A stretch of 64,000 nt of DNA from an uncultured Clostridia bacterium (GTDB taxonomy: Bacteria > Bacillota > Clostridia > UBA1212 > UBA1255), in the NCBI GenBank assembly GCA_904420095.1, contig CAJFUB010000031.1, forward strand, positions 62,001 to 126,000. The letters run 5' to 3'. Positions 1 to 64,000 of the stretch are shown here, in pieces; the stretch's first letter is position 1; every line of letters begins with the position of its first letter. The position numbers were made by a program, and so were the translations under genes. Under the pieces are notes generated by a model that saw only the letters and a list, made by a program, of their open reading frames with translations, searched no databases and was not told where the DNA came from.

Positions 1-1889
1 ATCCACGTATCGTAAGCGTCGTCCATTTTCATGATAAAATCATGCGCATCCGCCATTTTCGCGGCGCGGATCACTTCCTCGCGCGTGGCAGACGGTTTCG
101 TATAGGCAATATTATCAAACACGGTTCCCATAAAAAGATATGTGTCCTGCAATACGGTGCCGACCTGATTGTGAAGCCAGTCAAGCGATAGCTCTTTGAT
201 ATCTACGCCGTCGAAGCGGATCGTTCCCGATTCCGTATCATACAGCCGTGCAATCAGATTGATCAGCGTGGATTTTCCGGCACCCGAAGGTCCGACGATC
301 CCAATATGCTCTCCCGGCGCCGCCTCGAAGGATATGTTTTTCAATACCGGCCGATTCGGAAGGTAGCTGAAATTCACATTTTCAAAGGTAACACGCCCTT
401 TAAAATCATCAATTGTTTTCGGCGTTTCCGATTCTTGTATAACGGAACGCGCATCGATAATCTCGAAAATCCTGTTCGCGGAATTCATAGCCGATGCAAA
501 CTGCTGTACGGTATTCGTGAGCCATTCCAGCGGTCCGTAAATCATGCCAACGTATCCGACAAGCGACGTCAGCTGTCCGAAGCCCATGCTTCCGTCAATA
601 ATCATCTTCCCTCCGAAAACATAAATAATCAGTGAGCCCATCCACGTCACAAGGCTTACGATCGGGAAAACCGTTCCCGATTTGGTGCTGATATCTGCCT
701 GACTTTCTCCGAACGCCCTGCTTCGCTCCGAGAAGGATGCGTTCTCGGTTTCTTCCTTTCCGAACGCCTTTACAACGCGCACGCCCGTAAAAGAATCGTT
801 CATTCGCGCAGTCATGGCGCTTCTGTAGCGAAAGCTTTTAGAGTACATTCTGTCAAATTTCGGCAGATAGCGGCGAAAAAACAAGATAATAAATGGAGTA
901 GGGATCAGAATCAGTACGGATAGCGCTGGGCGCATTGCAATCATTACTGCCGCCACGCCGAACAGCTTCAGCAGGTTCACGATCAGAAACGGAATGCCGT
1001 CGAGCAGGAACCACTGCACTTCTTCGGCATCCGAATTCACCCGCGTCATCAGCGCGCCCGTCTCTTTATCCGTAAAATATTTAATCGAGAGACGCTGCAT
1101 GGAGGAAAAAACATCCGTACGCATATCATATACGACTTCGTTTGCAAAGCGCGCGTTTTTCCTCCCGTATATAATCGTAAAGCACATTGACAGGAGCTGC
1201 AGCAGAGCCAGGCCCCCGACCAGCAGGAAAATCTTTCCGTAATGCGGGCTGTTGCTGTTCAGCACTTCGTCGAAAAGTACGGTTCCCTGAAAATACGGCG
1301 CCACGACTTCAAATCCGGCGGTAATGAGAATAAACGTCAATATAAAGATAATATAGCTCTTATAGTGACCGGCATACGCAAGCAGGCGGCGAAAAACACG
1401 CGCTTTGTTAACGCAGTGCGGACAGAGCCTCGTGTCATCCCGGTACGGCCGCCCGCAGTTTGGGCAGCGCTCCTCCCGCTCCAATTCAGGCATTTCTGCG
1501 GAATTTTCTTCCCCGTGAAGCAGCTTTGTAACGGCAGCGGTAAATTTTCCGAAGGCCTTGTTCATTGCATTGCTGCCGCGGCATACAATACGAAGCTTGC
1601 CGCCGCTTTGCAGAGAAATTGCGAGCGTGGTCGCCGCGATTTCAACGGCCAGCTCGTCGCCGCTCCGCAGCGGATACGTTTCGATCGAATGCCCTTCGCA
1701 ATATTTATATAACGTATTATTGTGTACCAGCAGCCAGACGTCTCCGTACCGAAATTCATCCGTCAGATCTGTTTTCAGAAAAAGTCCTGCTGCTTCCGGC
1801 GGGATGCCGGCGGACTCGGCCAGCTTCTGCGGAATCCGTTCGGACAAATCCCGATTTTTTCTATTTTCCGTGTGTTTTCGGTTTCCCAA
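1..1889 (-). CDS. ABC exporter (permease-ATPase fusion) with N-terminal zinc ribbon, partial
   Basis: This half-transporter runs off the left edge, so the LSGGQ signature, Walker B and H-loop are not in view. The visible part has a soluble N-terminal region of about 140 residues, a zinc-ribbon pair (CPNC near residue 141, CPHC near 153), a six-helix exporter-type membrane domain, then Walker A (GPSGAGKST, around bases 265-300) and the Q-loop region. The TTG start at 1889 directly follows an in-frame stop, so nothing further upstream is possible except by readthrough; the ribosome site is weak. It lies 4 bases after rluB at the end of the leftward operon. The family exports lipids, drugs or peptides; the substrate is unknown. 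The zinc ribbon and leading domain are unusual additions. Confidence 0.88.
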   Translation of the reverse strand, partial: MGNRKHTENRKNRDLSERIPQKLAESAGIPPEAAGLFLKTDLTDEFRYGDVWLLVHNNTLYKYCEGHSIETYPLRSGDELAVEIAATTLAISLQSGGKLRIVCRGSNAMNKAFGKFTAAVTKLLHGEENSAEMPELEREERCPNCGRPYRDDTRLCPHCVNKARVFRRLLAYAGHYKSYIIFILTFILITAGFEVVAPYFQGTVLFDEVLNSNSPHYGKIFLLVGGLALLQLLSMCFTIIYGRKNARFANEVVYDMRTDVFSSMQRLSIKYFTDKETGALMTRVNSDAEEVQWFLLDGIPFLIVNLLKLFGVAAVMIAMRPALSVLILIPTPFIILFFRRYLPKFDRMYSKSFRYRSAMTARMNDSFTGVRVVKAFGKEETENASFSERSRAFGESQADISTKSGTVFPIVSLVTWMGSLIIYVFGGKMIIDGSMGFGQLTSLVGYVGMIYGPLEWLTNTVQQFASAMNSANRIFEIIDARSVIQESETPKTIDDFKGRVTFENVNFSYLPNRPVLKNISFEAAPGEHIGIVGPSGAGKSTLINLIARLYDTESGTIRFDGVDIKELSLDWLHNQVGTVLQDTYLFMGTVFDNIAYTKPSATREEVIRAAKMADAHDFIMKMDDAYDTW

Positions 1890-1893
1890 TTAA

Positions 1894-2610
1894 TCACCGT
1901 TCTTCCGTAAGCTTTCTGATTTCTTCCGGAGAGACGTGCCGCCATTGTCCCTCTTTCATGTCTCCGAGCTCCAGAGAGCCAAAGCCGATCCGCATCAATC
2001 GGATGACGGGATGGCCGATTTTTTCCAGCATCCTGCGTACCTGCCGGTTTCTTCCTTCCCGGATGCAGACCTCCGCAATGGCGTTGTTCCCCTGATACCC
2101 CGTGACATCAAGTACCGCCGGCAGCGTTTTCCCGTCGTCCAGGAACACTCCTTCCGCAAATTTTTTAACGTCGCTCTCGTCCGGAACACCTTTCACGACC
2201 GCCCGATACGTCTTCCAGATTTCGAAAGAGGGATGCGTAACCTTCTGCATAAAATCTCCGTCGTTCGTAAGCAGGAGCAGACCGGTGGTGTCATAGTCCA
2301 GTCTGCCGACAGGATACAGTCTGGCGTCGATTCCCTTGATGAGATCAACGACGCATTCCCGGCCGCGGTCATCCTTTACAGAGGAAAGGACGCCGGCAGG
2401 CTTGTTCAAAAGGATATAATATTTTCTCTTTTCCGGTTCTGCTGGCATCCCGTCCACTGTCACGGCGTCCCCCGGCTTTACTTTGATTCCCATTTCCGTG
2501 ACCGGCTTGCCGTTCACGCTGACGCGTCCGTCTCGGATCATCTGTTCCGCCGCGCGCCGCGAGGCGACGCCGCAGTGCGCCAGATATTTCTGGAGTCTCA
2601 TTTCTTCCAT
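1894..2610 (-). CDS. rluB: 23S rRNA pseudouridine synthase, RluB/RsuA family
   Basis: The 238-residue protein has an N-terminal S4 RNA-binding domain (about residues 4-50, with GVASRRAAE and VSVNG) and a pseudouridine synthase domain. The catalytic aspartate is Asp105 in GRLDYDTTGLL, and the C-terminal EGRNRQVRRM motif is present. Family members isomerise a uridine in 23S (RluB) or 16S (RsuA) rRNA; RluB is the usual assignment in Firmicutes for this length. It starts 3 bases after addA stops and is followed at once by the ABC exporter, so it is likely cotranscribed. Met4 (2601) is an alternative start. Confidence 0.93.
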   Translation of the reverse strand: MEEMRLQKYLAHCGVASRRAAEQMIRDGRVSVNGKPVTEMGIKVKPGDAVTVDGMPAEPEKRKYYILLNKPAGVLSSVKDDRGRECVVDLIKGIDARLYPVGRLDYDTTGLLLLTNDGDFMQKVTHPSFEIWKTYRAVVKGVPDESDVKKFAEGVFLDDGKTLPAVLDVTGYQGNNAIAEVCIREGRNRQVRRMLEKIGHPVIRLMRIGFGSLELGDMKEGQWRHVSPEEIRKLTEER

Positions 2611-2613
2611 CTT

Positions 2614-5600
2614 TTACAGCTGCACCTCTTGATTCTGTTTCATAAAGTACACAATCCGGTCCGGCTCGCTTCCGAAGGTCCTGCGGATGCTTTCCGCATA
2701 GCAGGCCAGCTGAATCCGGTATCGGTCGGGATCCGGATGCTCATCCGTTTTAAAATCGATTACCGTGTATTTGTCTCCTTCCCGGATCAGGCAGTCGATC
2801 ATGCCCTGTACCGCCGTGACGGATCCCTCCACCTCCATCAGCTGCGTAAAAGGGATTTCCTTTCGGACTTCATCCGCGCCGGCGATTCTCTGTGCAAGCG
2901 CGCTTGTCACATATTCGGCAAGCAGCGCTTTGTTTACGGAGGCCGCGGCGCTGCGGTTCAGGAATCCTTCGTCCTCCGCCCGCAGTACAAGCTCCTCTAT
3001 GTAGTTCGCCGCATCCGCCGCGCCAATGCCCCGGATCCGGCTGTAATCGATCTGCTGCAGGCACGTATGAACCGCCGTACCGCGTTCGGCAGCCGTCAGA
3101 TCAGAATTTCCCTCATAGGCAAAATCCGGCATTTCTGCCATTTTTACCCGAGGCGCGTGTAAGCGGAGCTCCTCACCGCGTTCGCGAAGGTCATAAATCC
3201 GCTTCAGATCCGAAACAGAAAGCTTCGCGGGCACGAACGCATTTTCTTTCTCATTCTCTTCCCGGTAAAACGTCATTGGCGGAGGCGGGATCGGCAGGCT
3301 CAGCCTCTGCGCCGCGTCAGCGGAAAATGCCGAGTCCTCCTCCGCCGGTTCCGGCTCTTCCAGGAAATGGGTATGTCCGGCATCAGAAACGCCGCACATC
3401 ATGAGCCAGTCCAAAAAGCAATCTGCATTCAGAACGTGATATTCCAGCGGTTCTCCCGTAACGGCAGAACATTTATTCTTGCAGATTTCCTGATATTTGT
3501 CAAATTCCGTCCGAATGCTTCCCGTAAGAATGAGTTTTTCCGCAGCCCTTGTCATCGCCACGTATAAAATCCGCATTTCTTCCGCCTGATTATCGGCTTC
3601 CAGCCTTCGGGCCACACAGAATTTCATGACGGAAGGATATTTCACCTTCAGATCCTCGCGGTAGCAGGTCGGTCCCAATCCGAGAAGCCTGTGCTTCAAA
3701 AGCGGCGCTCCGGTGTCCTTTTTGTTAAAGCTTTTACCGGTTTCACTCAAAATCACAACGGGAAACTCGAGGCCCTTGCTTTTGTGAATACTCATAATTC
3801 GGACGACATTCATCCCCTCCGCCGCCGCTGCGGCTTCGGCAAGATCGCCTTTGCGTTTTTTCAGATTATCAAAATAATATAAGAAGCGGAACAGGCCTTT
3901 ATTCGTGCTGTTGTCGTATAAAATCGCACGCGCATACAAAATATTGATATTGGCCGTATGCAGCTCTCCCAGGGGGCCTGTCTTAAGATGCTCGTAAAAA
4001 TGATTTTCCTGCATCAGCGTCCACACAAGCTCTGACACCGGAATATGCAGCGAGATTTTCCGCAGAGCCGCCAGACGCTCTGTAAGCTGATTCAGGCGTT
4101 CCCGGAGCGCCGGAGCGCCGGAATAGTGAAGACACATCTCGTAAAACGATTCCTCTTCCGCGCCTCTGCGCAGATTATCCGCCTTGATTTCGGCAAGATC
4201 GCTGTCTTGAAAACCATAAACGTTCCGCATCATCGCCACAAAATGGATATCCTGCAGCGGATTGTCGATCACCTTCAGAAAGGAAAGCAGAATGTTTACC
4301 TCTGCGTTTGCAAAAAAGCCGCCGTCCTCAGCATAATACGCTGGAATTCCCCTTTTTTTCAGGCTCTGCGCATAGGTCTCCCCGAGATTGCCGGAAGACG
4401 GCGCGCGCATCAGAATCACGATATCCCGGAACGTAATCCCGCGCAGCGCGCCTGTTGTTCTGTCATATATCTGATAGTTCCGGTCAATAAGGTCTTTTAC
4501 GATTTCCGCAGTAGCCTCTGCCTCGTAATTGGGAGAATCTTCCCGGTTCGCTTTTCCCCGCCGGATGACGTAGAGCTCCGTTTCGCGGTCCTCCTGGTCT
4601 TCCGGATAATAGGATGCGCCAAAATGGAGCGCCTCTTCCTCTCCGTACGAAATTCCGCAGGTATGCTCCGTCATGATTTTGCGAAACACGCGGTTTACGG
4701 AAGTAAGAACGGACTGACGGCTGCGGAAATTTCGGTTCAATATCACAAGCTTGTCTGCGGAAGGCTGCCTGCCGTATTTTTTATATTTTGAGGCAAACAA
4801 ATCGGGACGCGCCTGCCGGAACCCGTATATGCTTTGTTTTACGTCTCCCACCAGAAAAAGGTTTGCCTTGTCGGGCTCTCCGCCGCTGCGGGAAACGAGA
4901 GAAAGGATCGCATCCTGCAGCTCGTTGGTATCCTGATATTCATCAATATAAACTTCTTCAAAATATGCGCTGTAGCGTTCCGCCACCTCACTTTTGCGGA
5001 GGCCTCCGTCCGCCTCGCGTACGGAAAGCGTGCGGAATGCGATATGCTCGAGATCGTTAAAATCCAGGAGATGCATTTCGCGCTTCCGTTTGGCATATGC
5101 TTCCGAGAAATTGAGCGTCACATCGATCAGACAGGCCATGTCCTCCTTAAGAAGCGCCAAATCTTCATACGGCGCCTCCGGCGAATCCCCCATTTTCGAA
5201 AGAAGCGCATCCTTTATTTTATTGACAAGCTTTGTGCGTTCTTCTTTTACGGCCGCTGCGGCGGCAAGCGCCGCTTCGTCATACGCCGCCTTACGCTTTG
5301 CCGTCATGACCGGCGCCCGTTCAAAGCGCATCGCAGAGATGGTCTGATACAGGTCCTTCCACTTTGTTGAAGCAGTCTCCGCCGCTTCGCATTGCTGTAA
5401 AGCGCGGACGGTCTTTTCTATCACGGGTTTGTCGCGTTCCAGCATGTCGAGATATTCCGCAATTCCGAAGCGTCTGCAGAGCTCCGTCAGCCGCAGAAAA
5501 TTTTCCTGATACGACACTGCCGTAATCAGAAGATCCCGCACAAGATCGGCGCACCAGTTCGTTTCTGTAAAATCCGCAATTTTTTCCGGATCGAAGGATT

Positions 5601-6192
5601 CCTTTTGCTTCTGAAGCCACAGCTCCGGATCGGGACTGCTTTGTGCAAAATCATATAGGGAAAAAATCTGGTCGATCAGTCCCCGATCGCTGCGATAGGT
5701 TCCATAAACGTCGATCAGACGGAAGAACGAGGAATCTTCCGTCTGATACCACGCCTCTATTACATCATCCATAACGTCCTCACGCAGCATGGCAATTTCC
5801 CCCGAATCTGCGATCCGAAAAGATGCGTCAATCCCGCTTTCTACGGAGTTGCTCTTAATCACATTCTGGCAGAATGCGTGAATGGTTGTAACATACGATT
5901 TCGAAAGCAGCGTCTGCTGGCGGCTGAGGCGTCTGGCCTGCTCTGCGGTCAGATCCTCAGAATCCAGCTTTCTCTGCAGCGAAAAATAGAGCCGCTCCCG
6001 CAGCTCCGCAGCGGCAGCGGTCGTAAACGTAACAACCAGCAGCCTGTCGATGTCCGTTTTTTCCTGAACCGCTTTCAGGATGCGTTCGATCAGCACGGCC
6101 GTTTTGCCGGACCCTGCGGCCGCAGAAACGAGCATGTTTCCGCCCGTTTCACAAATCGCCCGTTGCTGATCCTCCGTCCAGTTTGTACTCAT
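2614..6192 (-). CDS. addA: ATP-dependent helicase/nuclease AddA
   Basis: This 1192-residue protein is the helicase-nuclease subunit A of AddAB, which resects double-strand breaks for RecA loading. Walker A (AAAGSGKT) is at residues 24-31, the UvrD-like DEYQDTN motif II near 400, the MSIHKSKGLEFP motif near 790, and a RecB-type nuclease motif VIDFKTD near the C terminus. The start was set at the ATG at 6192, preceded by GGTGG about ten bases upstream, because MSTNWTEDQQ matches the usual AddA N terminus; a longer reading frame to 6300 lies inside the amidase-like gene. The gene overlaps the end of that gene by 44 bases. AddB, normally encoded next to AddA, is absent from the window. Confidence 0.95.
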   Translation of the reverse strand: MSTNWTEDQQRAICETGGNMLVSAAAGSGKTAVLIERILKAVQEKTDIDRLLVVTFTTAAAAELRERLYFSLQRKLDSEDLTAEQARRLSRQQTLLSKSYVTTIHAFCQNVIKSNSVESGIDASFRIADSGEIAMLREDVMDDVIEAWYQTEDSSFFRLIDVYGTYRSDRGLIDQIFSLYDFAQSSPDPELWLQKQKESFDPEKIADFTETNWCADLVRDLLITAVSYQENFLRLTELCRRFGIAEYLDMLERDKPVIEKTVRALQQCEAAETASTKWKDLYQTISAMRFERAPVMTAKRKAAYDEAALAAAAAVKEERTKLVNKIKDALLSKMGDSPEAPYEDLALLKEDMACLIDVTLNFSEAYAKRKREMHLLDFNDLEHIAFRTLSVREADGGLRKSEVAERYSAYFEEVYIDEYQDTNELQDAILSLVSRSGGEPDKANLFLVGDVKQSIYGFRQARPDLFASKYKKYGRQPSADKLVILNRNFRSRQSVLTSVNRVFRKIMTEHTCGISYGEEEALHFGASYYPEDQEDRETELYVIRRGKANREDSPNYEAEATAEIVKDLIDRNYQIYDRTTGALRGITFRDIVILMRAPSSGNLGETYAQSLKKRGIPAYYAEDGGFFANAEVNILLSFLKVIDNPLQDIHFVAMMRNVYGFQDSDLAEIKADNLRRGAEEESFYEMCLHYSGAPALRERLNQLTERLAALRKISLHIPVSELVWTLMQENHFYEHLKTGPLGELHTANINILYARAILYDNSTNKGLFRFLYYFDNLKKRKGDLAEAAAAAEGMNVVRIMSIHKSKGLEFPVVILSETGKSFNKKDTGAPLLKHRLLGLGPTCYREDLKVKYPSVMKFCVARRLEADNQAEEMRILYVAMTRAAEKLILTGSIRTEFDKYQEICKNKCSAVTGEPLEYHVLNADCFLDWLMMCGVSDAGHTHFLEEPEPAEEDSAFSADAAQRLSLPIPPPPMTFYREENEKENAFVPAKLSVSDLKRIYDLRERGEELRLHAPRVKMAEMPDFAYEGNSDLTAAERGTAVHTCLQQIDYSRIRGIGAADAANYIEELVLRAEDEGFLNRSAAASVNKALLAEYVTSALAQRIAGADEVRKEIPFTQLMEVEGSVTAVQGMIDCLIREGDKYTVIDFKTDEHPDPDRYRIQLACYAESIRRTFGSEPDRIVYFMKQNQEVQL

Positions 6193-7063
6193 AGATATAA
6201 TCCACCGTAAATTCTCTGATTCGTACTGCGATATTGTTTCGGTAGGCTTCGTCGCCGAAAAGCTTCCAGTCCTGATCGCTCGTGATATAACCCGGTACAA
6301 TCAGCATCGCAGGACTTTTTACATGATTCAGGAAGACGTCTGCCGTTTGTTCCCTTACGTCAGAGCCCTCTTTTCCGGCGAGCGCTCTTAAGTCGGCGGA
6401 AAGGATCTCCGCGGCTCTTTCAAGACCGGAGTCGGGTGTCAGGCAAATATGCGGACCGGACATCGTCTGGCTTGGTTCCGCCCCCGTATCAAAATGATAG
6501 ATAATGTCGCAGTCATATTTGTTGAAGATTTCCGCTCTGACAATGGCGCTCTGAAGCTCTTCGTTTCCGATATCCGTGCGCGGCATAATAACAGTGGCGC
6601 CCGCTTCCTCCAGCGCGGCTTTCAGCAGGTTTGCAAGCGCGATATTCACCTGCGTACCAAGTCCGATGCTGTGCGCGTTGTAAGATGCAGCAAAATCGAT
6701 TCCGATATAGGCGCCGTCAAGCCGGTTCGCAGCAAATCCCTCTTCGTCAACAAACAAAGCGGAATAAACATATCCGGAAGTATCCTCGTACCGAACCTTA
6801 TACCACAGACCCTTTTCCAGAACCTCCAGCTTCTCACACTCCGTAAGGGTTTGTTTCACCGGGTAGAAAAAGCCGGACCCGGTACGGAGTGTGATCTGTG
6901 TTTTATTGGTCGGGATTATCAGCTGCTCCTCCATATCAAACGCATTGCTTGGCGGTTCCGATTCGCCGAAAGACCGCACGGCTCCGCAAAGCAAAATGCC
7001 GAGCGTTAGAATCAGCAGGCTGCATCTGAGAAGGATCCTGTAAGAGGCTCCTTTTTGCTTCAT
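6149..7063 (-). CDS. SH3b plus degenerate amidase_3-fold protein (likely pseudoenzyme)
   Basis: The 304-residue protein has a signal peptide (residues 1-33), a bacterial SH3-like region (about 50-108) and a domain resembling N-acetylmuramoyl-L-alanine amidase type 3 (about 118-295). The zinc and catalytic residues are largely lost. The usual DPGHGG segment reads DFAAS (123-127), so the first His is Ala126. The expected Glu is replaced (Gly136-Gln138). His190 is retained, but the terminal catalytic Glu is Pro257. It therefore probably binds rather than cleaves peptidoglycan or a related ligand. Its ATG overlaps the stop of the GH106-like gene and its end overlaps addA, so it sits inside one operon. 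Secretion to the wall or membrane face is expected. Confidence 0.75.
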   Translation of the reverse strand: MKQKGASYRILLRCSLLILTLGILLCGAVRSFGESEPPSNAFDMEEQLIIPTNKTQITLRTGSGFFYPVKQTLTECEKLEVLEKGLWYKVRYEDTSGYVYSALFVDEEGFAANRLDGAYIGIDFAASYNAHSIGLGTQVNIALANLLKAALEEAGATVIMPRTDIGNEELQSAIVRAEIFNKYDCDIIYHFDTGAEPSQTMSGPHICLTPDSGLERAAEILSADLRALAGKEGSDVREQTADVFLNHVKSPAMLIVPGYITSDQDWKLFGDEAYRNNIAVRIREFTVDYIYEYKLDGGSATGDL

Positions 7064-10000
7064 CCTTTTCTCAGCTCCCTGACGGTCATCCCGTAAATTG
7101 CACTGTCAATCAAAGTATAGTCGTCGCTCCAATGATTGCCGCCCGTTACAAAGTGCCCAGGACCGTAGGCGCTGGATTCCGCCGGAACCAGATGAAGCGG
7201 TCCAAACACATTCCGTCTGGAGCAGACGAGCGTGACGCCGATGTCGCGGCCGGCGGCCACCCATTCGGTAATGTCCGCCTCATACGGCTCCCAGGCCAGA
7301 ATTTGCGCTTTTGCTTCGCTGTCTCCGACAGGCGCCACCTTCACAAGAGAACCGCGGTAACCGTCGATCTTCAGACAAATGCGATCCGACGAACGGGAAG
7401 CGGCGAATACGCTGTTCGGGATCTGATAAGTCACACAGCCCGTATAAAACGGCAGGTTGTATTCACAAAGATTTTTAAATCCGATGCGCTCCGGCTTCCG
7501 ATCCAGAATTTTCTTATGTCCTTCCAGCCGTACGCCGAAGTCTCCCACCAGATACAGCGCCTCAATATTGGTCGTGCGCCGGAACAGCGTCTTGCGGGTA
7601 ACGGTATTTCTGCCCATCTGAACGAGTCCCGCAGGGATCTCCAATTTTTTGAAGCAGACATCGATCCAGAAGTCATCCGGATCCGCGCATTCCAGACGCG
7701 TGCCATTCAGATAATACTGGCAGAATTCGGGGCGCTCCGCAGCAAGGAAGAGCTTGCCCTCCGGCAGCACATCTGCATAAAATTCATATTCGAGTTCCAG
7801 CTCGCCGTACGCATCGTCACAATACTTTTTAGCGTACCACGGCTGCAGCATGTCTCCGCTTCTGTGCTCGATTCCCGCCGTGTCTCTGATTTTTCCGTCT
7901 ACACGCAGGACCTCTTCCTCCGGCTGCCATTCGCCGTTTTGGAATTTCCACTTTGCAAAGTCAAGCACGCAGACGTTCGGTTCATCCAGAGTATATGCAA
8001 ATTCACTGTCAGCGGGAAGCTTGATAGCCTTCAGCTCTTCCGCTTTCTCCGGTGTTTCCAGCGACGGATCCTCTTCGCGGGTAAATACGAATATTTTTTC
8101 TCCTGCGGCTTCCATTCCGAACGATACCGCGGGAGCTCCGTTTTCAATAGAAAGCTCTTTGCGGAACCGTTTGCCCGAAGCCAGATCCCATTGCTCCGCA
8201 AACAGAGGCGCTTCCCGCAGGGAAAACGCGCCGGAAGGATCCTGCAGTGAAAGGCGCAGAGAGGTACGCGGGTTTTCCCGGTCCGTATTCAGCAGCGCTG
8301 CGTAAAGGAGCTTTCGGTCTGCATCGTAACGCATCTGTACGAAAACGCTTTCCGCGCCCTCTCCCTCCACTACAGGGTAAAAGGAGGACGTCTTCCTCGC
8401 CGCTTCGGCAAGCGCTTGCTTTTCAAACGGGATCGTTACGGCATTCGGATGAGCGGCCAGCTCGCAGACCGCTTTGGATTCGACGCCGTCTACATATTGA
8501 GGAATCTCTCCCGAGAAGATCACGCTTCCGCCCAGCTCTAAAAATTCTTTTAAGATTTGAACGGTAGAGGAGCGCATGGTGATCATACCGCTTACGATTA
8601 CCGTACGGTAATCGGCTTTTCCAATTCGGAGAATAGCTTTTCCGTCGGAATCCCGGCCCGTGGAATACAGCTCCTTCATCATGTATTCTTCGCCGTAATC
8701 AAAATCAAGCTGGCTTCCCATCAGCATATGGAACAGCTGCTCATAATGCTTTTCAAGCTCTCTCTCGTCCGTGTTCTCCGGCGTCGGATTGATCCAACGC
8801 GCCCAGCCGGCGTAGATCATCGCCCACGTTGATTCGATGGGGTTCAGCACAAGAAGATCGCAAACCTGGCGTCCCTGCGTCATAATGGCGCCAAATCTGG
8901 CAAAATACGTTTCTACATAATTATAATCTTTATAATAAGTGGACTGATGGAAAATGCTGCCCGGATAGTCGCGCTTCGACTCGCCCTCCATCGTGTACCA
9001 GGAAAGATGCTGGCATCGCAGATTGATTCCGAGAAGAGCCTGCCAGTCTCCGACCGCCTTATGCCCGCGGAAGTCGAATTGCCACCCCGTACAGCCGTAC
9101 AGCTCGGAAAGCATCCATTTCTGGCCAACCTGTCTGGCCGCAGACGCCAATTGCTTCACTACCCAATAGCAGCGGTTATGCTCCGTCAGAAGGTCGATTC
9201 CCGGATAGGTCATATGCGGATAGAAACGCATCAGAGAGCCGTTCGGAACCGTCTGGTTCGCAAACGAATCCTCATGCAGCACATGACCTGTAAAAACCAT
9301 TCCGTTTTTGTCGCACCATTCACGGATCGGCTCTGCAAAGCGTTCGATAAAGAGGTTGTTGCCGAGATCAACAAAATCCAGCTTGATTTTTGCAACCTTA
9401 TGCCCGTCTTTGCGGAAAAATAATTCGGGAAGAAGCGGCCTCAGCTGGTAGCCGTATCTCTTTTCGAATTCTTCAAAAAAATCGTCCGTATACGCAGCGG
9501 AGCAGATTTCCACGCCATTTTCCACGCGGCAGTCGTCCAGCATATGTCCCCGATGCGGTTCATCGGTAAAAATCCCCCGGATGCTTCCGCCGATCCGGTT
9601 CCCGCAGTGCTCCTTATATGCTTCGTGCGTCAATTCAATAAAACGGTCGACTGCCTTGCGGCTCATGGTATCGATATAAGTCGTGCCGTTATAAACGCTT
9701 GCCGGCGCATTCGGAACGATCCGGAATACAAGCACCTTATTATATTGCTCCTCTTTCAGGGCCTCTGTCAGCGCTTCCTGATCCTCGCAGAGAACAAATT
9801 CGTAAACGGCTCTTCCTTCGATCCGCGCCGCGAAAACGGCGATCACCTCATATCCGTTTTCTCCCGGAACTTCCTTATTCCAGTCAAATGCACTGCGATC
9901 GTAGCAGTACATGACCATTGATTTCATCCGATACTGCGGATCGACGGTTACTTTTCCGCCGGCGCTTCCGCTCGGCCAGCGATCCTCATCGTACAGCCAA

Positions 10001-10254
10001 GCTTCCAGTCCCAGCTTTTCTCCTTCGTCCGCAACCGCGTTCACAAGCTCAAACCATTCTTCGCCGAGATATTCCGTAATCAGTCCCGCGCGTGAGTGCA
10101 TGAAGAAGCCGCCGAATCCCATTTCCTTGATGATCGAGAGCTGACGCAGCAGTTCTTCCTTACGGAGCTCTCCGTTCCAGGACCAGAACGGCTTGCCTCG
10201 ATACTCCGCTCCCGGATTTTCAAATAACTGAATGACATCTTTTTTGGTTTCCAT
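7060..10254 (-). CDS. GH106-like glycoside hydrolase (alpha-L-rhamnosidase-like), paralogue 1
   Basis: This 1064-residue protein belongs to the GH106/Glyco_hydro_106-like group. Recognisable segments are PFWSWNGEL (22-30), GFGGFFMHSR, LYDEDRWPSGSAGG (about 87-100), FTDEP (about 230) and FDFRGHKAVGDWQALLG. C-terminal beta-sandwich regions follow the barrel. Characterised GH106 enzymes release alpha-L-rhamnose, but this subgroup is largely uncharacterised, so the sugar is inferred. No signal peptide is visible, suggesting cytoplasmic action on imported oligosaccharides. The start has GAGG eight bases upstream. It follows a CE2-like esterase by 27 bases in the same operon. Two paralogues lie at 41020-44103 and 60162-62330. 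Confidence 0.82.
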   Translation of the reverse strand: METKKDVIQLFENPGAEYRGKPFWSWNGELRKEELLRQLSIIKEMGFGGFFMHSRAGLITEYLGEEWFELVNAVADEGEKLGLEAWLYDEDRWPSGSAGGKVTVDPQYRMKSMVMYCYDRSAFDWNKEVPGENGYEVIAVFAARIEGRAVYEFVLCEDQEALTEALKEEQYNKVLVFRIVPNAPASVYNGTTYIDTMSRKAVDRFIELTHEAYKEHCGNRIGGSIRGIFTDEPHRGHMLDDCRVENGVEICSAAYTDDFFEEFEKRYGYQLRPLLPELFFRKDGHKVAKIKLDFVDLGNNLFIERFAEPIREWCDKNGMVFTGHVLHEDSFANQTVPNGSLMRFYPHMTYPGIDLLTEHNRCYWVVKQLASAARQVGQKWMLSELYGCTGWQFDFRGHKAVGDWQALLGINLRCQHLSWYTMEGESKRDYPGSIFHQSTYYKDYNYVETYFARFGAIMTQGRQVCDLLVLNPIESTWAMIYAGWARWINPTPENTDERELEKHYEQLFHMLMGSQLDFDYGEEYMMKELYSTGRDSDGKAILRIGKADYRTVIVSGMITMRSSTVQILKEFLELGGSVIFSGEIPQYVDGVESKAVCELAAHPNAVTIPFEKQALAEAARKTSSFYPVVEGEGAESVFVQMRYDADRKLLYAALLNTDRENPRTSLRLSLQDPSGAFSLREAPLFAEQWDLASGKRFRKELSIENGAPAVSFGMEAAGEKIFVFTREEDPSLETPEKAEELKAIKLPADSEFAYTLDEPNVCVLDFAKWKFQNGEWQPEEEVLRVDGKIRDTAGIEHRSGDMLQPWYAKKYCDDAYGELELEYEFYADVLPEGKLFLAAERPEFCQYYLNGTRLECADPDDFWIDVCFKKLEIPAGLVQMGRNTVTRKTLFRRTTNIEALYLVGDFGVRLEGHKKILDRKPERIGFKNLCEYNLPFYTGCVTYQIPNSVFAASRSSDRICLKIDGYRGSLVKVAPVGDSEAKAQILAWEPYEADITEWVAAGRDIGVTLVCSRRNVFGPLHLVPAESSAYGPGHFVTGGNHWSDDYTLIDSAIYGMTVRELRKG

Positions 10255-10281
10255 ATTTCTAACCTCACATTCTATGTAAAT

Positions 10282-11415
10282 TTATAAAACACCCAAATTT
10301 TCAAGCTCGCGAATCAGCCTTTCGCCTTCGCTCCGATGCGTGGAAATCAGGGGGTGCCTGCTGTAAACCGTGCCTCTTAACCAAAACGATATGTTCTCGT
10401 CCCCCGTCTGGGCGACATATTCCTCTACGGCCTTCTGCTCCTGAGCCGCCGAGGCGGAAACATCCGTGCAAAGGATATAGCTGTCCGGATACAGGGCGCG
10501 AACCTCCTGGATCAGCCGGATATAATCCTCCCGAAATTGTTCGTACGAATAGGCTCCCCCGGATGAATTGATCACGTTGGTGTCATTAATGCCTAGATTG
10601 ATCAAAACAAGATCGCGCTGGCGCCCGGGGCGCTCCGTATCCCACGGAGCAAGGATTTCGTTAAAGGGATCCGCATATCTGAGCATATTTTCGTCATAAG
10701 CCGTATTGATAAGCGACGTATAAAGGCCATTTTTGGCAAAGACCTCAAGATCCGCGCCAAAGTGCCGCGCCGCATAAGCTGCCATGGTAAAGAGTCCGTC
10801 TTCAGAAGCCGAATAGCTGACGGCAAGATCCTCCCCCAGGTTGTTTGAGCCGCAGGAAATGGAATCTCCGATCACGAGAATGCTCTTTTCTTTCGCCGTG
10901 GGGGGCTCCAGCACGGCGCCGTCGCCGGGGAATAATTTAACCGTTCCCAATTTGTTCAGAGAAGACTGGTTCGCCTTCTGTACCGTTATTTTATGGACGC
11001 CCTCCTCCAGACCGCTGGCCAGCGTCACCGTACTGCGTCCCGCTTCCAGTAAAATGCGGCTGTCGTTTGCAAGGCCGTCTTGCGTGCCGTCCGCCTCCGT
11101 CTTCTCAAGGGCGCTGTAATCGTCGTCGACAAAAACGTGAATATATGTATTATGATCTGCGTCTGTCGGTTCGGAAATAAATTCCGCTTTCAGCTCCGTG
11201 CCTTCAAAGCGCACCTCAAAGCCGGAACAGCTCAGATTCGTGTAATAGACGCCTTCCGATTCATAATATCTTCCCAGGAATCGTACCGTTTTCTCGCTTA
11301 CCGGAACCTCTCCGCGCATTGGAAAGTCCGGCTCCGCCTCTGTTCTCGGGGCGCCGCCGCAGGAAGCCATACTTATCATTATCACTGCAAAGAATATAAC
11401 TGCCGCCCGTTTCAT
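10282..11415 (-). CDS. CE2-like SGNH-hydrolase lipoprotein (carbohydrate acetylesterase)
   Basis: The 377-residue protein has a lipoprotein signal (MASC, Cys19), a jelly-roll-like N-terminal domain (about 40-165) and a C-terminal SGNH hydrolase domain. The nucleophile is Ser185 in GDSI, block III is GINDTN, and the histidine block is HPLISTHR near 355. This arrangement matches carbohydrate esterase family 2, which removes O-acetyl groups from polysaccharides or cell-wall glycans. The lipid anchor places it outside the cell. It is the first gene of the leftward operon, with AAGGAG before its ATG and a good promoter at 11444-11472, and it precedes a GH106-like hydrolase. Deacetylation before sugar cleavage is a plausible division of labour. 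Confidence 0.82.
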   Translation of the reverse strand: MKRAAVIFFAVIMISMASCGGAPRTEAEPDFPMRGEVPVSEKTVRFLGRYYESEGVYYTNLSCSGFEVRFEGTELKAEFISEPTDADHNTYIHVFVDDDYSALEKTEADGTQDGLANDSRILLEAGRSTVTLASGLEEGVHKITVQKANQSSLNKLGTVKLFPGDGAVLEPPTAKEKSILVIGDSISCGSNNLGEDLAVSYSASEDGLFTMAAYAARHFGADLEVFAKNGLYTSLINTAYDENMLRYADPFNEILAPWDTERPGRQRDLVLINLGINDTNVINSSGGAYSYEQFREDYIRLIQEVRALYPDSYILCTDVSASAAQEQKAVEEYVAQTGDENISFWLRGTVYSRHPLISTHRSEGERLIRELENLGVL

Positions 11416-11443
11416 GACAACACTCCTTCAGGAACTTTGTTAC

Positions 11444-11472
11444 ATATTAATGCCTCGCAGGCTAAATTGCAA
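11444..11472 (-). promoter_or_regulatory. sigma-A-type promoter for the CE2/GH106/addA operon
   Basis: Read on the minus strand, TTGCAA (11467-11472) is separated by 17 bases from TAATAT (11444-11449). This places transcription start roughly 25 bases before the CE2-like ATG. Confidence 0.65.
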
Positions 11473-11489
11473 GCCGCTTCGGCATATTT

Positions 11490-11519
11490 TTGTGTATATT
11501 TTTTTCGCAGTGGTAAATA
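11490..11519 (+). promoter_or_regulatory. possible spoVT promoter
   Basis: TTGTGT (11490-11495) and TAAATA (11514-11519), 18 bases apart, form a weak sigma-A-like pair upstream of spoVT. A sigma-G promoter would be expected from B. subtilis, but no convincing match to its CATACTA -10 was found. Confidence 0.3.
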
Positions 11520-11569
11520 ATACAAAAGAGAAATTTTTACAACAGCTTTGATGAAGGAGTTTTTGATAT

Positions 11570-12148
11570 ATGAGTGAAGCCAGGAATATTAATCTGCTGA
11601 AAGCCACGGGAATCGTCAGAAGGATCGACGAGCTTGGCAGAATTGTGATCCCGAAGGAAATCCGCCGTACGCTCCGCCTGCGGGAGGGCGATCCCGTTGA
11701 GATCTATACGGGAGAAAACGGAGAAATTATTTTGCGTAAATATTCCGTAATGAGCGATCTAAACGAATTCGCCGTTCAGTTTGCCGACAGTCTTGCAAAA
11801 ACGGCGGGATATCCTACGTGTATCACCGATCGAGATTCTGTCGTCGCCGTTTCCGGCATTTCAAAGAAGGATTTTACGGGGAAAAGAATCACCAGACAGC
11901 TGGAGCAGGCGATGGAGGATCGCTCCACATTCATTGCAAAAGACAAGAAAAACGACTATTTCCCAATTTTGGAAGGCGTCGGCGGTGATAAAATCATGTC
12001 CTACGTCGTTACGCCGATCATTTCCCATGGCGATCCGGTCGGATCCGTCATTATGTTTTCACCCGACAACAAAAACACGCTGGGCGATACCGAAGCCAAG
12101 CTGACGCAGTCCGCCGCGGCCGTAATCGGCCGGCAGCTGGAGCAATAA
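11570..12148 (+). CDS. spoVT: stage V sporulation protein T, AbrB-family regulator
   Basis: The 192-residue protein has an N-terminal AbrB/SpoVT swapped-hairpin DNA-binding domain (about residues 8-58, with GIVRRIDELGRIVIPKEIRR) and a C-terminal GAF-like domain (about 65-190). Length and order match SpoVT, which tunes forespore sigma-G genes during endospore formation. The ATG follows GAAGGAG by nine bases. It is transcribed alone, divergent from the CE2 operon, and ends at a clear terminator. Its presence is the best sign in the window that the organism belongs to a spore-forming lineage, although some non-sporulating Clostridia keep it. Confidence 0.95.
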   Translation: MSEARNINLLKATGIVRRIDELGRIVIPKEIRRTLRLREGDPVEIYTGENGEIILRKYSVMSDLNEFAVQFADSLAKTAGYPTCITDRDSVVAVSGISKKDFTGKRITRQLEQAMEDRSTFIAKDKKNDYFPILEGVGGDKIMSYVVTPIISHGDPVGSVIMFSPDNKNTLGDTEAKLTQSAAAVIGRQLEQ

Positions 12149-12167
12149 AAGCCCCTCTAAACAAAAC

Positions 12168-12206
12168 GGGAGCAGGCGGCATATCAACCGTCTGCTCCTG
12201 TTTTTA
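12168..12206. terminator. bidirectional rho-independent terminator
   Basis: An 11-pair stem (12169-12179 with 12188-12198, one G-U pair) has a T-rich run on both sides: TTTTTATT on plus, and GTTTTGTTT when read on minus. It can end both spoVT and the converging lipoprotein gene. Confidence 0.85.
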
Positions 12207-12235
12207 TTCTGTAATAAATGGATGCTTCAAGCCGC

Positions 12236-13489
12236 TCAGGCAGCCGCAATTCCGGACACATCTTCTCCGAAAAAGAGTTCGAGAAAAGACTGCAGCTCTT
12301 CTTCCGTAAGCACCGCGTCGGGAGCCTGGATTTCTCCGATCGTTTTTTCTTCGAAGCGGAACTCATAAGCAAATCCAGCCTGCGTGATCGGCAGCTCGCT
12401 CGCGCCGCTTTCTGTCACGGGAATCTGAATGTCTGCCGAGAAAGCGCAGGATGTATCTGTAGCTTCAACCGTGAAATAAAAATGCGCGTTTTCTAGTGCC
12501 TGCTCCAGCTCCGCCGCAGCTTCCTTCAGCGCTTCTTCCTCCAGCGCCGCATCAAGCTCTTCCTGGAACGCCGCTTTATCAAATTGTGAGAACAGCTGCT
12601 TCGCCTCTTCCGGCAGGCTTTCTACATCCTTCAGAGAAGAAGCCAGCGTCTCCATGTAGTCCGCCAAATCCGTGCGCAGCACGCCGCACAGATTGGTCAC
12701 GACCGCCGCAACGTTGGAATGGTCCAGTCTCAGCTCTATTTTTTCGGATTCTGCCGTAAATGCGTTTGCGTCGGACATCGCGCTCGCGATTTTATTCAAA
12801 AACGCTTCCGTTTCCTCCATCGGAAGAGCCTCAAGAATCGAAGCACCAAGCGCTTCAAGCTCCGCGAGATCCATGGAAGCGCCCGCATCTCCGGATATGC
12901 CTCCGTCCAGGCCGGGGAGTATCGCTCCCATATCCGGCAATATGGCGCCGGACAGGCCTCCCAGCTGTTCGGTAAACTGAGAAGCCTCGATGTATTCATT
13001 TTCATAAGGCCACTTCAGCATATCGGCATATATGGAGGACTCCTCGCCCATGGCCGCTCCGGCGATTTTCACGATCAGTTCAAAGAGCGTTTTTACGTTC
13101 ACGTACATTTTTTCATCCTTCTGGATCATGTCCGTGAAGGGTTCGTTTTTCAAAAAGATCTCCATCGTTCTGCCTTCCATGTCCGATTCTCCTTTCATCA
13201 GGAGAGAAAGCTCATAGGATCCGTCCAGCTTTGCTTCCATAAACGAGCCGAGCACTGCTTCGAATTCTTCTTTTGTGACGGTGCCTTCCTCAAAGGAGGG
13301 CTTGATGTTCACAGAAAAGCTCATTTCGAATGCCATTCCCTCGGACAGTTTGCTCATGGTCTGATTAACGTCCGCAATTGTTAAGGCTTTTGCGTCTTTG
13401 TCTTCGTTTTCTTTTTCATCATCGCCGCAGCCCGCCGCGCAGCCCAGAGCCAGCAGCAAAACAAGCAACAGCGAAATCATTTTTTTCAT
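12236..13489 (-). CDS. secreted lipoprotein of unknown function
   Basis: I do not recognise a characterised family. The 417-residue product has a lipoprotein signal (hydrophobic stretch, then CAAGC near residues 17-21) followed by an acidic Asp/Glu-rich linker. The mature part alternates beta-type segments such as MAFEMSFSVNIKP with helical Ala/Glu-rich segments near the C terminus, and has a Gly-rich loop in the middle. This resembles the fold of LppX/LolA-like or DUF6612-type lipoproteins only in general terms. The start was placed at ATG 13489, eight bases after GGGAG, rather than the in-frame upstream start at 13537. It has its own promoter and terminator. Confidence 0.75.
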   Translation of the reverse strand: MKKMISLLLVLLLALGCAAGCGDDEKENEDKDAKALTIADVNQTMSKLSEGMAFEMSFSVNIKPSFEEGTVTKEEFEAVLGSFMEAKLDGSYELSLLMKGESDMEGRTMEIFLKNEPFTDMIQKDEKMYVNVKTLFELIVKIAGAAMGEESSIYADMLKWPYENEYIEASQFTEQLGGLSGAILPDMGAILPGLDGGISGDAGASMDLAELEALGASILEALPMEETEAFLNKIASAMSDANAFTAESEKIELRLDHSNVAAVVTNLCGVLRTDLADYMETLASSLKDVESLPEEAKQLFSQFDKAAFQEELDAALEEEALKEAAAELEQALENAHFYFTVEATDTSCAFSADIQIPVTESGASELPITQAGFAYEFRFEEKTIGEIQAPDAVLTEEELQSFLELFFGEDVSGIAAA

Positions 13490-13522
13490 AAAACACGCTC
13501 CCTTAATAAATTTGGTGCTTTT

Positions 13523-13551
13523 ATTATATCGTGTCATTCACAGAATAGCAA
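13523..13551 (-). promoter_or_regulatory. promoter of the 417-residue lipoprotein gene
   Basis: TTGCTA (13546-13551) and TATAAT (13523-13528) are 17 bases apart on the minus strand, upstream of the GGGAG ribosome site. Confidence 0.7.
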
Positions 13552-13695
13552 TCTCTTTATCGCTAAAAAAACAAAAAGATACGTTAAAAATTTTTGATGT
13601 TTTTACGGGCGCGGCGCGCTCCCCGTTTTCACGCTTTCGTAATTATGATAGGATAGAAAGGTACTCTTCGCAAGAATGGAAAGGAGAATCCAATT

Positions 13696-14340
13696 ATGAC
13701 AAATTCCGAAAGACGGGATCAGGGGCTGGCCTATATCGCAGACGAAACCGTGCTGCATGAAATGACAGCGTGCAAGAAAAAGTTAAAAAGGGTGAACGAG
13801 CTTGACCGGTGGGAGTATGAAAAAATCAACCGCGCACTGAAAGAGGTGATTCCCCATTCAGAAAATCTTTTTATTGTACCGCCGTTTTATTGCGAATATG
13901 GAACCCATATTCAGCTTGGAAAAAATTTTTATGCAAACTATCATTGCGTAATGATCGATGTTGCTAAAATCACAGTCGGCGATAACTGCATGCTTGGGCC
14001 CAACGTTTCTATTTATACTGCAGGTCATCCCATCCATCCTGTAACAAGAAGCAGCGGATATGAATACGGAAAGCCGGTGTCGATCGGAAATCATTGCTGG
14101 ATCGGCGGAAGCGTTACCATTGTCGGCGGCGTTCATATCGGTAATAATGTTGTCATCGGCGCAGGAAGCGTTGTAACAAAGGATATCCCCGATAACGTTG
14201 TTGCTGTCGGGAATCCGTGCAGGGTGCTTCGCGAAATTACAGACGCAGAGATGCGGCTATTATACAAAAATGAAACAATTGATGCGGAAGCATGGAATAT
14301 CATTTCAGAAAATGCGGCCGCAGCACGTCTGGGGGAATAA
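13696..14340 (+). CDS. maltose/galactoside O-acetyltransferase family protein
   Basis: The 214-residue protein is a left-handed beta-helix acetyltransferase of the LacA/Maa/NodL group. It has an N-terminal helical cap (about 1-60), hexapeptide repeats (from about 70, for example ITVGDNCMLGPNV and HIGNNVVIGAGSVV) and the YTAGHPIHP loop carrying the catalytic histidine. Members transfer acetyl from acetyl-CoA to sugar 6-hydroxyls. The specific sugar cannot be read from sequence. AAGGAG lies eleven bases before the ATG. The gene is single and converges on the alkaline phosphatase gene 24 bases away. Confidence 0.93.
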   Translation: MTNSERRDQGLAYIADETVLHEMTACKKKLKRVNELDRWEYEKINRALKEVIPHSENLFIVPPFYCEYGTHIQLGKNFYANYHCVMIDVAKITVGDNCMLGPNVSIYTAGHPIHPVTRSSGYEYGKPVSIGNHCWIGGSVTIVGGVHIGNNVVIGAGSVVTKDIPDNVVAVGNPCRVLREITDAEMRLLYKNETIDAEAWNIISENAAAARLGE

Positions 14341-14364
14341 TCCGATTTAGAAGCTTTTTCCGCC

Positions 14365-15672
14365 TTATTGCAGGCCGTTTTTGTTCTGAGCCCCAAAGCT
14401 CTCGTCTCCGAGCGCGGCGCCGATAAACTTTCCGATTTCAAAGCTTTGCACCGTTTTTCCGTTGAAAATCTCCGTGCCATAGCCGATCGCGAAAATCTGT
14501 ACGTTATTTGTCGTATGCGCGATCGTTGTAAAGCGGTACGGAAGCGCTGCGAGATCGACCTCCGGATTCTCCTCCTGAAGCGCCGCCTCGTATTTCAGCA
14601 TTTCGCTCGTATGGTATTCCGCCCGATGCGCGGTCACGTATGGATCCGCCTGTTCCTTCGGCTGGAGTCCGCCCGTATCGTGATCTGCGGTTACGATGAC
14701 GATCGTATCCGGATGTTCGGCCGCAAAGCGGATTCCAAGGCTTACGGCGTCGTCGAACGCCAGCATCTGCCTGGTCAGCTCCATCACATCGGATACGTGC
14801 GCCGATTCGTCCATCGCGCCGCCCTCTACCAGGAGAAAGAAACCCTCCTCCGTTCCGCTCAGAAGGGACAGCGCCTTCTCCGTCATCTGCGCAAGCGTGG
14901 GGCTGGCCTCTTCTGCTTTTTCAAAATAATCTTCCGTCAGCGTTGCGATCAGCCTGCCTTCATTATTGTAGGCTTCCACTTCCTCCCAAGTCGTCGCATA
15001 GGTAATTTGATGATCCAGCAGCATTTGCCGATACGCTGAATCCTCAAGCGCTTTGTCGTACATCGCCTTGCCGCCGCCGATAATAATATCCGCTGCGGAT
15101 GTTTCAATCTGCAGCTTTGCAATATTGGATTCGTCGTCCCGATTCGGCGCATGAATCGTAAACGCGGCGGGAGTCGCATCCACGATGCTCTCGTTCGTTA
15201 CGACGCCCGTTTTCTTCCCCATGGAGTTTGCAAGCTCCACTACATTCCGAATCTCTTCCCGTTTGATATTGAGTCCCAGATATTTCCGGTTGCTTTTGTA
15301 TCCACAGGCAAGCGCTGTACCGCCGGAGGCGCTGTCCGGCTCGCCCTCGTTGCAAAGCGTAATCACAGTTCCCTGGTTCGTCAGATACTCTATCGCAAGC
15401 TTTCCGTCATAATTTCCGCCTGTGATTGCATCTGTGGCTTTGATATGGTTCATCCCCATACCGTCCCCGATAAACAGGAGGACGTTCTTTGCCTGCGTAA
15501 ATTCTATATGCCCCAGCTCATTCAGATAATCAATCGTTTCTTTTGCCGGTGCTATGGATGACGCGGGCGGATTCGTTGCTTCTCCATTTTGGGGGCTTGC
15601 TCCGCAGCCCCAGGCAAACAGCAGCGCTGCTGCCAGCGTAAAAACGCATACGCTTCTTAAAATCCGGTTCAT
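14365..15672 (-). CDS. phoA: alkaline phosphatase, exported
   Basis: The 435-residue protein has a signal sequence with a possible lipid-attachment Cys (residue 23) and an alkaline phosphatase superfamily domain. The metal ligand Asp70 sits in FIGDGMG, the nucleophile Ser114 in DSASGG, metal-binding residues in VTADHDTGG, and a late metal-binding His in HTTNN. It hydrolyses phosphate monoesters outside the membrane to release phosphate. The ATG follows GGAGGG by nine bases. A strong promoter and a three-copy Pho-box-like repeat lie upstream, pointing to induction under phosphate limitation. The gene is monocistronic. Confidence 0.93.
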   Translation of the reverse strand: MNRILRSVCVFTLAAALLFAWGCGASPQNGEATNPPASSIAPAKETIDYLNELGHIEFTQAKNVLLFIGDGMGMNHIKATDAITGGNYDGKLAIEYLTNQGTVITLCNEGEPDSASGGTALACGYKSNRKYLGLNIKREEIRNVVELANSMGKKTGVVTNESIVDATPAAFTIHAPNRDDESNIAKLQIETSAADIIIGGGKAMYDKALEDSAYRQMLLDHQITYATTWEEVEAYNNEGRLIATLTEDYFEKAEEASPTLAQMTEKALSLLSGTEEGFFLLVEGGAMDESAHVSDVMELTRQMLAFDDAVSLGIRFAAEHPDTIVIVTADHDTGGLQPKEQADPYVTAHRAEYHTSEMLKYEAALQEENPEVDLAALPYRFTTIAHTTNNVQIFAIGYGTEIFNGKTVQSFEIGKFIGAALGDESFGAQNKNGLQ

Positions 15673-15703
15673 AATATTATTCCCTCCTGATTCTTTTAAG
15701 CGT

Positions 15704-15732
15704 ATTCTATCATTTTGCGTTTTGTTTTACAA
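15704..15732 (-). promoter_or_regulatory. alkaline phosphatase promoter
   Basis: On the minus strand TTGTAA (15727-15732) and TAGAAT (15704-15709) are 17 bases apart, with an extended TG before the -10. Confidence 0.7.
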
Positions 15733-15750
15733 TCATTTTTTGATCTTTAT

Positions 15751-15778
15751 TTTACATAGAATTAACTTATTTTTAACG
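15751..15778 (+). promoter_or_regulatory. Pho-box-like direct repeat upstream of alkaline phosphatase
   Basis: Three six-base units, TTTACA (15751), TTAACT (15762) and TTAACG (15773), are spaced exactly 11 bases apart. This fits the Firmicute PhoP pattern of TTAACA-like repeats with five-base gaps. They start about 19 bases upstream of the -35 of the phosphatase promoter. The rest of the 228-base gap (15673-15900) holds a short GC hairpin near 15868-15880 but no gene that I can see. Confidence 0.6.
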
Positions 15779-15900
15779 TTTGCAATGGTTTTGCCCTGTG
15801 ATCTGCCGTTAAACTGCTGTATGTTGGCAGGAATGCTCGAATGCAATGGCCTGTTCTCATCCGGCTCCGCGGGAGCAAGTCAGGAAAAGATTGTCCAGCT

Positions 15901-17628
15901 TTATCCGTTGTACAGGCGGTAATAAATTCCTTTTCTGGCCAGCAGCTCTTCATGCGTACCGCGTTCTTCGATGCCGTTAGAGGTGAGCACCAATATTTCG
16001 GAAGCGTTTCGGATCGTCGTCAGGCGGTGCGCAATCGTAAAAGTCGTTCTCCCCTTCGCCAGGCGTTCCAGAGAGTCCTGTACGAGTTTCTCGCTTTCAT
16101 TGTCCAGCGCCGAGGTTGCCTCATCCAGAATCAGAATGGGAGGATTTTTCAGAAATACACGCGCAATACTGATCCTCTGCTTCTGCCCGCCGGAGAGCTT
16201 GACGCCGCGTTCTCCTACATAAGTATCGTATCCTTCCGGCAATTTTTGTATAAACTCCTCCGCGCCCGCCAGTTTTGCCGCTTCCTGAATCTCTGCAAAA
16301 GAAGCGCCCGGTTTTCCGTATGCGATATTTTCCATAACCGTCCCGGAAAACAAATATACATCCTGCTGTACGATTCCAATATGCTCCCGCAGCGAACGAA
16401 GCGTAAAGCCTCGGATCTCCTTGCCGTCTATGAGGATTTCTCCTTCCTTTAATTCGTAAAAGCGCGGAATCAGGCTGCAAAGCGTGGTTTTTCCGCCGCC
16501 GGAGGGGCCGACAAGCGCGATGCTGTCGCCTTTTTTCACGGAAAGATTGATATCGGAAAGAACGCTGTCCTCTCCGTAGCCGAATGTAACGTGCCGGAAT
16601 TCAATCTCTCCCTGTACGTTCTTCAGCTCCTCTGCCCCGGGAAGGTCCCGGATGTCGGGCTCGATATCCATAATTTCTGTGAAGCGCTCAATTCCCGTCA
16701 TTCCCCGCTGAAACTGCTCGGTAAATTCTATGATTCGGCGTACGGAGGTAAGCAGCGTCGATACATACAGCAGATAAGCTACATAATCTCCGGGCGTAAT
16801 CTTGCCGTAAATCATAAAAATGGCTCCCGCAACAACAACGACGATATACATCACGCCGTCAAATACGCGCGTGGAGGTCTGGAAGGCCGCCATATATTTG
16901 TACGCCTTTGCTTTAACGCGGAAAAAATCTCTGTTTCCCCGTTCGAATTTTTCATTTTCGAGCGCTTCGTTCGCAAAGGATTTCACGACGCGGATTCCGA
17001 GCAGGCTGTCTTCCACGCTGGCATTCAGTTCTCCGCAGCGCTGACGCTGCTCTTTGAAGGCAGCCCGCATCTTTTTGCGCACCGCTGTCGTAACCAGCAG
17101 CATCAGAGGAATCACGGCGAACATAATCAGCGTCAGCCAGACATTTACGTTCAGAAGAATGACAAAGGACGCCGTAATTTTGATCCCCGCAATGAAAAAT
17201 TCCTCGGGACAGTGATGCGCGAACTCCGTAACGTCAAATAAATCCGTTGTGATGCGAGACATGATCTGCCCGATTTTCGCACTGTCATAATAGCTAAAAG
17301 AAAGCTTCTGCAAATGTACAAACAGATCGCGGCGCATATCCGTTTCAATCCTGGTTCCCATAATATGTCCCGTGGAGGCCATATAATAATTCGCGGCGGC
17401 ATCAATGGCGCGGAGGACAAGATAAAGCCCGCCAAGTAAAAGGACCGTACGCAGCGCCAGCTTTCCGACATCCTCCATCGCCGTATTCGTAAAATATTTT
17501 ATGATCAGCGGCAGCACGAGCTCACAGATCGTGGTGAGTCCGGCGCAGAGCAAGTCGAATACCATGATTTTCCAATATTTTTTATAGTACGGAAGTGTTC
17601 TTTTTATTAATTGTGTCGTTTTCATCAT
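15901..17628 (-). CDS. ABC exporter, fused permease and ATPase
   Basis: The 575-residue half-transporter has six membrane helices (about residues 20-310) and a nucleotide-binding domain with Walker A GPSGGGKTT, signature LSGGQ, Walker B ILILDEATSALD and the switch IAHRLTT. Functional units are homo- or heterodimers exporting lipids, drugs or peptides; this gene has no adjacent partner, so a homodimer is likely. Its ATG overlaps the coaE stop as ATGA. It is the last gene of the long alaS-to-ABC leftward run. Unlike the exporter at 1-1889 it lacks a zinc ribbon. Confidence 0.92.
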   Translation of the reverse strand: MMKTTQLIKRTLPYYKKYWKIMVFDLLCAGLTTICELVLPLIIKYFTNTAMEDVGKLALRTVLLLGGLYLVLRAIDAAANYYMASTGHIMGTRIETDMRRDLFVHLQKLSFSYYDSAKIGQIMSRITTDLFDVTEFAHHCPEEFFIAGIKITASFVILLNVNVWLTLIMFAVIPLMLLVTTAVRKKMRAAFKEQRQRCGELNASVEDSLLGIRVVKSFANEALENEKFERGNRDFFRVKAKAYKYMAAFQTSTRVFDGVMYIVVVVAGAIFMIYGKITPGDYVAYLLYVSTLLTSVRRIIEFTEQFQRGMTGIERFTEIMDIEPDIRDLPGAEELKNVQGEIEFRHVTFGYGEDSVLSDINLSVKKGDSIALVGPSGGGKTTLCSLIPRFYELKEGEILIDGKEIRGFTLRSLREHIGIVQQDVYLFSGTVMENIAYGKPGASFAEIQEAAKLAGAEEFIQKLPEGYDTYVGERGVKLSGGQKQRISIARVFLKNPPILILDEATSALDNESEKLVQDSLERLAKGRTTFTIAHRLTTIRNASEILVLTSNGIEERGTHEELLARKGIYYRLYNG

Positions 17629-18224
17629 CCTGCCAGAAACCTCTTTAATTCAAACAGCACGAGCTTTTTGAGCTCTTCCGTGCCGGCCTCGTTCAAGATC
17701 GTTACATCCGCGATCGCCTCGTATTCGCGATTCGTCATCTGCGCCGAAATACGCAGCGCCGCCTCTTCTTCCGAAATTCCCATGCGCCCCATCAGGCGTG
17801 CGATGCGCAGATCGTCATTCGCAACGACGGCCCAGATACAGTCCGCCGTATCAAAGAAGCCTTCTTCCACCGGAATCGGGACATCCAGAACTGCAAACGG
17901 GACGTCGCCCTGTTCGCGGTATTTCTTTATACGCTCTTTGATTTCCTGTGAAACACGGGTATGTACGATTCCGTTCAGGATTCCGCGCTGCCGCCGGTCT
18001 GTGAAAACGATCGCTCCCAGCTTTTTCCGGTCGATCGTTCCATCCGGTGCAATCACATCGGTTCCGAACGCCGCTTTAATCTCGTTATATACAGTCTGCC
18101 CCGGTTCCTGCAGCTTCCGCGTAATTTTATCAGCGTCGATGATTTTACCGCCCTGCTCCTTCAGCATCCTGCAGACGACGGTCTTGCCGCTGCCGGTCCC
18201 TCCCGTAACGCCCAATACTTTCAT
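17625..18224 (-). CDS. coaE: dephospho-CoA kinase
   Basis: The roughly 199-residue enzyme phosphorylates the 3'-hydroxyl of dephospho-CoA, the final step of coenzyme A synthesis. The P-loop is GGTGSGKT near the N terminus, followed by DADKITR and the LDVPIPVEEG region. The start at 18224 gives MKVLGVTGG, the usual family N terminus; a longer frame to 18257 overlaps polA. The polA-coaE order is common in Firmicutes and supports cotranscription. Confidence 0.94.
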   Translation of the reverse strand: MKVLGVTGGTGSGKTVVCRMLKEQGGKIIDADKITRKLQEPGQTVYNEIKAAFGTDVIAPDGTIDRKKLGAIVFTDRRQRGILNGIVHTRVSQEIKERIKKYREQGDVPFAVLDVPIPVEEGFFDTADCIWAVVANDDLRIARLMGRMGISEEEAALRISAQMTNREYEAIADVTILNEAGTEELKKLVLFELKRFLAG

Positions 18225-18247
18225 GGATCCAATCGCCCCTTCTGTTT

Positions 18248-20854
18248 TTATTTGCATTCATACCAGCTTCTTCCCGCCGTTACGTCGACCTTCAGCGGGA
18301 CATCGAGCGTGTATGCGTCCTGCATGCAGCGCTTCAGAAGCGCCATCACCTCGTCCTGCTCGGATTTTTCCGCATCAATGAGCAGCTCATCGTGAACCTG
18401 CAGGATCAGCCGGGAAGCGAATCCGCCCTTACGGAGCTCTTCGCTGACGCGGATCATTGCAATTTTAATGATATCCGCCGCCGTGCCCTGAATCGGCATG
18501 TTCATGGCCACACGCTCTCCGAATTGCCGGACCGAATATTTTGCGGAATTCAGTTCCGGCAGATATCTCCGGCGCCCCATCAGCGTTCTGGCGTATCCGT
18601 GCTCTTTGGCAAATGCGACAAGCGATCCCATAAATTCTTCTACGCCGGGATATTGTCTGAAATAACTTTCAATGTACCGTTTTGCTTCGTAGACCGGTAT
18701 GCCGAGATCACGGGAAAGACCAAAATCACTGATTCCGTACACAATTCCGAAATTAACCGCTTTCGCGCGGCTTCGCATCTGGGAGGTTACCAGCTCCGGC
18801 GGTACGCCGTTTACCTGTGCCGCCGTGATGGTATGGATATCTTTATCGCTGCGGAATGCTTCCTGCATGGCTGAATCGCCGGACATATGCGCAAGCACGC
18901 GCAGTTCGATCTGTGAGTAGTCCGCATCCACAAGTACATGCCTGTCGTCTGTCGGAACAAACGCTTTTCGGATCAGCTTTCCAAGTTCCGTACGTACCGG
19001 GATATTCTGGAGATTTGGCTCCGTACTGCTCAAGCGGCCTGTTGCGGTAACTGTCTGGTGAAAGCAGGAATAAACGCGCTGCGTCGCCGGCTCAATCACA
19101 TTCGTCAGGCCGTCGATATAGGTTGATTTGAGCTTCGTGTTCTGCCGGTACTCCGTAATCAGCGGGATAATCGGATGCTCCGAGGCGATCGCTTCCAATA
19201 CGTCCTGATTGGTAGAATAGCCCTGCTTGGTCTTTTTTCCGGATTTCAGCCCGAGCTCCTCAAACAGTACGGCGGCAAGCTGCTTCGGAGAGTTGATATT
19301 GAATTCGTGTCCCGCAAGCGCAAAAATGTCCCTGCTGAGGCTTTCGATTCTTGCGTCTATTTCTTCTCCCTGTGCCTTCAATACGGCGGCGTCTACGCGG
19401 AATCCCTCGCGCTCAAGTTCTGCCAGCACCCGTACAAGCGGAAGCTCCACCGTTTCATACAGCTCAGTCAGCCCGTTTTCCGCAAGACGTTTTTCCGCAG
19501 CCTCGCGCATGGGCTTCAGGATACGGACATTTACTGGCAGCTGCTTTCCCGTCAGAAAACGGCAGACATCCTCGATATGCTCGGTTTTTCTGGTTGAATC
19601 CAAAAGGTAAGACGCAACGGTAAGGTCGCACGCAAGGTTTTCAAAGCCGATTCCCTGCTTCAGCAGATACAGGAGGAAAGGCTTTGCATCAAACAAAACC
19701 TTTTTAAGATTTTTCCTTTCAAAAAGCTCCTGGATTTCCGGTTCCACGGCGCCCTCGCACCGGTACAAGGCGGGCTCGTCTCCGCAGGACAAATCGAAAT
19801 AGAGGTGCCGCGAATCCCCGCCGTTCGGATAAATATACAAAAAGTCCTTTACCTCCGAGGAAAATTCCTTTGCAGAAAGCAGACTTCCCGCTGCGGCCGG
19901 CTCAGCAGAAGGTTCGTCCAGCAGGGAAAACAAAGACGGCGCATCGGTCCCGTCGGCCTCCGGCTGCGCGGAGAGCCATCCCATAGCGGCGATTTTTTTC
20001 TTTGCCGATTTTAATTCCAGACGATCGAGCAGCGCATTCAGAACGTCTGCGCGTACGGCTCGCACGCGAAGGTCGGAAAGCCCCAGCGGCGCAGGCGCCT
20101 GCGTTTCAATTTCTCCGAGCATCCTGCTCATGTATGCCAATTCCCTGTTTTCTTCTAGTTTTGCCCGCAGAGACGGCTTCTTAATTTCCTCCAAATGCGC
20201 ATAAACTTCGTCAAGAGAACCGTATTCGCCAATCAGCGCCGTTGCGGTTTTTTCTCCCACTCCGGGAACGCCGGGAATGTTATCGGAGGCATCCCCCATC
20301 AGTGCTTTTACATCGATCAGCTGCTGAGGCAGCACGCCGTATTTCCGCAGAACCGCTTCGGTATCATATTCCTCTGTCTGCGGGCGTCCTTTCTGCGTAG
20401 AGCAAAGCAGCACATGTACTGTTTCTCCTGTCAGCTGCAGCGCGTCGCGATCTCCTGTCAGAATGTAGCAGCGAAGTCCCTGCTCCGAAGCAAGCCTTGC
20501 ATACGTTCCCAGCAAATCGTCCGCTTCAAATCCGGGGAGCTCGATTGCAGTGATTCCCATCGCGTCGATCAGTTCCTTTGCGATGGGAAGCTGCGCCGCC
20601 AGCTCATCAGGCATTCCCTTCCGGCCCGCTTTATACGCCTCATACCGTTCATGCCGAAAGGTAGGCGCCTTTACGTCAAACGCAACAGCCGCGTATTCCG
20701 GTCGGAGTTCCTCCGCCTGCTTCAGATAAATATTCAAAAAACCAAAGATCGCTCCCGTAGCAAAGCCCTCGGCGTTTTTCAAAAAGCTGTTCTGTGTCGC
20801 GTAAAATGCCCTGTTTAAAATACTGTTTCCATCAATTAATAAAATATTATCCAT
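18248..20854 (-). CDS. polA: DNA polymerase I
   Basis: The 868-residue protein has an N-terminal 5'-3' exonuclease domain (MDNILLIDGNS, FEADDLLGT, VPGVGEKTA), a central 3'-5' exonuclease fold and a family A polymerase domain. Polymerase motifs are DYSQIELRVLAHMSG (A), RAKAVNFGIVYG (B) and QVHDELLID (C). The expected DxE proofreading residues are absent (FLYIYPNG at the start of that domain), so proofreading is probably lost, as in Bacillus and Thermus enzymes. ATG 20854 was chosen because GAGG lies ten bases upstream; a GTG at 20863 would sit against it. It overlaps the end of the metal permease gene by 8 bases. Confidence 0.95.
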   Translation of the reverse strand: MDNILLIDGNSILNRAFYATQNSFLKNAEGFATGAIFGFLNIYLKQAEELRPEYAAVAFDVKAPTFRHERYEAYKAGRKGMPDELAAQLPIAKELIDAMGITAIELPGFEADDLLGTYARLASEQGLRCYILTGDRDALQLTGETVHVLLCSTQKGRPQTEEYDTEAVLRKYGVLPQQLIDVKALMGDASDNIPGVPGVGEKTATALIGEYGSLDEVYAHLEEIKKPSLRAKLEENRELAYMSRMLGEIETQAPAPLGLSDLRVRAVRADVLNALLDRLELKSAKKKIAAMGWLSAQPEADGTDAPSLFSLLDEPSAEPAAAGSLLSAKEFSSEVKDFLYIYPNGGDSRHLYFDLSCGDEPALYRCEGAVEPEIQELFERKNLKKVLFDAKPFLLYLLKQGIGFENLACDLTVASYLLDSTRKTEHIEDVCRFLTGKQLPVNVRILKPMREAAEKRLAENGLTELYETVELPLVRVLAELEREGFRVDAAVLKAQGEEIDARIESLSRDIFALAGHEFNINSPKQLAAVLFEELGLKSGKKTKQGYSTNQDVLEAIASEHPIIPLITEYRQNTKLKSTYIDGLTNVIEPATQRVYSCFHQTVTATGRLSSTEPNLQNIPVRTELGKLIRKAFVPTDDRHVLVDADYSQIELRVLAHMSGDSAMQEAFRSDKDIHTITAAQVNGVPPELVTSQMRSRAKAVNFGIVYGISDFGLSRDLGIPVYEAKRYIESYFRQYPGVEEFMGSLVAFAKEHGYARTLMGRRRYLPELNSAKYSVRQFGERVAMNMPIQGTAADIIKIAMIRVSEELRKGGFASRLILQVHDELLIDAEKSEQDEVMALLKRCMQDAYTLDVPLKVDVTAGRSWYECK

Positions 20855-21716
20855 TTGTTTCACGCCTCGATCTCATGGTTTTCCGTTTTCCTGACTGCGA
20901 AGCGGCCCATCCCGCCAGGCTGAAAAGCAAATATGCCGCAAGATTTACAAGTACAATACAAGCGCTCGCCGGCACGTCCAGCAGAAAAGAAAGCAGGATT
21001 CCCGCCGTCACGCACGCTACTCCGAGAACAGCAGACAAAACCACGACACGCCGAAAGGTTTTACAAACGCGCATCGCCGTCAGAGGAGGAAAAAGAATCA
21101 GGCTGGAAATCAGCAGCGAGCCGACCAGGCGCATTCCAATCACGATGGTAACGGCGGTAAGACATGCCATAACCATATTATATACGGAAGCGTGCGCACC
21201 GGTTGCCCGTGCAAAATTTTCGTCAAACGTTACCGCGAAAATTTTATTGTAAAACAGCAGATACAGAATCAGGATTCCAGCGGAAAGCGCGATGCTCAGA
21301 TACATATCGCTCTGGCTCACCGCATAGATGCTTCCAAACATGTAGCTGTTCAGATCAATATTAGAAGCCGATACGGAGACAATCAGGACGCCAAGCGCCA
21401 GCGCACTGGCGGATACAAGCGCAATGGCCGAATCGCCTTTCAGTTTTCCGTTTTCATTCACACGCAGCAGCAGGAAGGCCGTTATTACAACGACCGGAAT
21501 CGCGACCTTCAGGGGAGCTGCATTCATCGCCGCTGCGGCGGCCAGCGCGCCGAAGCCTACGTGGGACAGGCCGTCGCCAATCATGGAATACCGCTTCAGC
21601 ACCAGGCTGACGCCAAGGAGAGAGGAGCAGAGCGCTACCAGTACGCCTACGACCAGTGCGCGCACCATAAACGACAGGGAAAAAATCTGGCGGAGCAAAT
21701 CAAGCGCTTCATGCAT
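20847..21716 (-). CDS. znuB: ZnuB/MntB-type metal ABC transporter permease
   Basis: This approximately 289-residue permease has eight or nine hydrophobic helices and the family signature around LKRYSMIGDGLSHVGFGALA. It forms the membrane channel of a high-affinity zinc or manganese importer with the ATPase encoded just upstream. Start 21716 follows AGGGGG by nine bases and overlaps the ATPase stop by 8 bases. The binding protein (ZnuA type) that captures the metal is not in the window. Zinc versus manganese cannot be decided from the permease alone. Confidence 0.9.
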   Translation of the reverse strand: MHEALDLLRQIFSLSFMVRALVVGVLVALCSSLLGVSLVLKRYSMIGDGLSHVGFGALAAAAAMNAAPLKVAIPVVVITAFLLLRVNENGKLKGDSAIALVSASALALGVLIVSVSASNIDLNSYMFGSIYAVSQSDMYLSIALSAGILILYLLFYNKIFAVTFDENFARATGAHASVYNMVMACLTAVTIVIGMRLVGSLLISSLILFPPLTAMRVCKTFRRVVVLSAVLGVACVTAGILLSFLLDVPASACIVLVNLAAYLLFSLAGWAASQSGKRKTMRSRRETNG

Positions 21717-22440
21717 GGCCGCAGCCCCCTGACGCTTCACGCCGCTCTTCTTCCGTCAGCTGGCGGCAGGTTGCGCACTCCAGATAACGATCCCGATCTC
21801 CGAAAAACGTTTCGTCCTTATGCAGATGCAGAATATGCGTCGCATCGCGGAGCGCACGGTCCACATCATGCGTGATCATAATGATCGTAATTCCGTGATG
21901 CCGGTTCAAATCAAAAATAATGTGATACAGTTCTTCTGTTGCCATACGGTCAAGTCCCGCGGCCGGTTCGTCCAAAAGAAGCACCTTCTGCGCCGCACAG
22001 AGCGCCCGCGCAAGCAGCACGCGCTGCTGCTGCCCTCCGGACAGCTCACGATAGCAGGAAGTTTTCAGCGCCGCAATTCCCAGCCGTTCCAGATTCCGAT
22101 CTGCAATCCGTTTATCCTCCTTTGAAAAAAACGGCCGGAAACCAAGCCGGTTGATTCTGCCGGAAAGCACTACTTCCCATACGGAGGCGGGGAAATCCTT
22201 TTGAAGCCCCGTCTGCTGCGGCAGATAGCCAATTTCGTTCTGTTTCAGTCCGTCCCCCATAACAATGCTGCCCTTCTCCACGGACTTGAGTCCCAGAAGC
22301 GCCCTCATCAGCGTAGTTTTGCCGGAGCCGTTTTCTCCGATAATGCAGAGATAGTCCCCCTTCCGGACAGGGAAGGACAAATTCGAAAGAACCGTATGGT
22401 TTTCATATGCCAGACAAACGTTTTTACACTCGATTAACAT
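21709..22440 (-). CDS. znuC: ZnuC/MntA-type metal ABC transporter ATPase
   Basis: The approximately 243-residue ATPase has Walker A GENGSGKTTL, the Q-loop LPQQTG, signature LSGGQQQRV, Walker B VLLLDEPAAGLD and the switch His in MITHD. It powers the ZnuB-type permease encoded immediately downstream. The C terminus is His/Cys-rich (CATCR and CGHA), which could bind metal, but this is inference. The ATG at 22440 gives MLIECKN, the typical N terminus; an in-frame TTG lies four codons earlier. Confidence 0.9.
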   Translation of the reverse strand: MLIECKNVCLAYENHTVLSNLSFPVRKGDYLCIIGENGSGKTTLMRALLGLKSVEKGSIVMGDGLKQNEIGYLPQQTGLQKDFPASVWEVVLSGRINRLGFRPFFSKEDKRIADRNLERLGIAALKTSCYRELSGGQQQRVLLARALCAAQKVLLLDEPAAGLDRMATEELYHIIFDLNRHHGITIIMITHDVDRALRDATHILHLHKDETFFGDRDRYLECATCRQLTEEERREASGGCGHA

Positions 22441-22453
22441 CGCAGATTCCAAA

Positions 22454-23089
22454 TCAGCTGTTCTTTACGATGGCGTTTTCAACGGACTGCGCCATTTCCT
22501 TGCAGGTATCGAAACAAATCTCCATGTCATGGTAAAGCTCGCGCCATTTCTGAATTTCAAGCAGATCCGTCTCGTTCGTGAAAAGATTTTTCACTGCGGT
22601 ACGGTAAAGCGTGTCACCCTCATGCTCATATTCAGACAGCTGGCGAATCAGTGTCAGAATGACCTTTGACTTTTTAAAATTCTCGAATTCGGCGAGAATT
22701 TCCGCGGCCTTTCCGCAGCATTTCCTGATCAGTTCGACGAATTCCTGCATTTCCGGACGCAGTGCCGTGACGTTGAACATCCACAAACGGAAGGCCACAT
22801 TTTCTATGTTGTCCGTAATTTTGTCAATATCGTGCGCAACAAGCAGAATATCCTCGCGGTCGATCGGCGTGATAAAGGCTCGGTTCAGCTCATAGATGAT
22901 CTCGTCATGGACTCTGTCGCCGTCATGCTCGATTTCATGAATCGCATCAAGCCTTGCATGCAGCTCCTCCCTTGTTCCCTCCTGCCCGAAATCCCGGATC
23001 AGCTCCAGCAGGCGGTCACTGATATCGCAGGCGTGCTGCATCGCATCCTGCATCATTTCAAAATAATTTACTTCTTTTTTCTTCGCCAT
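22454..23089 (-). CDS. DUF47/PhoU-like accessory protein of Pit phosphate transporter
   Basis: The 211-residue all-helical protein belongs to the DUF47 (TIGR00153) family, distant relatives of PhoU. The typical HDIDKITDNIENVAFRL and EHDGDRVHDEIIYEL segments carry acidic and histidine metal-binding residues. These proteins are almost always encoded with a PiT phosphate transporter and are thought to regulate it. Here it starts 13 bases after the PiT gene, with AAGGAGG before the ATG. Confidence 0.92.
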   Translation of the reverse strand: MAKKKEVNYFEMMQDAMQHACDISDRLLELIRDFGQEGTREELHARLDAIHEIEHDGDRVHDEIIYELNRAFITPIDREDILLVAHDIDKITDNIENVAFRLWMFNVTALRPEMQEFVELIRKCCGKAAEILAEFENFKKSKVILTLIRQLSEYEHEGDTLYRTAVKNLFTNETDLLEIQKWRELYHDMEICFDTCKEMAQSVENAIVKNS

Positions 23090-23102
23090 GCCCGCGTCCT
23101 CC

Positions 23103-24173
23103 TTAAAAGATTGCCATAAATAGTTTTGCCATTATAAATCCTATTAATCCGCAGCCCGGGAACGTGAGTACCCACGCAAGTACCATTTCCTTTACGATTC
23201 CCCAGTTAACGGCGGACAAACGTTTTGCTGCGCCAACGCCCATAATCGCAGTCGTCTTCGTATGTGTCGTGCTGACCGGAATCCCGGTCAGGGAAGCCAG
23301 CAGCAGGCACAGAGCCGCAGCGATATCGGCAGAAAATCCCTGATATTTTTCAAGCTTGATCATATCCATGCCAACGGATTTTATGATGCGGTATCCGCCA
23401 ATGGAGGTTCCCAGACTCATTACAACGGAACAAAGCAGCATCAGCCAGATCTTCGTATCAAAGCTGCCGCCCGGCACATACAGTCCGCTTGCCAGCATGC
23501 TCCCCAGCATGAAGACACCCATAAACTTCTGTCCGTCCTGTGCGCCGTGCATAAAGGCCATCGCCGCGCCGCCGGTAATCTGCGCTCCCTTGAAAAAGGA
23601 ATCTGTCTTTCGCCGGTCCATAGGTCTGCAAAGCGCAACGACAAGCTTTACAATGAGATACCCCATCAGAAAGCCGAGTACGGTAGAGAGAACAAGCCCG
23701 ATGATAACCTTCACCCATTCTCCCATGTTGACGCCGTCCGCGCCGCCGAGCGCAATCGCCGCTCCCGTGACACCCGCAATCAACGCGTGGCTTTCACTCG
23801 TGGGAATTCCGAACCACCAGGCCGCCACGGCCCACAGCACAATGGCAAACAAAGACGCGCAAAGCGCTATCAGCGCATTCTGCGCGTCTCCTTTAAAATC
23901 GACCATCTTATAAATCGTATCCGCAACCTTGCTGCTGATCAGCGACATCAGCAGCACTCCCGCAAAATTCAGTGCCGCTGCCATCAAAATCGCAGATTTT
24001 GGTTTCATGGAGCCCGTAGATACCACCGTTGCAATCGCATTCGGGGCGTCCGTCCATCCGTTTACCAATATGACGCCAAGCACCAGGAGCACTGTAATCA
24101 GCAGAGCCGGGCTTTCCAGGCATCGCCCGAGAAAGCCCCATAAATCATTTAATTCCGCAGTAATCGCAGCCAA
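23103..24173 (-). CDS. pit: inorganic phosphate transporter, PiT family
   Basis: The 356-residue membrane protein has ten or so helices and the two PiT repeats marked by GWTDAPNAIATVV near the N terminus and GIPVSTTHTKTTAIMGVG near the C terminus. Members import phosphate as a metal-phosphate complex driven by protons or sodium. It starts at TTG 24173, preceded by AAAGGA. The start lies two bases after the HIT gene, and the DUF47 partner follows. Neighbouring ZnuCB genes make a metal-phosphate uptake theme. Confidence 0.94.
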   Translation of the reverse strand: MAAITAELNDLWGFLGRCLESPALLITVLLVLGVILVNGWTDAPNAIATVVSTGSMKPKSAILMAAALNFAGVLLMSLISSKVADTIYKMVDFKGDAQNALIALCASLFAIVLWAVAAWWFGIPTSESHALIAGVTGAAIALGGADGVNMGEWVKVIIGLVLSTVLGFLMGYLIVKLVVALCRPMDRRKTDSFFKGAQITGGAAMAFMHGAQDGQKFMGVFMLGSMLASGLYVPGGSFDTKIWLMLLCSVVMSLGTSIGGYRIIKSVGMDMIKLEKYQGFSADIAAALCLLLASLTGIPVSTTHTKTTAIMGVGAAKRLSAVNWGIVKEMVLAWVLTFPGCGLIGFIMAKLFMAIF

Positions 24174-24175
24174 TT

Positions 24176-24520
24176 CTATACGATCCTTTCTCCCATGTCG
24201 CCGCCTGCAAGAATATGGTAATGCAGGTGGGGAACCGATTGCTTCGCGTCTTTTCCGCAGTTGTTGATCACACGGAATCCGTTTTCCGTAAGCTTCAGCT
24301 GCCTGGCGATCTTCGCAATAGCAAGCTGGATTTTTCCCAAAAACGCCGCGTCCTCTTCCTGAAAGCCGAGTATGTCGGATACATGCCTCTTGGCTGCAAC
24401 TACGATATGTACCGGCATCTGCGGGTTAATATCACGGAATGCAATGCAGCACTCGTCTTCATATACTTTTTCCGAAGGAATCTCACCTCGTATAATTTTA
24501 CAGAAGATGCAGTTTTCCAT
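24176..24520 (-). CDS. HIT family nucleotide hydrolase (HinT-like)
   Basis: The 114-residue protein shows the histidine triad HLHYHI near the C terminus and the N-terminal CIFCKIIRGEIPS segment of HinT-type purine nucleoside phosphoramidases. It hydrolyses AMP-lysine or similar phosphoramidates, including aminoacyl-adenylates leaking from tRNA synthetases. That suits its place 30 bases after alaS. The ATG at 24520 lies ten bases after AGGAGG. Confidence 0.94.
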   Translation of the reverse strand: MENCIFCKIIRGEIPSEKVYEDECCIAFRDINPQMPVHIVVAAKRHVSDILGFQEEDAAFLGKIQLAIAKIARQLKLTENGFRVINNCGKDAKQSVPHLHYHILAGGDMGERIV

Positions 24521-24550
24521 TCCGGCCACGCCTCCTTTGTCATAATCCCG

Positions 24551-27187
24551 TTAAAACAAAAATTCTTTTGCCTTTGTAAGCATTTCGTCTATTTTCTCCG
24601 GCTGTTTTCCGCCGGCCTGCGCCATGTCCGGCCTGCCTCCTCCGCCGCCTCCGCAGATTGCCGCCGCTTTCTTCACGATATTTCCGCAATGGATTCCCTT
24701 TGCGACGGCAGGCTTCGTGGCCATCGCCGTAATCGCCGCTTTCCCGCCGAAGGAGGACGCCAGAATTACCACGCCGACATCCATCTTGTCTCGGAGGCTG
24801 TCAGCCAGATCGCGCAGACCGTTCGGGTCCAGCGCATCAAACCTGCCGGTCACGACTTTGACCCCGTTGATTTCTTCCGCCGCGGCAAGCAAAGCGTCCA
24901 GATCGGCTACGGCGTTTTCCCGTTTCAGCTGTTCAAGCTCTCTTACTGCAGATTTATATTGCGTATACAAATTAGATACCTTGTTGACAACATCGGAATA
25001 ATTCGCTTTAAAAAGCTCGGCGACATCGGTCAGAATCGACTCTTCTCCCGTGTATACCGCGCGTGCGCCCGCTCCCGTCACAGCCTCGATTCTTCGGACG
25101 CCGGCAGCTACCGCGCTTTCATGCAGAATTTTGAACATTCCCACTGCAGAGGTATTCTTGACGTGTGTTCCGCCGCAGAATTCCAGGCTGAAGTCTCCCA
25201 TTTTCACGACACGTACCAGGTCTCCGTATTTTTCCCCGAAAAGGGCCGTCGCGCCCAGCTTTTTCGCTTCCTCCAGGGGCAAAACCTGTGTCGTAACAGG
25301 GTAATCGTTATATATGGCGTCGTTTACGATATCTTCCACCGTCCGCAGTTCTTGCTTTGTCATGGCCTGCATATGGTTGAAATCGAACCGCAAACGGTCC
25401 GCCGTCACGCTGGAGCCTGCCTGATGAACATGCTCTCCCAGCACGATGCGAAGCGCTTTCTGAAGCAGATGTGTGGCGCTGTGGTTTCGCTCCGCGCAGA
25501 GACGCTCATGACGGTCCACCGTCATCACGGCTTTGGCGCCGACGCTGACGGCTCCGTGAATTACCGTTCCCATGTGCCTCCATTTTTCATCGTTTGTCTT
25601 CGTTACGGACGTAACGCGGAGCGTGCCGCCCTCGGTATCGATCACGCCCTTGTCGCCTGCCTGCCCGCCGCTTTCCGCATAAAACGGCGTTTCATCCGTC
25701 ACAAGAATGACTTCTTCGCCCTCATCCGCTTCCTGCACGCAGCTTCCGTCAGGCCGGATGAGATACAGAATTTCCCCTTCGCACAGAAGCGTTTCATATC
25801 CTCTGAATTTTGTTTTCGGGCACTCTGCAGGCACCGATATTTCATGGTTTGCCCACGAGCTCTCCCTGTTCTTGAGCGCCTCGCGCGCCATGGTCCGCTG
25901 GGCGTTCATCTCTTTCCGGAATCCGTCCTCATCTACGGTAAAGCCATAATCCTTCAGGATGTCTTTCGTCAAATCAATCGGGAAACCGTACGTATCATGC
26001 AGCTTGAATGCGATCAGTCCCGGCAGGACGCCCTCGCGCAGTCCCATAGACTCCTGCATCTTCCGGATCTGTTCGGACAGCATTGCCATTCCCTGCTCAA
26101 TCGTCGAGGAAAAGCGTTCTTCCTCGATCCGGATTACCTTTTTGATGTAATCCCGTTTTTCAACCAAATTCGGATAAGCGCCTCCGGAAAGCTCGATCAC
26201 CGTGTCCGCAAGCCCGGAAAGAAAATTGTCCTTGATCCCGAGCAGCCTTCCATGCCGCGCGGCTCCTCTGAGCAGTCTGCGGAGTACATAGCCGCGTGCT
26301 TCGTTCGAGGGCACGACGCCGTCGCTGATCATCATCACGGTGCTGCGGATATGATCTGTAATAACGCGGATAGAAACATCGGTTTTCCAATCCGCTCCGT
26401 ACGTTTTTCCGGACAGCGCGCATACGTCGTCCAGTATTTTCCGTACCGTGTCCACTTCAAACAGGTTGTCCACATCCTGCATTACGCAGGCCAGGCGTTC
26501 GAGCCCCATACCCGTATCGATATTCGGATGCGCGAGACGTTCGTACGTGCCGTCCTCCTGCCGGTCAAACTGCGTGAAGACCAGGTTCCATACTTCAATA
26601 TATCTGTCGCAGTCACAGCCGACGCCGCAGCTCGGCTTCCCGCAGCCGTACTTTTCACCGCGGTCATAATAGATTTCCGAGCATGGACCGCAGGGGCCCG
26701 TTCCATGCTCCCAAAAATTGTCCTCCTTACCCATCCGAACTACTTTTTCTGCCGGAAGACCGATTTCTTTCGTCCAAATGTCAAAGGCCTCGTCGTCGTC
26801 CTGATATACGCTGGCATATAAGCGCTCTTCCGGAATTTCCATTTCTTTCGTCAGGAACTCCCAGGCCCATGCAATCGCTTCCCTCTTGAAATAGTCGCCA
26901 AATGAAAAATTGCCGAGCATCTCGAAAAAGGTTCCGTGGCGCGCCGTTTTTCCGACATTTTCGATATCCGGCGTACGGATGCACTTCTGACATGTCGTAA
27001 CGCGTTTTCTGGGAGGCGTTTCCGCTCCGGTAAAATACGGCTTCAGCGGAGCCATGCCGCTGTTGATCAAAAGAAGACTTGCATCGTTGTGCGGAACGAG
27101 CGAGAAGCTGGGGAGCCGGAGATGGCCCTTGCTTTCAAAAAATGAGAGATATTTTTCCCGGATTGTATTTAAACTTAATTTCTCCAT
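24551..27187 (-). CDS. alaS: alanyl-tRNA synthetase
   Basis: The 878-residue enzyme charges tRNA-Ala. It has a class II catalytic core (residues 1-240, with motif-2 FEMLGNFSFGDYF), a tRNA-recognition domain, an editing domain with zinc ligands HSATH and CGGTH, and a C-terminal glycine-rich domain (CGGGGGGRPDMAQAGG). The start at 27187 follows AGGGG by eight bases and gives MEKLSLNTIR. A strong promoter lies about 85 bases upstream, and alaS heads the long run down to the ABC exporter at 15901. Confidence 0.97.
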   Translation of the reverse strand: MEKLSLNTIREKYLSFFESKGHLRLPSFSLVPHNDASLLLINSGMAPLKPYFTGAETPPRKRVTTCQKCIRTPDIENVGKTARHGTFFEMLGNFSFGDYFKREAIAWAWEFLTKEMEIPEERLYASVYQDDDEAFDIWTKEIGLPAEKVVRMGKEDNFWEHGTGPCGPCSEIYYDRGEKYGCGKPSCGVGCDCDRYIEVWNLVFTQFDRQEDGTYERLAHPNIDTGMGLERLACVMQDVDNLFEVDTVRKILDDVCALSGKTYGADWKTDVSIRVITDHIRSTVMMISDGVVPSNEARGYVLRRLLRGAARHGRLLGIKDNFLSGLADTVIELSGGAYPNLVEKRDYIKKVIRIEEERFSSTIEQGMAMLSEQIRKMQESMGLREGVLPGLIAFKLHDTYGFPIDLTKDILKDYGFTVDEDGFRKEMNAQRTMAREALKNRESSWANHEISVPAECPKTKFRGYETLLCEGEILYLIRPDGSCVQEADEGEEVILVTDETPFYAESGGQAGDKGVIDTEGGTLRVTSVTKTNDEKWRHMGTVIHGAVSVGAKAVMTVDRHERLCAERNHSATHLLQKALRIVLGEHVHQAGSSVTADRLRFDFNHMQAMTKQELRTVEDIVNDAIYNDYPVTTQVLPLEEAKKLGATALFGEKYGDLVRVVKMGDFSLEFCGGTHVKNTSAVGMFKILHESAVAAGVRRIEAVTGAGARAVYTGEESILTDVAELFKANYSDVVNKVSNLYTQYKSAVRELEQLKRENAVADLDALLAAAEEINGVKVVTGRFDALDPNGLRDLADSLRDKMDVGVVILASSFGGKAAITAMATKPAVAKGIHCGNIVKKAAAICGGGGGGRPDMAQAGGKQPEKIDEMLTKAKEFLF

Positions 27188-27267
27188 AACAAAAACCCCT
27201 GACATATCGTATAGAATTTTGCATATTGCATCCGCTTTTCTGCGAATTTCGCACGTGCACGCAGTTT

Positions 27268-27295
27268 AGTATATCACCTGTGAGAAAAAATGTCA
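27268..27295 (-). promoter_or_regulatory. alaS promoter
   Basis: On minus, TGACAT (27290-27295) and TATACT (27268-27273) are 16 bases apart. The untranslated leader of about 75 bases is too short for a T-box element. Confidence 0.65.
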
Positions 27296-27308
27296 TCCAG
27301 AAATTTTA

Positions 27309-27365
27309 ATAAAAAACGGCGGCATAGGGCTCCGCCGTGATGCTGCCGTCCCTCAGGCGGCAGCA
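27309..27365 (-). terminator. tandem hairpins ending the hydrogenase operon
   Basis: Two stems follow the small lipoprotein gene: 27341-27348 pairs with 27358-27365 (8 bp), and 27316-27322 pairs with 27332-27338 (7 bp). The second ends in a run of T on the minus strand, a classic rho-independent terminator. Confidence 0.85.
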
Positions 27366-27404
27366 CAAATTTTTGACTTTTATAAAACCGAGCGCCGTTT
27401 CCGC

Positions 27405-27896
27405 TTAATCGAAACGGATCGATCCCGCCCACTCCATAAACTGCGCTTCGTAGGTCTCCTGCTTCTCTTTCGGACAGACGAACTGGAAAAGCCAGTAGGC
27501 GTCGTCCGTCCGGAATACCATGGCATAATAAAGATACGTAACATCGTACGGCGTTTTTTCAAAAGTAAAATACGTCAGTCCGTTTTCCGTTCTGACCTCT
27601 GCCGTAAGCTCGCTCGCTTCCATCAGAACCTCAGCATATTCTTCCAGTGACAGTGCGGTCGATTCGCCGTTTTCTTCCAGGACGGAAAACGCCTCTTTCA
27701 TGGCGGAGATCGTAACGTCTTCTTCCTCCCAGTCATAGTAGGCCGTCATGTCATAATATTTTCCTTCGGAAAATGCATCCGTAAGCGTAATATGCATCCC
27801 GTCCTTTGAAAACTCCTTTGCCTTGGCGGAGCAGGAGGCGCTCAGGAGGAGCATGCAAAGCAAAAGGCAGGAAAGGCTTCGTTTAAGACTTGGCAT
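27405..27896 (-). CDS. small lipoprotein, last gene of hydrogenase operon
   Basis: This 163-residue protein has a lipoprotein signal ending in SASC. The mature domain (FSKDGMHITLTDAF, then alternating strands and a helix rich in Glu) resembles PsbP/DUF1795-like lipoproteins found across Firmicutes. I do not assign a function. The start at 27896 follows AGAGG and overlaps the end of the PAP2 gene by 14 bases. It closes a six-gene transcript. Membrane attachment on the outer face is expected. Confidence 0.8.
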   Translation of the reverse strand: MPSLKRSLSCLLLCMLLLSASCSAKAKEFSKDGMHITLTDAFSEGKYYDMTAYYDWEEEDVTISAMKEAFSVLEENGESTALSLEEYAEVLMEASELTAEVRTENGLTYFTFEKTPYDVTYLYYAMVFRTDDAYWLFQFVCPKEKQETYEAQFMEWAGSIRFD

Positions 27897-28440
27897 TTTT
27901 CGAGCCTCTTTTCTTTCCGATTCTTTCAAAAACCGTCTTTACGATATAATAGGATATGACGCCGAACAAAATGCCCAGCAGCGAGCCTGCCAGCACGTCG
28001 GAGGGATAATGAACATACAGATACAGGCGGGAAAACGCAATCACTGCCGCTAAAGCAAGGGCGCCGGTGCCCCATTTTTTGTGGTATGCAAAAATCGCAG
28101 CCGCCGCAGCAAACGATGCGGAGGCGTGTCCGGAAGGAAACGAAAAGTCCGTCGGTCCGGCGATCATCAGCTCGATGCCCTCTCTCAGCTCATAAGGCCG
28201 GATCCGCCCGACAAGCGGCTTAATCGTAAGGTTGCAAACGATCAGACTGAGCAGAAGCGCTGCCAGCACGGTCACACCGGTGCGGCGGGTTTTCGGGATC
28301 GCGGCAAGCACGATTCCGATTAGAATCCAGAACCAGCCGGCTTCCCCAAGAAATGTAAAAAACTTCATCGCCGCATCCATCGGCTCGCTTGAAAAATGCT
28401 CCCGGATAAAATCGAGGATCCTGAAATCCAGCTCTGTCAC
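27883..28440 (-). CDS. PAP2-family membrane phosphatase
   Basis: The 185-residue protein has about five membrane helices and the three phosphatase signatures KPLVGRIRP, PSGH and SRLYLYVHYPSD. Such enzymes dephosphorylate lipid pyrophosphates or phosphatidates; undecaprenyl pyrophosphate recycling is possible but not shown. The GTG start at 28440 overlaps the hydrogenase stop and follows AGGAG by eight bases, so it is translationally coupled. Its role with hydrogenase-like genes is unexplained. Confidence 0.92.
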   Translation of the reverse strand: MTELDFRILDFIREHFSSEPMDAAMKFFTFLGEAGWFWILIGIVLAAIPKTRRTGVTVLAALLLSLIVCNLTIKPLVGRIRPYELREGIELMIAGPTDFSFPSGHASASFAAAAAIFAYHKKWGTGALALAAVIAFSRLYLYVHYPSDVLAGSLLGILFGVISYYIVKTVFERIGKKRGSKNAKS

Positions 28441-29891
28441 GATTCCTTCTCCTTTCGAAGCGCCTCTACCGCCTGACTGATCGTTTCTTTCTGAGCCTCT
28501 CTGCCGTATTTGTCAACCTCCGCTTTGTTCTTTTCTCCATGCGTCAGGCAGCCGGCGCCTCCGATACAGCCGCCCATGCATGCCATACCCTCTATAAAGT
28601 TATTGTTCAGCACGCCTTTGGAGGCTTTCAAAAGCGCCATGCGGCATTCTTCGATCCCATCGCAGGCAACGGGGTTGAAATCGAAATCCTCATAACCATG
28701 CTCCTTGAGTCCCTGCCGCACGGCATCGGTAAGTCCGCCGCTGCGTGCGAAAATTCTTCCGTAATAGGACGCGTTGTCAAGAGGCTCCTCCTCCAGGAGC
28801 GTGATGTCAATGTCTCTGCTGTCAAACAGCGCCTGCAGCTCTTCAAAAGTAATCACGGAGTCGATATAAGGCCGAACCTCTTCCTTCTGGAACTCCATTT
28901 TTTTCGAGGTGCATGGGCCGATAAAAACAATTTTTGCATCCGGATCGCGCTGTTCTTTAATATATTTTGCAATGGTCGCCATTGGGGACAGATTCTCGGA
29001 TATTTTGTCCGCCATCATCGGGAACTGGATCTGCACGTATTTCACAAAGGCGGGACAGCAGGAGCTAAGCAGAAAGCCCTTTTCCGCAAGCTCTTCCGAT
29101 TCTTTATACGATACCATGTCCGCGCCGAGCGCGGCCTCTACAATCTCGGAGAAGCCGAGCAGATGGATCCCCGCGATCACCTGGCCAAGCTTTGCATAGG
29201 TGAACTGGCTGGAGATGGAGGGAGCCACGATTGCAATCATTTTATAGTTTTGGTTTTTCTGGCTGCCTTTCAGCAGACGGACCACATCGAGGATAAAAGA
29301 GCGATCGGTAATGGCTCCGAACGGACACATATATACGCATGCGCCGCACGCCATGCATTTATTGTGATCCACCTTCGCCGTTTTATCATCGTTCATGGAA
29401 ATCGCCTTGATTTTGCAGGAATTTTCGCACGGGCGCTTATAGTTCGAAATCGCGCTGTACGGGCACACCTTAGCACACATGCCGCACTCCACACATTTTG
29501 ATTTGTCGATATGCGCTTTCTGGTGATGATCAAAGCTGATCGCCCCCCGCTTGCAGACGTCCTCGCAGCGGTGCGCAAGGCAGCCCCTACATGCCTCGGT
29601 AACCTCAAAGCCGCCGACCGGGCATTCGTCGCACGCAATATCAATCACCTGTATAACGCTTTTGTCGTTGGGATCCGCCGACATGGTAAGCCCCATCGCA
29701 AGCTTGACACGTTCCGACAAAATCGCGCGTTCCTTGTAAACGCAGCAGCGCATCGTCGCTTCTTTTCCCGGTACGATCGTTTTCGGGATATCCAAGACAT
29801 TCTCCTGAAGCGTACCGTTCCATTCCTGCCTTGCGACCTCACGGAGAACTTTATACTTTAAATATTGAACTTTCGTATCAAATTTTCTCAT
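28437..29891 (-). CDS. [FeFe] hydrogenase, group B (B1/B3) type
   Basis: The 484-residue protein has cysteine clusters for several [4Fe-4S] centres (Cys87-112 region; Cys133/136/139/143; Cys155/159; Cys180/182-189 region) and a hydrogenase domain. Its H-cluster motifs are SSCCP (Cys278, Cys279), GPCTSKK (Cys327) and MACMGGC (Cys438, Cys442), so the H-cluster ligands are intact. The N terminus (MRKFDTKVQYLKYKV) is the one seen in clostridial group B enzymes. It probably exchanges electrons with ferredoxin in fermentative H2 metabolism. The start at 29891 follows AGGAG. It lies between a PP2C phosphatase and a PAP2 gene. No HydEFG maturases are in the window. Confidence 0.9.
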   Translation of the reverse strand: MRKFDTKVQYLKYKVLREVARQEWNGTLQENVLDIPKTIVPGKEATMRCCVYKERAILSERVKLAMGLTMSADPNDKSVIQVIDIACDECPVGGFEVTEACRGCLAHRCEDVCKRGAISFDHHQKAHIDKSKCVECGMCAKVCPYSAISNYKRPCENSCKIKAISMNDDKTAKVDHNKCMACGACVYMCPFGAITDRSFILDVVRLLKGSQKNQNYKMIAIVAPSISSQFTYAKLGQVIAGIHLLGFSEIVEAALGADMVSYKESEELAEKGFLLSSCCPAFVKYVQIQFPMMADKISENLSPMATIAKYIKEQRDPDAKIVFIGPCTSKKMEFQKEEVRPYIDSVITFEELQALFDSRDIDITLLEEEPLDNASYYGRIFARSGGLTDAVRQGLKEHGYEDFDFNPVACDGIEECRMALLKASKGVLNNNFIEGMACMGGCIGGAGCLTHGEKNKAEVDKYGREAQKETISQAVEALRKEKES

Positions 29892-29905
29892 AGCCACTCC
29901 TCCGG

Positions 29906-31075
29906 TTAAAAATAACTTACTCTGATCCGTTTTCCCATCTGCCTGAGGCATGCCTCCAGCTCCTGCACAACCTGCATCTTCACATCAAACCCGATCGGCA
30001 TTCCCGTTATCTGATGCGCCGGATTAACGGCCTTGCCGATAAAAAAGTGAATGTCCGTAGCATCTTCAAACAGCATTCGGGCGATCAGCGAAGCGCCGTC
30101 GCGCTTATAGCTCCACTGCTTAAACTTTTCATTGTCCTGCAGATAATCCTGCGCGTATTTCAGCACCTTTCCCATTGTTACAACGCCTTCTGTAACGAGA
30201 TCCACCCCCTCGAGCTCCGAAATCGGAGGAACTTCAGGATCTACGATTTCTCTGTGCGGGATGAGCTTTCTGCCGAGATATTCCGCGGCAATCTCCGACG
30301 TCGTTCCGCCGCATATAATATGCCTGCCCTCTTTTGAAAAAAACAGAGAAAGCATTTTTCCGCAATCGTCCCGATCCGCAGGCGGTCCCATCAAAAGGTT
30401 TACAGGTTCTCGTTTTCGGATTTTTACGACACATACCGTGGTATCGTCTCCCGGGCTTCCGCCGTACCTGGCGTAGCATTCGTCCAGGAGGATCGTGGCG
30501 AGCGTTTTTGCCGTAAACCCCGCGTCGTAAAACGGTTCCATAAATTCCGTAATGCTCGGGACGTCCCATTTCAAGTCCAGAGATTCTCCTTCGCTCGCAT
30601 GAATGCAGCCATCGCTCATCATGATAAAAATGTCGTTTTCCTCCACGGCCAGACGAGAGCTATATATGCGTTTCCCCCCAATATTGCGTTCTGTTCTTGG
30701 AAAAGCGAACGGCTCTCCGCGGCGCAGCAGAATCACCGAAGGATTGTCGTACTGGATAATTTCGGCCTCCTCATTTTCCAAAATGCGGATCACTGTAAAG
30801 GTCGAATATGCCACATGACGCTCCGCGCAGACGGGGAGCGCGAGCGCGATGGTTTCCACACAATCCTCGAGCTGCAGGTTTTCAGCCAGCATCGTCGAAA
30901 GGAGCTTCGCAGTCAGCGTTGACAGAATACTGGCCTTCACGCCGCTGCCCATACCGTCCGCCAGCACCGCAAGGCAGGCATCGTCATTCTGTATGATCTC
31001 GACATGATCGCCGCACAGCTGTTCACCGTCCTTATTCATGCTTCCGTATCCGATATCGGCGCAAAAATCATTCAT
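29906..31075 (-). CDS. SpoIIE-like PP2C serine/threonine phosphatase
   Basis: The 389-residue protein has a PP2C/SpoIIE catalytic domain (about 1-215) with metal-binding LADGMGSG, MMSDGCIHA and GDDTTVCVV motifs. A second domain of about 170 residues follows (GRHIICGGTTSEIAAEYLG onward) and has no function I can name. SpoIIE-type enzymes dephosphorylate anti-anti-sigma-like partners. The ATG at 31075 overlaps the end of the HydS-like gene and follows AGGAG by ten bases. Placement directly after a PAS-containing hydrogenase homologue is typical of group C [FeFe] sensory loci and suggests it is the output of H2 or redox sensing. Confidence 0.9.
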   Translation of the reverse strand: MNDFCADIGYGSMNKDGEQLCGDHVEIIQNDDACLAVLADGMGSGVKASILSTLTAKLLSTMLAENLQLEDCVETIALALPVCAERHVAYSTFTVIRILENEEAEIIQYDNPSVILLRRGEPFAFPRTERNIGGKRIYSSRLAVEENDIFIMMSDGCIHASEGESLDLKWDVPSITEFMEPFYDAGFTAKTLATILLDECYARYGGSPGDDTTVCVVKIRKREPVNLLMGPPADRDDCGKMLSLFFSKEGRHIICGGTTSEIAAEYLGRKLIPHREIVDPEVPPISELEGVDLVTEGVVTMGKVLKYAQDYLQDNEKFKQWSYKRDGASLIARMLFEDATDIHFFIGKAVNPAHQITGMPIGFDVKMQVVQELEACLRQMGKRIRVSYF

Positions 31076-32744
31076 CGTCAAGAGACTCCTTCAGCTTTGC
31101 CAGGGCCACTTTGGTTTCCGCAGCCGTTTCTCCCAGGAGAGAGGCGATTTCCTGAACGATCCGCATCTGCTTTTCCACAACATTGTCTGCGGTTTCTACC
31201 GTTTTGTTCCGCAGAGTTTCCTTGCGTTCCCGCTCCGTCTCACGATCCGTGATATCGCGCATGATACAGATAAACAGGCGGAATTCTCTGTCGTACAGCA
31301 CCGATTCCTCCACGTATTTCCGATAATCCGCAAGATATTTCTTCTTATCGCGGATATTTCTTCCGCTTTGCCGTACTTCCATGAAATCCTTCGGATCCAG
31401 AATCCGAATCACCGGTTCTCCCAATACGTCTGCGGCGCTGCGCAGGTTCATCAGATCCAGGGCGGAACGGTTGATCTGCTGAACCTCAAAATTTTCGTTC
31501 AATACGATGATTCCGTTTGGCGTATTATTAATGATGTTATCGGAAAAGCTTTCCGCTTTTTCTTTCAAAAACGGCAGGCACATGGACAGATCGGCTTTGC
31601 CAAGGAATACCGCCTCGGCCTTCAGGCGGCACGTATCATATCCGCAGGTACCGCAGTTCAGCTCATCTTCCGGCCTTGTTTTTCCCATCTGACGTAAAAT
31701 TTCCGTAATCTCCGCTTCGGTGGGCTTTGGTTCCTCAAGCGTAAGAGCCGGTAAAATTTTATGTATCGTCTCTTTTTCGCCTTCGGCCGCAAAATCCTCT
31801 TTCCCCGCGTAGTTGCTTACGCGGATGTAGTCCCGGACCGGCGTGCGGTGGTATTTTTCCATGACGGGACCGCCGATGCAGCTGCCGGCGCACATAGACA
31901 TTTCAATAAAGCATTTATGTACGTTTCCCTTCTCGATGTCGCGAAGCGCGGCGATGCAGTTTTCCGCGCCGTCTACGGCAATATAAGAGTATTCCTTTGC
32001 AGCGCATTCCATTGATTTCAGAATGCCTCCCGTCGTCGGAAACCAGCGCGTTCTACCCGTTTGGGCGCATTCTTCGGGAGACGCTTCTATTTCGACCTGA
32101 CTGCTTTGCAGCCAATTCGATAATTCTTCAAATGTAAGAACGGCATCCACAATGCCCGGGTAAACGGCAGCCTCGTCCTTTTTCGCCACGCACGGGCCGA
32201 CAAAAACAACGCGCGCGCCGGGATGCTCCTTTTTGAGATGAAGCGCGTGCGCCTGCATCGGCGAAACAACGTCCGCCAGATACGGAAGCGCGCGCGGAAA
32301 ATACTTTTGGATCAGAAGATTGACGGAATGACAGCAGGAAGAAATCAGAATATCTCTCGTTCCGTCTGAAAGCATCCGGTCGTATTCCTTCTTAACGATT
32401 GCAGCGCCGACCGCGGTCTCCTCTGCTCCTGCAAATCCAAGCTTTTTCACTGCGCGGTCAATGTCCTCGATTCCTGCTCCATCATAATTCGCGATAAAAG
32501 ACGGCGCAATACTGACATAAACGGGCGCGCCGCTCATAATCAGGACCTTTGCTTTTTCCGTTTCATCCGTAATTTCCTTTGCATTCTGGGGACATACTAC
32601 GAAGCAATGTCCGCACAGGATACATTCGCTGTCAACGATATGCGCCTGATTTGCGGAAAAGCGGATGGATTTCACGGGACAGTGCCTGATACATTTATAA
32701 CAGTTTTTACAGTTGGACTTTTTCAGCTTCAGACACTCCGGCAT
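31068..32744 (-). CDS. hydS: HydS-like sensory [FeFe] hydrogenase with PAS domain (group C)
   Basis: The 558-residue protein starts with two [4Fe-4S] motifs (Cys12/15/18/22 and Cys41/44/47/51), then a hydrogenase core with SSCC (Cys137/138), GPCVAKK (Cys185) and MSMCAGSC (Cys285/289). A further iron-sulfur motif (Cys364/367/372/389), a PAS domain (about 400-485) and a C-terminal coiled coil follow. This order is that of group C sensory hydrogenases, thought to detect H2 rather than turn it over in bulk. Position L1 has His139 where catalytic enzymes have Pro. AAAGGAG precedes the ATG. The PAS domain and coiled coil could relay the signal to the phosphatase encoded next. Confidence 0.9.
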   Translation of the reverse strand: MPECLKLKKSNCKNCYKCIRHCPVKSIRFSANQAHIVDSECILCGHCFVVCPQNAKEITDETEKAKVLIMSGAPVYVSIAPSFIANYDGAGIEDIDRAVKKLGFAGAEETAVGAAIVKKEYDRMLSDGTRDILISSCCHSVNLLIQKYFPRALPYLADVVSPMQAHALHLKKEHPGARVVFVGPCVAKKDEAAVYPGIVDAVLTFEELSNWLQSSQVEIEASPEECAQTGRTRWFPTTGGILKSMECAAKEYSYIAVDGAENCIAALRDIEKGNVHKCFIEMSMCAGSCIGGPVMEKYHRTPVRDYIRVSNYAGKEDFAAEGEKETIHKILPALTLEEPKPTEAEITEILRQMGKTRPEDELNCGTCGYDTCRLKAEAVFLGKADLSMCLPFLKEKAESFSDNIINNTPNGIIVLNENFEVQQINRSALDLMNLRSAADVLGEPVIRILDPKDFMEVRQSGRNIRDKKKYLADYRKYVEESVLYDREFRLFICIMRDITDRETERERKETLRNKTVETADNVVEKQMRIVQEIASLLGETAAETKVALAKLKESLDDE

Positions 32745-32750
32745 CGTATT

Positions 32751-33137
32751 TTACTCCTTTCTGGCATATGTCTTCTCCAGGAATTTTTCCTTGTCTATAA
32801 TAAATCTTTCGTGAATTCCTTCCCCGATCAGGCCGCATGCGTCCGATGCTGTCACGCGGAAAACAAGGCGTCTCCTGTCTATTTCCGTCAATTCGCTGAT
32901 GCAGGTGACTTGCATGCCCACGGGGGTTGCGGCGACGTGCTTTACGTCCACCAGCGTGCCGACCGTTGACTGTCCGTCCTCCAATTCTGAGGCCACGCTC
33001 TGCGAGGCGGTATATTCCATCAGGGCGATCATCGCCGGTGTTGCAAACACGGACAGCTCTCCGCTTCCGTATGCATCCGCCGTATTCGTACGGTCTACCG
33101 TCAGGATCTGCTTTCCTTTTATTCCAGTTTCAAGCAT
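32751..33137 (-). CDS. FlK-like hotdog thioesterase
   Basis: The 128-residue protein fits the fluoroacetyl-CoA thioesterase-like hotdog family, with ATPAMIALMEYTA, VGTLVDVKHVAATPVGM and IGEGIHERFII segments carrying the expected Thr/Glu/His positions. Most relatives act on unknown small acyl-CoA esters. It opens the hydrogenase operon, and its stop codon lies within the ribosome site of the HydS-like gene. The ATG follows GGAAGGGG. Confidence 0.85.
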   Translation of the reverse strand: MLETGIKGKQILTVDRTNTADAYGSGELSVFATPAMIALMEYTASQSVASELEDGQSTVGTLVDVKHVAATPVGMQVTCISELTEIDRRRLVFRVTASDACGLIGEGIHERFIIDKEKFLEKTYARKE

Positions 33138-33161
33138 GATATCAACCCCTTCCGACTGATA

Positions 33162-33167
33162 AGTATA
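33162..33167 (-). promoter_or_regulatory. extended -10 of the hydrogenase operon promoter
   Basis: TATACT preceded by TGC on minus forms an extended -10. The -35 region (a run of T) is poor and overlaps the terminator of the gene upstream. Confidence 0.5.
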
Positions 33168-33181
33168 GCAATATAAGGCAG

Positions 33182-33210
33182 AAAAAAAAAGGGCAAAATA
33201 ACCCTTTTTT
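33182..33210 (-). terminator. terminator after the second CE2-like esterase
   Basis: Nine-base arms (33185-33193 and 33202-33210) rich in A/T with three G-C pairs are followed by nine T on minus, 12 bases after the stop codon. Confidence 0.8.
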
Positions 33211-33221
33211 GTAAAATCTTT

Positions 33222-34250
33222 TCAGGCGCGTTCTTCGTAGAGCTTCTTTAAAAATTCGTATAAAAGTTCCGCATTGCGCCGCTGTCCAGCCAGACTTGGA
33301 TGGCCTCCGCCGCCGGCTGTGTCGCTTTCCAGCTGTAAGTAATAATAGCCGTTCTCCGCCCCGCCGAGTTCCTCTACAGCGGCACGAAGGTAGGGACATA
33401 GCTGCTGTCCGATCATTCCCATCGCCCATACGATTCCCGCAGACGGATAATGGCCGCGGATGATCCGGGAAAGGTGGACGGCTCCCGCCTGGACATCCAC
33501 GGGCGTTTTTCCGTTTTCCTCGATTTTATCCATGTCATTTGATCCAAGATTAATCACAACGAAGTCAGGCTGCCGGATAAAATTCCAGTCCGCTCTCCGG
33601 TTTCTCTGATAGCATGTCATCTCGTACGTTTCGAGCATCGTATGCGGCTGCCAGCCGCAGATGATGCCGATTCCCTGCTGCGCTACCACGCTGCAGTCGG
33701 CGCGAAGCCGGCGGGCCGCAAGGATCGCATAGGTCTGCGTGCCGTCCTGATAAACCTTGCTTTTCGGATCGATGCTCGGGTCCCGGGCTTCCGGTGTGTA
33801 CAGATTGCCGATTCCCGTTGTAATGGAATCGCCGACAAATTCTATGTAGCGCTCGCGGTCCCGCGGCGGCGTCTGCAGACGGCCCGTCAGCATGATGTAA
33901 CGGATGCAAAATTCACCCGTCTCCGACTCGTTCTGGCGTATAATACTGAACGTATGATAGCCCTCCTCCAGATCACGGGCAAGTACGAACTCGGTTTTCC
34001 GCGTCCCGCCAAATCCGTATTTTTCTCTGGGCTCTAAAAGCTGACCGTCGATATAGACGGAAAAATACAGCCGGTTCTCGTAAGCCTCGGGAGCATCCAC
34101 GTAAATGCCAAGCGTCACGTCGCCTTTGCAGAATGCCGCGAATTCAAACGTAGAGCCTGTGCAGTCAAGTGCCAGGCCGTTAACGGTAATACTGTTTCTG
34201 CCCTGGGCTTTATAAATCCCGGGCTGAACCAAAAAAATTGATTCTTCCAT
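33222..34250 (-). CDS. CE2-like SGNH hydrolase without signal peptide
   Basis: The 342-residue protein has the same two-part plan as the esterase at 10282-11415: an N-terminal beta domain (about 10-125) and an SGNH domain with Ser142 in GDSI, GSNDMD and HPSLAG near the C terminus. Unlike that copy it has no export signal, so it probably deacetylates imported sugars or glycans in the cytoplasm. GAGGAG precedes the ATG. It is cotranscribed with the 988-residue lipoprotein gene and ends at a terminator. Confidence 0.82.
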   Translation of the reverse strand: MEESIFLVQPGIYKAQGRNSITVNGLALDCTGSTFEFAAFCKGDVTLGIYVDAPEAYENRLYFSVYIDGQLLEPREKYGFGGTRKTEFVLARDLEEGYHTFSIIRQNESETGEFCIRYIMLTGRLQTPPRDRERYIEFVGDSITTGIGNLYTPEARDPSIDPKSKVYQDGTQTYAILAARRLRADCSVVAQQGIGIICGWQPHTMLETYEMTCYQRNRRADWNFIRQPDFVVINLGSNDMDKIEENGKTPVDVQAGAVHLSRIIRGHYPSAGIVWAMGMIGQQLCPYLRAAVEELGGAENGYYYLQLESDTAGGGGHPSLAGQRRNAELLYEFLKKLYEERA

Positions 34251-34281
34251 GTTTCTCCTCGGTTCTGTTATAAATCTAAAA

Positions 34282-37248
34282 TTATTTTTCCGTCACGCGG
34301 AACGTTCTGGAAGTCCCCTCGTCATCCATTTCTACAATAAATACGTAGCTGTACGTTCCGTCTTCATTATAGAGGATCTGATATCCGTCGAAATCCTCGT
34401 ATTGAAATACATATTCCTTCCACGCGCCGTCCTGCAGCTCCTGTACGGCGATCCCGGAAATGGAGGTCATTCCATCTATGCGGACCGAGAAGCGGTTCCG
34501 GCCGCCGGAAAGCGTAAATTCGGCTTCCCCTTCTTCGGCGCGGATCTGCGGAAGATAAACATCTTCCACGACGGTCCCCTTCGCAGCCGTAACGGTCAGC
34601 GGTCTCAGAACGGAATCTTCAATCACGTATTGTACGTTCTCATCCGAGTCGCTCGTCCCGTTACCCCAAGGAAGCAGGATAAAATCAATATAAATATGAT
34701 CGCCCTTTTTGAACGACAGATCGCCCTCCATTAAAGAAAGCTCTCCCAGATTCAAGCCGCCCGTAAAAGCATTTCGGAGCGCAAAGCTGCCATTCCAGGT
34801 CTCGCCGCCGATCACAATGTCGTATTGCTTCATGATATAGGCAAAATTCATGATCGTGCTCGCTTCATTGTTCAGACCGTAATAGCTGAAATAAGGAGTG
34901 CCTCCCCCAAGATCGAGAAGCTCCTCAAACCCGGGAGTCTGATCCACCGACTTTTCTACCCGATTTCCCGCCGCATCAGTGTAGCTCATAAGAGAAAAGG
35001 CTTCCGCTCTGCCGTCGAAGCTGAACAGTGTCAGATTGTTCTTGACATCCTCTATGGTAAGATCCTCCAGAAAATCAAGGCGGAGAGAATAGTACGTTCT
35101 GTTCTCGTCATTCTGCGGAAATTCCACATGGCGAAGCGTATACCGGTAAGAGCCGCAGTCGGAAATATAATTATAATCGAGATCCGCATAGCTCGGTCCC
35201 GCAGATCGGATCTGCGTATCCGTATATTCGGAAGCATACGTTTCACCGTCTTTTTGGTAAGAGACGAACCGAAGTCTTCCCACCGCATTGTACTGCGGCT
35301 GGCCCTGCCAGATGTCCCCGCTGCAGCCTCTGAAATCCGGCAGCGTCCAGAGATCCTTGCCGTAAACAAAATACGGCGCAATACAATTCGATTCTGTCAC
35401 CCCCGTAGAAAGATGATAATACGAAATATGGAACTGGATGGAAGAAATCTGCTTAAGTGGGAACGTTCCCCAATTCTGATACAAATGGTACAGCGTATAA
35501 TCCAGCTTCTGCCCAGCGCCGATGCAAAGCGGAATAAAGCTGTCGCCATACGCCGTGTCCTCCGGATCGTAAAAAGGCTCTTCGAATTCCCCTTGGAAAT
35601 TTTTGCAGACCTGCGTCGGGATCGGCACAACGGTACCATCGGCATCCGCTACGGCCGCGCACTCCAGGCATCCGGCGGTCCCATTCATCCACATGTAAAT
35701 CTTTCTTTCTTCCGCGCCATCGTTTTCCACAGAAATATCGGAAGTATAATATCCGTTCGGATCAACGTAATACGCCGTATTGAAATCCGTTCCGTTCATC
35801 GTAAAATGATACGCGCCTCTTAATGCGTCATATTCCAGATAACGGTCTCCCGATCTCCGATTGCCCGAAACCGTGACATTTTGAAGCGGATTGCGTTCTT
35901 CATACGCCGCCTTCTCAATGCCGGCGTAGTCATGCGTTTCGTCATTGTAGATCCTGCTGCCGAATCGTGTTCCGGAAACAGACTGACGGATCACCAGAAA
36001 GCCATCCTCCTCCGCGGCAGTCAACGTGTATTGCGTGTCGTTCACAGGCATGATCAATCCGATAATCCCGACGTCCTTTACGTCCGCGGCGGCATATTTG
36101 GGGGTAGTGCCGTCCGCCTCATATTCAATTTTATACTGCAGAACGTTTTCCTTCGGTATTTTCAGCTCCACACCGAATTCCTCATACTCGGCCGCGGAAG
36201 CGTTCGCACCGGAAACCGGGACCAGACGATATTCCTGGTGAAGCTTGTCGGGATAAACATGGAACGTTTTATCCAGCTTATAGCCGACGCCCATCAGTCC
36301 TGTTTTTACAGCCTTCATCGATCGAACGGTAAAGCGGTCCCCTACCGCGGCGCCCAGGTCCAGGCGCACGCCGCAAAGTGGCGTGGTATCCAAACCGGCG
36401 GCACTCAGATCAACCAGATATTTGTGGTATTTTCCGTCAGACTTAATCTGAAAGCTGGCCATCTGCGCTGCGTTGAAGCCGCCGGTACTCTGCGTAAAGA
36501 AATACAGCTGCGCCGTCGTAGCGCTTCCGGTCGACTTCATTTCGATTTCGACGGCATTGTACGCCTCGGCGGGGACAGAAATTCCTCCCCGATACACATA
36601 CGGATCTTCCGTCGAATTCGTCTGCACGGTCATTTCTCCGTTTTTGTATTCCGGCTCCGACATCTGGTTCGTGTTCCAGTCATCCTCCAGCCCGATCGCC
36701 GTCTCCTGCTCATACGAAATTTCCTCTCCCTCCGCCGCAAAGCCGAGGTCCCGAATATGCGTTTCGTAATAATAGTATCCGAGGCGTGTCGTATTCATCC
36801 TCCCGGCCGTTCCGGAATTGCCGGAGTAGTACATGGTTCCGTCGCCTGTCTTCACATATACGTCCAGCGTCTGATTCGCATACGAAAGACCTTCCGCGTT
36901 TGCAAGATCCGTCACGTTCAGGTTCCCGAACCCGTCCAGCTTATGGACCAGGCTCATATCGAGATTCCGGAGCGCATAATGCGTCCTGTCTCCGTCTGTA
37001 TAAAAGCCCTGGACTGTATTCGCAATACTGTTTGCATAAGCAAAGGAAGCGGACAGCGCGCTGTCGCCGTTTACCGGATATTCCGTACCTTGAGAAGCTT
37101 TGATATGAAAATTCAAGATTTCCTCATCCTCCTTTGTCCCGTTGTCCGCGTCCGGGCTGCAGGCCGCAAGCATGACGCAGAGCGCGGCAAGCAACGCCAG
37201 TATCGTTAGGCTTGCTGAAAATTTTGTTGAATTTCTAATGATTCGCAT
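34282..37248 (-). CDS. large lipoprotein of unknown function, possibly glycan-binding
   Basis: I do not recognise a characterised family for this 988-residue protein. It has a lipoprotein signal (LAACS, Cys near residue 30), so it should sit on the outer membrane face. Residues about 180-310 look like a carbohydrate-binding beta-sandwich (VYRGGISVPAEAYNAVEIEM, then YHKYLVDLSAAG). The central part is long, Tyr- and Asp-rich and predicted mainly beta; a C-terminal region (about 880-985) resembles an Ig-like or sandwich module. Large DUF5696-like lipoproteins of gut Clostridia have a similar look, but I cannot confirm that. The downstream esterase suggests polysaccharide binding or processing. 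The ribosome site is weak, while the promoter is strong. Confidence 0.7.
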   Translation of the reverse strand: MRIIRNSTKFSASLTILALLAALCVMLAACSPDADNGTKEDEEILNFHIKASQGTEYPVNGDSALSASFAYANSIANTVQGFYTDGDRTHYALRNLDMSLVHKLDGFGNLNVTDLANAEGLSYANQTLDVYVKTGDGTMYYSGNSGTAGRMNTTRLGYYYYETHIRDLGFAAEGEEISYEQETAIGLEDDWNTNQMSEPEYKNGEMTVQTNSTEDPYVYRGGISVPAEAYNAVEIEMKSTGSATTAQLYFFTQSTGGFNAAQMASFQIKSDGKYHKYLVDLSAAGLDTTPLCGVRLDLGAAVGDRFTVRSMKAVKTGLMGVGYKLDKTFHVYPDKLHQEYRLVPVSGANASAAEYEEFGVELKIPKENVLQYKIEYEADGTTPKYAAADVKDVGIIGLIMPVNDTQYTLTAAEEDGFLVIRQSVSGTRFGSRIYNDETHDYAGIEKAAYEERNPLQNVTVSGNRRSGDRYLEYDALRGAYHFTMNGTDFNTAYYVDPNGYYTSDISVENDGAEERKIYMWMNGTAGCLECAAVADADGTVVPIPTQVCKNFQGEFEEPFYDPEDTAYGDSFIPLCIGAGQKLDYTLYHLYQNWGTFPLKQISSIQFHISYYHLSTGVTESNCIAPYFVYGKDLWTLPDFRGCSGDIWQGQPQYNAVGRLRFVSYQKDGETYASEYTDTQIRSAGPSYADLDYNYISDCGSYRYTLRHVEFPQNDENRTYYSLRLDFLEDLTIEDVKNNLTLFSFDGRAEAFSLMSYTDAAGNRVEKSVDQTPGFEELLDLGGGTPYFSYYGLNNEASTIMNFAYIMKQYDIVIGGETWNGSFALRNAFTGGLNLGELSLMEGDLSFKKGDHIYIDFILLPWGNGTSDSDENVQYVIEDSVLRPLTVTAAKGTVVEDVYLPQIRAEEGEAEFTLSGGRNRFSVRIDGMTSISGIAVQELQDGAWKEYVFQYEDFDGYQILYNEDGTYSYVFIVEMDDEGTSRTFRVTEK

Positions 37249-37259
37249 ATGCCGAACAC

Positions 37260-37303
37260 CGCCGTATCAAGTTTTTTAATCTTTTTGATTTTACTATACG
37301 GCG
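37260..37303. repeat. inverted repeat around the lipoprotein operon start site
   Basis: CGCCGTAT (37260-37267) and ATACGGCG (37296-37303) are perfect 8-base arms 28 bases apart. The -10 lies between them, and the centre (about 37281) coincides with the expected transcription start, as for a repressor operator. Confidence 0.55.
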
Positions 37304-37316
37304 CATCGATTGTCAA
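37288..37316 (-). promoter_or_regulatory. promoter of the lipoprotein/CE2 operon
   Basis: On minus, consensus TTGACA (37311-37316) is 17 bases from TAAAAT (37288-37293). Confidence 0.75.
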
Positions 37317-37342
37317 TCTCGGAAACCGTTCCCGTTAAAAAG

Positions 37343-38050
37343 CTACGCGTCCGGAAGTCCGCACAGATCTCTTACGATTGCAGCTGCCATCGTAAGTCCG
37401 GCCGCCGCCGGCACAAAGGAAACGCTTCCAACGGTCCGCTCTGTCCCGCCGAGTGCCTTTCTGGGAGGCTCGTCCGAAAAAACGACTTTCAGAGAGGAAA
37501 TTCCTCTATCCCGCAGCGCCTTCCGCATCACACGCGCAAGCGGACAGCCCTGCGTCCGGAAAAGATCCGTTACCGTAAACCGGCACGGATCCAGCCGGTT
37601 TCCCGCGCCCATCGCGCTGATCACCGGGACGCCGGCCCGCTTTGCCCGTTCGGCGATCAAAACCTTTGCGCGGATCATGTCGACCGCATCCGCAACATAA
37701 TCGAATTCTCCGAAATCCAGGAGTTCCGCATTTTCCTCAGTGTAAAAGACGTTTTTGATTTCCACATGCGCTTCCGGATTAATATCCAGAACCCTGCTTC
37801 TTGCGGCGTCACATTTAAACATTCCCATGGTGCTGTGAAGAGCGATCAGCTGCCGGTTCAGATTAGATCGCTCCACGCGATCCCCGTCCACCAGCGTCAG
37901 ACGGCCTATGCCGCATCGTGCAAGAGCTTCCACGCAATAGGAACCGACGCCGCCCATGCCGAATACGAGTACGGAAGACGCGGCAAGCCGTGCAACGCGC
38001 TCTCCGCCGAGCAAAAGACACGTCCTTTCCGTAAAATCGAACAATTCCAT
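37343..38050 (-). CDS. tcdA: tRNA threonylcarbamoyladenosine dehydratase (ThiF/MoeB-like E1 family)
   Basis: The 235-residue protein has the ATP-binding GMGGVGSYCVEALAR motif of E1-like enzymes, followed by LVDGDRVERSNLNRQ and the DAVDMIRAK segment. Length and pattern match TcdA, which cyclises t6A37 of tRNAs to ct6A. Its ATG shares a base with the stop of the YfhO gene (TAATG), so translation is coupled. A MoeB or ThiF role is less likely because no partner genes are near. Confidence 0.88.
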   Translation of the reverse strand: MELFDFTERTCLLLGGERVARLAASSVLVFGMGGVGSYCVEALARCGIGRLTLVDGDRVERSNLNRQLIALHSTMGMFKCDAARSRVLDINPEAHVEIKNVFYTEENAELLDFGEFDYVADAVDMIRAKVLIAERAKRAGVPVISAMGAGNRLDPCRFTVTDLFRTQGCPLARVMRKALRDRGISSLKVVFSDEPPRKALGGTERTVGSVSFVPAAAGLTMAAAIVRDLCGLPDA

Positions 38051-40743
38051 TATACCGCCGCCCTTCTTTTTCTCCGAACCAGACGAACCGTGACGGATCC
38101 GATCAGAACGGCTACGGAAACGGCGGAAATTGCAAAGCCTGCACGCTTACCCTGCGCCGTATACCGGAGTTCGATCTCATGCGCCCCGGGTTCGATTTCA
38201 AAGTACAAAAGCCCGTCCTCAAACGCCCGGCCCTCGGTTTCCTTTCCGTCTACATACACGCGCCAGCCTTTATCATATGTGATTCCGGTAAATACCGTTC
38301 GATACTCCCCGGCGTCGATTCGCCCTTTGATGTATCCCGCTCCCCAGTCGGAAATCTCGATCTGATGTGCGCGAAGATGGCTTACGGCGTTCGAAAAGGC
38401 CGGCAGATCCAGCACGTAAAACACATTATCCGATGTTTTCAGAAGTTCCGTGTCAGCCTCGATCGTAATCGATACGACTTCTCCTTTTTCATATGTTCCC
38501 ATATAAAGAGTGCAGTCCGTTTCATTGATATACAAATCCAGCTGGTATTCGTTGTTGATGGAAAGCGGCGTTTCCGGCGGGCTTTCTCCGCCCGTTCCCT
38601 TCGGAAAATACGCGTAAAGAGGCCCGGAATACGGCATCGTAATAAGATAAGTAGTTGTTTGCGCCGTTTTATTTTCCAAATATTCCGTGCCCTTCTGCAG
38701 CTTGATAAAATAATCCGTATCGTCTCCCATCAGAGCATTCATCAAATGATTCTGGGACTCCAGCGGATCTTCTCCCCATTCAAACTGATCGAGCTGTCCG
38801 CTTACGGCATAGCAGGGTGCAAGGACATACGGATTCCTGTATAAAAACGTACCGTCGTATTTCTGCACGCGGTCGTACGGATCCATCGGCAGCGGGTTCC
38901 ATGTCACGATTTTCTGCTCCGGGTCGTTTGGCGCGATTTCTTTATCCGTCATCACATATTTGACCGAAAACAGAGCGTCTGTCATCAGGGTAGAGCCGGA
39001 ATTTGAGCTCCAGAGATAAATCTGCGCGAAGCCCAGCTTATGGAGAAAGCTGTTGATATGACGATTGTATGCAGAGCTGTAATGGGAAATGCTCTGGTAG
39101 CCCAGACCAATCCCTTCGTTGTAGTTTCTTTGGAAGCCCTGTACGATCCGGTAGAATCCGCTGCCTCCCGTTCTGGCGTCGTCCTCTTCAGCAATCTTTA
39201 CAAGCTCTTCCATTCGTTTTTTATACTGATAATATCCGTCGTAGGATTCAAAGCCATGTTCATTGTCAAGTCCGTGGAGCAGGTAATCCGCATGGATCGA
39301 CAGCTCTACAGACGTCATGCAGAGGATCAGTATCCAGACGGCTCCGCGCAGTCCGTACGTCCGCATACGAAGCTTCCCGATTTTTGCTGAATCGGGAATA
39401 TACTTCAGCAAAAGCAAAAGTCCCATCGCTGTAATGAGGAAAACCACGCTGTACCGGATCTGCTGTTTGGTAATTCCAAGCTGCGGCTTCAGAAAGAACA
39501 CAATATATACGGACATCATCAATATCGTAAAAAAGCAGTAATATACTCTGCTGATTTCTCGAAAATGCATACATGCATTCGCCGCCGTCAGAACCAGCAT
39601 AAACGAAATTACAAAAGAATATCGATACGGGAACCAGTTCGGCAGCTGGAAAATATGCCACGCCCAGTCAACGCGTACAAAAAACGTGCTCAAAAGCAGA
39701 AACGCGACAATCAGGAAGATTCCTATTTTCCTGTCGGGACTTATAGATTTTATAAAGAAAAAGGCAAAGAAAAAAATAAATACGAGAATTCCGCAGTAAA
39801 GGAAAGGCGTTACGCGGATAATAATCCCGTCATAGGTTCCGATGATCAGCTTTTTAAAAAGATCCAGAAGATTATAATTCGTGACGTTATTATTCTGATA
39901 ATTTTCTCCGCCGATTTTTCCCTGCAGAAGCGAGTAAAACGTAGGAAGCAGAAGCCAGGCTCCCAGCGCGGCCGCTCCCACGGCGCTTCCGGCAAAGCGG
40001 AGCAGGATTTTAAAAACGCCCTTTTTAGTCAGTCCGCGCCTTCCGCCGATCGCGTAGAGCAAATAAATGCAGGTGAACACACCGGCCATGTAGGAAAGAT
40101 AATACGTAGAAATAAAAATCCCCGTGAAGGAAGCGAGCAGCAGCCCCCACCGCCCCTCATGGACGAGCGTTTCCGTTCCGAGAATAATCAGCGGGAGCCA
40201 GATCACCGCATCGATCCACATCAAGCTGAGGGAATATACGATGTTGTATGACATCATCGCATAGCAGACAGAAAAAAGAACGATGTAAATCCGATTGGTT
40301 CCGCAGCCCTTTCTCTGATGCCGTTTATTTAAAAGAATCCCGAAGGTCAGGCCGCAGAGCCCGATTTTCAGACACGTGAGATACAAAAGGCAGATCGGCA
40401 TTTCCGTGTTGGGACACAGCAAGGTCAATATGGAAAGCGGGCTGGAAAGGTAATAGGCAAAAACGCCGATATAATTTCCGCCGAGCGCTTTCGACCACGA
40501 GAAGAACAAATCTCCCATTTTGCCGATGTGCTTCAGTCCGCAGTAGAACTCGCAGTATTGGTTGGACATATCCATAATCAGAACGGAATTTTCACCAAAC
40601 GGCGCCATTCCGTAGCAGGCATAGGTTACCAGCATGATCAGGGCCGGAAGCAGGAAACATGCCGTCAGTAAAAAAGCTGTATATGATTTTCGGTATGTTT
40701 TTCCGGCCGTTATCATGCTGCCTATTTCTATGCTACGTTCCAT
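38050..40743 (-). CDS. YfhO family multispanning membrane protein
   Basis: The 897-residue protein has about a dozen N-terminal membrane helices, a large extracytoplasmic region (about 500-850) and a final helix before a basic tail. Segments such as SNQYCEFYCGLKH, SLMWIDAVIWLPLIILG and the late EIELRYTAQG match YfhO-like proteins, GT-C-type enzymes or helpers that glycosylate lipoteichoic acid or other wall polymers in Bacillus and Listeria relatives. A sugar-lipid donor is likely but not shown. AAAGG lies eight bases before the ATG. It follows a terminator and tRNA gene, and tcdA is cotranscribed downstream. Confidence 0.88.
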   Translation of the reverse strand: MERSIEIGSMITAGKTYRKSYTAFLLTACFLLPALIMLVTYACYGMAPFGENSVLIMDMSNQYCEFYCGLKHIGKMGDLFFSWSKALGGNYIGVFAYYLSSPLSILTLLCPNTEMPICLLYLTCLKIGLCGLTFGILLNKRHQRKGCGTNRIYIVLFSVCYAMMSYNIVYSLSLMWIDAVIWLPLIILGTETLVHEGRWGLLLASFTGIFISTYYLSYMAGVFTCIYLLYAIGGRRGLTKKGVFKILLRFAGSAVGAAALGAWLLLPTFYSLLQGKIGGENYQNNNVTNYNLLDLFKKLIIGTYDGIIIRVTPFLYCGILVFIFFFAFFFIKSISPDRKIGIFLIVAFLLLSTFFVRVDWAWHIFQLPNWFPYRYSFVISFMLVLTAANACMHFREISRVYYCFFTILMMSVYIVFFLKPQLGITKQQIRYSVVFLITAMGLLLLLKYIPDSAKIGKLRMRTYGLRGAVWILILCMTSVELSIHADYLLHGLDNEHGFESYDGYYQYKKRMEELVKIAEEDDARTGGSGFYRIVQGFQRNYNEGIGLGYQSISHYSSAYNRHINSFLHKLGFAQIYLWSSNSGSTLMTDALFSVKYVMTDKEIAPNDPEQKIVTWNPLPMDPYDRVQKYDGTFLYRNPYVLAPCYAVSGQLDQFEWGEDPLESQNHLMNALMGDDTDYFIKLQKGTEYLENKTAQTTTYLITMPYSGPLYAYFPKGTGGESPPETPLSINNEYQLDLYINETDCTLYMGTYEKGEVVSITIEADTELLKTSDNVFYVLDLPAFSNAVSHLRAHQIEISDWGAGYIKGRIDAGEYRTVFTGITYDKGWRVYVDGKETEGRAFEDGLLYFEIEPGAHEIELRYTAQGKRAGFAISAVSVAVLIGSVTVRLVRRKRRAAV

Positions 40744-40775
40744 GCCGCAACCTTTCGAGCGTGTTTATCTTTGAG

Positions 40776-40809
40776 AAAAGAAAAAAGACCGTGTTTTATT
40801 CCGGTCTTT
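40776..40809 (-). terminator. terminator of tRNA-Arg
   Basis: Eight-base arms (40784-40791 and 40802-40809, AAAGACCG type) followed by T-rich sequence on minus, directly after the tRNA. Confidence 0.8.
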
Positions 40810-40813
40810 CTGG

Positions 40814-40885
40814 TATCCCGGACGGGAATCGAACCCATATCAACAGAGTCGGAGTCTATTATCGTATCCATTAGACCACCGGGAC
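40814..40885 (-). tRNA. tRNA-Arg (anticodon CCG)
   Basis: Read on minus, the 72 bases fold as a cloverleaf. The acceptor stem is GTCCCGG with CCGGGAT, the anticodon arm is ATAGA-CTCCGAC-TCTGT giving anticodon CCG, and the T arm has loop TTCGATT. The D stem has one mismatch, and position 1-72 is a G-U pair. It reads the Arg codon CGG. CCA is not encoded. It has its own promoter and terminator. Confidence 0.92.
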
Positions 40886-40901
40886 ATACACAACAAGTTG
40901 T

Positions 40902-40930
40902 ACTATAGCAATTTTATTTTCAAATGTCAA
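40902..40930 (-). promoter_or_regulatory. promoter of tRNA-Arg
   Basis: TTGACA (40925-40930) and TATAGT (40902-40907) are 17 bases apart on minus; the start would fall a few bases before the mature tRNA. Confidence 0.75.
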
Positions 40931-40948
40931 TCGTGCGGATTTGGCGTT

Positions 40949-40987
40949 CGGATATTATTATTCCAAAAACAGGAATAATAATATCCG
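40949..40987. repeat. perfect 16-bp inverted repeat (hairpin) downstream of GH106-like paralogue 2
   Basis: Arms 40949-40964 and 40972-40987 are perfectly complementary around a seven-base A-rich loop. It begins 33 bases after the hydrolase stop. The minus-strand flank lacks a T run, so it is not a standard terminator; 3'-end protection or factor-assisted termination is possible. Confidence 0.7.
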
Positions 40988-41019
40988 CTATTTTCCGTTA
41001 TTTTTTCAAAAATAGAATT

Positions 41020-44000
41020 TTATTCCAAAATTTTAATTTCCGGCGGAGCAAGGATTCCGAAGTCTCGAACCAGATAATCATACGTCCAGCGATCGCCCTC
41101 CGTACGCCACACCATGGCGTCGATCCACCAGGTATTCGCATCTGCATTATGAAGCGAGCCGAAGGAATTGTAACGGTTTCCAAACAGCTCGAGCGAAACG
41201 GTGTGTTTTCCCGCCGGAAGCGCATCGATATTCAGACGATACGGTGAATACGCGATGATCCCCCTTACGATGCCGTCAATGGAGACTTTTACAAGCGCAC
41301 CCCTGTATTTTGAAAGAGAAACAGAAATATCGGAGGGCTCCTCCAGTATGAATTCCGCCTCGTACGTCGCATTCGCTCCGTAGAACGGCATTCCCTGCCT
41401 GGTAAGACTTTCGAAGCTCCTGCGCGACGCACACGGGGTAAGCGTTTTCTTCGTACCGCAAAGCGAGACATCGAATTTTCCCAAGATATAAAACCATTCT
41501 GCCCCGATCCGTTTTCCGAACGGAAGCTCCGCTTCCAGTACATTCGTGCCGATCCGGATTTCAGGAAGCCGCAGCGTTTGAATCGCCTCATCCGTAAAAT
41601 ATCCCTGTATTTCAGGCTTTACAGGAATTCCGTTCAATGTCGCGCGAAGCGTCCCGGCATGTTCCGCCGCGAGGAGCGCGTCTTTAATCTCAGCCGTACT
41701 TTCAAAAGAAAACCGGAGTCTCAGCGTATGCTCCGGTCGTTCCTCCGGAACGGTCCAGGGCTGCGCATAATAGCCCTGCCTGCAGGGCCAGCCCAGCGTC
41801 TCCCGAAATTTGTTATCGATCCGCAGGATTTCCTCTTCCGGCTGCCAGGCTCCACCGTCAAAGGCATAAGCGCAGACATCCAGAAGCAGAACATTGGGCT
41901 CCGAAAACGAGCAGTTTACGTGCTGCGGAAGCGAAAGGCTGCGTTTCACGCTGCGGCTCGACTGCCATTTGTCGTAAACGCCCTTTCGAGGACCGCTGCC
42001 TTCTCCGGACGGACGCAGGCGCAGCAGCAAGCTGTCATAATCATATAAGACCGCGCGGATTTTGGTGATTTTCGCCGTCTCGTCGATTTCATACGGGATC
42101 TCGAGGATCGAACCATCCTGCGTATCGTAAAGAAGCGGCGCGTACAGTCCATGCACAGCTACGGTGATATCCTGCCGGCAGGGCCGATCCTTGTCTGCCG
42201 GCTTCAGGCCGTGCGTCAGAAAAAGCCACTTATCCTTCCCGTCGCAGCGCATTCTGTAGAGCATGTTCTCCGCTCCCTCGACTTCGATATCCCGGTCGTC
42301 GTAGAGCGCGCAAATAATCGCTTCTTTTTCAAACGGCATCGCACAGGAGATGTCATACAGCGTGCGGATTCTGCCTTCCGTATCCGGCAGCGCATCGATA
42401 TGGGACGGACACGCCCCCAGAAAGATCAGTCTTCCTCCGTGCGCGCGGAACTCCTCCAGCGCCTGGACCGTACTGCTTCTCAGCGTTTCGCAGGCCGGCA
42501 CGATTACGGTGCGGTACGCCATTTTACCGACGTGCAGGCGAGCGTCGCTTCCGGCCGCCGCGTCGTACTGCTGCGGCAGCAAGGACTCGCAGATATAATC
42601 GAAATCAATATTTGCAAACAGCAGCCAGCGCGTGATATTCTGGAAATTCGTTTCGATTTGATCTCGTACCGCAGCCGTTTCCCGCGCGGGCCCCCAGTGC
42701 AGCCAGTAGCTTTCCACAGGATGGATTACCGCGACGTGAACGAGGGGTCTGCCGCGTACCAGCGCAGTATTCAGTCTGGCAAAATGGTCCTCCACATATT
42801 TATATTCTTTGTACCAGGGGGATTGATAGCCGATAGACGCCGGATAATCGCGTTTGGCTTCTCCCTCCATGGAAAGAAAGGCCAAATGCGGTACGCGTAC
42901 GGATACGCCAAGCGCGGCCTGCCAGTCTCCCTGGAATTTATGTCCCCGGAAGTCAAAATCCCAATTGGTAACGCCGTACAGCTCCGAAAGCTCCGCTTCG
43001 CTGCCGTATTGGTTGACGGCCGACTGCACCTGCTTGAGCGTGGAAAATTCCAGGCCGTCGCACAGCATATCGACGCCCGGGATTCCGAACGAACGGTAAG
43101 AACGCATCGTATCTCCGGTAGAATGCGTCTGTGCAAGCAAATTGTGCTCCTCCATGACATGTCCCGTAAGGTAAATCTTATTTTGGCGGCACCACGCGCC
43201 GATATTGTCGGCAAACGCGCAGGCGAACCGTTCCGCAATATGGTCGTGGAATCGATATCTGGCCTGTGAAATTCTGCCTTCCGGCAAATCCCAGATCAGC
43301 TCAGGGATCGTTTCCGTAATGTCCGCGCCGCCGTACGCCGCGGCATACGTTTCCGGTACGTCGAAGGTCCAGGGCAGCTTCACTTCTCCGTCCTCCAGTG
43401 CAGACCGGAGCGTTTCCTTGCGTTCGAACTGCGGTTCATCCGTGAAAATGGCCGGGACGGCTCCGTCAAAATCCGTTCCCACTGCTTCTTTATACCGTTC
43501 GTGCGTAATTCTGATAAATGCGTCCATCGCATCTTTATTCAGCGTATCTACGTAAGTCTGATTGTTATACCACGGGGACGGCTCCTGCGTCAGGCAGTAA
43601 GCGTGCCATGCTCCGTCCTCCTTTTTCCCGTAATAAGACAGCGTCCCGTCCTCCGCAAGACGGATTTCATAGCTTGCGATCAGATACGGCGCTCCCGTCC
43701 TTACGGCTTCTTCAGGAGGAAGCGTTTCCAGCGTCCGCTTGGTAAAAAGCATATGCCGGCTCCTGTATTTCGGATCCTTCGTCAGAATTCCTCCCGCGGA
43801 GCCGGATGGAAAGCGATCCTCATCGTACAGCCAGGCAAGCATATCGTTCTTTTTGGCCTGCTCCACGCAGAATCGAACCATCTCCATGAATTCGTCGCTC
43901 AGGTACGGCGTTCCCATTCCCGTTCTTGAGTGCATATGGAACCCGCCAAAGCCCATTTCCTTAAAATAGCCGATCTGACGTTCCAGCAGTCCCTTCTCCA

Positions 44001-44103
44001 GCTTACAGTTCCAGGCCCAGAATGGAGTTCCTCTGTATTCGGAGGTCGGATTCCGAAACAATTCATCCGATAAAACGGCTTCTCCGTTTTTTTTGTACAG
44101 CAT
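41020..44103 (-). CDS. GH106-like glycoside hydrolase, paralogue 2
   Basis: The 1027-residue protein is close to the one at 7060-10254. It has PFWAWNCKL near residue 27, GFGGFHMHSR, LYDEDRFPSGSAGG, FTDEPQ and FDFRGHKFQGDWQAALG, then FLSMEGEAKRDYP. No signal peptide is visible, so it likely acts in the cytoplasm on rhamnose-type or related glycosides; the exact sugar is inferred from family only. GAGG precedes the ATG closely. It follows the AEC transporter by 23 bases, so uptake of an organic acid or sugar product may be linked. Confidence 0.82.
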   Translation of the reverse strand: MLYKKNGEAVLSDELFRNPTSEYRGTPFWAWNCKLEKGLLERQIGYFKEMGFGGFHMHSRTGMGTPYLSDEFMEMVRFCVEQAKKNDMLAWLYDEDRFPSGSAGGILTKDPKYRSRHMLFTKRTLETLPPEEAVRTGAPYLIASYEIRLAEDGTLSYYGKKEDGAWHAYCLTQEPSPWYNNQTYVDTLNKDAMDAFIRITHERYKEAVGTDFDGAVPAIFTDEPQFERKETLRSALEDGEVKLPWTFDVPETYAAAYGGADITETIPELIWDLPEGRISQARYRFHDHIAERFACAFADNIGAWCRQNKIYLTGHVMEEHNLLAQTHSTGDTMRSYRSFGIPGVDMLCDGLEFSTLKQVQSAVNQYGSEAELSELYGVTNWDFDFRGHKFQGDWQAALGVSVRVPHLAFLSMEGEAKRDYPASIGYQSPWYKEYKYVEDHFARLNTALVRGRPLVHVAVIHPVESYWLHWGPARETAAVRDQIETNFQNITRWLLFANIDFDYICESLLPQQYDAAAGSDARLHVGKMAYRTVIVPACETLRSSTVQALEEFRAHGGRLIFLGACPSHIDALPDTEGRIRTLYDISCAMPFEKEAIICALYDDRDIEVEGAENMLYRMRCDGKDKWLFLTHGLKPADKDRPCRQDITVAVHGLYAPLLYDTQDGSILEIPYEIDETAKITKIRAVLYDYDSLLLRLRPSGEGSGPRKGVYDKWQSSRSVKRSLSLPQHVNCSFSEPNVLLLDVCAYAFDGGAWQPEEEILRIDNKFRETLGWPCRQGYYAQPWTVPEERPEHTLRLRFSFESTAEIKDALLAAEHAGTLRATLNGIPVKPEIQGYFTDEAIQTLRLPEIRIGTNVLEAELPFGKRIGAEWFYILGKFDVSLCGTKKTLTPCASRRSFESLTRQGMPFYGANATYEAEFILEEPSDISVSLSKYRGALVKVSIDGIVRGIIAYSPYRLNIDALPAGKHTVSLELFGNRYNSFGSLHNADANTWWIDAMVWRTEGDRWTYDYLVRDFGILAPPEIKILE

Positions 44104-44126
44104 AAGATCCTCGCCTTTCGTGTCGT

Positions 44127-45107
44127 TTATAGTACCAGTTTAATCAGATACGCAATCAGCGGCAGCGTGACGATAGACAGCAGCGTTGAAACGAATACGC
44201 CCTGTGCCGCCATTTCGTAATCCGAGTCGTATTCCGCTGCAATCGATACAGTCAGCGTTCCTACCGGCATGGCAAACTGCATCACCGCCACCATCATCAC
44301 TACGTCGGAAATCCATCCCTGCTTTACCGCAAACAGGAGGATCGCGCCGATCAGGATCGGTGCGATCAGCAGCTTCTGCACCGACATCATGACGACGACA
44401 AGCTTTTTCCCCATGTTCTTGAAAAAGCCCGATTTTGCACCGGCGAGCACCAGACCGATAAACAGCATGGAAAGCGGACTCGTTGCCGCTCCGATCATAT
44501 CTACCGTCTGATACAGAACGCCGCCTCTGAGCTTTTCGCTGACCTTTGTAAGAACAAGCACCGTTCCCACAAGGAACATGATCATATTCGCATTGAAAAT
44601 ATGCTTCAGACCGTTTGCAATGCCGCTCCCTTTATGCTTGCCCGCCAGATAAACGCCGAGCGTCCAAAGCAGGAGATCGTTGCCGATATTGAAAAAAAGC
44701 GCATATAACACTCCGATATCTCCGAACAGCGCCTCAAAAAGCGGAAAAGCAAAAAATATGACGTTTCCGAAAAGCGTCTGCATCGAATAAACATTGCGCG
44801 ACTTATCCTCCAGCTTCATGATTTTCGTGAACGGAAGCGTAAATACATAAATCAAAAGAAGAAACACAAATGCGATCCCCATCAGCTTCAGACCGTCAAA
44901 ATAATTGTCTGCCGAAAAATCGGCAGACAGCATTTTGCTCAATATGAGAGCGGGCATCGTAATGCGCATCACAAGCTTAGACGTGACAAAGCCCGTTTTC
45001 TCAGGCAGATAGCCTGTTTTCCCACTGACATAACCGATAGCAGCCAGAAGGAACAGAATCAGAATCTGCGTGAGAATGGTACCCGTATTCAAATGATCAA
45101 TTGGCAT
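44127..45107 (-). CDS. AEC family transporter (auxin efflux carrier-like)
   Basis: The 326-residue protein has ten hydrophobic helices in two five-helix halves, with PALILSKML near helix 2 and a final MPVGTLTVSIAAEYDSD segment typical of bacterial AEC permeases. Characterised bacterial relatives move malate, malonate or other small acids. The substrate is unknown here. It starts 18 bases after serA with GAGGG before the ATG and precedes GH106-like paralogue 2. Confidence 0.9.
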   Translation of the reverse strand: MPIDHLNTGTILTQILILFLLAAIGYVSGKTGYLPEKTGFVTSKLVMRITMPALILSKMLSADFSADNYFDGLKLMGIAFVFLLLIYVFTLPFTKIMKLEDKSRNVYSMQTLFGNVIFFAFPLFEALFGDIGVLYALFFNIGNDLLLWTLGVYLAGKHKGSGIANGLKHIFNANMIMFLVGTVLVLTKVSEKLRGGVLYQTVDMIGAATSPLSMLFIGLVLAGAKSGFFKNMGKKLVVVMMSVQKLLIAPILIGAILLFAVKQGWISDVVMMVAVMQFAMPVGTLTVSIAAEYDSDYEMAAQGVFVSTLLSIVTLPLIAYLIKLVL

Positions 45108-45124
45108 GCGCGCTGTCCCTCTTA

Positions 45125-46741
45125 CTATGCAAAAAAGCGGATGTTGGATACCTTCTGTACGCCTTCGATTGCAAGCAGCTCCCGGATCGTCTGTTCTCCG
45201 GCAGCCTGGTCGATGCTTACGAAGGCCTCCGCCTTATCGCCCTTGTCCTTCCGGCTCCACTGCACCGCGGCAATATTGATGCCGGCGTCGCCAAGCACTG
45301 TGCCGATTTTACCGATAATACCCGGCACGTCGCGGTTTTGAATTGCCAGAACATTTTCGGAAGGTTCAAAGTCAAGCTTGTAGCCATAAAATTCCACGAT
45401 TCTCAGCTCGCTTTTTGCAAACACGGTTCCCGAGACGGAAAGCGTTTTCTCGTCGCTGACGAAGCGAACGGTAATCAGGTTCGTATATTTTTCAAGATCC
45501 GTGGATTTGCTCTCGACAAACCCAATTCCCATAGAATCGAGAAGATTTTTGGCATTGACGTAGTTGACGCGCGTCGGAACGATCACGCCAAGCAGACCTT
45601 TGGCAACGGAAAGCGTATAAAGTCCTGTCGACACATCGTCTTTTGCCAGATCGCCGCTGTAAATGACTTCCACGCGTTTCAGAGGTCTTTTCTCCGTTTG
45701 GAAATAAATGCTTCCGAGTGCCTCTGCAAGGTTCAGATACGGCTTAATATCCTCAATATTTCCGCCGCTTACCTGCGGCATGTTGACCGCCGGGACGACG
45801 TGTCCCTCCAGCGCTTCTCCGACAAGCTGCGTAACAGCAGTACCGACATTATAATTCGCCTCGTCCGTGGAAGCGCCGAGATGCGGCGTGATAATGCAGT
45901 TTGCAAGCTCCAGAAGCGGGTTCCGATAGTCTTGTTCTTCCGGCTTTTTATTATAATTCGGCTCCGGATCCAGAACATCGAGCGCCGCCGCCGCTACCTT
46001 GCCGGACACCAGCCCGTCGTAAAGTGCTTTCTCATTGACAAGTCCGCCTCTGGCGGCATTGACGATCCGAACGCCGTCTTTGCACATCGCAATTTCTTTT
46101 TCGCCGAGGATTCCGTAAGTTTCCGGTGTTTTCGGCGTATGTAGGGTAATGAGATCCGCCTGTCTCAGCAGCTCTTCCAGCGTCTCGCAGCGCGTTACGC
46201 CGAGCTGTGCAAAATGCTCCGCGCCGATATAGGGATCATATGCAACAACCCGCATATTTGAGCCCATCAGCTTTCTCGCCACGATAGAGCCGATTCTGCC
46301 AAGTCCGATGATGCCCGCCGTTTTGCCGTCCAGCTCGTTGCCGATAAATTTCCCGCGGCGGAAATCTCCGTGCCTGCCGGCCTCGACGGCCTGAATCAGA
46401 TTTCGGAAAATCGCATATGCGTCGGCTACGGCAAGCTCTGCAGCCGCCATAATATTGCTTTCCGGCGTATTCACAACAATAATCCCGCGCGCTGTGGCGG
46501 CCTTGAGATCGATGTTGTCCACTCCGTTTCCGGCGCGTCCGACGACTTTCAGGGCGGAGGCCTTTTCCAAAAGCTCTTCGTTTACTTTCGTAACACTTCT
46601 GACAATCAGCGCGTCATATTCCTGTATGATTTTCAGGAGATCCTCCCGCGAAATTCCGAACTTTACGTCAACTTCATATCCTTTCTGTTTTAAATGCTCT
46701 ATGCCTTCCAGGGCGATGCTTTCTGTTACAATAATTTTCAT
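45125..46741 (-). CDS. serA: D-3-phosphoglycerate dehydrogenase
   Basis: The roughly 538-residue enzyme oxidises 3-phosphoglycerate to begin serine synthesis. It has an NAD-binding GLGRIGSIVARKL motif, the substrate-binding RAGNGVDNID, catalytic residues in DVLDPEP and ITPHLGAST, an intervening ASB domain and a C-terminal ACT domain (about 460-538). The ACT domain suggests serine feedback. ATG 46741 lies eleven bases after GGAGG; the in-frame ATG at 46750 is too close to it. It has its own promoter. Confidence 0.96.
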   Translation of the reverse strand: MKIIVTESIALEGIEHLKQKGYEVDVKFGISREDLLKIIQEYDALIVRSVTKVNEELLEKASALKVVGRAGNGVDNIDLKAATARGIIVVNTPESNIMAAAELAVADAYAIFRNLIQAVEAGRHGDFRRGKFIGNELDGKTAGIIGLGRIGSIVARKLMGSNMRVVAYDPYIGAEHFAQLGVTRCETLEELLRQADLITLHTPKTPETYGILGEKEIAMCKDGVRIVNAARGGLVNEKALYDGLVSGKVAAAALDVLDPEPNYNKKPEEQDYRNPLLELANCIITPHLGASTDEANYNVGTAVTQLVGEALEGHVVPAVNMPQVSGGNIEDIKPYLNLAEALGSIYFQTEKRPLKRVEVIYSGDLAKDDVSTGLYTLSVAKGLLGVIVPTRVNYVNAKNLLDSMGIGFVESKSTDLEKYTNLITVRFVSDEKTLSVSGTVFAKSELRIVEFYGYKLDFEPSENVLAIQNRDVPGIIGKIGTVLGDAGINIAAVQWSRKDKGDKAEAFVSIDQAAGEQTIRELLAIEGVQKVSNIRFFA

Positions 46742-46779
46742 AGCTTCCATTTCCTCCCATATGCATTTTATTCTTTGCT

Positions 46780-46808
46780 ATTATATCGGTTGTGCAGGCA
46801 ATTGTAAA
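46780..46808 (-). promoter_or_regulatory. serA promoter
   Basis: TTTACA (46803-46808) and TATAAT (46780-46785) are 17 bases apart on minus. The -35 abuts the end of comEB. Confidence 0.75.
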
Positions 46809-46809
46809 A

Positions 46810-47289
46810 TCATAAATTCAGTTCGATCGTTTTTCCTGATAAAACGTAAGGTCTGTATGTAACGCCTGCGGCCTCCATCATCCGCTTCGCCGCGAGCACG
46901 GAATCCGTTTCCGAATATTTATCGCATAAGTAGATAACTTCCCGGATCCCCTTCTGTATAATGGATTTTGTACATTCGTTGCACGGGAACAGCGTCGTAT
47001 AGATCCGTGCGTTCTGCAGCGATCCTCCGTTATAATTTAAAATCGCATTCAGCTCCGCATGGCATACGTAAACGTATTTTGTGTCCAGCGGCGCGCCGTC
47101 CCGTTCCCAGGGGAAAATATCATCCGAACAGCCGATCGGCATTCCGTTATATCCGAGCGATAAAATGCGGTTGTCGCTTCCTACGATGCAGGAGCCGACG
47201 CCCGTGTTGGGATCCTTGCTTCTTTTGGAGGAAAGAATTGCAATTCCCATAAAATACTCGTCCCATTTCAAATAATCCTGACGTTTCAT
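46810..47289 (-). CDS. comEB: deoxycytidylate deaminase (ComEB-type)
   Basis: The 159-residue zinc enzyme converts dCMP to dUMP for thymidylate synthesis. Zinc and catalytic residues are in CHAELNAI and PCNEC; the N-terminal GVGSCIVGSDNRILS region binds nucleotide. ComEB is its name in Bacillus because of operon position, not an established competence role. It starts 7 bases after the zinc peptidase gene, in one transcript. Confidence 0.94.
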   Translation of the reverse strand: MKRQDYLKWDEYFMGIAILSSKRSKDPNTGVGSCIVGSDNRILSLGYNGMPIGCSDDIFPWERDGAPLDTKYVYVCHAELNAILNYNGGSLQNARIYTTLFPCNECTKSIIQKGIREVIYLCDKYSETDSVLAAKRMMEAAGVTYRPYVLSGKTIELNL

Positions 47290-47295
47290 ATGCGG

Positions 47296-47991
47296 TCATT
47301 CCCTCCTGTTGTTTCTTGTCAATAATATCACGCGGATCAGGCTGGCGATGGAGGTCGCCAGCGCCGCGACGTACGTCATGGCTGCGGCCGTCAGAACCTT
47401 CTTTGTTCCGCCAAGCTCTTCCTCGCTCAGCAGGCCGCTTTTTCTTAAGGCCGAAATCGCCCTGCGGGAGGCGTTGAATTCTACCGGCAGCGTAATCAGC
47501 TGAAAAACCGCGGCGGATGCAAACAAAAGAATCCCCAAGTTGATCATAAATTCATATTGCATAAAAATTCCCAGAATCAGTACGAACCAGGAGATTCCCG
47601 AGCAGAAATTTACCACGGGGGCAATCGCATTTCTCGCAGTGAGCGGAAAATAAGCTTGCGCATGCTGAACGGCATGGCCCGCTTCATGGCATGCCACGCC
47701 CAGCGCCGCTACCGAGTTTCCGTCATATACGTTTCTGGACAGGCGAATCACCCGCGACCTCGGATCGTAGTGGTCGGACAGCTCCCCTTCGATCGGAACG
47801 ACGTTCACCTCGTAAATGCCGTTTTCCTTCAGAACTCTTCTTGCCATTTCCGCTCCCGTACAGCCTGCATGCGCTCTTACCGCGGAATATTTCCGATAGG
47901 TAGATTTCATGACGGCCTGTATAATCAAAGACAGAATCAGTACGGGAACGACAAGTACGATATACCAGTAATCAATAAAAAATAACGGCAT
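47296..47991 (-). CDS. membrane zinc metallopeptidase, YugP family
   Basis: The approximately 231-residue protein has an N-terminal helix (PLFFIDYWYIVLVVP), the zinc motif HEAGHAVQHA near residue 125 and two or three C-terminal membrane helices. This is the Zn_peptidase_2 (YugP) family; targets are not established. Start 47991 follows GAGGAGG by nine bases. The gene has a strong promoter and leads into comEB. Confidence 0.92.
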   Translation of the reverse strand: MPLFFIDYWYIVLVVPVLILSLIIQAVMKSTYRKYSAVRAHAGCTGAEMARRVLKENGIYEVNVVPIEGELSDHYDPRSRVIRLSRNVYDGNSVAALGVACHEAGHAVQHAQAYFPLTARNAIAPVVNFCSGISWFVLILGIFMQYEFMINLGILLFASAAVFQLITLPVEFNASRRAISALRKSGLLSEEELGGTKKVLTAAAMTYVAALATSIASLIRVILLTRNNRRE

Positions 47992-48024
47992 CGCTTCGAT
48001 CCTCCTCAAAATATGAATAAATAA

Positions 48025-48054
48025 ATTATACCACAAAGCCGGAGAATGAATCAA
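48025..48054 (-). promoter_or_regulatory. promoter of zinc peptidase/comEB
   Basis: On minus, TTGATT (48049-48054) and TATAAT (48025-48030) are 18 bases apart with an extended TGG before the -10. Confidence 0.72.
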
Positions 48055-48313
48055 ACAAAAAGATTTTTATCGCCGGCATGCCATACTATGGGGTTTCCGC
48101 GCCGCGGGAAAAAACGGCCTTTCTACATGAGACCTTTTCTTACAGCAAAACAAGCCAAACTATAAAAATAATAAGAAGAGAATGAAATAATAATTTTTTC
48201 TATTATTACCCAACCTTTTTCTGCTGATTTATGTCTATAAGACAAACGTTTAAAAGTACGAAAATTTTATAAACGGCTGAGATGAAAAGATTGCCAGCAG
48301 CCATATGTATTTT

Positions 48314-48336
48314 CCTCGCAGGCGCGGCCTGCGAGG
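48314..48336. repeat. perfect 10-bp inverted repeat upstream of the prepilin peptidase
   Basis: CCTCGCAGGC (48314-48323) and GCCTGCGAGG (48327-48336) flank three bases. No T run follows on either strand, and it lies 60 bases before the downstream -10, so a protein-binding site is more likely than a terminator. Confidence 0.65.
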
Positions 48337-48393
48337 CAGAAAGCAATTATGAGACGGATTATTTCCCGGGGAATCACCCGTTTTGCTCTGCCG

Positions 48394-48402
48394 TGATATA
48401 AT
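48394..48402 (+). promoter_or_regulatory. extended -10 promoter of prepilin peptidase
   Basis: TGATATAAT gives a consensus -10 (48397-48402) with extended TG; no good -35 is present. The leader would be about 25 bases and contains GGGGAGGAG. Confidence 0.6.
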
Positions 48403-48434
48403 CAAGAAAAATCTGGGGAGGAGAAATCTGTTTT

Positions 48435-48896
48435 ATGATGGTCTGTTATGATATTTTGTTCTTGCTGGTTATCGCTCTGGCGGCGGGGTTTGATATAAAA
48501 ACGCGGCGGATTCCAAACGCCATCAGTTTCAGCACCATTTTTCCCGTGATCGGAAAGACCTGTGCAAAAATCTCGGAGCATTCCGGAAATGCAGAACGGA
48601 TCAAGTGGCTTTGCATCGATATGGCAGGAGGCCTGACGGTCGCTCTGCTTCTGACGGGGATACCATTTCTTGTAAACCGGTCCGTAGGCGGCGGCGATGT
48701 GAAGCTCTCGTCACTAGGTGGATTATACTCCGGTACAGAAGGCTCTCTTACCGTTCTTTCAACGGCATTCCTTTTATGCGCCGCCGCAGCGATCGCGATG
48801 ATGGCTGTCAGAAAGCGCAGGATCGGCACAATGCCCCTCGCCCCTTTTATTCTTTTGGGAACAATACATTTCTTACTTTTTGCATATCTTCCATAA
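48435..48896 (+). CDS. type IV prepilin peptidase, short A24/TadV-like
   Basis: The 153-residue membrane protein has the two aspartate motifs of A24 peptidases, FDIKTRRIPN near residue 20 and GGGDVKL near 93, and about five helices. It lacks the N-methyltransferase domain, as in TadV/CpaA peptidases that process Flp-type pilins. No pilin or assembly gene is in the window, so its substrate must lie elsewhere. A strong GGGGAGGAG site lies upstream. Its last 50 bases overlap the convergent aroF gene. Confidence 0.86.
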   Translation: MMVCYDILFLLVIALAAGFDIKTRRIPNAISFSTIFPVIGKTCAKISEHSGNAERIKWLCIDMAGGLTVALLLTGIPFLVNRSVGGGDVKLSSLGGLYSGTEGSLTVLSTAFLLCAAAAIAMMAVRKRRIGTMPLAPFILLGTIHFLLFAYLP

Positions 48897-49857
48897 GGCG
48901 TCCGAATTCTTCCGGCCTGATCGACTGCGGTCCATCGCACAGCGCGTGTTCCGGATCATTGTGGACCTCTACCATAATCCCGTCCGCGCCGGCCGCAACG
49001 GCTGCAAGGGCAAGAGGCCGCACGAGACCTGCGATTCCGGACGCATGACTCGGATCGGCAATAACGGGAAGATGCGACATCTGTTTTAAAAGAGGGATTG
49101 CAGAAACGTCCAGCGTATTGCGCGTAGCGGTTTCAAACGTCCGGATTCCCCGCTCACAGAGAATGATATTTCCATTTCCGCTTGCCATAATATATTCCGC
49201 GCTCATTAAAAATTCTTTCAGCGTATTGGCGAGTCCTCTTTTGAGAAGGATGACTTTATTGGTGTGTCCCAGCTCTTTGAGCAGCTCAAAGTTCTGCATA
49301 TTGCGGGCGCCCACCTGGATAATGTCCACATGCTCAAAGACCGGAAGACTTCCGATATCCATAATTTCTGAAACAATCGGCATTCCCGTAAGCTGCTTTG
49401 CCTGAAGCAGCAGCTCGATCCCCTTGCTTCTAAGGCCCTGAAAGGAATAGGGTGAAGTACGCGGTTTGAACGCGCCGCCCCGGAGAATCGAGGCGCCAGC
49501 CGCTTTCACTTCTTTGGCAATTCCGCAGATCTGCTGTGTGGATTCCACGGAACAGGGACCGGCGATCGCGGCGAAATTTCCGCCGCCCAGCTTAACGCCG
49601 CAGACATCGATTACGGTATCCGTCGGATGGAATTTCCGGTTAGAGCTTTTGTAGGGTTCCTTAACTCGGACCACCTTCTGTACAAAATCCAGGCCCTGTA
49701 CGAGATCTACGTCCACGTTTTCCGTATCCCCGACAAGTCCCAGAATGATCCTGTCGGCGCCTGTCATCGTATGGACCTCCACACCCATCTTGTTCAGCCA
49801 TTCCGTGAGAGTATCCAGCTGCTTTTGATTCGTATCTTCCTTCACATAAATAATCAT
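48847..49857 (-). CDS. aroF: 3-deoxy-7-phosphoheptulonate synthase (type I-beta)
   Basis: The 336-residue enzyme condenses phosphoenolpyruvate and erythrose 4-phosphate to start aromatic amino acid synthesis. An N-terminal ferredoxin-like regulatory domain (1-70) precedes the barrel, with AGPCSVES, RGGAFKPRTSPYSFQG and ADPSHASG active-site segments. It is cotranscribed after purD (12 bases). The C terminus (KVRNVLFPKE) overlaps the prepilin peptidase gene on the other strand by 50 bases. Confidence 0.95.
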   Translation of the reverse strand: MIIYVKEDTNQKQLDTLTEWLNKMGVEVHTMTGADRIILGLVGDTENVDVDLVQGLDFVQKVVRVKEPYKSSNRKFHPTDTVIDVCGVKLGGGNFAAIAGPCSVESTQQICGIAKEVKAAGASILRGGAFKPRTSPYSFQGLRSKGIELLLQAKQLTGMPIVSEIMDIGSLPVFEHVDIIQVGARNMQNFELLKELGHTNKVILLKRGLANTLKEFLMSAEYIMASGNGNIILCERGIRTFETATRNTLDVSAIPLLKQMSHLPVIADPSHASGIAGLVRPLALAAVAAGADGIMVEVHNDPEHALCDGPQSIRPEEFGRLMEDMQKVRNVLFPKE

Positions 49858-49869
49858 ACGAAAATCTCC

Positions 49870-51132
49870 CTATTTTCTGCCGATGTCTTTTCTGTAGAAG
49901 AAGTTCGTCCAGGAAATTTTGGACGCGCCCTCATAAGCCTTCCGGATCGCATCCTCCAGCGTAGCGCCCATGCCGGTAACGCCCAGCACGCGGCCGCCCG
50001 ACGTATAAAATCTTCCGTTTTCCTCTCTCGTGCCGGCATGATACAGAATGACGCCCGTTTTCTCCGCCGCATCAAGTCCGTTGATTTCATAACCAGAAGC
50101 GTATTTTACGGGATAACCGCCCGAGGCCAGAACGACGCAGCAGGCGGCCTCCGGCTTCCATCTGATGTCAAGAGAGCCCAGGCGTTCGTCGATTACAGCG
50201 TCAAAGATTTCAACGAGATCGGTATCCAGTCTCGGCAATATGCACTGCGTCTCCGGATCTCCGAAACGGGAATTATACTCCACGACGCGCGGACCGTCCG
50301 GCGTCAGCATCAGCCCAAAATAAAGGACGCCCTTGTATTTGATCCCCTCTGCGGCAAGCGCCGCCACTGTCGGACGGAAAATCGTCTCCATGCAGACTGA
50401 CGCGATCTCATCCGTATAATTCAGGCTCGGCGAGAAAGCGCCCATTCCGCCGGTATTGGGCCCCCGGTCCCCGTCAAACGCCCGCTTGTGATCCTGGGAG
50501 GATACCATCGGCTTTATCGTCGTTCCGTCCGTAAACGCAAGCACCGTTACTTCCGGCCCTGTCATAAATTCTTCAATCACGATTCTTCTTCCGGACTCTC
50601 CGAACATTCCGCCGTCCAGCATGCCGTGTACCGCCTCGCAGGCGGAGGAAAAATCAGGGGCAATGATGACTCCCTTCCCAAGCGCAAGACCATCGGCCTT
50701 AATTACGGCGGGATATTTCTGCTCCTCCCGTTCCAGATATGCGATTGCCGCAGCGCTGTCGGTGAAGACCTCGTAATCTGCCGTAGGAATCCCGTATTTT
50801 TTCATCAGCGTTTTAGAAAACACCTTACTTGATTCAATCCGCGCAGCAGCGGCAACAGGGCCGAAGGCACGGATTCCCGCAGCTTCTAAAGCGTCCACCA
50901 TGCCCAGGCTCAAAGGATCGTCGGGCGCTACGACGACCATATCGATCTGATTTTTCAGCGCAAACTCCACAGCGGCCTCCCGGTCGACGGCTTTAAAAGG
51001 TACGCAGACCGCCTCTCTAGAAATGCCTCCGTTTCCCGGTGCACAGTAAAGCTCGGGTTTTTTCGGGCTTTCCGCAAGTTTTTTTATAATCGCATGTTCG
51101 CGGCCCCCGCCGCCGATCACCAGTATTTTCAT
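49870..51132 (-). CDS. purD: phosphoribosylamine-glycine ligase
   Basis: The 420-residue ATP-grasp enzyme makes glycinamide ribonucleotide in de novo purine synthesis. It begins MKILVIGGGGREHAI and has KADGLALGKGV, GPEVTVLAFTDG, DHKRAFDGDRGPNTGGMGA and RFGDPETQ. Its ATG overlaps the purN stop as ATGA. Confidence 0.97.
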   Translation of the reverse strand: MKILVIGGGGREHAIIKKLAESPKKPELYCAPGNGGISREAVCVPFKAVDREAAVEFALKNQIDMVVVAPDDPLSLGMVDALEAAGIRAFGPVAAAARIESSKVFSKTLMKKYGIPTADYEVFTDSAAAIAYLEREEQKYPAVIKADGLALGKGVIIAPDFSSACEAVHGMLDGGMFGESGRRIVIEEFMTGPEVTVLAFTDGTTIKPMVSSQDHKRAFDGDRGPNTGGMGAFSPSLNYTDEIASVCMETIFRPTVAALAAEGIKYKGVLYFGLMLTPDGPRVVEYNSRFGDPETQCILPRLDTDLVEIFDAVIDERLGSLDIRWKPEAACCVVLASGGYPVKYASGYEINGLDAAEKTGVILYHAGTREENGRFYTSGGRVLGVTGMGATLEDAIRKAYEGASKISWTNFFYRKDIGRK

Positions 51133-51743
51133 GTCAGAGCGCCCCTTTCTTCTTGTCTCTGTGTGCTCAATATTTTAATTGCCTCCGGGAGGATAATGTG
51201 CTCCGCCTCCTGCATAACCCTTGCCTGCAGCGTTTCCGGCGTATCGCCGTCTTTCACATAAACGGGCTTCTGCAGGATAATTTTGCCTCCGTCTACTTCA
51301 GCGTTCACAAAATGAACCGTTGCCCCGGTAACCTTAACGCCGTAATCCAGCGCGGCTTTATGCGGAACCAGCCCATAAAAGCCTTTCCCGCAGAAAGACG
51401 GGATCAGAGAGGGATGCACATTGATAATTCTGTTTTCAAAAGCCCTGAGAAAAGAATCGCCGAGCACGGTCATAAACCCGGCCAGAACGATCAGATCCGC
51501 CTGCTCCGCCTGAAAATGCTCCGCCAATGCCTTGCCGTAAAGATCCGTGTCCTCGTAAGAGCGCCTTGGCATGCAAAATGCCGGAATACCGTGCCGCTTC
51601 GCACGTTCCAGCGCATAGGCTCCTTCTCTGCTCGAAACGACCGACGTGATCACGCAGTTTTGCAGATAGCCGTCCTCGATACGGTCTATGATCGCCTGTA
51701 AATTGGTGCCTCCTCCAGAAACCAGAACGCCGATTCGAAACAT
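51129..51743 (-). CDS. purN: phosphoribosylglycinamide formyltransferase
   Basis: The 204-residue enzyme transfers a formyl group from 10-formyl-THF to glycinamide ribonucleotide. It has LVSGGGTNLQAI at the N terminus, the catalytic NVHPSLIPSF and VTGATVHFV segments, and GGKIILQ. It lies between purM and purD, with GGGAG before the ATG. Confidence 0.96.
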   Translation of the reverse strand: MFRIGVLVSGGGTNLQAIIDRIEDGYLQNCVITSVVSSREGAYALERAKRHGIPAFCMPRRSYEDTDLYGKALAEHFQAEQADLIVLAGFMTVLGDSFLRAFENRIINVHPSLIPSFCGKGFYGLVPHKAALDYGVKVTGATVHFVNAEVDGGKIILQKPVYVKDGDTPETLQARVMQEAEHIILPEAIKILSTQRQEERGALT

Positions 51744-51757
51744 AACTCACTCTCCCT

Positions 51758-52801
51758 TTATTTCACCGTGAGCGTTCCCCTGCACAAGCCGCCCTCGGGA
51801 AGGCTGTCTGAGACAACGCCGATCCGGTATGCGCGTTCGCCCTTTGTATCGAGATAATGGAGCACGGAGTCCGCATCCTGCGCATCCACCGCAAAAACCA
51901 TTCCGATTCCCATGTTGAACGTATTATACATGTCAATTTCGTCCACATGTCCCAGCTTCATCAGGGTTTCAAAAACAGGAAGCACCGGCCAGCTGCCTCT
52001 GTGGATGATATAGCGCAGCCCATCGCTTCCCATTCGCGGAATGTTTTCGTAGAAGCCTCCCCCCGTAATATGGGCGATTCCCTTAATCCGGAATTTTCCG
52101 ACCAGATCCAGCATTGTTTTCACGTAAATTCTTGTCGGCTTGAGCAGCTCCTCCCCCATCGTACAGCCGAAGCTTTGTACAAATTCTCCGAGGCGCTCTG
52201 CCGAAGGATTGATGATTTTACGGACAAGGGAGTATCCGTTGCTGTGGATTCCGGATGACGGAAGACCAATTAATATGTCGCCGCTCTGAAGGCCGCTTCC
52301 GTTAATAATTTTGTTTTTTGAAACGGCGCCTACGGCAAATCCGGCGATATCAAATTCATCAATGCTGTAAAAACCGGGCATTTCCGCGGTTTCGCCGCCT
52401 ACAAGAGCGCAGCCGGCCTGCAGGCAGCCTTCCGCCACGCCTTTTACGATCGTAGCGATTTTCTCCGGAAAATTTTTGCCCACCGCGATATAGTCAAGAA
52501 AAAACAGCGGCTCCGCACCGCTGCATACGATGTCGTTGACACACATCGCCACGCAGTCGATCCCAACGGTGTCATAGCGATCCGTCAAGAAAGATATTTT
52601 CAGCTTCGTTCCGACTCCGTCCGTTCCCGAAATTAAAACCGGCTGCTCATAACGGCTCAGATCCAGCTCAAACAGAGATCCGAATCCGCCGAGGCCCGTA
52701 AGAACCTCCTTTCGGAAGGTTTTGCTGACGTGCTCCTTCATGAGACGGACCGCCTCGTAGCCCGCTTCAACGTCTACGCCTGCGTCTTTATAGTTGGCCA
52801 T
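51758..52801 (-). CDS. purM: phosphoribosylformylglycinamidine cyclo-ligase
   Basis: The 347-residue enzyme forms aminoimidazole ribonucleotide from FGAM. Typical segments are [37 protein letters not shown] and [12 protein letters not shown]. Start 52801 lies nine bases after AGGAGG; the longer frame begins at a TTG. It overlaps the end of purE by 14 bases. Confidence 0.96.
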
Positions 52802-53333
52802 TTTCAATTACCTCCTGAAGCTGTGCGTTTTTCTTTTCGACCTTTTCCGCCAGTTCCTGCTTGTACGACTTCAGCGTATCTTCAAGAAATTTATGCTTGC
52901 CCGCCAGGATCTCCGCCGCCAGCACCGCTGCGTTGACACCGCCGTTTATGGCTACGGTCGCCACCGGAATTCCGGGAGGCATCTGCGCAATGGAAAGCAG
53001 CGCGTCCATGCCCTCCAGTGCGTCTCCCTGAATCGGAACGCCAATTACGGGCAACGTCGTATACGCAGCAATGACGCCGGGCAGATGAGCTGCCTTTCCC
53101 GCCGCCGCAACAACGCAGCCATATCCCTGTTTTTTTGCATTTTTGGCAAGCTCCCGGCATTTCTCGGGCGTCCGGTGCGCGGAGCAAACGAAGCAGTCAT
53201 AATAAATTCCAAATTTTTTCAAAAGCGCCAAGCAATCCTTCATAACGGCGTAATCAGAATCGCTTCCCATAATTACGAGTGTTTTCGGCGTTTTTTTTCG
53301 TTCTTTCCTGTTTCCGTCTTCTTCCAGATACAT
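52788..53333 (-). CDS. purE: N5-carboxyaminoimidazole ribonucleotide mutase
   Basis: The 181-residue PurE has the GSDSDYAVM and SAHRTPEK active-site segments and [20 protein letters not shown]-terminal helix of about 30 charged residues follows. Start 53333 was chosen as the first Met with AGGAG upstream (12-base spacing); a longer frame to 53399 would begin at the transcription start. It is the first gene of a purE-purM-purN-purD-aroF operon. The other pur genes (purC, F, H, L, Q) are not here. Confidence 0.94.
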
Positions 53334-53386
53334 GTAAAAAGTTAGCTCCTTTCGGTAAAGCTTATGGAATGTTTTTCGCGTAAATT

Positions 53387-53401
53387 CGTTGTAAAACAAC
53401 G
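53387..53401 (-). promoter_or_regulatory. small inverted repeat at the purE transcription start
   Basis: CGTTG (53387-53391) and CAACG (53397-53401) enclose five bases, right at the expected start of the purE transcript. It may be an operator or a 5' stem-loop. It does not match the Bacillus PurR box or a purine riboswitch. Confidence 0.4.
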
Positions 53402-53407
53402 TTTTTT

Positions 53408-53436
53408 ATAATAGCAAAGCAGCCTGTCTTTGTCAA
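53408..53436 (-). promoter_or_regulatory. purE operon promoter
   Basis: Consensus TTGACA (53431-53436) and TATTAT (53408-53413) are 17 bases apart on minus. The promoter lies about 45 bases from the end of the IS3 remnant. Confidence 0.78.
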
Positions 53437-53480
53437 TTCTCGGATCAGCCGCATTTCGTCATAATCCGAAGCGCGCCGCC

Positions 53481-54041
53481 TGGTGAAGTGCCATAATAAA
53501 GTTGTAACAGCAGCGGCTAATAAGATATAATCAATCTTACAAAGAAAAGAGGAACACATTATGCCACAAAGTTACACGGCAGAATTAAAAAAGAAGATTG
53601 TCCGTCTCCATTTAAAAGAAGGACGCACGTACAAAAGCATTACTGCGGAATACGGCGTATCGAAAGCCGGTATTTCCAAATGGTGCAGTGAATTCAGTGA
53701 AGAATGCCAAGCCAAAGCCGATCTCAATCCTAATACCCTGAACGAAGCAGAACTTATGAAAGAGAATTTAAGGCTCCGCAGAGAACCGGAAGAGTCAAGG
53801 AAAGAAAATCTTTTCATAAAAAAGCGGCGGTATTCTTTGCAAAAGAAATCAATACTTTGAAAAACGAGTGTACAAATTGATACGAATTCGCAGCAGAAGA
53901 AGCTTGCATACGTTGCCTACAACCACGTACGCCCCACAGCTTCAACAGCGATCGCACTCCATACGAGGCGAGAGGGCCAGCCTAGCTGCCTAGCCATATT
54001 TTTAGCCACAAGTGTTACAAAAATGCTTGACCACTACACTA
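53481..54041 (+). mobile_element. collapsed IS3-family insertion sequence
   Basis: The two ends (53481-53520 and the reverse complement of 54002-54041) match at about 26 of 40 positions, including TTGTAACA and a distal GGCTAA, consistent with IS3-type terminal repeats starting with TG. Between them lie a frameshifted orfA and only the last 25 or so codons of orfB. A full IS3 element is about 1.2-1.5 kb, so roughly half has been lost. No clear target duplication was found. Confidence 0.72.
53561..53860 (+). pseudogene. IS3-family transposase OrfA, frameshifted
   Basis: The N-terminal helix-turn-helix (TAELKKKIVRLHLKEGRTYKSI, GVSKAGISKW) is that of IS3 OrfA proteins. At a run of six A (53818-53823) the frame slips: the open frame ends in KKRRYSLQKK, whereas the -1 frame reads AAVFFAKEI, the expected family sequence, and stops at 53880. 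An extra A is the simplest explanation. AGAGG precedes the ATG. The remainder of the element is deleted, so transposition is not expected. Confidence 0.8.
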
Positions 54042-54190
54042 ATTGCCAACGTATAAGCAATGTGGTCGCTACGGGTTTTCCTGTGGCAGCTCCCCCTGTT
54101 TCTGCAGGAAAAATTTTTTTGAAAAAACAATGAACCAAGAAGCTATTGTTGCGACCTTGTAGGTGAAAGCTTTCAAAAGAGGTACCGAAG
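53861..54190 (+). pseudogene. orfB tail of the IS3 remnant and region before the sigma gene
   Basis: From 53918 the plus strand reads YNHVRP and then, after a one-base deletion near 53933-53937, HSFNSDRTPYEAR with a stop at 53983. This is the conserved C terminus of IS3-type OrfB. The IS end follows at 54041. The remaining 150 bases contain no gene that I can see; the sigma factor ribosome site AGAGG is at its end. Confidence 0.7.
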
Positions 54191-55870
54191 ATGCAAAACA
54201 AAAACCTAGAAAATTACATAGAATTCCTGTTATCTGCAGCCTTACAAAGATGCAGAAATATATACGATGCTGAGGATTTGACGCAGGAGACCCTTCTTGC
54301 AGCTCTGTCATATATGGCACGTGGCAAAGATATTCAAGATGTAAAAGCGTGGCTTCTCGTTGTTATGGGGCAGAAATTTAATGATATGCTCCGTAAAAGG
54401 TATAAAAAACCAATAGTCAGTATTGGAGATGGCTTTGATATCCTTGATGAAAAGGCAATAATCCAATTAAATGATGAAGACGACGAAGCTGAGAACGTTC
54501 GTAAAGCAGTTGCATACCTTGCCAAAAACTATCGCGAGGTTATCGTGCGGTACTATATGAACGGTCAGAGTGTAAGTCAGATTGCATCAGAACTCAGCAT
54601 TCCGGAGGGAACTGTAAAAAGTAGGTTATATCTCGGCAGGAATCATGTAAAGAAAGGAATCAGCGATATGGAAAAATACTCAAAGCAAAGTTATTCACCT
54701 ATAACACTTCATATTTCTTGCAGTGGAAATCCCGGATTAAACGGAGAGCCGGTCACTCTTATCAAAAACGATCTTATCGCCCAGAATATCCTGTGGCGGG
54801 CTTACTCTAAGCCGGTAACTATTGAGGAGATTGCATTGTCTATCGGTATTCCGGCAGCATATGTTGAGCCTATTGTACAAAAGCTGGTAGACGGTGAACT
54901 AATGAAGAAGGTTGGGAACAAAGTCTATACTGACTTTATGATCCTGACTTTGGAGGATAAGGAAAAGCATATTCCTGCGCAGAAAAAGTGTGTACATGAG
55001 AATTTTGAGTTGTTCTGGAATGCTATCGAAAAAGCCCTTGTGAAGCTACGTCAGTGTGCGTTTTACGAAAGGTGTTCCTTTGATGCAAGGAACTCCCTGG
55101 AACTGTATGTTGCATTCAACTGTCTTGATTATGGAACCTATATGACTTTCTCCGAAATATTCAATACGGAGCAGCAATTCAAGGAACGTCCTAACGGAGG
55201 ACGATGGATCGCCTTCGGCCACGTTAATTTTAAGGAGTTTGATTCCAAGGAGCATGTTGAGCTGTTAGCACATTCTTATTCAGGTGAACGTATTGCAAGG
55301 TTTGATAAATATGCCAATAGCGAGGTGCTTGAAATACATGTGTATGGTGCAGACGGATTCCCTTGTTACCCATATTATCATTCGGCAGATTATACATTTT
55401 TCCCTGAGAATACCGATATTGATGCGGAGATTGCGAAGCTGCTCTACATTATGCACATGGGCATTGATCCTGAAAGTGTAGGTCTTAATCCTGAATATCT
55501 CAAGGCAATTCCCTGGCTCACAAAATGTAAGATCTTTCGTGAGGAAGAAGGAAAACCAGTCATCAACATTCCTATTCTCCATAAGGATGAGGCACAAGCT
55601 TTGTGGAACCTTTGCACGGAAGCAAAGTACGAAATGGTAAAAGACCTGAAGGAGCTCCTTGCTGAGTTTTACAAAGGAAAGAAGCAAGAAATACCTGCGC
55701 ATCTGGATAGCGTTCCTCTGCAGAAACAATATCTATATGCAGATAATGCTATGCTTTTTGCTACAATAAGAGAGGCTATTTCGAGAGGAAAGCTGCATGA
55801 TGGTAATTATGATAATGATAGAAACGGCGTTCATCAACCACCTTGTCCTATGGTTTTAGTAATTGGATAA
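54191..55870 (+). CDS. ECF-type sigma factor with large C-terminal extension
   Basis: The 559-residue protein begins with sigma-70 region 2 (about 5-75, with YDAEDLTQETLLAAL) and region 4 (about 100-155, with YREVIVRYYMNGQSVSQIASEL and IPEGTVKSRLYLGR). A further 400 residues follow. The first part (about 185-250) resembles a winged helix (PVTIEEIALSIGIPAAYVEPIVQKLVDGELMKK); the rest, about 280-559, is of unknown function with many aromatic residues. Normal ECF sigma factors end near 180 residues, so the tail may sense a signal or replace an anti-sigma factor. The gene is AT-richer than its neighbours and flanked by two transposase remnants, suggesting transfer. Confidence 0.85.
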   Translation: MQNKNLENYIEFLLSAALQRCRNIYDAEDLTQETLLAALSYMARGKDIQDVKAWLLVVMGQKFNDMLRKRYKKPIVSIGDGFDILDEKAIIQLNDEDDEAENVRKAVAYLAKNYREVIVRYYMNGQSVSQIASELSIPEGTVKSRLYLGRNHVKKGISDMEKYSKQSYSPITLHISCSGNPGLNGEPVTLIKNDLIAQNILWRAYSKPVTIEEIALSIGIPAAYVEPIVQKLVDGELMKKVGNKVYTDFMILTLEDKEKHIPAQKKCVHENFELFWNAIEKALVKLRQCAFYERCSFDARNSLELYVAFNCLDYGTYMTFSEIFNTEQQFKERPNGGRWIAFGHVNFKEFDSKEHVELLAHSYSGERIARFDKYANSEVLEIHVYGADGFPCYPYYHSADYTFFPENTDIDAEIAKLLYIMHMGIDPESVGLNPEYLKAIPWLTKCKIFREEEGKPVINIPILHKDEAQALWNLCTEAKYEMVKDLKELLAEFYKGKKQEIPAHLDSVPLQKQYLYADNAMLFATIREAISRGKLHDGNYDNDRNGVHQPPCPMVLVIG

Positions 55871-55896
55871 TAATTATATTTTGGCCTCCGCAATAT

Positions 55897-55911
55897 TCGG
55901 GATACTCCCGA
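55897..55911 (+). repeat. short hairpin after the sigma gene
   Basis: TCGGGA (55897-55902) and TCCCGA (55906-55911) flank three bases, 27 bases after the sigma factor stop. It lacks a T run, so its role as a terminator is doubtful. Confidence 0.35.
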
Positions 55912-55960
55912 GCCTCGTAAAATTTGGCTCTGCCCAAAGTACCTAATGACATATCTTATA

Positions 55961-56230
55961 TCAGGTTTTCCCGTTTACGCAAAACTTGAATCGCTCTCGG
56001 TGAGTTTTAGCTCTGTCTCTGTGTGCCGGTTCGGATGGTGGTGCGGCCGCCTGGACCGGCACACAGAGATGCTGCCGGTCCATCCCCGCGTGCCGTCCAG
56101 AAGTAGATGTATGACCGGCTTTTGTTGTACTTTCGGCTGGCACGGCTCACACCATATTTGTCCGCATATTGCGATTGTCGATAGCGCATGTCTTGTGTTA
56201 CTCTGTTCCTCAGTGCGCCCCAGGCAAGAC
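55961..56230 (-). pseudogene. remnant of a DDE transposase N terminus
   Basis: On minus, reading from about 56230, the translation RVTQDMRYRQS, then YGVSRASRKYNKSRSYIYFW, is the helix-turn-helix start of an integrase-type transposase (IS3/IS481-like). The frame breaks within the next 15 codons, then resumes in another frame as SRRPHHHPNRHTETELKL before decaying at about 55970. At least two frameshifts and loss of the catalytic domain make it non-functional. Its upstream end adjoins the yebC promoter. The apparent open frame on plus at 55946-56281 is not a gene. Confidence 0.72.
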
Positions 56231-56259
56231 TTGTATTTTATCAGAGAATCCTGTATACT
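56231..56259 (+). promoter_or_regulatory. yebC promoter
   Basis: TTGTAT (56231-56236) and TATACT (56254-56259) are 17 bases apart, about 40 bases before the yebC ATG. Confidence 0.7.
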
Positions 56260-56298
56260 TATAAGCCGTGCAAATGAATAACAACGGAGGTTTTTTAC

Positions 56299-57027
56299 AT
56301 GTCAGGTCATTCAAAATGGGCGAATATCAAGCATAAAAAAGGAAAATCAGACGCACAAAAGGCAAAGGTATTTACAAAAATCGGAAGAGAGCTGCAGATC
56401 GCCGTAAAATCCGGAGGACCTGACCCCGAGTCCAACAGCAAGCTGAAAGACGTCATCGCAAAAGCAAAAGCCGCAAACATGCCGAACGACAATATTATGA
56501 GAAGCATTAAAAGGGCCTCGGGCGACAATGCGAACGACGTCATGGAAGAAATTACCTATGAAGGTTACGGCCCCTCCGGCGTCGCTATCATTGTGGAAAC
56601 GGTTACTGACAACAGAAACAGAACGGCCGCCGACATTCGCCATATTTTCGATAAATTCGGCGGAAATCTCGGTTCTACGGGTTGCGTGTCGTTTATGTTT
56701 GACAAGAAGGGCCTGATCGTAATTGAAAACGACGGAGATATCGAGGAGGAAACCCTGATGATGGACGCGCTGGAATGCGGCGCCGAGGATTTTTCCGCCG
56801 ATGACGACGCCTTCGAAATCACCACGGATCCCGCTGATTTTTCAAACGTCCGCAGCGCCCTGGAAGAAAAAGGATATTCCTTTCTGGAGGCTGCGGTCAG
56901 CATGATTCCGCAGAATTACGTAACGCTCACCGAAGAAAAGCCGCTTGAGCAGATCGAACGGCTGATCGACGCCCTCGAGGACAACGACGACGTGATGGAA
57001 GTCTGGCACAACTGGGAACAGGCGTGA
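56299..57027 (+). CDS. yebC: YebC/PmpR family regulator or translation factor
   Basis: The 242-residue protein begins GHSKWANIKHKKGKSDAQK and has GPDPESNSKLKDVIAKAKAANMPNDNI and TADIRHIFDKFGGNLGSTG, as in YebC/TACO1 proteins. Relatives act as transcription regulators (PmpR) or as factors helping ribosomes at proline-rich stretches; which applies here is open. CGGAGG precedes the ATG. It converges on mnmA with 7 bases between them and no clear terminator. Confidence 0.96.
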   Translation: MSGHSKWANIKHKKGKSDAQKAKVFTKIGRELQIAVKSGGPDPESNSKLKDVIAKAKAANMPNDNIMRSIKRASGDNANDVMEEITYEGYGPSGVAIIVETVTDNRNRTAADIRHIFDKFGGNLGSTGCVSFMFDKKGLIVIENDGDIEEETLMMDALECGAEDFSADDDAFEITTDPADFSNVRSALEEKGYSFLEAAVSMIPQNYVTLTEEKPLEQIERLIDALEDNDDVMEVWHNWEQA

Positions 57028-57034
57028 GAATAAA

Positions 57035-58069
57035 TCATTCGCAGATTTCACCGCCGCCCACGACGGTCTCTCCGTCATAGACAACGGCAAACTGCCCCGG
57101 CGTAACGGCACGCTGGGGCTTTTTAAATGTAATCACCGCTTCGGAGCCATTCAGGGAAAGCGCCGCGGGCATATCCGGCTGTCCATAACGGTGCTTTGCA
57201 GTAAGATGGTCCGGATTGTAATCCGGGTACAGCAGATTGAACTCCTTAACCCGGACGGTGTCGGAATAAAGCAGCGCGTCGTCTCCCATCACCACGGTGT
57301 GATCCGAGGCATTTTTGGCAATCACATATAGCGGCCTGCCGAATGCGGTGCGGACGCCTTTTCGCTGTCCGATCGTATAGCGCGCAATTCCCTCGTGCGT
57401 GCCGAGCACCCTGCCCTGCGGATCCGTAAAAGTCCCGCGCTCCAGTTTTCTTCCCGTATACGCCTCAATAAAATCCGCATACGCCCCAGGGCCCCCTTTT
57501 ACGAAGCAGATATCTTGACTGTCCTTCCGATCGGCATTTTCAAAGCCGAACAATGCGGCCGCCGCGCGAACACGCTCTTTGTCATAACATTCCAAAGGAA
57601 ACACGGCGCGTTCCAGCTGAGACAGGCTCAGCCCATGCAGAAAATAGGACTGGTCCTTCTCTCGGTGCGCCGAGCGGAGCAGCCGGGGCACGGAACCGGT
57701 GCGGAGCACGCGCGCATAATGTCCCGTTGCGATCCGCTCATAGCCCAGCTTCTCCGCTTCCCGGTAAAAAGCGCCGAATTTAATCGTCCGGTTGCATACG
57801 ACGCACGGATTCGGCGTGCTGCCGCCAAGATAAGAATCGCAGAAATAATCCAGCACCTGTTCTCGAAAATCGGATACCATATCAAACTCGTAGAACGGGA
57901 TCTCCAGGCGTTCCGCCGCCCGTCTCGCTTCCCTGCCGTCTTCCGGGGCGGACAGCTCCGGCGGCAGCATTCGCATATACGCGCCGCCGACCTCCCAGCC
58001 TGCATCCCGCAGAAGCATTGCGGCCACCGTACTATCTACGCCGCCGCTCATCGCAACAAGCACACGCAT
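57035..58069 (-). CDS. mnmA: tRNA-specific 2-thiouridylase
   Basis: The 344-residue enzyme thiolates U34 of Lys, Glu and Gln tRNAs. It has the PP-loop SGGVDS (8-13), the catalytic Cys in NPCVVCNRTIKFG, RKDSQDICFV with the second Cys, and a C-terminal beta-barrel ending GGGEI. The start at 58069 follows GGAGG by seven bases; the longer frame to 58153 is non-coding leader. An extended -10 (58101-58106) serves as promoter. Confidence 0.95.
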   Translation of the reverse strand: MRVLVAMSGGVDSTVAAMLLRDAGWEVGGAYMRMLPPELSAPEDGREARRAAERLEIPFYEFDMVSDFREQVLDYFCDSYLGGSTPNPCVVCNRTIKFGAFYREAEKLGYERIATGHYARVLRTGSVPRLLRSAHREKDQSYFLHGLSLSQLERAVFPLECYDKERVRAAAALFGFENADRKDSQDICFVKGGPGAYADFIEAYTGRKLERGTFTDPQGRVLGTHEGIARYTIGQRKGVRTAFGRPLYVIAKNASDHTVVMGDDALLYSDTVRVKEFNLLYPDYNPDHLTAKHRYGQPDMPAALSLNGSEAVITFKKPQRAVTPGQFAVVYDGETVVGGGEICE

Positions 58070-58100
58070 AAAAAACCTCCCATTCTGAATCGTTCGCATC

Positions 58101-58106
58101 ATTTTA
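58101..58106 (-). promoter_or_regulatory. mnmA extended -10
   Basis: TGGTAAAAT on minus, about 35 bases before the ATG; the -35 is poor. Confidence 0.45.
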
Positions 58107-58146
58107 CCACATAAAAAAAACCGTTTCCATATGATGGCGGAATTTC

Positions 58147-58175
58147 TTGTCAAACCGCCGAATCCATGCTATATT
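58147..58175 (+). promoter_or_regulatory. promoter of the GT-C/GH106/HAD/acpS operon
   Basis: TTGTCA (58147-58152) and TATATT (58170-58175) are 17 bases apart, with TGC extending the -10. Confidence 0.72.
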
Positions 58176-58203
58176 AGCAAGGAAGCGAACGGGAGGTCAA
58201 GCT

Positions 58204-60138
58204 ATGGGATATGCCCTGTTTTTATTTTATATTTTATTAGGCGTAATCAACGCGTATCTCCTGCTGAGCAGGGAGAAACCAACAAGAATCCTATGGGCCG
58301 GCGGTGTGGCCGGACTGATTTTCCTGATGTGGTCTCATGTTCCTTTTTCCTTTCTTTTCGGCTTCGGGATTCTCTCCCATGTACTCGGACTGATTCTCGT
58401 GATTGTATGGACCATTGTGTTTTATGTCATAAAGCGCAGACACCTCCCGCGTCTTAGCGGACTTTTGCACAGGCGCTGGAAGCCCGATAAAGAAGACCTT
58501 TTCCTGCTTGCCGCTGTTTTTGTCATGAGCCTTTACTGCATTGTCTGCCTTTACAGCCATACCCTGTATGAGATCGACGGCGCATATTATACGGGACAGT
58601 GTACCTATGGCGATATGAATTTTCATCTCGGGATCATTACCAGCATCAAGGAACAGGGAAGCTTCCCGCCGGACTACAATATTTTCCCCGGGCAGAGGCT
58701 TGACTATTATTTTCTTTCCGACTCTGTCTCCTCTTCCCTTTATCTGTTCGGATGCAGTCTGAAGGCCGCGTACATGCTGCCGATGATCTTTGCATTCATG
58801 CTTACGTTTGCAGGGATGTGGCATCTGGCATACGCCGTTCTGAAACGCGTCAGCAAAACGCTGACCGCATTTATTCTCTTTTTTTTCAACGGCGGATTCG
58901 GCCTGATGTATTTTCTTGACGGACTGAAAGCAGAAGGCGGCGCGGAGAATTTCAACCGCATTTTTACGGCATATTATGAAACGCCGACCAATTACGTCAA
59001 CAGCGGCTCGCGTCTTTCGAATATCTGCTGGACGAATACCGTGGTCGACATGATGCTTCCGCAGCGCGCGACGCTGTTTGGCTGGATGTCCGTTTTTCTT
59101 GTGCTGTATCTCCTCTACCTGGCCGTATTTGAAGACAGAAACGAGCTGTTCCTGGCTGCGGGGATTCTTGGCGGCCTGCTTCCCATGATCCAAACCTATT
59201 CCTATTTTACGCTTGGAATTACGGCGCTTGTCTGGCTGATTCACAGCTGCGTCAGGAACCGCTTTGGGAAAAAGACGCTGCTGAACTGGCTCAAATTCGG
59301 GCTTCCCGCGGTAATCCTGGCGATTCCGCAATTTTACATCTGGATTTTCGGCGAGGTCAGCGAGGAACGCTTTCTTCGCTTTGAATTTAATGCCTATAAC
59401 GCCACGGATCACTGGCTCTGGTTCTGGGTAAAAAATGTCGGGATCGTCTTCATCCTGCTGCTGCCCGCCTTTCTGAACGCAAGCCGGAGGCTTAAAATCG
59501 TACACGCCGCGGGTGCGCTCATTTTTGTGATCAGTGAGTTTATCGTCTTCCAAACGTTTGCGTATGACAACAATAAGCTGTATCTCATGTGGTATCTGTT
59601 CGCCGTACTTCTTGTTGCGGATTTTCTCGTGGATTGTTACGATAAACTGCGCTCGATGAAGGCCGCGCGCATCGTCGTTGCGGCAATGCTGCTCATCGTA
59701 TGTACGGCTTCCGCTTTCTTTACGATGATCCGGGAATACAATTCAGGCCGGGAAGGCCGCAATTATATGCTGTATAACAAAGACCATATCGCCAGCGCGG
59801 AATATATCAGGGAAAACACGGAGCCTGACGCGCTGTTTCTGTCATACAACAATCATAACAACACGGTTGCCTGCCTGACCGGAAGAAACATTTTTACCGG
59901 TTCCGGAACCTTTCTGTATTCACACGGCGTCGATTACAACGGGAGGGCGGAAATCGTCAAAAGCATGTTTACGGATGCGGCGGCGTTTGAAAAATACCGC
60001 GCAGAATACGGTTTTGATTATATCTATCTGTCATCCTACGAAAGAAGTAATTATACAGGCCTCATAGAAGGCTATTTTGAGGAACGCTTCCCCGTGGTGT
60101 TCGAGCAGGGAGAAGTCAAAATATACGATATCAGATAA
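58204..60138 (+). CDS. multispanning membrane protein, GT-C glycosyltransferase-like
   Basis: The 644-residue protein has some twelve membrane helices and a C-terminal soluble part (about 545-644). The first long outer loop has YGDMNFHLGII and LDYYFLSDS, with acidic residues placed as in GT-C-type transferases, followed by FFFNGGFGL. I read it as a polyprenyl-phosphate-sugar-dependent transferase or related protein, but the family is not identified with certainty. Start 58204 follows GGGAGG by seven bases. It is first in a four-gene operon with a GH106-like protein. Confidence 0.75.
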   Translation: MGYALFLFYILLGVINAYLLLSREKPTRILWAGGVAGLIFLMWSHVPFSFLFGFGILSHVLGLILVIVWTIVFYVIKRRHLPRLSGLLHRRWKPDKEDLFLLAAVFVMSLYCIVCLYSHTLYEIDGAYYTGQCTYGDMNFHLGIITSIKEQGSFPPDYNIFPGQRLDYYFLSDSVSSSLYLFGCSLKAAYMLPMIFAFMLTFAGMWHLAYAVLKRVSKTLTAFILFFFNGGFGLMYFLDGLKAEGGAENFNRIFTAYYETPTNYVNSGSRLSNICWTNTVVDMMLPQRATLFGWMSVFLVLYLLYLAVFEDRNELFLAAGILGGLLPMIQTYSYFTLGITALVWLIHSCVRNRFGKKTLLNWLKFGLPAVILAIPQFYIWIFGEVSEERFLRFEFNAYNATDHWLWFWVKNVGIVFILLLPAFLNASRRLKIVHAAGALIFVISEFIVFQTFAYDNNKLYLMWYLFAVLLVADFLVDCYDKLRSMKAARIVVAAMLLIVCTASAFFTMIREYNSGREGRNYMLYNKDHIASAEYIRENTEPDALFLSYNNHNNTVACLTGRNIFTGSGTFLYSHGVDYNGRAEIVKSMFTDAAAFEKYRAEYGFDYIYLSSYERSNYTGLIEGYFEERFPVVFEQGEVKIYDIR

Positions 60139-60161
60139 ACAAAAGAAAGGACTTATTGAAA

Positions 60162-62330
60162 ATGGAAAATTACAGACCTCTAAAAATACTCCATGGCTAT
60201 TCTTTTGGAGAAGCGGGAACCGATATTGGAGAGAAAAAAAGGATCATAGAAAAACGGATCGACGATCTGCGGGAAAAGGGCTACGGCGGAATCGTAACAA
60301 ACGTCGATATGGATCAGAATTATCTGCATGACGCGGAAAGCTGGGAGCTGTTCAGACATGCGGTACAGTATGCGGTGAATCAACGCGGAATGAAAATCTG
60401 GATTTATGACGAAAAGGGCTACCCCAGCGGCAGCGCGGGAGGACTTACGCTGCGCGAGAATCCCGAATACGAATGCAAGGGGCTTGTGCTCGTTAAGAAA
60501 AACGCCGCTGCCGGGGAAAAAATTATGATTGAGAAGCCGCGCGGGCATCTTGCCGTGCAGGCCGTTTATTTTATAGACTGTACCGGAAAGCAATCTGATC
60601 TGTCGGCAGATACAGACGCGGACGGCACGCTCCGCTATACAGCGGAAGCAGACGGCGACGTCTACTATTTTGTAACAAAGCCGCTGTATGAAGGCACTCA
60701 CGCACAGCATAACACCTGCGCCTCAAGACGTTACATCAGCCTTACCGACGCAAAGGCAGTCGGCGCCTTTCTCGAAAATACATACCGCGCTTATACGGAT
60801 CAGCTGGAAGCTCTTCGTCTTCCGGAGGGCAGTATCCAGGCATTTTTCACGGATGAGCCTTCCCTGCAGGCCTGTTACCTCAACAAGGGCCTTGATCCCG
60901 CTCAAGTAGACGATCCATTCGATCCCGAGCTGCCGCTGTACCCTGTTGTAGCATGGGAAAACGGTCTTGCCAGGCGATATTGGGAAAAATATGGAGAGGA
61001 CCTGCTCCCTTGTCTGCATTTTCTGTTTGAAGGAGACAGCCGCCGGGCAAAGGTCACGCGGTATCAGTTTTATACGCTGATCTCCGATTTATATGAGGAT
61101 GCCTTCTACCGGCAGATTTCGGAATTCTGCGCGGAGCATGGGATCGCGTTTTCCGGGCATCTGCTGCTGGAAGAGAACCTGCTGCACCACGCAATCTTTG
61201 AAGGGAACTTTTTCAATCTCACGCGTCATATGCATATCCCCGGAATCGATATGCTGTTTACAAAGCCGGAAAGCGTCTTGCGCTTTGCGGAAACGCCGAA
61301 GCTTCTGTCTTCCGTAGCGGCCTGGTACGGAAGAGAGCATGTGATGTCGGAAATCTCCGGTCATACGGAAAATGCGCTCCGCATCCCCTTTGACATAAAC
61401 GATATGATCTGTGCGCAGCTGATTCAATTCGTGCTGGGCGTAGATATTTTCAACTCTTATTTCGATGACGGCAGTCTCACGCAGGAAGAAAACAGGCTGC
61501 TGTGCGACACGGTTGCCAGGGCCTGCAAAGAATTTGCCGGAAAAACCTCCATGGCAGACGTCATTTTATATTATCCGATCGAATCGGCGCAGGCCTCCGT
61601 CAAGGGCTCGGATCAGCAGCTCTATGAACGGCCCTTCGATGCAGACGCAGTCGCCTGTGAAGAAAGCTGGAGAAGCAGCATCGATCTTCTGCTTCGGAAT
61701 CATTATATGTTTGACTGCGCAGATGAAACCGTGCTGGCGGGCGCCGATATTATCCAGGAGGAATGCTGCGTCAGAAATCCGGCCTCAGGAATCCGGTATC
61801 ACGCGCTCGTCGTCCCCAAGCTTGCCGCCGTCACGCTTTCTGCGCTGGAGCTTTTCCAAAAATGCGCTGACTGCGGAATTCCCGTAATCGTAAACGATCT
61901 CTCCCCTGCCGTCACCGTGCTTGGGACGGACGCTCCCGAAGCGGGAAGCAATGCTGTAATTCGTCTTTTATCCAGTGAAAACGTAACAAACGCGCGATCC
62001 GGGGAAGACGCGCTGAAAAGCCTGCAATATATTTTACCCCCAAACATAGAGCTGATCGGAGACGAAGGCCAGGTCATCGCGCTATCCAAAAGAGATCCGG
62101 ATTCTGGTAAAATTTCTTATATCGCCGTTAATACGTCCAATGTCTCAAGGGAGATTACGCTCGTTCTCGATTATCCGGGACCGTTCGGCACAAAGCCACC
62201 CGCAGGAATTCCCTGCATGGACGTAAAAAATGGAATGTGGACGGAGCTCCCAGCGGCCCTGCTTCCAGAGGACAGGATTTGCGTTCAGGCAAAAATCCCG
62301 GCGCTTGGCGCATATATTTTCAGATTTTAA
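60162..62330 (+). CDS. GH106-like hydrolase, short divergent paralogue 3
   Basis: The roughly 722-residue protein shares the barrel motifs of the two longer paralogues (KGYGGIVTNV, IYDEKGYPSGSAGG, FTDEPS, then SGHLLLEENL and MSEISGHTENALRIPFD) but lacks much of their C-terminal beta-domain region. The aromatic PFWSWN motif is replaced by HGYSFGEAG. Substrate may therefore differ. No signal peptide is seen. The ATG at 60162 lies eleven bases after AAAGG; a TTG two codons earlier is an alternative. It is 23 bases after the GT-C-like gene. Confidence 0.8.
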   Translation: MENYRPLKILHGYSFGEAGTDIGEKKRIIEKRIDDLREKGYGGIVTNVDMDQNYLHDAESWELFRHAVQYAVNQRGMKIWIYDEKGYPSGSAGGLTLRENPEYECKGLVLVKKNAAAGEKIMIEKPRGHLAVQAVYFIDCTGKQSDLSADTDADGTLRYTAEADGDVYYFVTKPLYEGTHAQHNTCASRRYISLTDAKAVGAFLENTYRAYTDQLEALRLPEGSIQAFFTDEPSLQACYLNKGLDPAQVDDPFDPELPLYPVVAWENGLARRYWEKYGEDLLPCLHFLFEGDSRRAKVTRYQFYTLISDLYEDAFYRQISEFCAEHGIAFSGHLLLEENLLHHAIFEGNFFNLTRHMHIPGIDMLFTKPESVLRFAETPKLLSSVAAWYGREHVMSEISGHTENALRIPFDINDMICAQLIQFVLGVDIFNSYFDDGSLTQEENRLLCDTVARACKEFAGKTSMADVILYYPIESAQASVKGSDQQLYERPFDADAVACEESWRSSIDLLLRNHYMFDCADETVLAGADIIQEECCVRNPASGIRYHALVVPKLAAVTLSALELFQKCADCGIPVIVNDLSPAVTVLGTDAPEAGSNAVIRLLSSENVTNARSGEDALKSLQYILPPNIELIGDEGQVIALSKRDPDSGKISYIAVNTSNVSREITLVLDYPGPFGTKPPAGIPCMDVKNGMWTELPAALLPEDRICVQAKIPALGAYIFRF

Positions 62331-62348
62331 CGAAAGGGAGACACGGCA

Positions 62349-63026
62349 TTGAAGGTTGATTTCAGACGAATTCGAGGTGTCATATTTGATATGGACGGCG
62401 TACTGGTGGATTCCGAGCCCGCGATGGCACGCTCCGCAGTAGAAGGAATGGCGGAATATGGGATCACCGCCTCCCCCGAAGATTTTACACCGTATCTGGG
62501 AACAGACGAAAAAACATATTTTGGCTGCGTAGCAGAGCTGCACGGAGGAACGTATTCCGATGCGCTTGGCCGCAGGATCTACGATATTTACTGCGAAACG
62601 GCTCCCAGCCGCGTCGTTCCGTTTGCAGGCGCTGCCGAAGCCGTCATCCGCATCCACAAAATGGGATATCAGACCGCCATCGCATCCAGCGCCACAAAGC
62701 GAAAGCTGGAAGTCAATATAACAGCCTCCCGCATCCCGCGGGAGGCGCTTGGCTGTATCGTTTCAGGCTCAGACGTCGTAAAGCGCAAGCCAGATCCCGA
62801 AATTTTCCTGACCGCTGCAGCGCGGCTTGGGCTTTCCCCCGAGGCCTGTATCGTAGCGGAAGACGCGCTCAGCGGCGTGAAAGCGGCAAAAGCTGCCGGA
62901 ATGATCTGTTTTGGCATTACGACGACGTTTTCCGCAGAGATTCTTCTGGAAGCGGGCGCGGACTGCACCGCAGCCGGCGTCGCCGCTCTGGTTCCCTATC
63001 TTGAAGCCCAAAAGAACGGAGGCTGA
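62349..63026 (+). CDS. HAD family phosphatase/beta-phosphoglucomutase-like
   Basis: The 225-residue protein has the HAD nucleophile motif FDMDGVLVDSEP (Asp14, Asp16), motif II in ASSATKRK, the lysine motif KRKPDPEIF and motif IV VAEDALSGVKAA. The helical cap places it with beta-phosphoglucomutase and sugar phosphatases. It starts at TTG 62349, well placed eight bases after AAAGGGAG. A sugar phosphate from the neighbouring hydrolase is a possible substrate, by inference. Confidence 0.9.
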   Translation: MKVDFRRIRGVIFDMDGVLVDSEPAMARSAVEGMAEYGITASPEDFTPYLGTDEKTYFGCVAELHGGTYSDALGRRIYDIYCETAPSRVVPFAGAAEAVIRIHKMGYQTAIASSATKRKLEVNITASRIPREALGCIVSGSDVVKRKPDPEIFLTAAARLGLSPEACIVAEDALSGVKAAKAAGMICFGITTTFSAEILLEAGADCTAAGVAALVPYLEAQKNGG

Positions 63027-63032
63027 TCATTT

Positions 63033-63419
63033 ATGCGGATTCTCGTCGGAACGGACATTACGGAAATCGAAAGGATTCGGCATTCTGTCGAAAAGCTCGG
63101 ACGGCCTTTCCTTACAAAAATATTTACCGAAGGGGAAATTTCCTACTGCGAAGGCCGCGGGCAGAAAAAATATGAAAGCTACGCAGCGCGGTTTGCGGCA
63201 AAGGAAGCTGTCTCTAAGGCATTTGGAACGGGAATTTCCGCAGAAGCACGGCTTTCCGAGATTGAAATCAGGAACGACGAACGCGGAAAGCCGTGTCTGA
63301 TCCTGCACGGGAAAACGCGCCAATATTATACAGAGGTCTTAAAAGGCGTCAGTGCAGACATCAGCCTTTCCCATTCGGATTCCGCAGCACTCGCATTTGC
63401 CGCGATTCTTTTGGAGTAA
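63033..63419 (+). CDS. acpS: holo-[acyl-carrier-protein] synthase
   Basis: The 128-residue enzyme attaches 4'-phosphopantetheine to acyl carrier protein. Metal-binding residues are in GTDITEIERI (Asp8) and RFAAKEAVSKAFGTGI (Glu), and SADISLSHSDSAALAFA ends the fold. It is 6 bases after the HAD gene and last in the operon. Confidence 0.96.
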   Translation: MRILVGTDITEIERIRHSVEKLGRPFLTKIFTEGEISYCEGRGQKKYESYAARFAAKEAVSKAFGTGISAEARLSEIEIRNDERGKPCLILHGKTRQYYTEVLKGVSADISLSHSDSAALAFAAILLE

Positions 63420-63423
63420 AAAA

Positions 63424-64000
63424 TTATTCTCCCTGGCCCTGTTCCGCCAAAAGCAATTCGGCCCTGGCTTCCGCCCGCTGAAGCGTTATTTTGTCGCTAA
63501 TACGCTGAATGCCGGCCTCGGTGCTTTCCTCGCGGAGCTGCTGCATCGCTGTCAGACGGGCGCACCGTTCATTCAGCGATCTCCGGATCGTATTGATATG
63601 GTCCTCCTGCCTGCTCCCGTAATGATAATCAAGATCGGATATTTTTTCCCGCATTGCGACAATTTCGCTTTGTGACTTTATGGCTGCAAGCTCGCGCAGG
63701 CGGCTGTTCATTTCAGATTCGAAGCGTTTATAATTATCACGGATCCGGATCGCTTCCTCTACGGCGCTTGCATGAAGCCGCCTTTTTTCTTCCAATTCTG
63801 CGGACAACTCCTCTTCCATGACGAAAAGCTCGGTAAGAAGCTTTTTGTCGCGTTCCTTAGCCGCCATGTCGATTTTAATGCGCACATCCGAAAGGCGAAG
63901 CTCCGCCTCCTTCATGTCCATGCGCACCATTTCCGCCCATGTCTGAATATCCACAAGCTGCTTCTGCGCTTCCTTCCTGCTTTTCTGAATCTTCTGTTCA
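63424..64000 (-). CDS. coiled-coil protein of unknown function, partial
   Basis: The open frame continues past the right edge, so only the last 190 or so residues are seen. They are strongly helical and charged (for example ELFVMEEELSAELEEKRRL), with heptad-like spacing and no membrane segment or catalytic motif. A GTG at 63954 is not needed as a start because the frame stays open beyond it. It converges on acpS with 4 bases between. No function is assigned; structural, scaffold or DNA-related roles are all possible. Confidence 0.7.
   Translation of the reverse strand, partial: EQKIQKSRKEAQKQLVDIQTWAEMVRMDMKEAELRLSDVRIKIDMAAKERDKKLLTELFVMEEELSAELEEKRRLHASAVEEAIRIRDNYKRFESEMNSRLRELAAIKSQSEIVAMREKISDLDYHYGSRQEDHINTIRRSLNERCARLTAMQQLREESTEAGIQRISDKITLQRAEARAELLLAEQGQGE

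Follow-up and report, generated by a model that had tools for sequence, protein, structure and literature searches.

How an ECF sigma factor is controlled when it has no partner protein is an open question, and the gene family described here, multicopy and from gut Clostridia, offers a ready test case. One member lies in a 64,000-nucleotide stretch of DNA from an uncultured Clostridia bacterium (the window; contig CAJFUB010000031.1, positions 62,001 to 126,000), where an earlier note, made from the sequence alone, had pointed to a sigma factor fused to a long tail.

The sigma factor and its family

The gene and its sigma part were mapped as follows.

54191 to 55870, plus strand: open reading frame with ATG start, 559-aa ECF sigma factor with a winged-helix tail at its C-terminus
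54212 to 54400, plus strand: sigma region 2, residues 8-70 (Pfam PF04542, Sigma70_r2, E 4.4e-8)
54491 to 54646, plus strand: sigma region 4, residues 101-152 (Pfam PF08281, Sigma70_r4_2, E 2e-12)

Regions 2 and 4 both passed the Pfam cut-off, with no region 3 between them; the NCBIfam model TIGR02937 (sigma70-ECF) scored 68.4 bits on the window protein (cut-off 42.9), and the family profile matched solved ECF sigma structures. The window protein is an ECF (group IV) sigma factor with a large conserved extension behind region 4, the tail, of 394 aa.

The own genome (2.56 Mb, 50 contigs) yielded 11 matches to the window protein: the window gene and six other full-length copies (L003-L008, 518-578 aa), making seven in all, one tail-only copy (L002, 364 aa), and a rest of shorter or ordinary sigma matches. 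The tail profile was found in 12 of 16 genomes of the taxonomic family, 16 of 31 of the order and 33 of 391 sampled genomes of the class Clostridia; it was nearly always fused to a sigma part, in open frames mostly of 500-608 aa, and the window protein shared about 18-24% identity over its whole length with other subfamilies. Plasmid pRUMAL02 of Ruminococcus albus 7 carries a whole family gene (WP_013483710), annotated only as sigma-70 family. The loci fetched, which were those returned by the searches and not a random draw, held 83 non-redundant family ORFs, 51 of them with sigma part, tail and more than 200 upstream bases; one of the 51 (L119, no promoter) does not figure in the counts of palindromes and charge, which therefore have 50 rows.

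Between the window gene and its 90% identical relative (L010), dN/dS was 0.12 for the sigma part and 0.12 for the tail, so that both were under selection for most of the divergence. Because the architecture recurs in many genomes, and purifying selection on its two parts is equal, the fusion is more than chance. The sigma factor fused to a wHTH-bearing tail, as first described, is thus borne out by the Pfam matches of regions 2 and 4, an ArsR/SmtB-like match of a tail segment (below), and the recurrence.

Other arrangements were also seen. At locus L011 (own genome, contig C28; 6502-8435), a tail-only family protein of 364 aa is encoded 2 bases behind an AraC-type regulator gene and precedes a secreted protein of 1897 aa and proteins of 527 aa and 301 aa, by eye a pilus/adhesin operon; this tail-only protein may work in trans. 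In the ECF sigma factors encoded at loci L058 (3994-7227) and L057 (3378-6554), 1058-1077 aa long, a different tail of about 850 aa is present; the L058 gene is flanked on either side by a family gene of the same strand. Locus L055 (2195-14700) holds two family copies, nearly identical and with matching neighbours, plus the start of a third, either a tandem duplication or an assembly artefact.

A predicted promoter common to the family genes

Upstream of the window gene, the following elements were located.

54095 to 54108, plus strand: terminator-like stem ahead of the promoter (the count of such stems in the region is at chance level)
54131 to 54136, plus strand: -35 element TGAACC of the predicted own promoter (motif search)
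54152 to 54161, plus strand: -10 element CGACCTTGTA of the predicted own promoter (motif search)
54178 to 54182, plus strand: putative Shine-Dalgarno-like AGAGG (sequence reading)

The search for a target promoter upstream of relatives, proposed in the earlier note, found a common type, AACC-N16-CACTATA, directly 5' of the own gene in 50 of 51 members; the window version is TGAACC-N16-GACCTTGTA. Unsupervised motif EM on the 51 upstream regions returned cACTATATaggTGAAAGc with a log-likelihood of 497, compared with 93-104 for shuffled sets (n=5), and the motif scored above 5 in 50 of the 51. The AACC box stands at a single fixed distance (16 nt between, ungapped alignment), with an A/T tract further upstream. 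A score of at least 8 was reached by 47 of 51 family genes, an in-sample figure because the motif was trained on the same genes in which its occurrences are counted, versus 1 of 330 random ORF upstreams. Of 17 ECF genes that lack a full tail, two also reached it, namely L010, whose copy is broken, and L179, a short locus that holds a family copy; none of the remaining 15 did. The full pattern of the window promoter occurs once in the window, where 0 were expected, and once in the whole genome. ECF promoters carry AAC in the -35 and CGT in the -10 element (PMC3426412, available part); the family has its AACC box at the fixed distance, and its -10 element is ACTATA/GACCTTGTA, not CGT.

In partial Mantel comparisons, the -35 box tracked region 4 (partial r 0.19), and the -10 box tracked region 2 (0.155) and region 4 (0.152), with 0 of 200 permutations as high in each case. 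Tracking of the -35 box extended to the C-terminal part of the protein (partial r 0.153; 1 of 200 permutations as high), a point against the reading that we favour. Tracking of boxes and regions is as an autoregulated promoter predicts, and is not proof. Since nearly all members carry the same promoter type directly before their own gene, each probably controls itself: regions 2 and 4 would bring RNA polymerase to the own promoter (the TGAACC-N16-CGACCTTGTA region, 54131-54161), producing positive feedback.

Searches for a wider regulon

Autoregulation could be only one part of a normal regulon of surface, transport or stress genes that the scans missed, as ECF sigmas generally autoregulate (PMC3426412, available part). 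Within the own genome, the general promoter pattern matched the window gene, three paralogs and one site inside an ORF (C47:5594). At 2 mismatches there were five sites besides the window gene, against one for the control, an excess that speaks for targets elsewhere; a site on contig C44 overlaps the start of an ABC-transporter-like ORF (named by eye). Nevertheless, regulon searches in the own genome gave no convincing target outside the family genes. A looser pattern run over 16 genomes gave 29 sites versus 9 for a reversed-pattern control; 20 of the 29 lay in loci matching the family HMM (L178 weakly, with a 193-aa frame), as did 11 of 11 sites with 0-1 mismatch, and no non-family site with 0-1 mismatch was found in the 16 genomes, which argues against such a regulon.

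A target promoter without the downstream TGAAAG would escape these pattern scans, and the promoters of a wider regulon may indeed lack the palindrome described below. The scan with the bare -35/-10 pattern gave 21 sites against 22 for its control, so that a small regulon could be neither seen nor excluded by it. Nor was there a common neighbour gene, anti-sigma or other, beside five orthologs whose contexts were inspected by eye, in line with the earlier remark that no anti-sigma gene accompanies this sigma factor. Beyond the family genes, then, no regulon is visible to pattern searches, and small regulons with plainer promoters are possible; a normal regulon is in our judgement a credible alternative, though somewhat improbable.

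A palindrome behind the -10 box

54164 to 54175, plus strand: perfect palindrome of 12 bp, TGAAAGCTTTCA, at the start site; predicted to be a DNA operator

A perfect palindrome of at least 10 bp lies just behind the -10 box in 26 of 50 members, whereas 500 shuffles gave a mean of 0.62 and a maximum of 3 (shuffled controls here and below were base or two-base shuffles); the next downstream stretch held none of at least 10 bp in 49 members. The centre falls at +16 in 16 of 30, and the words vary by clade (TGAAAGCTTTCA, TAATCATGATTA, CAGAAGCTTCTG and ATCACCGGTGAT). A palindrome of at least 8 bp is missing in 20 of the 50: 6 rows of a clade whose -35 box is of the CCAATGAAA type, 6 of a clade in which GTCAG-type boxes predominate, and 8 others.

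An RNA hairpin was considered and rejected: repeats with gap 0 alone were enriched (arms of at least 5 in 26 members, versus 0-2 members at gaps of 1-10), and the leader fold had a mean z of -0.03 (n=50), with a z of 1.06 for the window leader. Because the enrichment sits at gap 0 and leader RNA folds no better than shuffles, the palindrome appears to be a DNA binding site for a dimer. A separate excess of palindromes of at least 10 bp was seen at -45 to -24 from the ACTATA box (13 of 50 versus 2.6 shuffled), and consists at least partly of A/T tracts.

Two winged-helix modules and an acidic helix in the tail

54770 to 54946, plus strand: first winged helix, residues ~194-252, ArsR/MarR-like fold (low-confidence model, structure match)
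54854 to 54892, plus strand: residues 222-234, the acidic 'recognition' helix within the first winged helix, where Y224, E226 and L232 are conserved
55394 to 55582, plus strand: second winged-helix-like module, residues ~402-464 (hhalign of tail halves, model secondary structure)
55583 to 55783, plus strand: long helices behind the second module, residues 465-531 (secondary structure, low-confidence model)

The profile search of the tail that had been suggested gave nothing over a curated cut-off in Pfam, NCBIfam or PDB, with the tail alone or with 25 aligned tails. Sub-threshold Pfam HTH matches in the window tail were to Rrf2 (206-238), TrmB (206-242) and winged-helix families (~195-243); the best PDB profile match had E 0.009, the hits being short HTH or unrelated chains. 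In the tail-only paralog, the homologous wHTH segment passes the Pfam MarR cut-off (24.6 bits). The structure model of the full-length window protein is weak (mean pLDDT 52.7; 36.1 for the tail alone). In this low-confidence model, residues ~190-252 form helices 195-206, 211-218 and 222-234 and strands 239-241 and 244-246, and residues ~179-260 match ArsR/SmtB and MarR folds with Z 8-10 (for example 4ggg_A: Z 9.8, rmsd 3.3, 79 aligned residues); the Foldseek list also shows SelB winged helices, ScpB and methyltransferases at E 0.04-0.3.

When the two halves of the tail were aligned as profiles (hhalign), they matched with 95.7% probability (E 8e-9, 62 columns); on this profile evidence the tail contains two related winged-helix modules. 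The "large unknown domain" of the earlier note is therefore unknown in the sense that it has no database match over cut-off, and needs amending in that it contains a further winged-helix-like module, akin to the first one. The long helices at 465-531, as modelled, are a possible dimer or sensor part.

The charge of the first winged helix bears upon its role. Helix 222-234 is negative in 49 of 50 members (mean -2.80), with Y224 and E226 almost invariant, whereas the same helix in 21 MarR domains from related genomes averaged +1.24 with one negative. Negative charge is also found on helix 210-219 (47 of 50 members) and on the second module's helix (39 of 50); wing 1 carries a mild positive charge (mean +1.2), and the region 4 helix of the sigma part is basic (mean +3.1). 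The neutral or basic recognition helix fit for DNA, a mark of DNA-binding MarR/ArsR regulators, is absent from the first winged helix of the family, which probably does not bind DNA; a protein-facing role is favoured. The proposal that the protein binds promoters in two ways is accordingly not supported in the form in which it was made, and a second DNA contact through another tail part is possible in view of the palindrome at the promoter.

It could still be held that the tail is a true second DNA-binding module, which sits as a dimer on the palindrome while the sigma part sits on the -35/-10 elements, and acts as own repressor or specificity factor. ArsR/MarR-like proteins bind palindromes as dimers; the tail has a fold of this kind, two winged helices per chain and the mildly basic wing, and the family has perfect palindromes at a near-fixed place. 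Against this stand the acidic recognition helix, the negative helix of the second module, and the want of specific covariation between the palindrome and the first winged helix: as reader of the palindrome, the latter gave a partial r of 0.024, with 66 of 200 permutations as high (partial Mantel), and was not supported, leaving the tail as a candidate reader of the palindrome. We regard a second DNA-binding module as rather unlikely, and hold that the tail probably does the job usually left to a separate inhibitor protein, with the first winged helix as what may be a built-in anti-sigma.

Mobility, acquisition and decay

53561 to 53860, plus strand: IS-type transposase OrfA remnant in the upstream flank (Pfam HTH_Tnp_1, E 9.9e-9, over cut-off)
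54036 to 54056, plus strand: 3' end remnant of a lost upstream paralog (ending TLIANV-stop; sequence reading)

The window gene has a GC content of 0.41 between flanks of 0.51. The "flanking IS remnants" once reported amount to one upstream; the one downstream ORF tested showed no IS. The remnant of the upstream family gene is cut off, with the OrfA remnant before it; the same 3' end (LTTLIANV-stop) lies upstream of the ortholog in L010 and resembles the C-terminus of the paralog L006. The L010 copy is 90% identical to the window protein although YebC of its genome is only 55% identical, whereas a same-genus genome with 86% identical YebC has a family copy of only 62% identity, a contrast which supports horizontal transfer of the window gene. 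Along with the low GC and the IS remnant, it upholds the suspicion that the gene was acquired. A TnpV-like gene (by eye; L010 1957-2334) lies directly downstream of the L010 ortholog.

No full-length match to the window protein was found in 50,697 phage records; nine of them match its sigma part. Of 73 plasmid records, 20 were listed, and within this set only pRUMAL02 reaches well into the tail, to residue 292, and none of the matches listed covers 80% of the window protein. Single-protein scans of IMG/VR recovered the relative L071 in one of seven and none in six, and a promoter DNA pattern scan of IMG/VR found nothing. In L071 (4953-6902, a viral-contig record), the family gene runs for about 385 residues and then continues into a type I restriction S-subunit-like end (by eye), near a recombinase-like gene.

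A recent acquisition could also be in decay, with no present function in its own genome. The low GC, the IS remnant and the lost upstream paralog alongside would fit this, as would broken relatives: L010 has an in-frame stop, L022 a frame shift near the C-terminus, and fragments occur in the own genome at C34, C39 and C10. On degeneration in relatives, which the earlier note had raised against itself, the evidence is divided, as the orthologs L021 and L009 are intact. Moreover, the window ORF is open, its promoter and palindrome are intact, and the low dN/dS applies to sigma part and tail alike. Decay is in our view very unlikely.

Proposed mode of control

We favour, at a probability of roughly 60%, a stand-alone, self-regulated ECF sigma factor whose fused tail replaces the anti-sigma factor and whose feedback is gated by the palindrome as operator. 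The tail, with its two related winged-helix modules and long helices, would stand in for a separate anti-sigma protein: the acidic face of the first winged helix may dock against a basic DNA-binding surface, that of region 4 or that of region 2, and the docked tail would hold the sigma part off until a cytoplasmic signal or partner frees it. The palindrome TGAAAGCTTTCA would be the operator for a dimeric protein, possibly other parts of the tail, that gates or limits the feedback. What the computations establish directly is the architecture and how widely it occurs, the paired modules of the tail, the acidic helix, the promoter type, the palindrome and the horizontal transfer; action at the own promoter, for which the tracking speaks, autoinhibition, the signal and the binder of the palindrome are inferred.

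A bolder version makes the gene a one-gene mobile switch, in which the sole promoter of the sigma factor is its own, the winged helix is an internal DNA mimic that turns the sigma part off, the palindrome is a private operator, and paralogs are insulated by their own -35 box and operator; we consider this version doubtful. Were the acidic winged helix indeed such a mimic, a DNA-binding fold would have been reused as an inhibitor within one chain. For the self-regulated sigma factor that we favour, the seven full-length paralogs of the own genome, with predicted own promoters and mostly their own palindrome, make specificity, orthogonality and control by the tail directly assayable, and orthogonal, self-contained sigma/promoter pairs would be useful parts for laboratory circuits.

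Comparison with known systems

The two-module winged-helix tail, the acidic helix and the promoter-plus-palindrome unit were not found in the literature searched; the main ECF classification paper lay outside this scope, and part of this may be published. In that literature (including the available parts of PMC8103513 and PMC3426412), no description of the family was recognised beyond a line on ECF262 in PMC8999054. Table 2 of that paper lists ECF262, with representative SFB89493.1 from Ruminococcus albus, as a group with a regulatory extension of other kind. A member of our family resides on an R. albus 7 plasmid, and by this likeness, compared by description only, the family is perhaps the published group ECF262. 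The earlier note had asked if the tail is a known ECF-group domain with a described role: the group may thus be known, and the available part of PMC8999054 describes no role for its tail. According to the same source, 15 of 26 ECF groups with extensions remain unstudied.

ArsR/SmtB and MarR repressors resemble the family in the fold of residues ~179-260 (low-confidence model) and in having a palindromic site nearby; they differ from it in that the family has an acidic recognition helix and is fused behind a sigma factor. Fused C-terminal regulation as such is already known for ECF41, ECF42 and ECF238 (PMC8999054, PMC3426412; available parts). The C-terminal extension controls the sigma factor in ECF42 (TPR tail) and ECF238/CorE (Cys-rich tail) (PMC8999054); unlike ECF42, the family shows no TPR in the Pfam matches of 25 tails, for which 25 of 29 families were listed. 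A close parallel in organisation is ECF41 (SigJ, Ecf41Bli), likewise ECF sigma factors that carry their regulatory extension fused at the C-terminus, lack an anti-sigma gene and have very few targets (PMC3426412). Whereas the ECF41 extension is SnoaL-like (PMC8999054), the window family has two winged helices in a tail of some 394 aa; and whereas ECF41 acts on COE genes next to it, which have a TGTCACA-n16-CGTC promoter, the promoter of the window family stands at the sigma gene itself.
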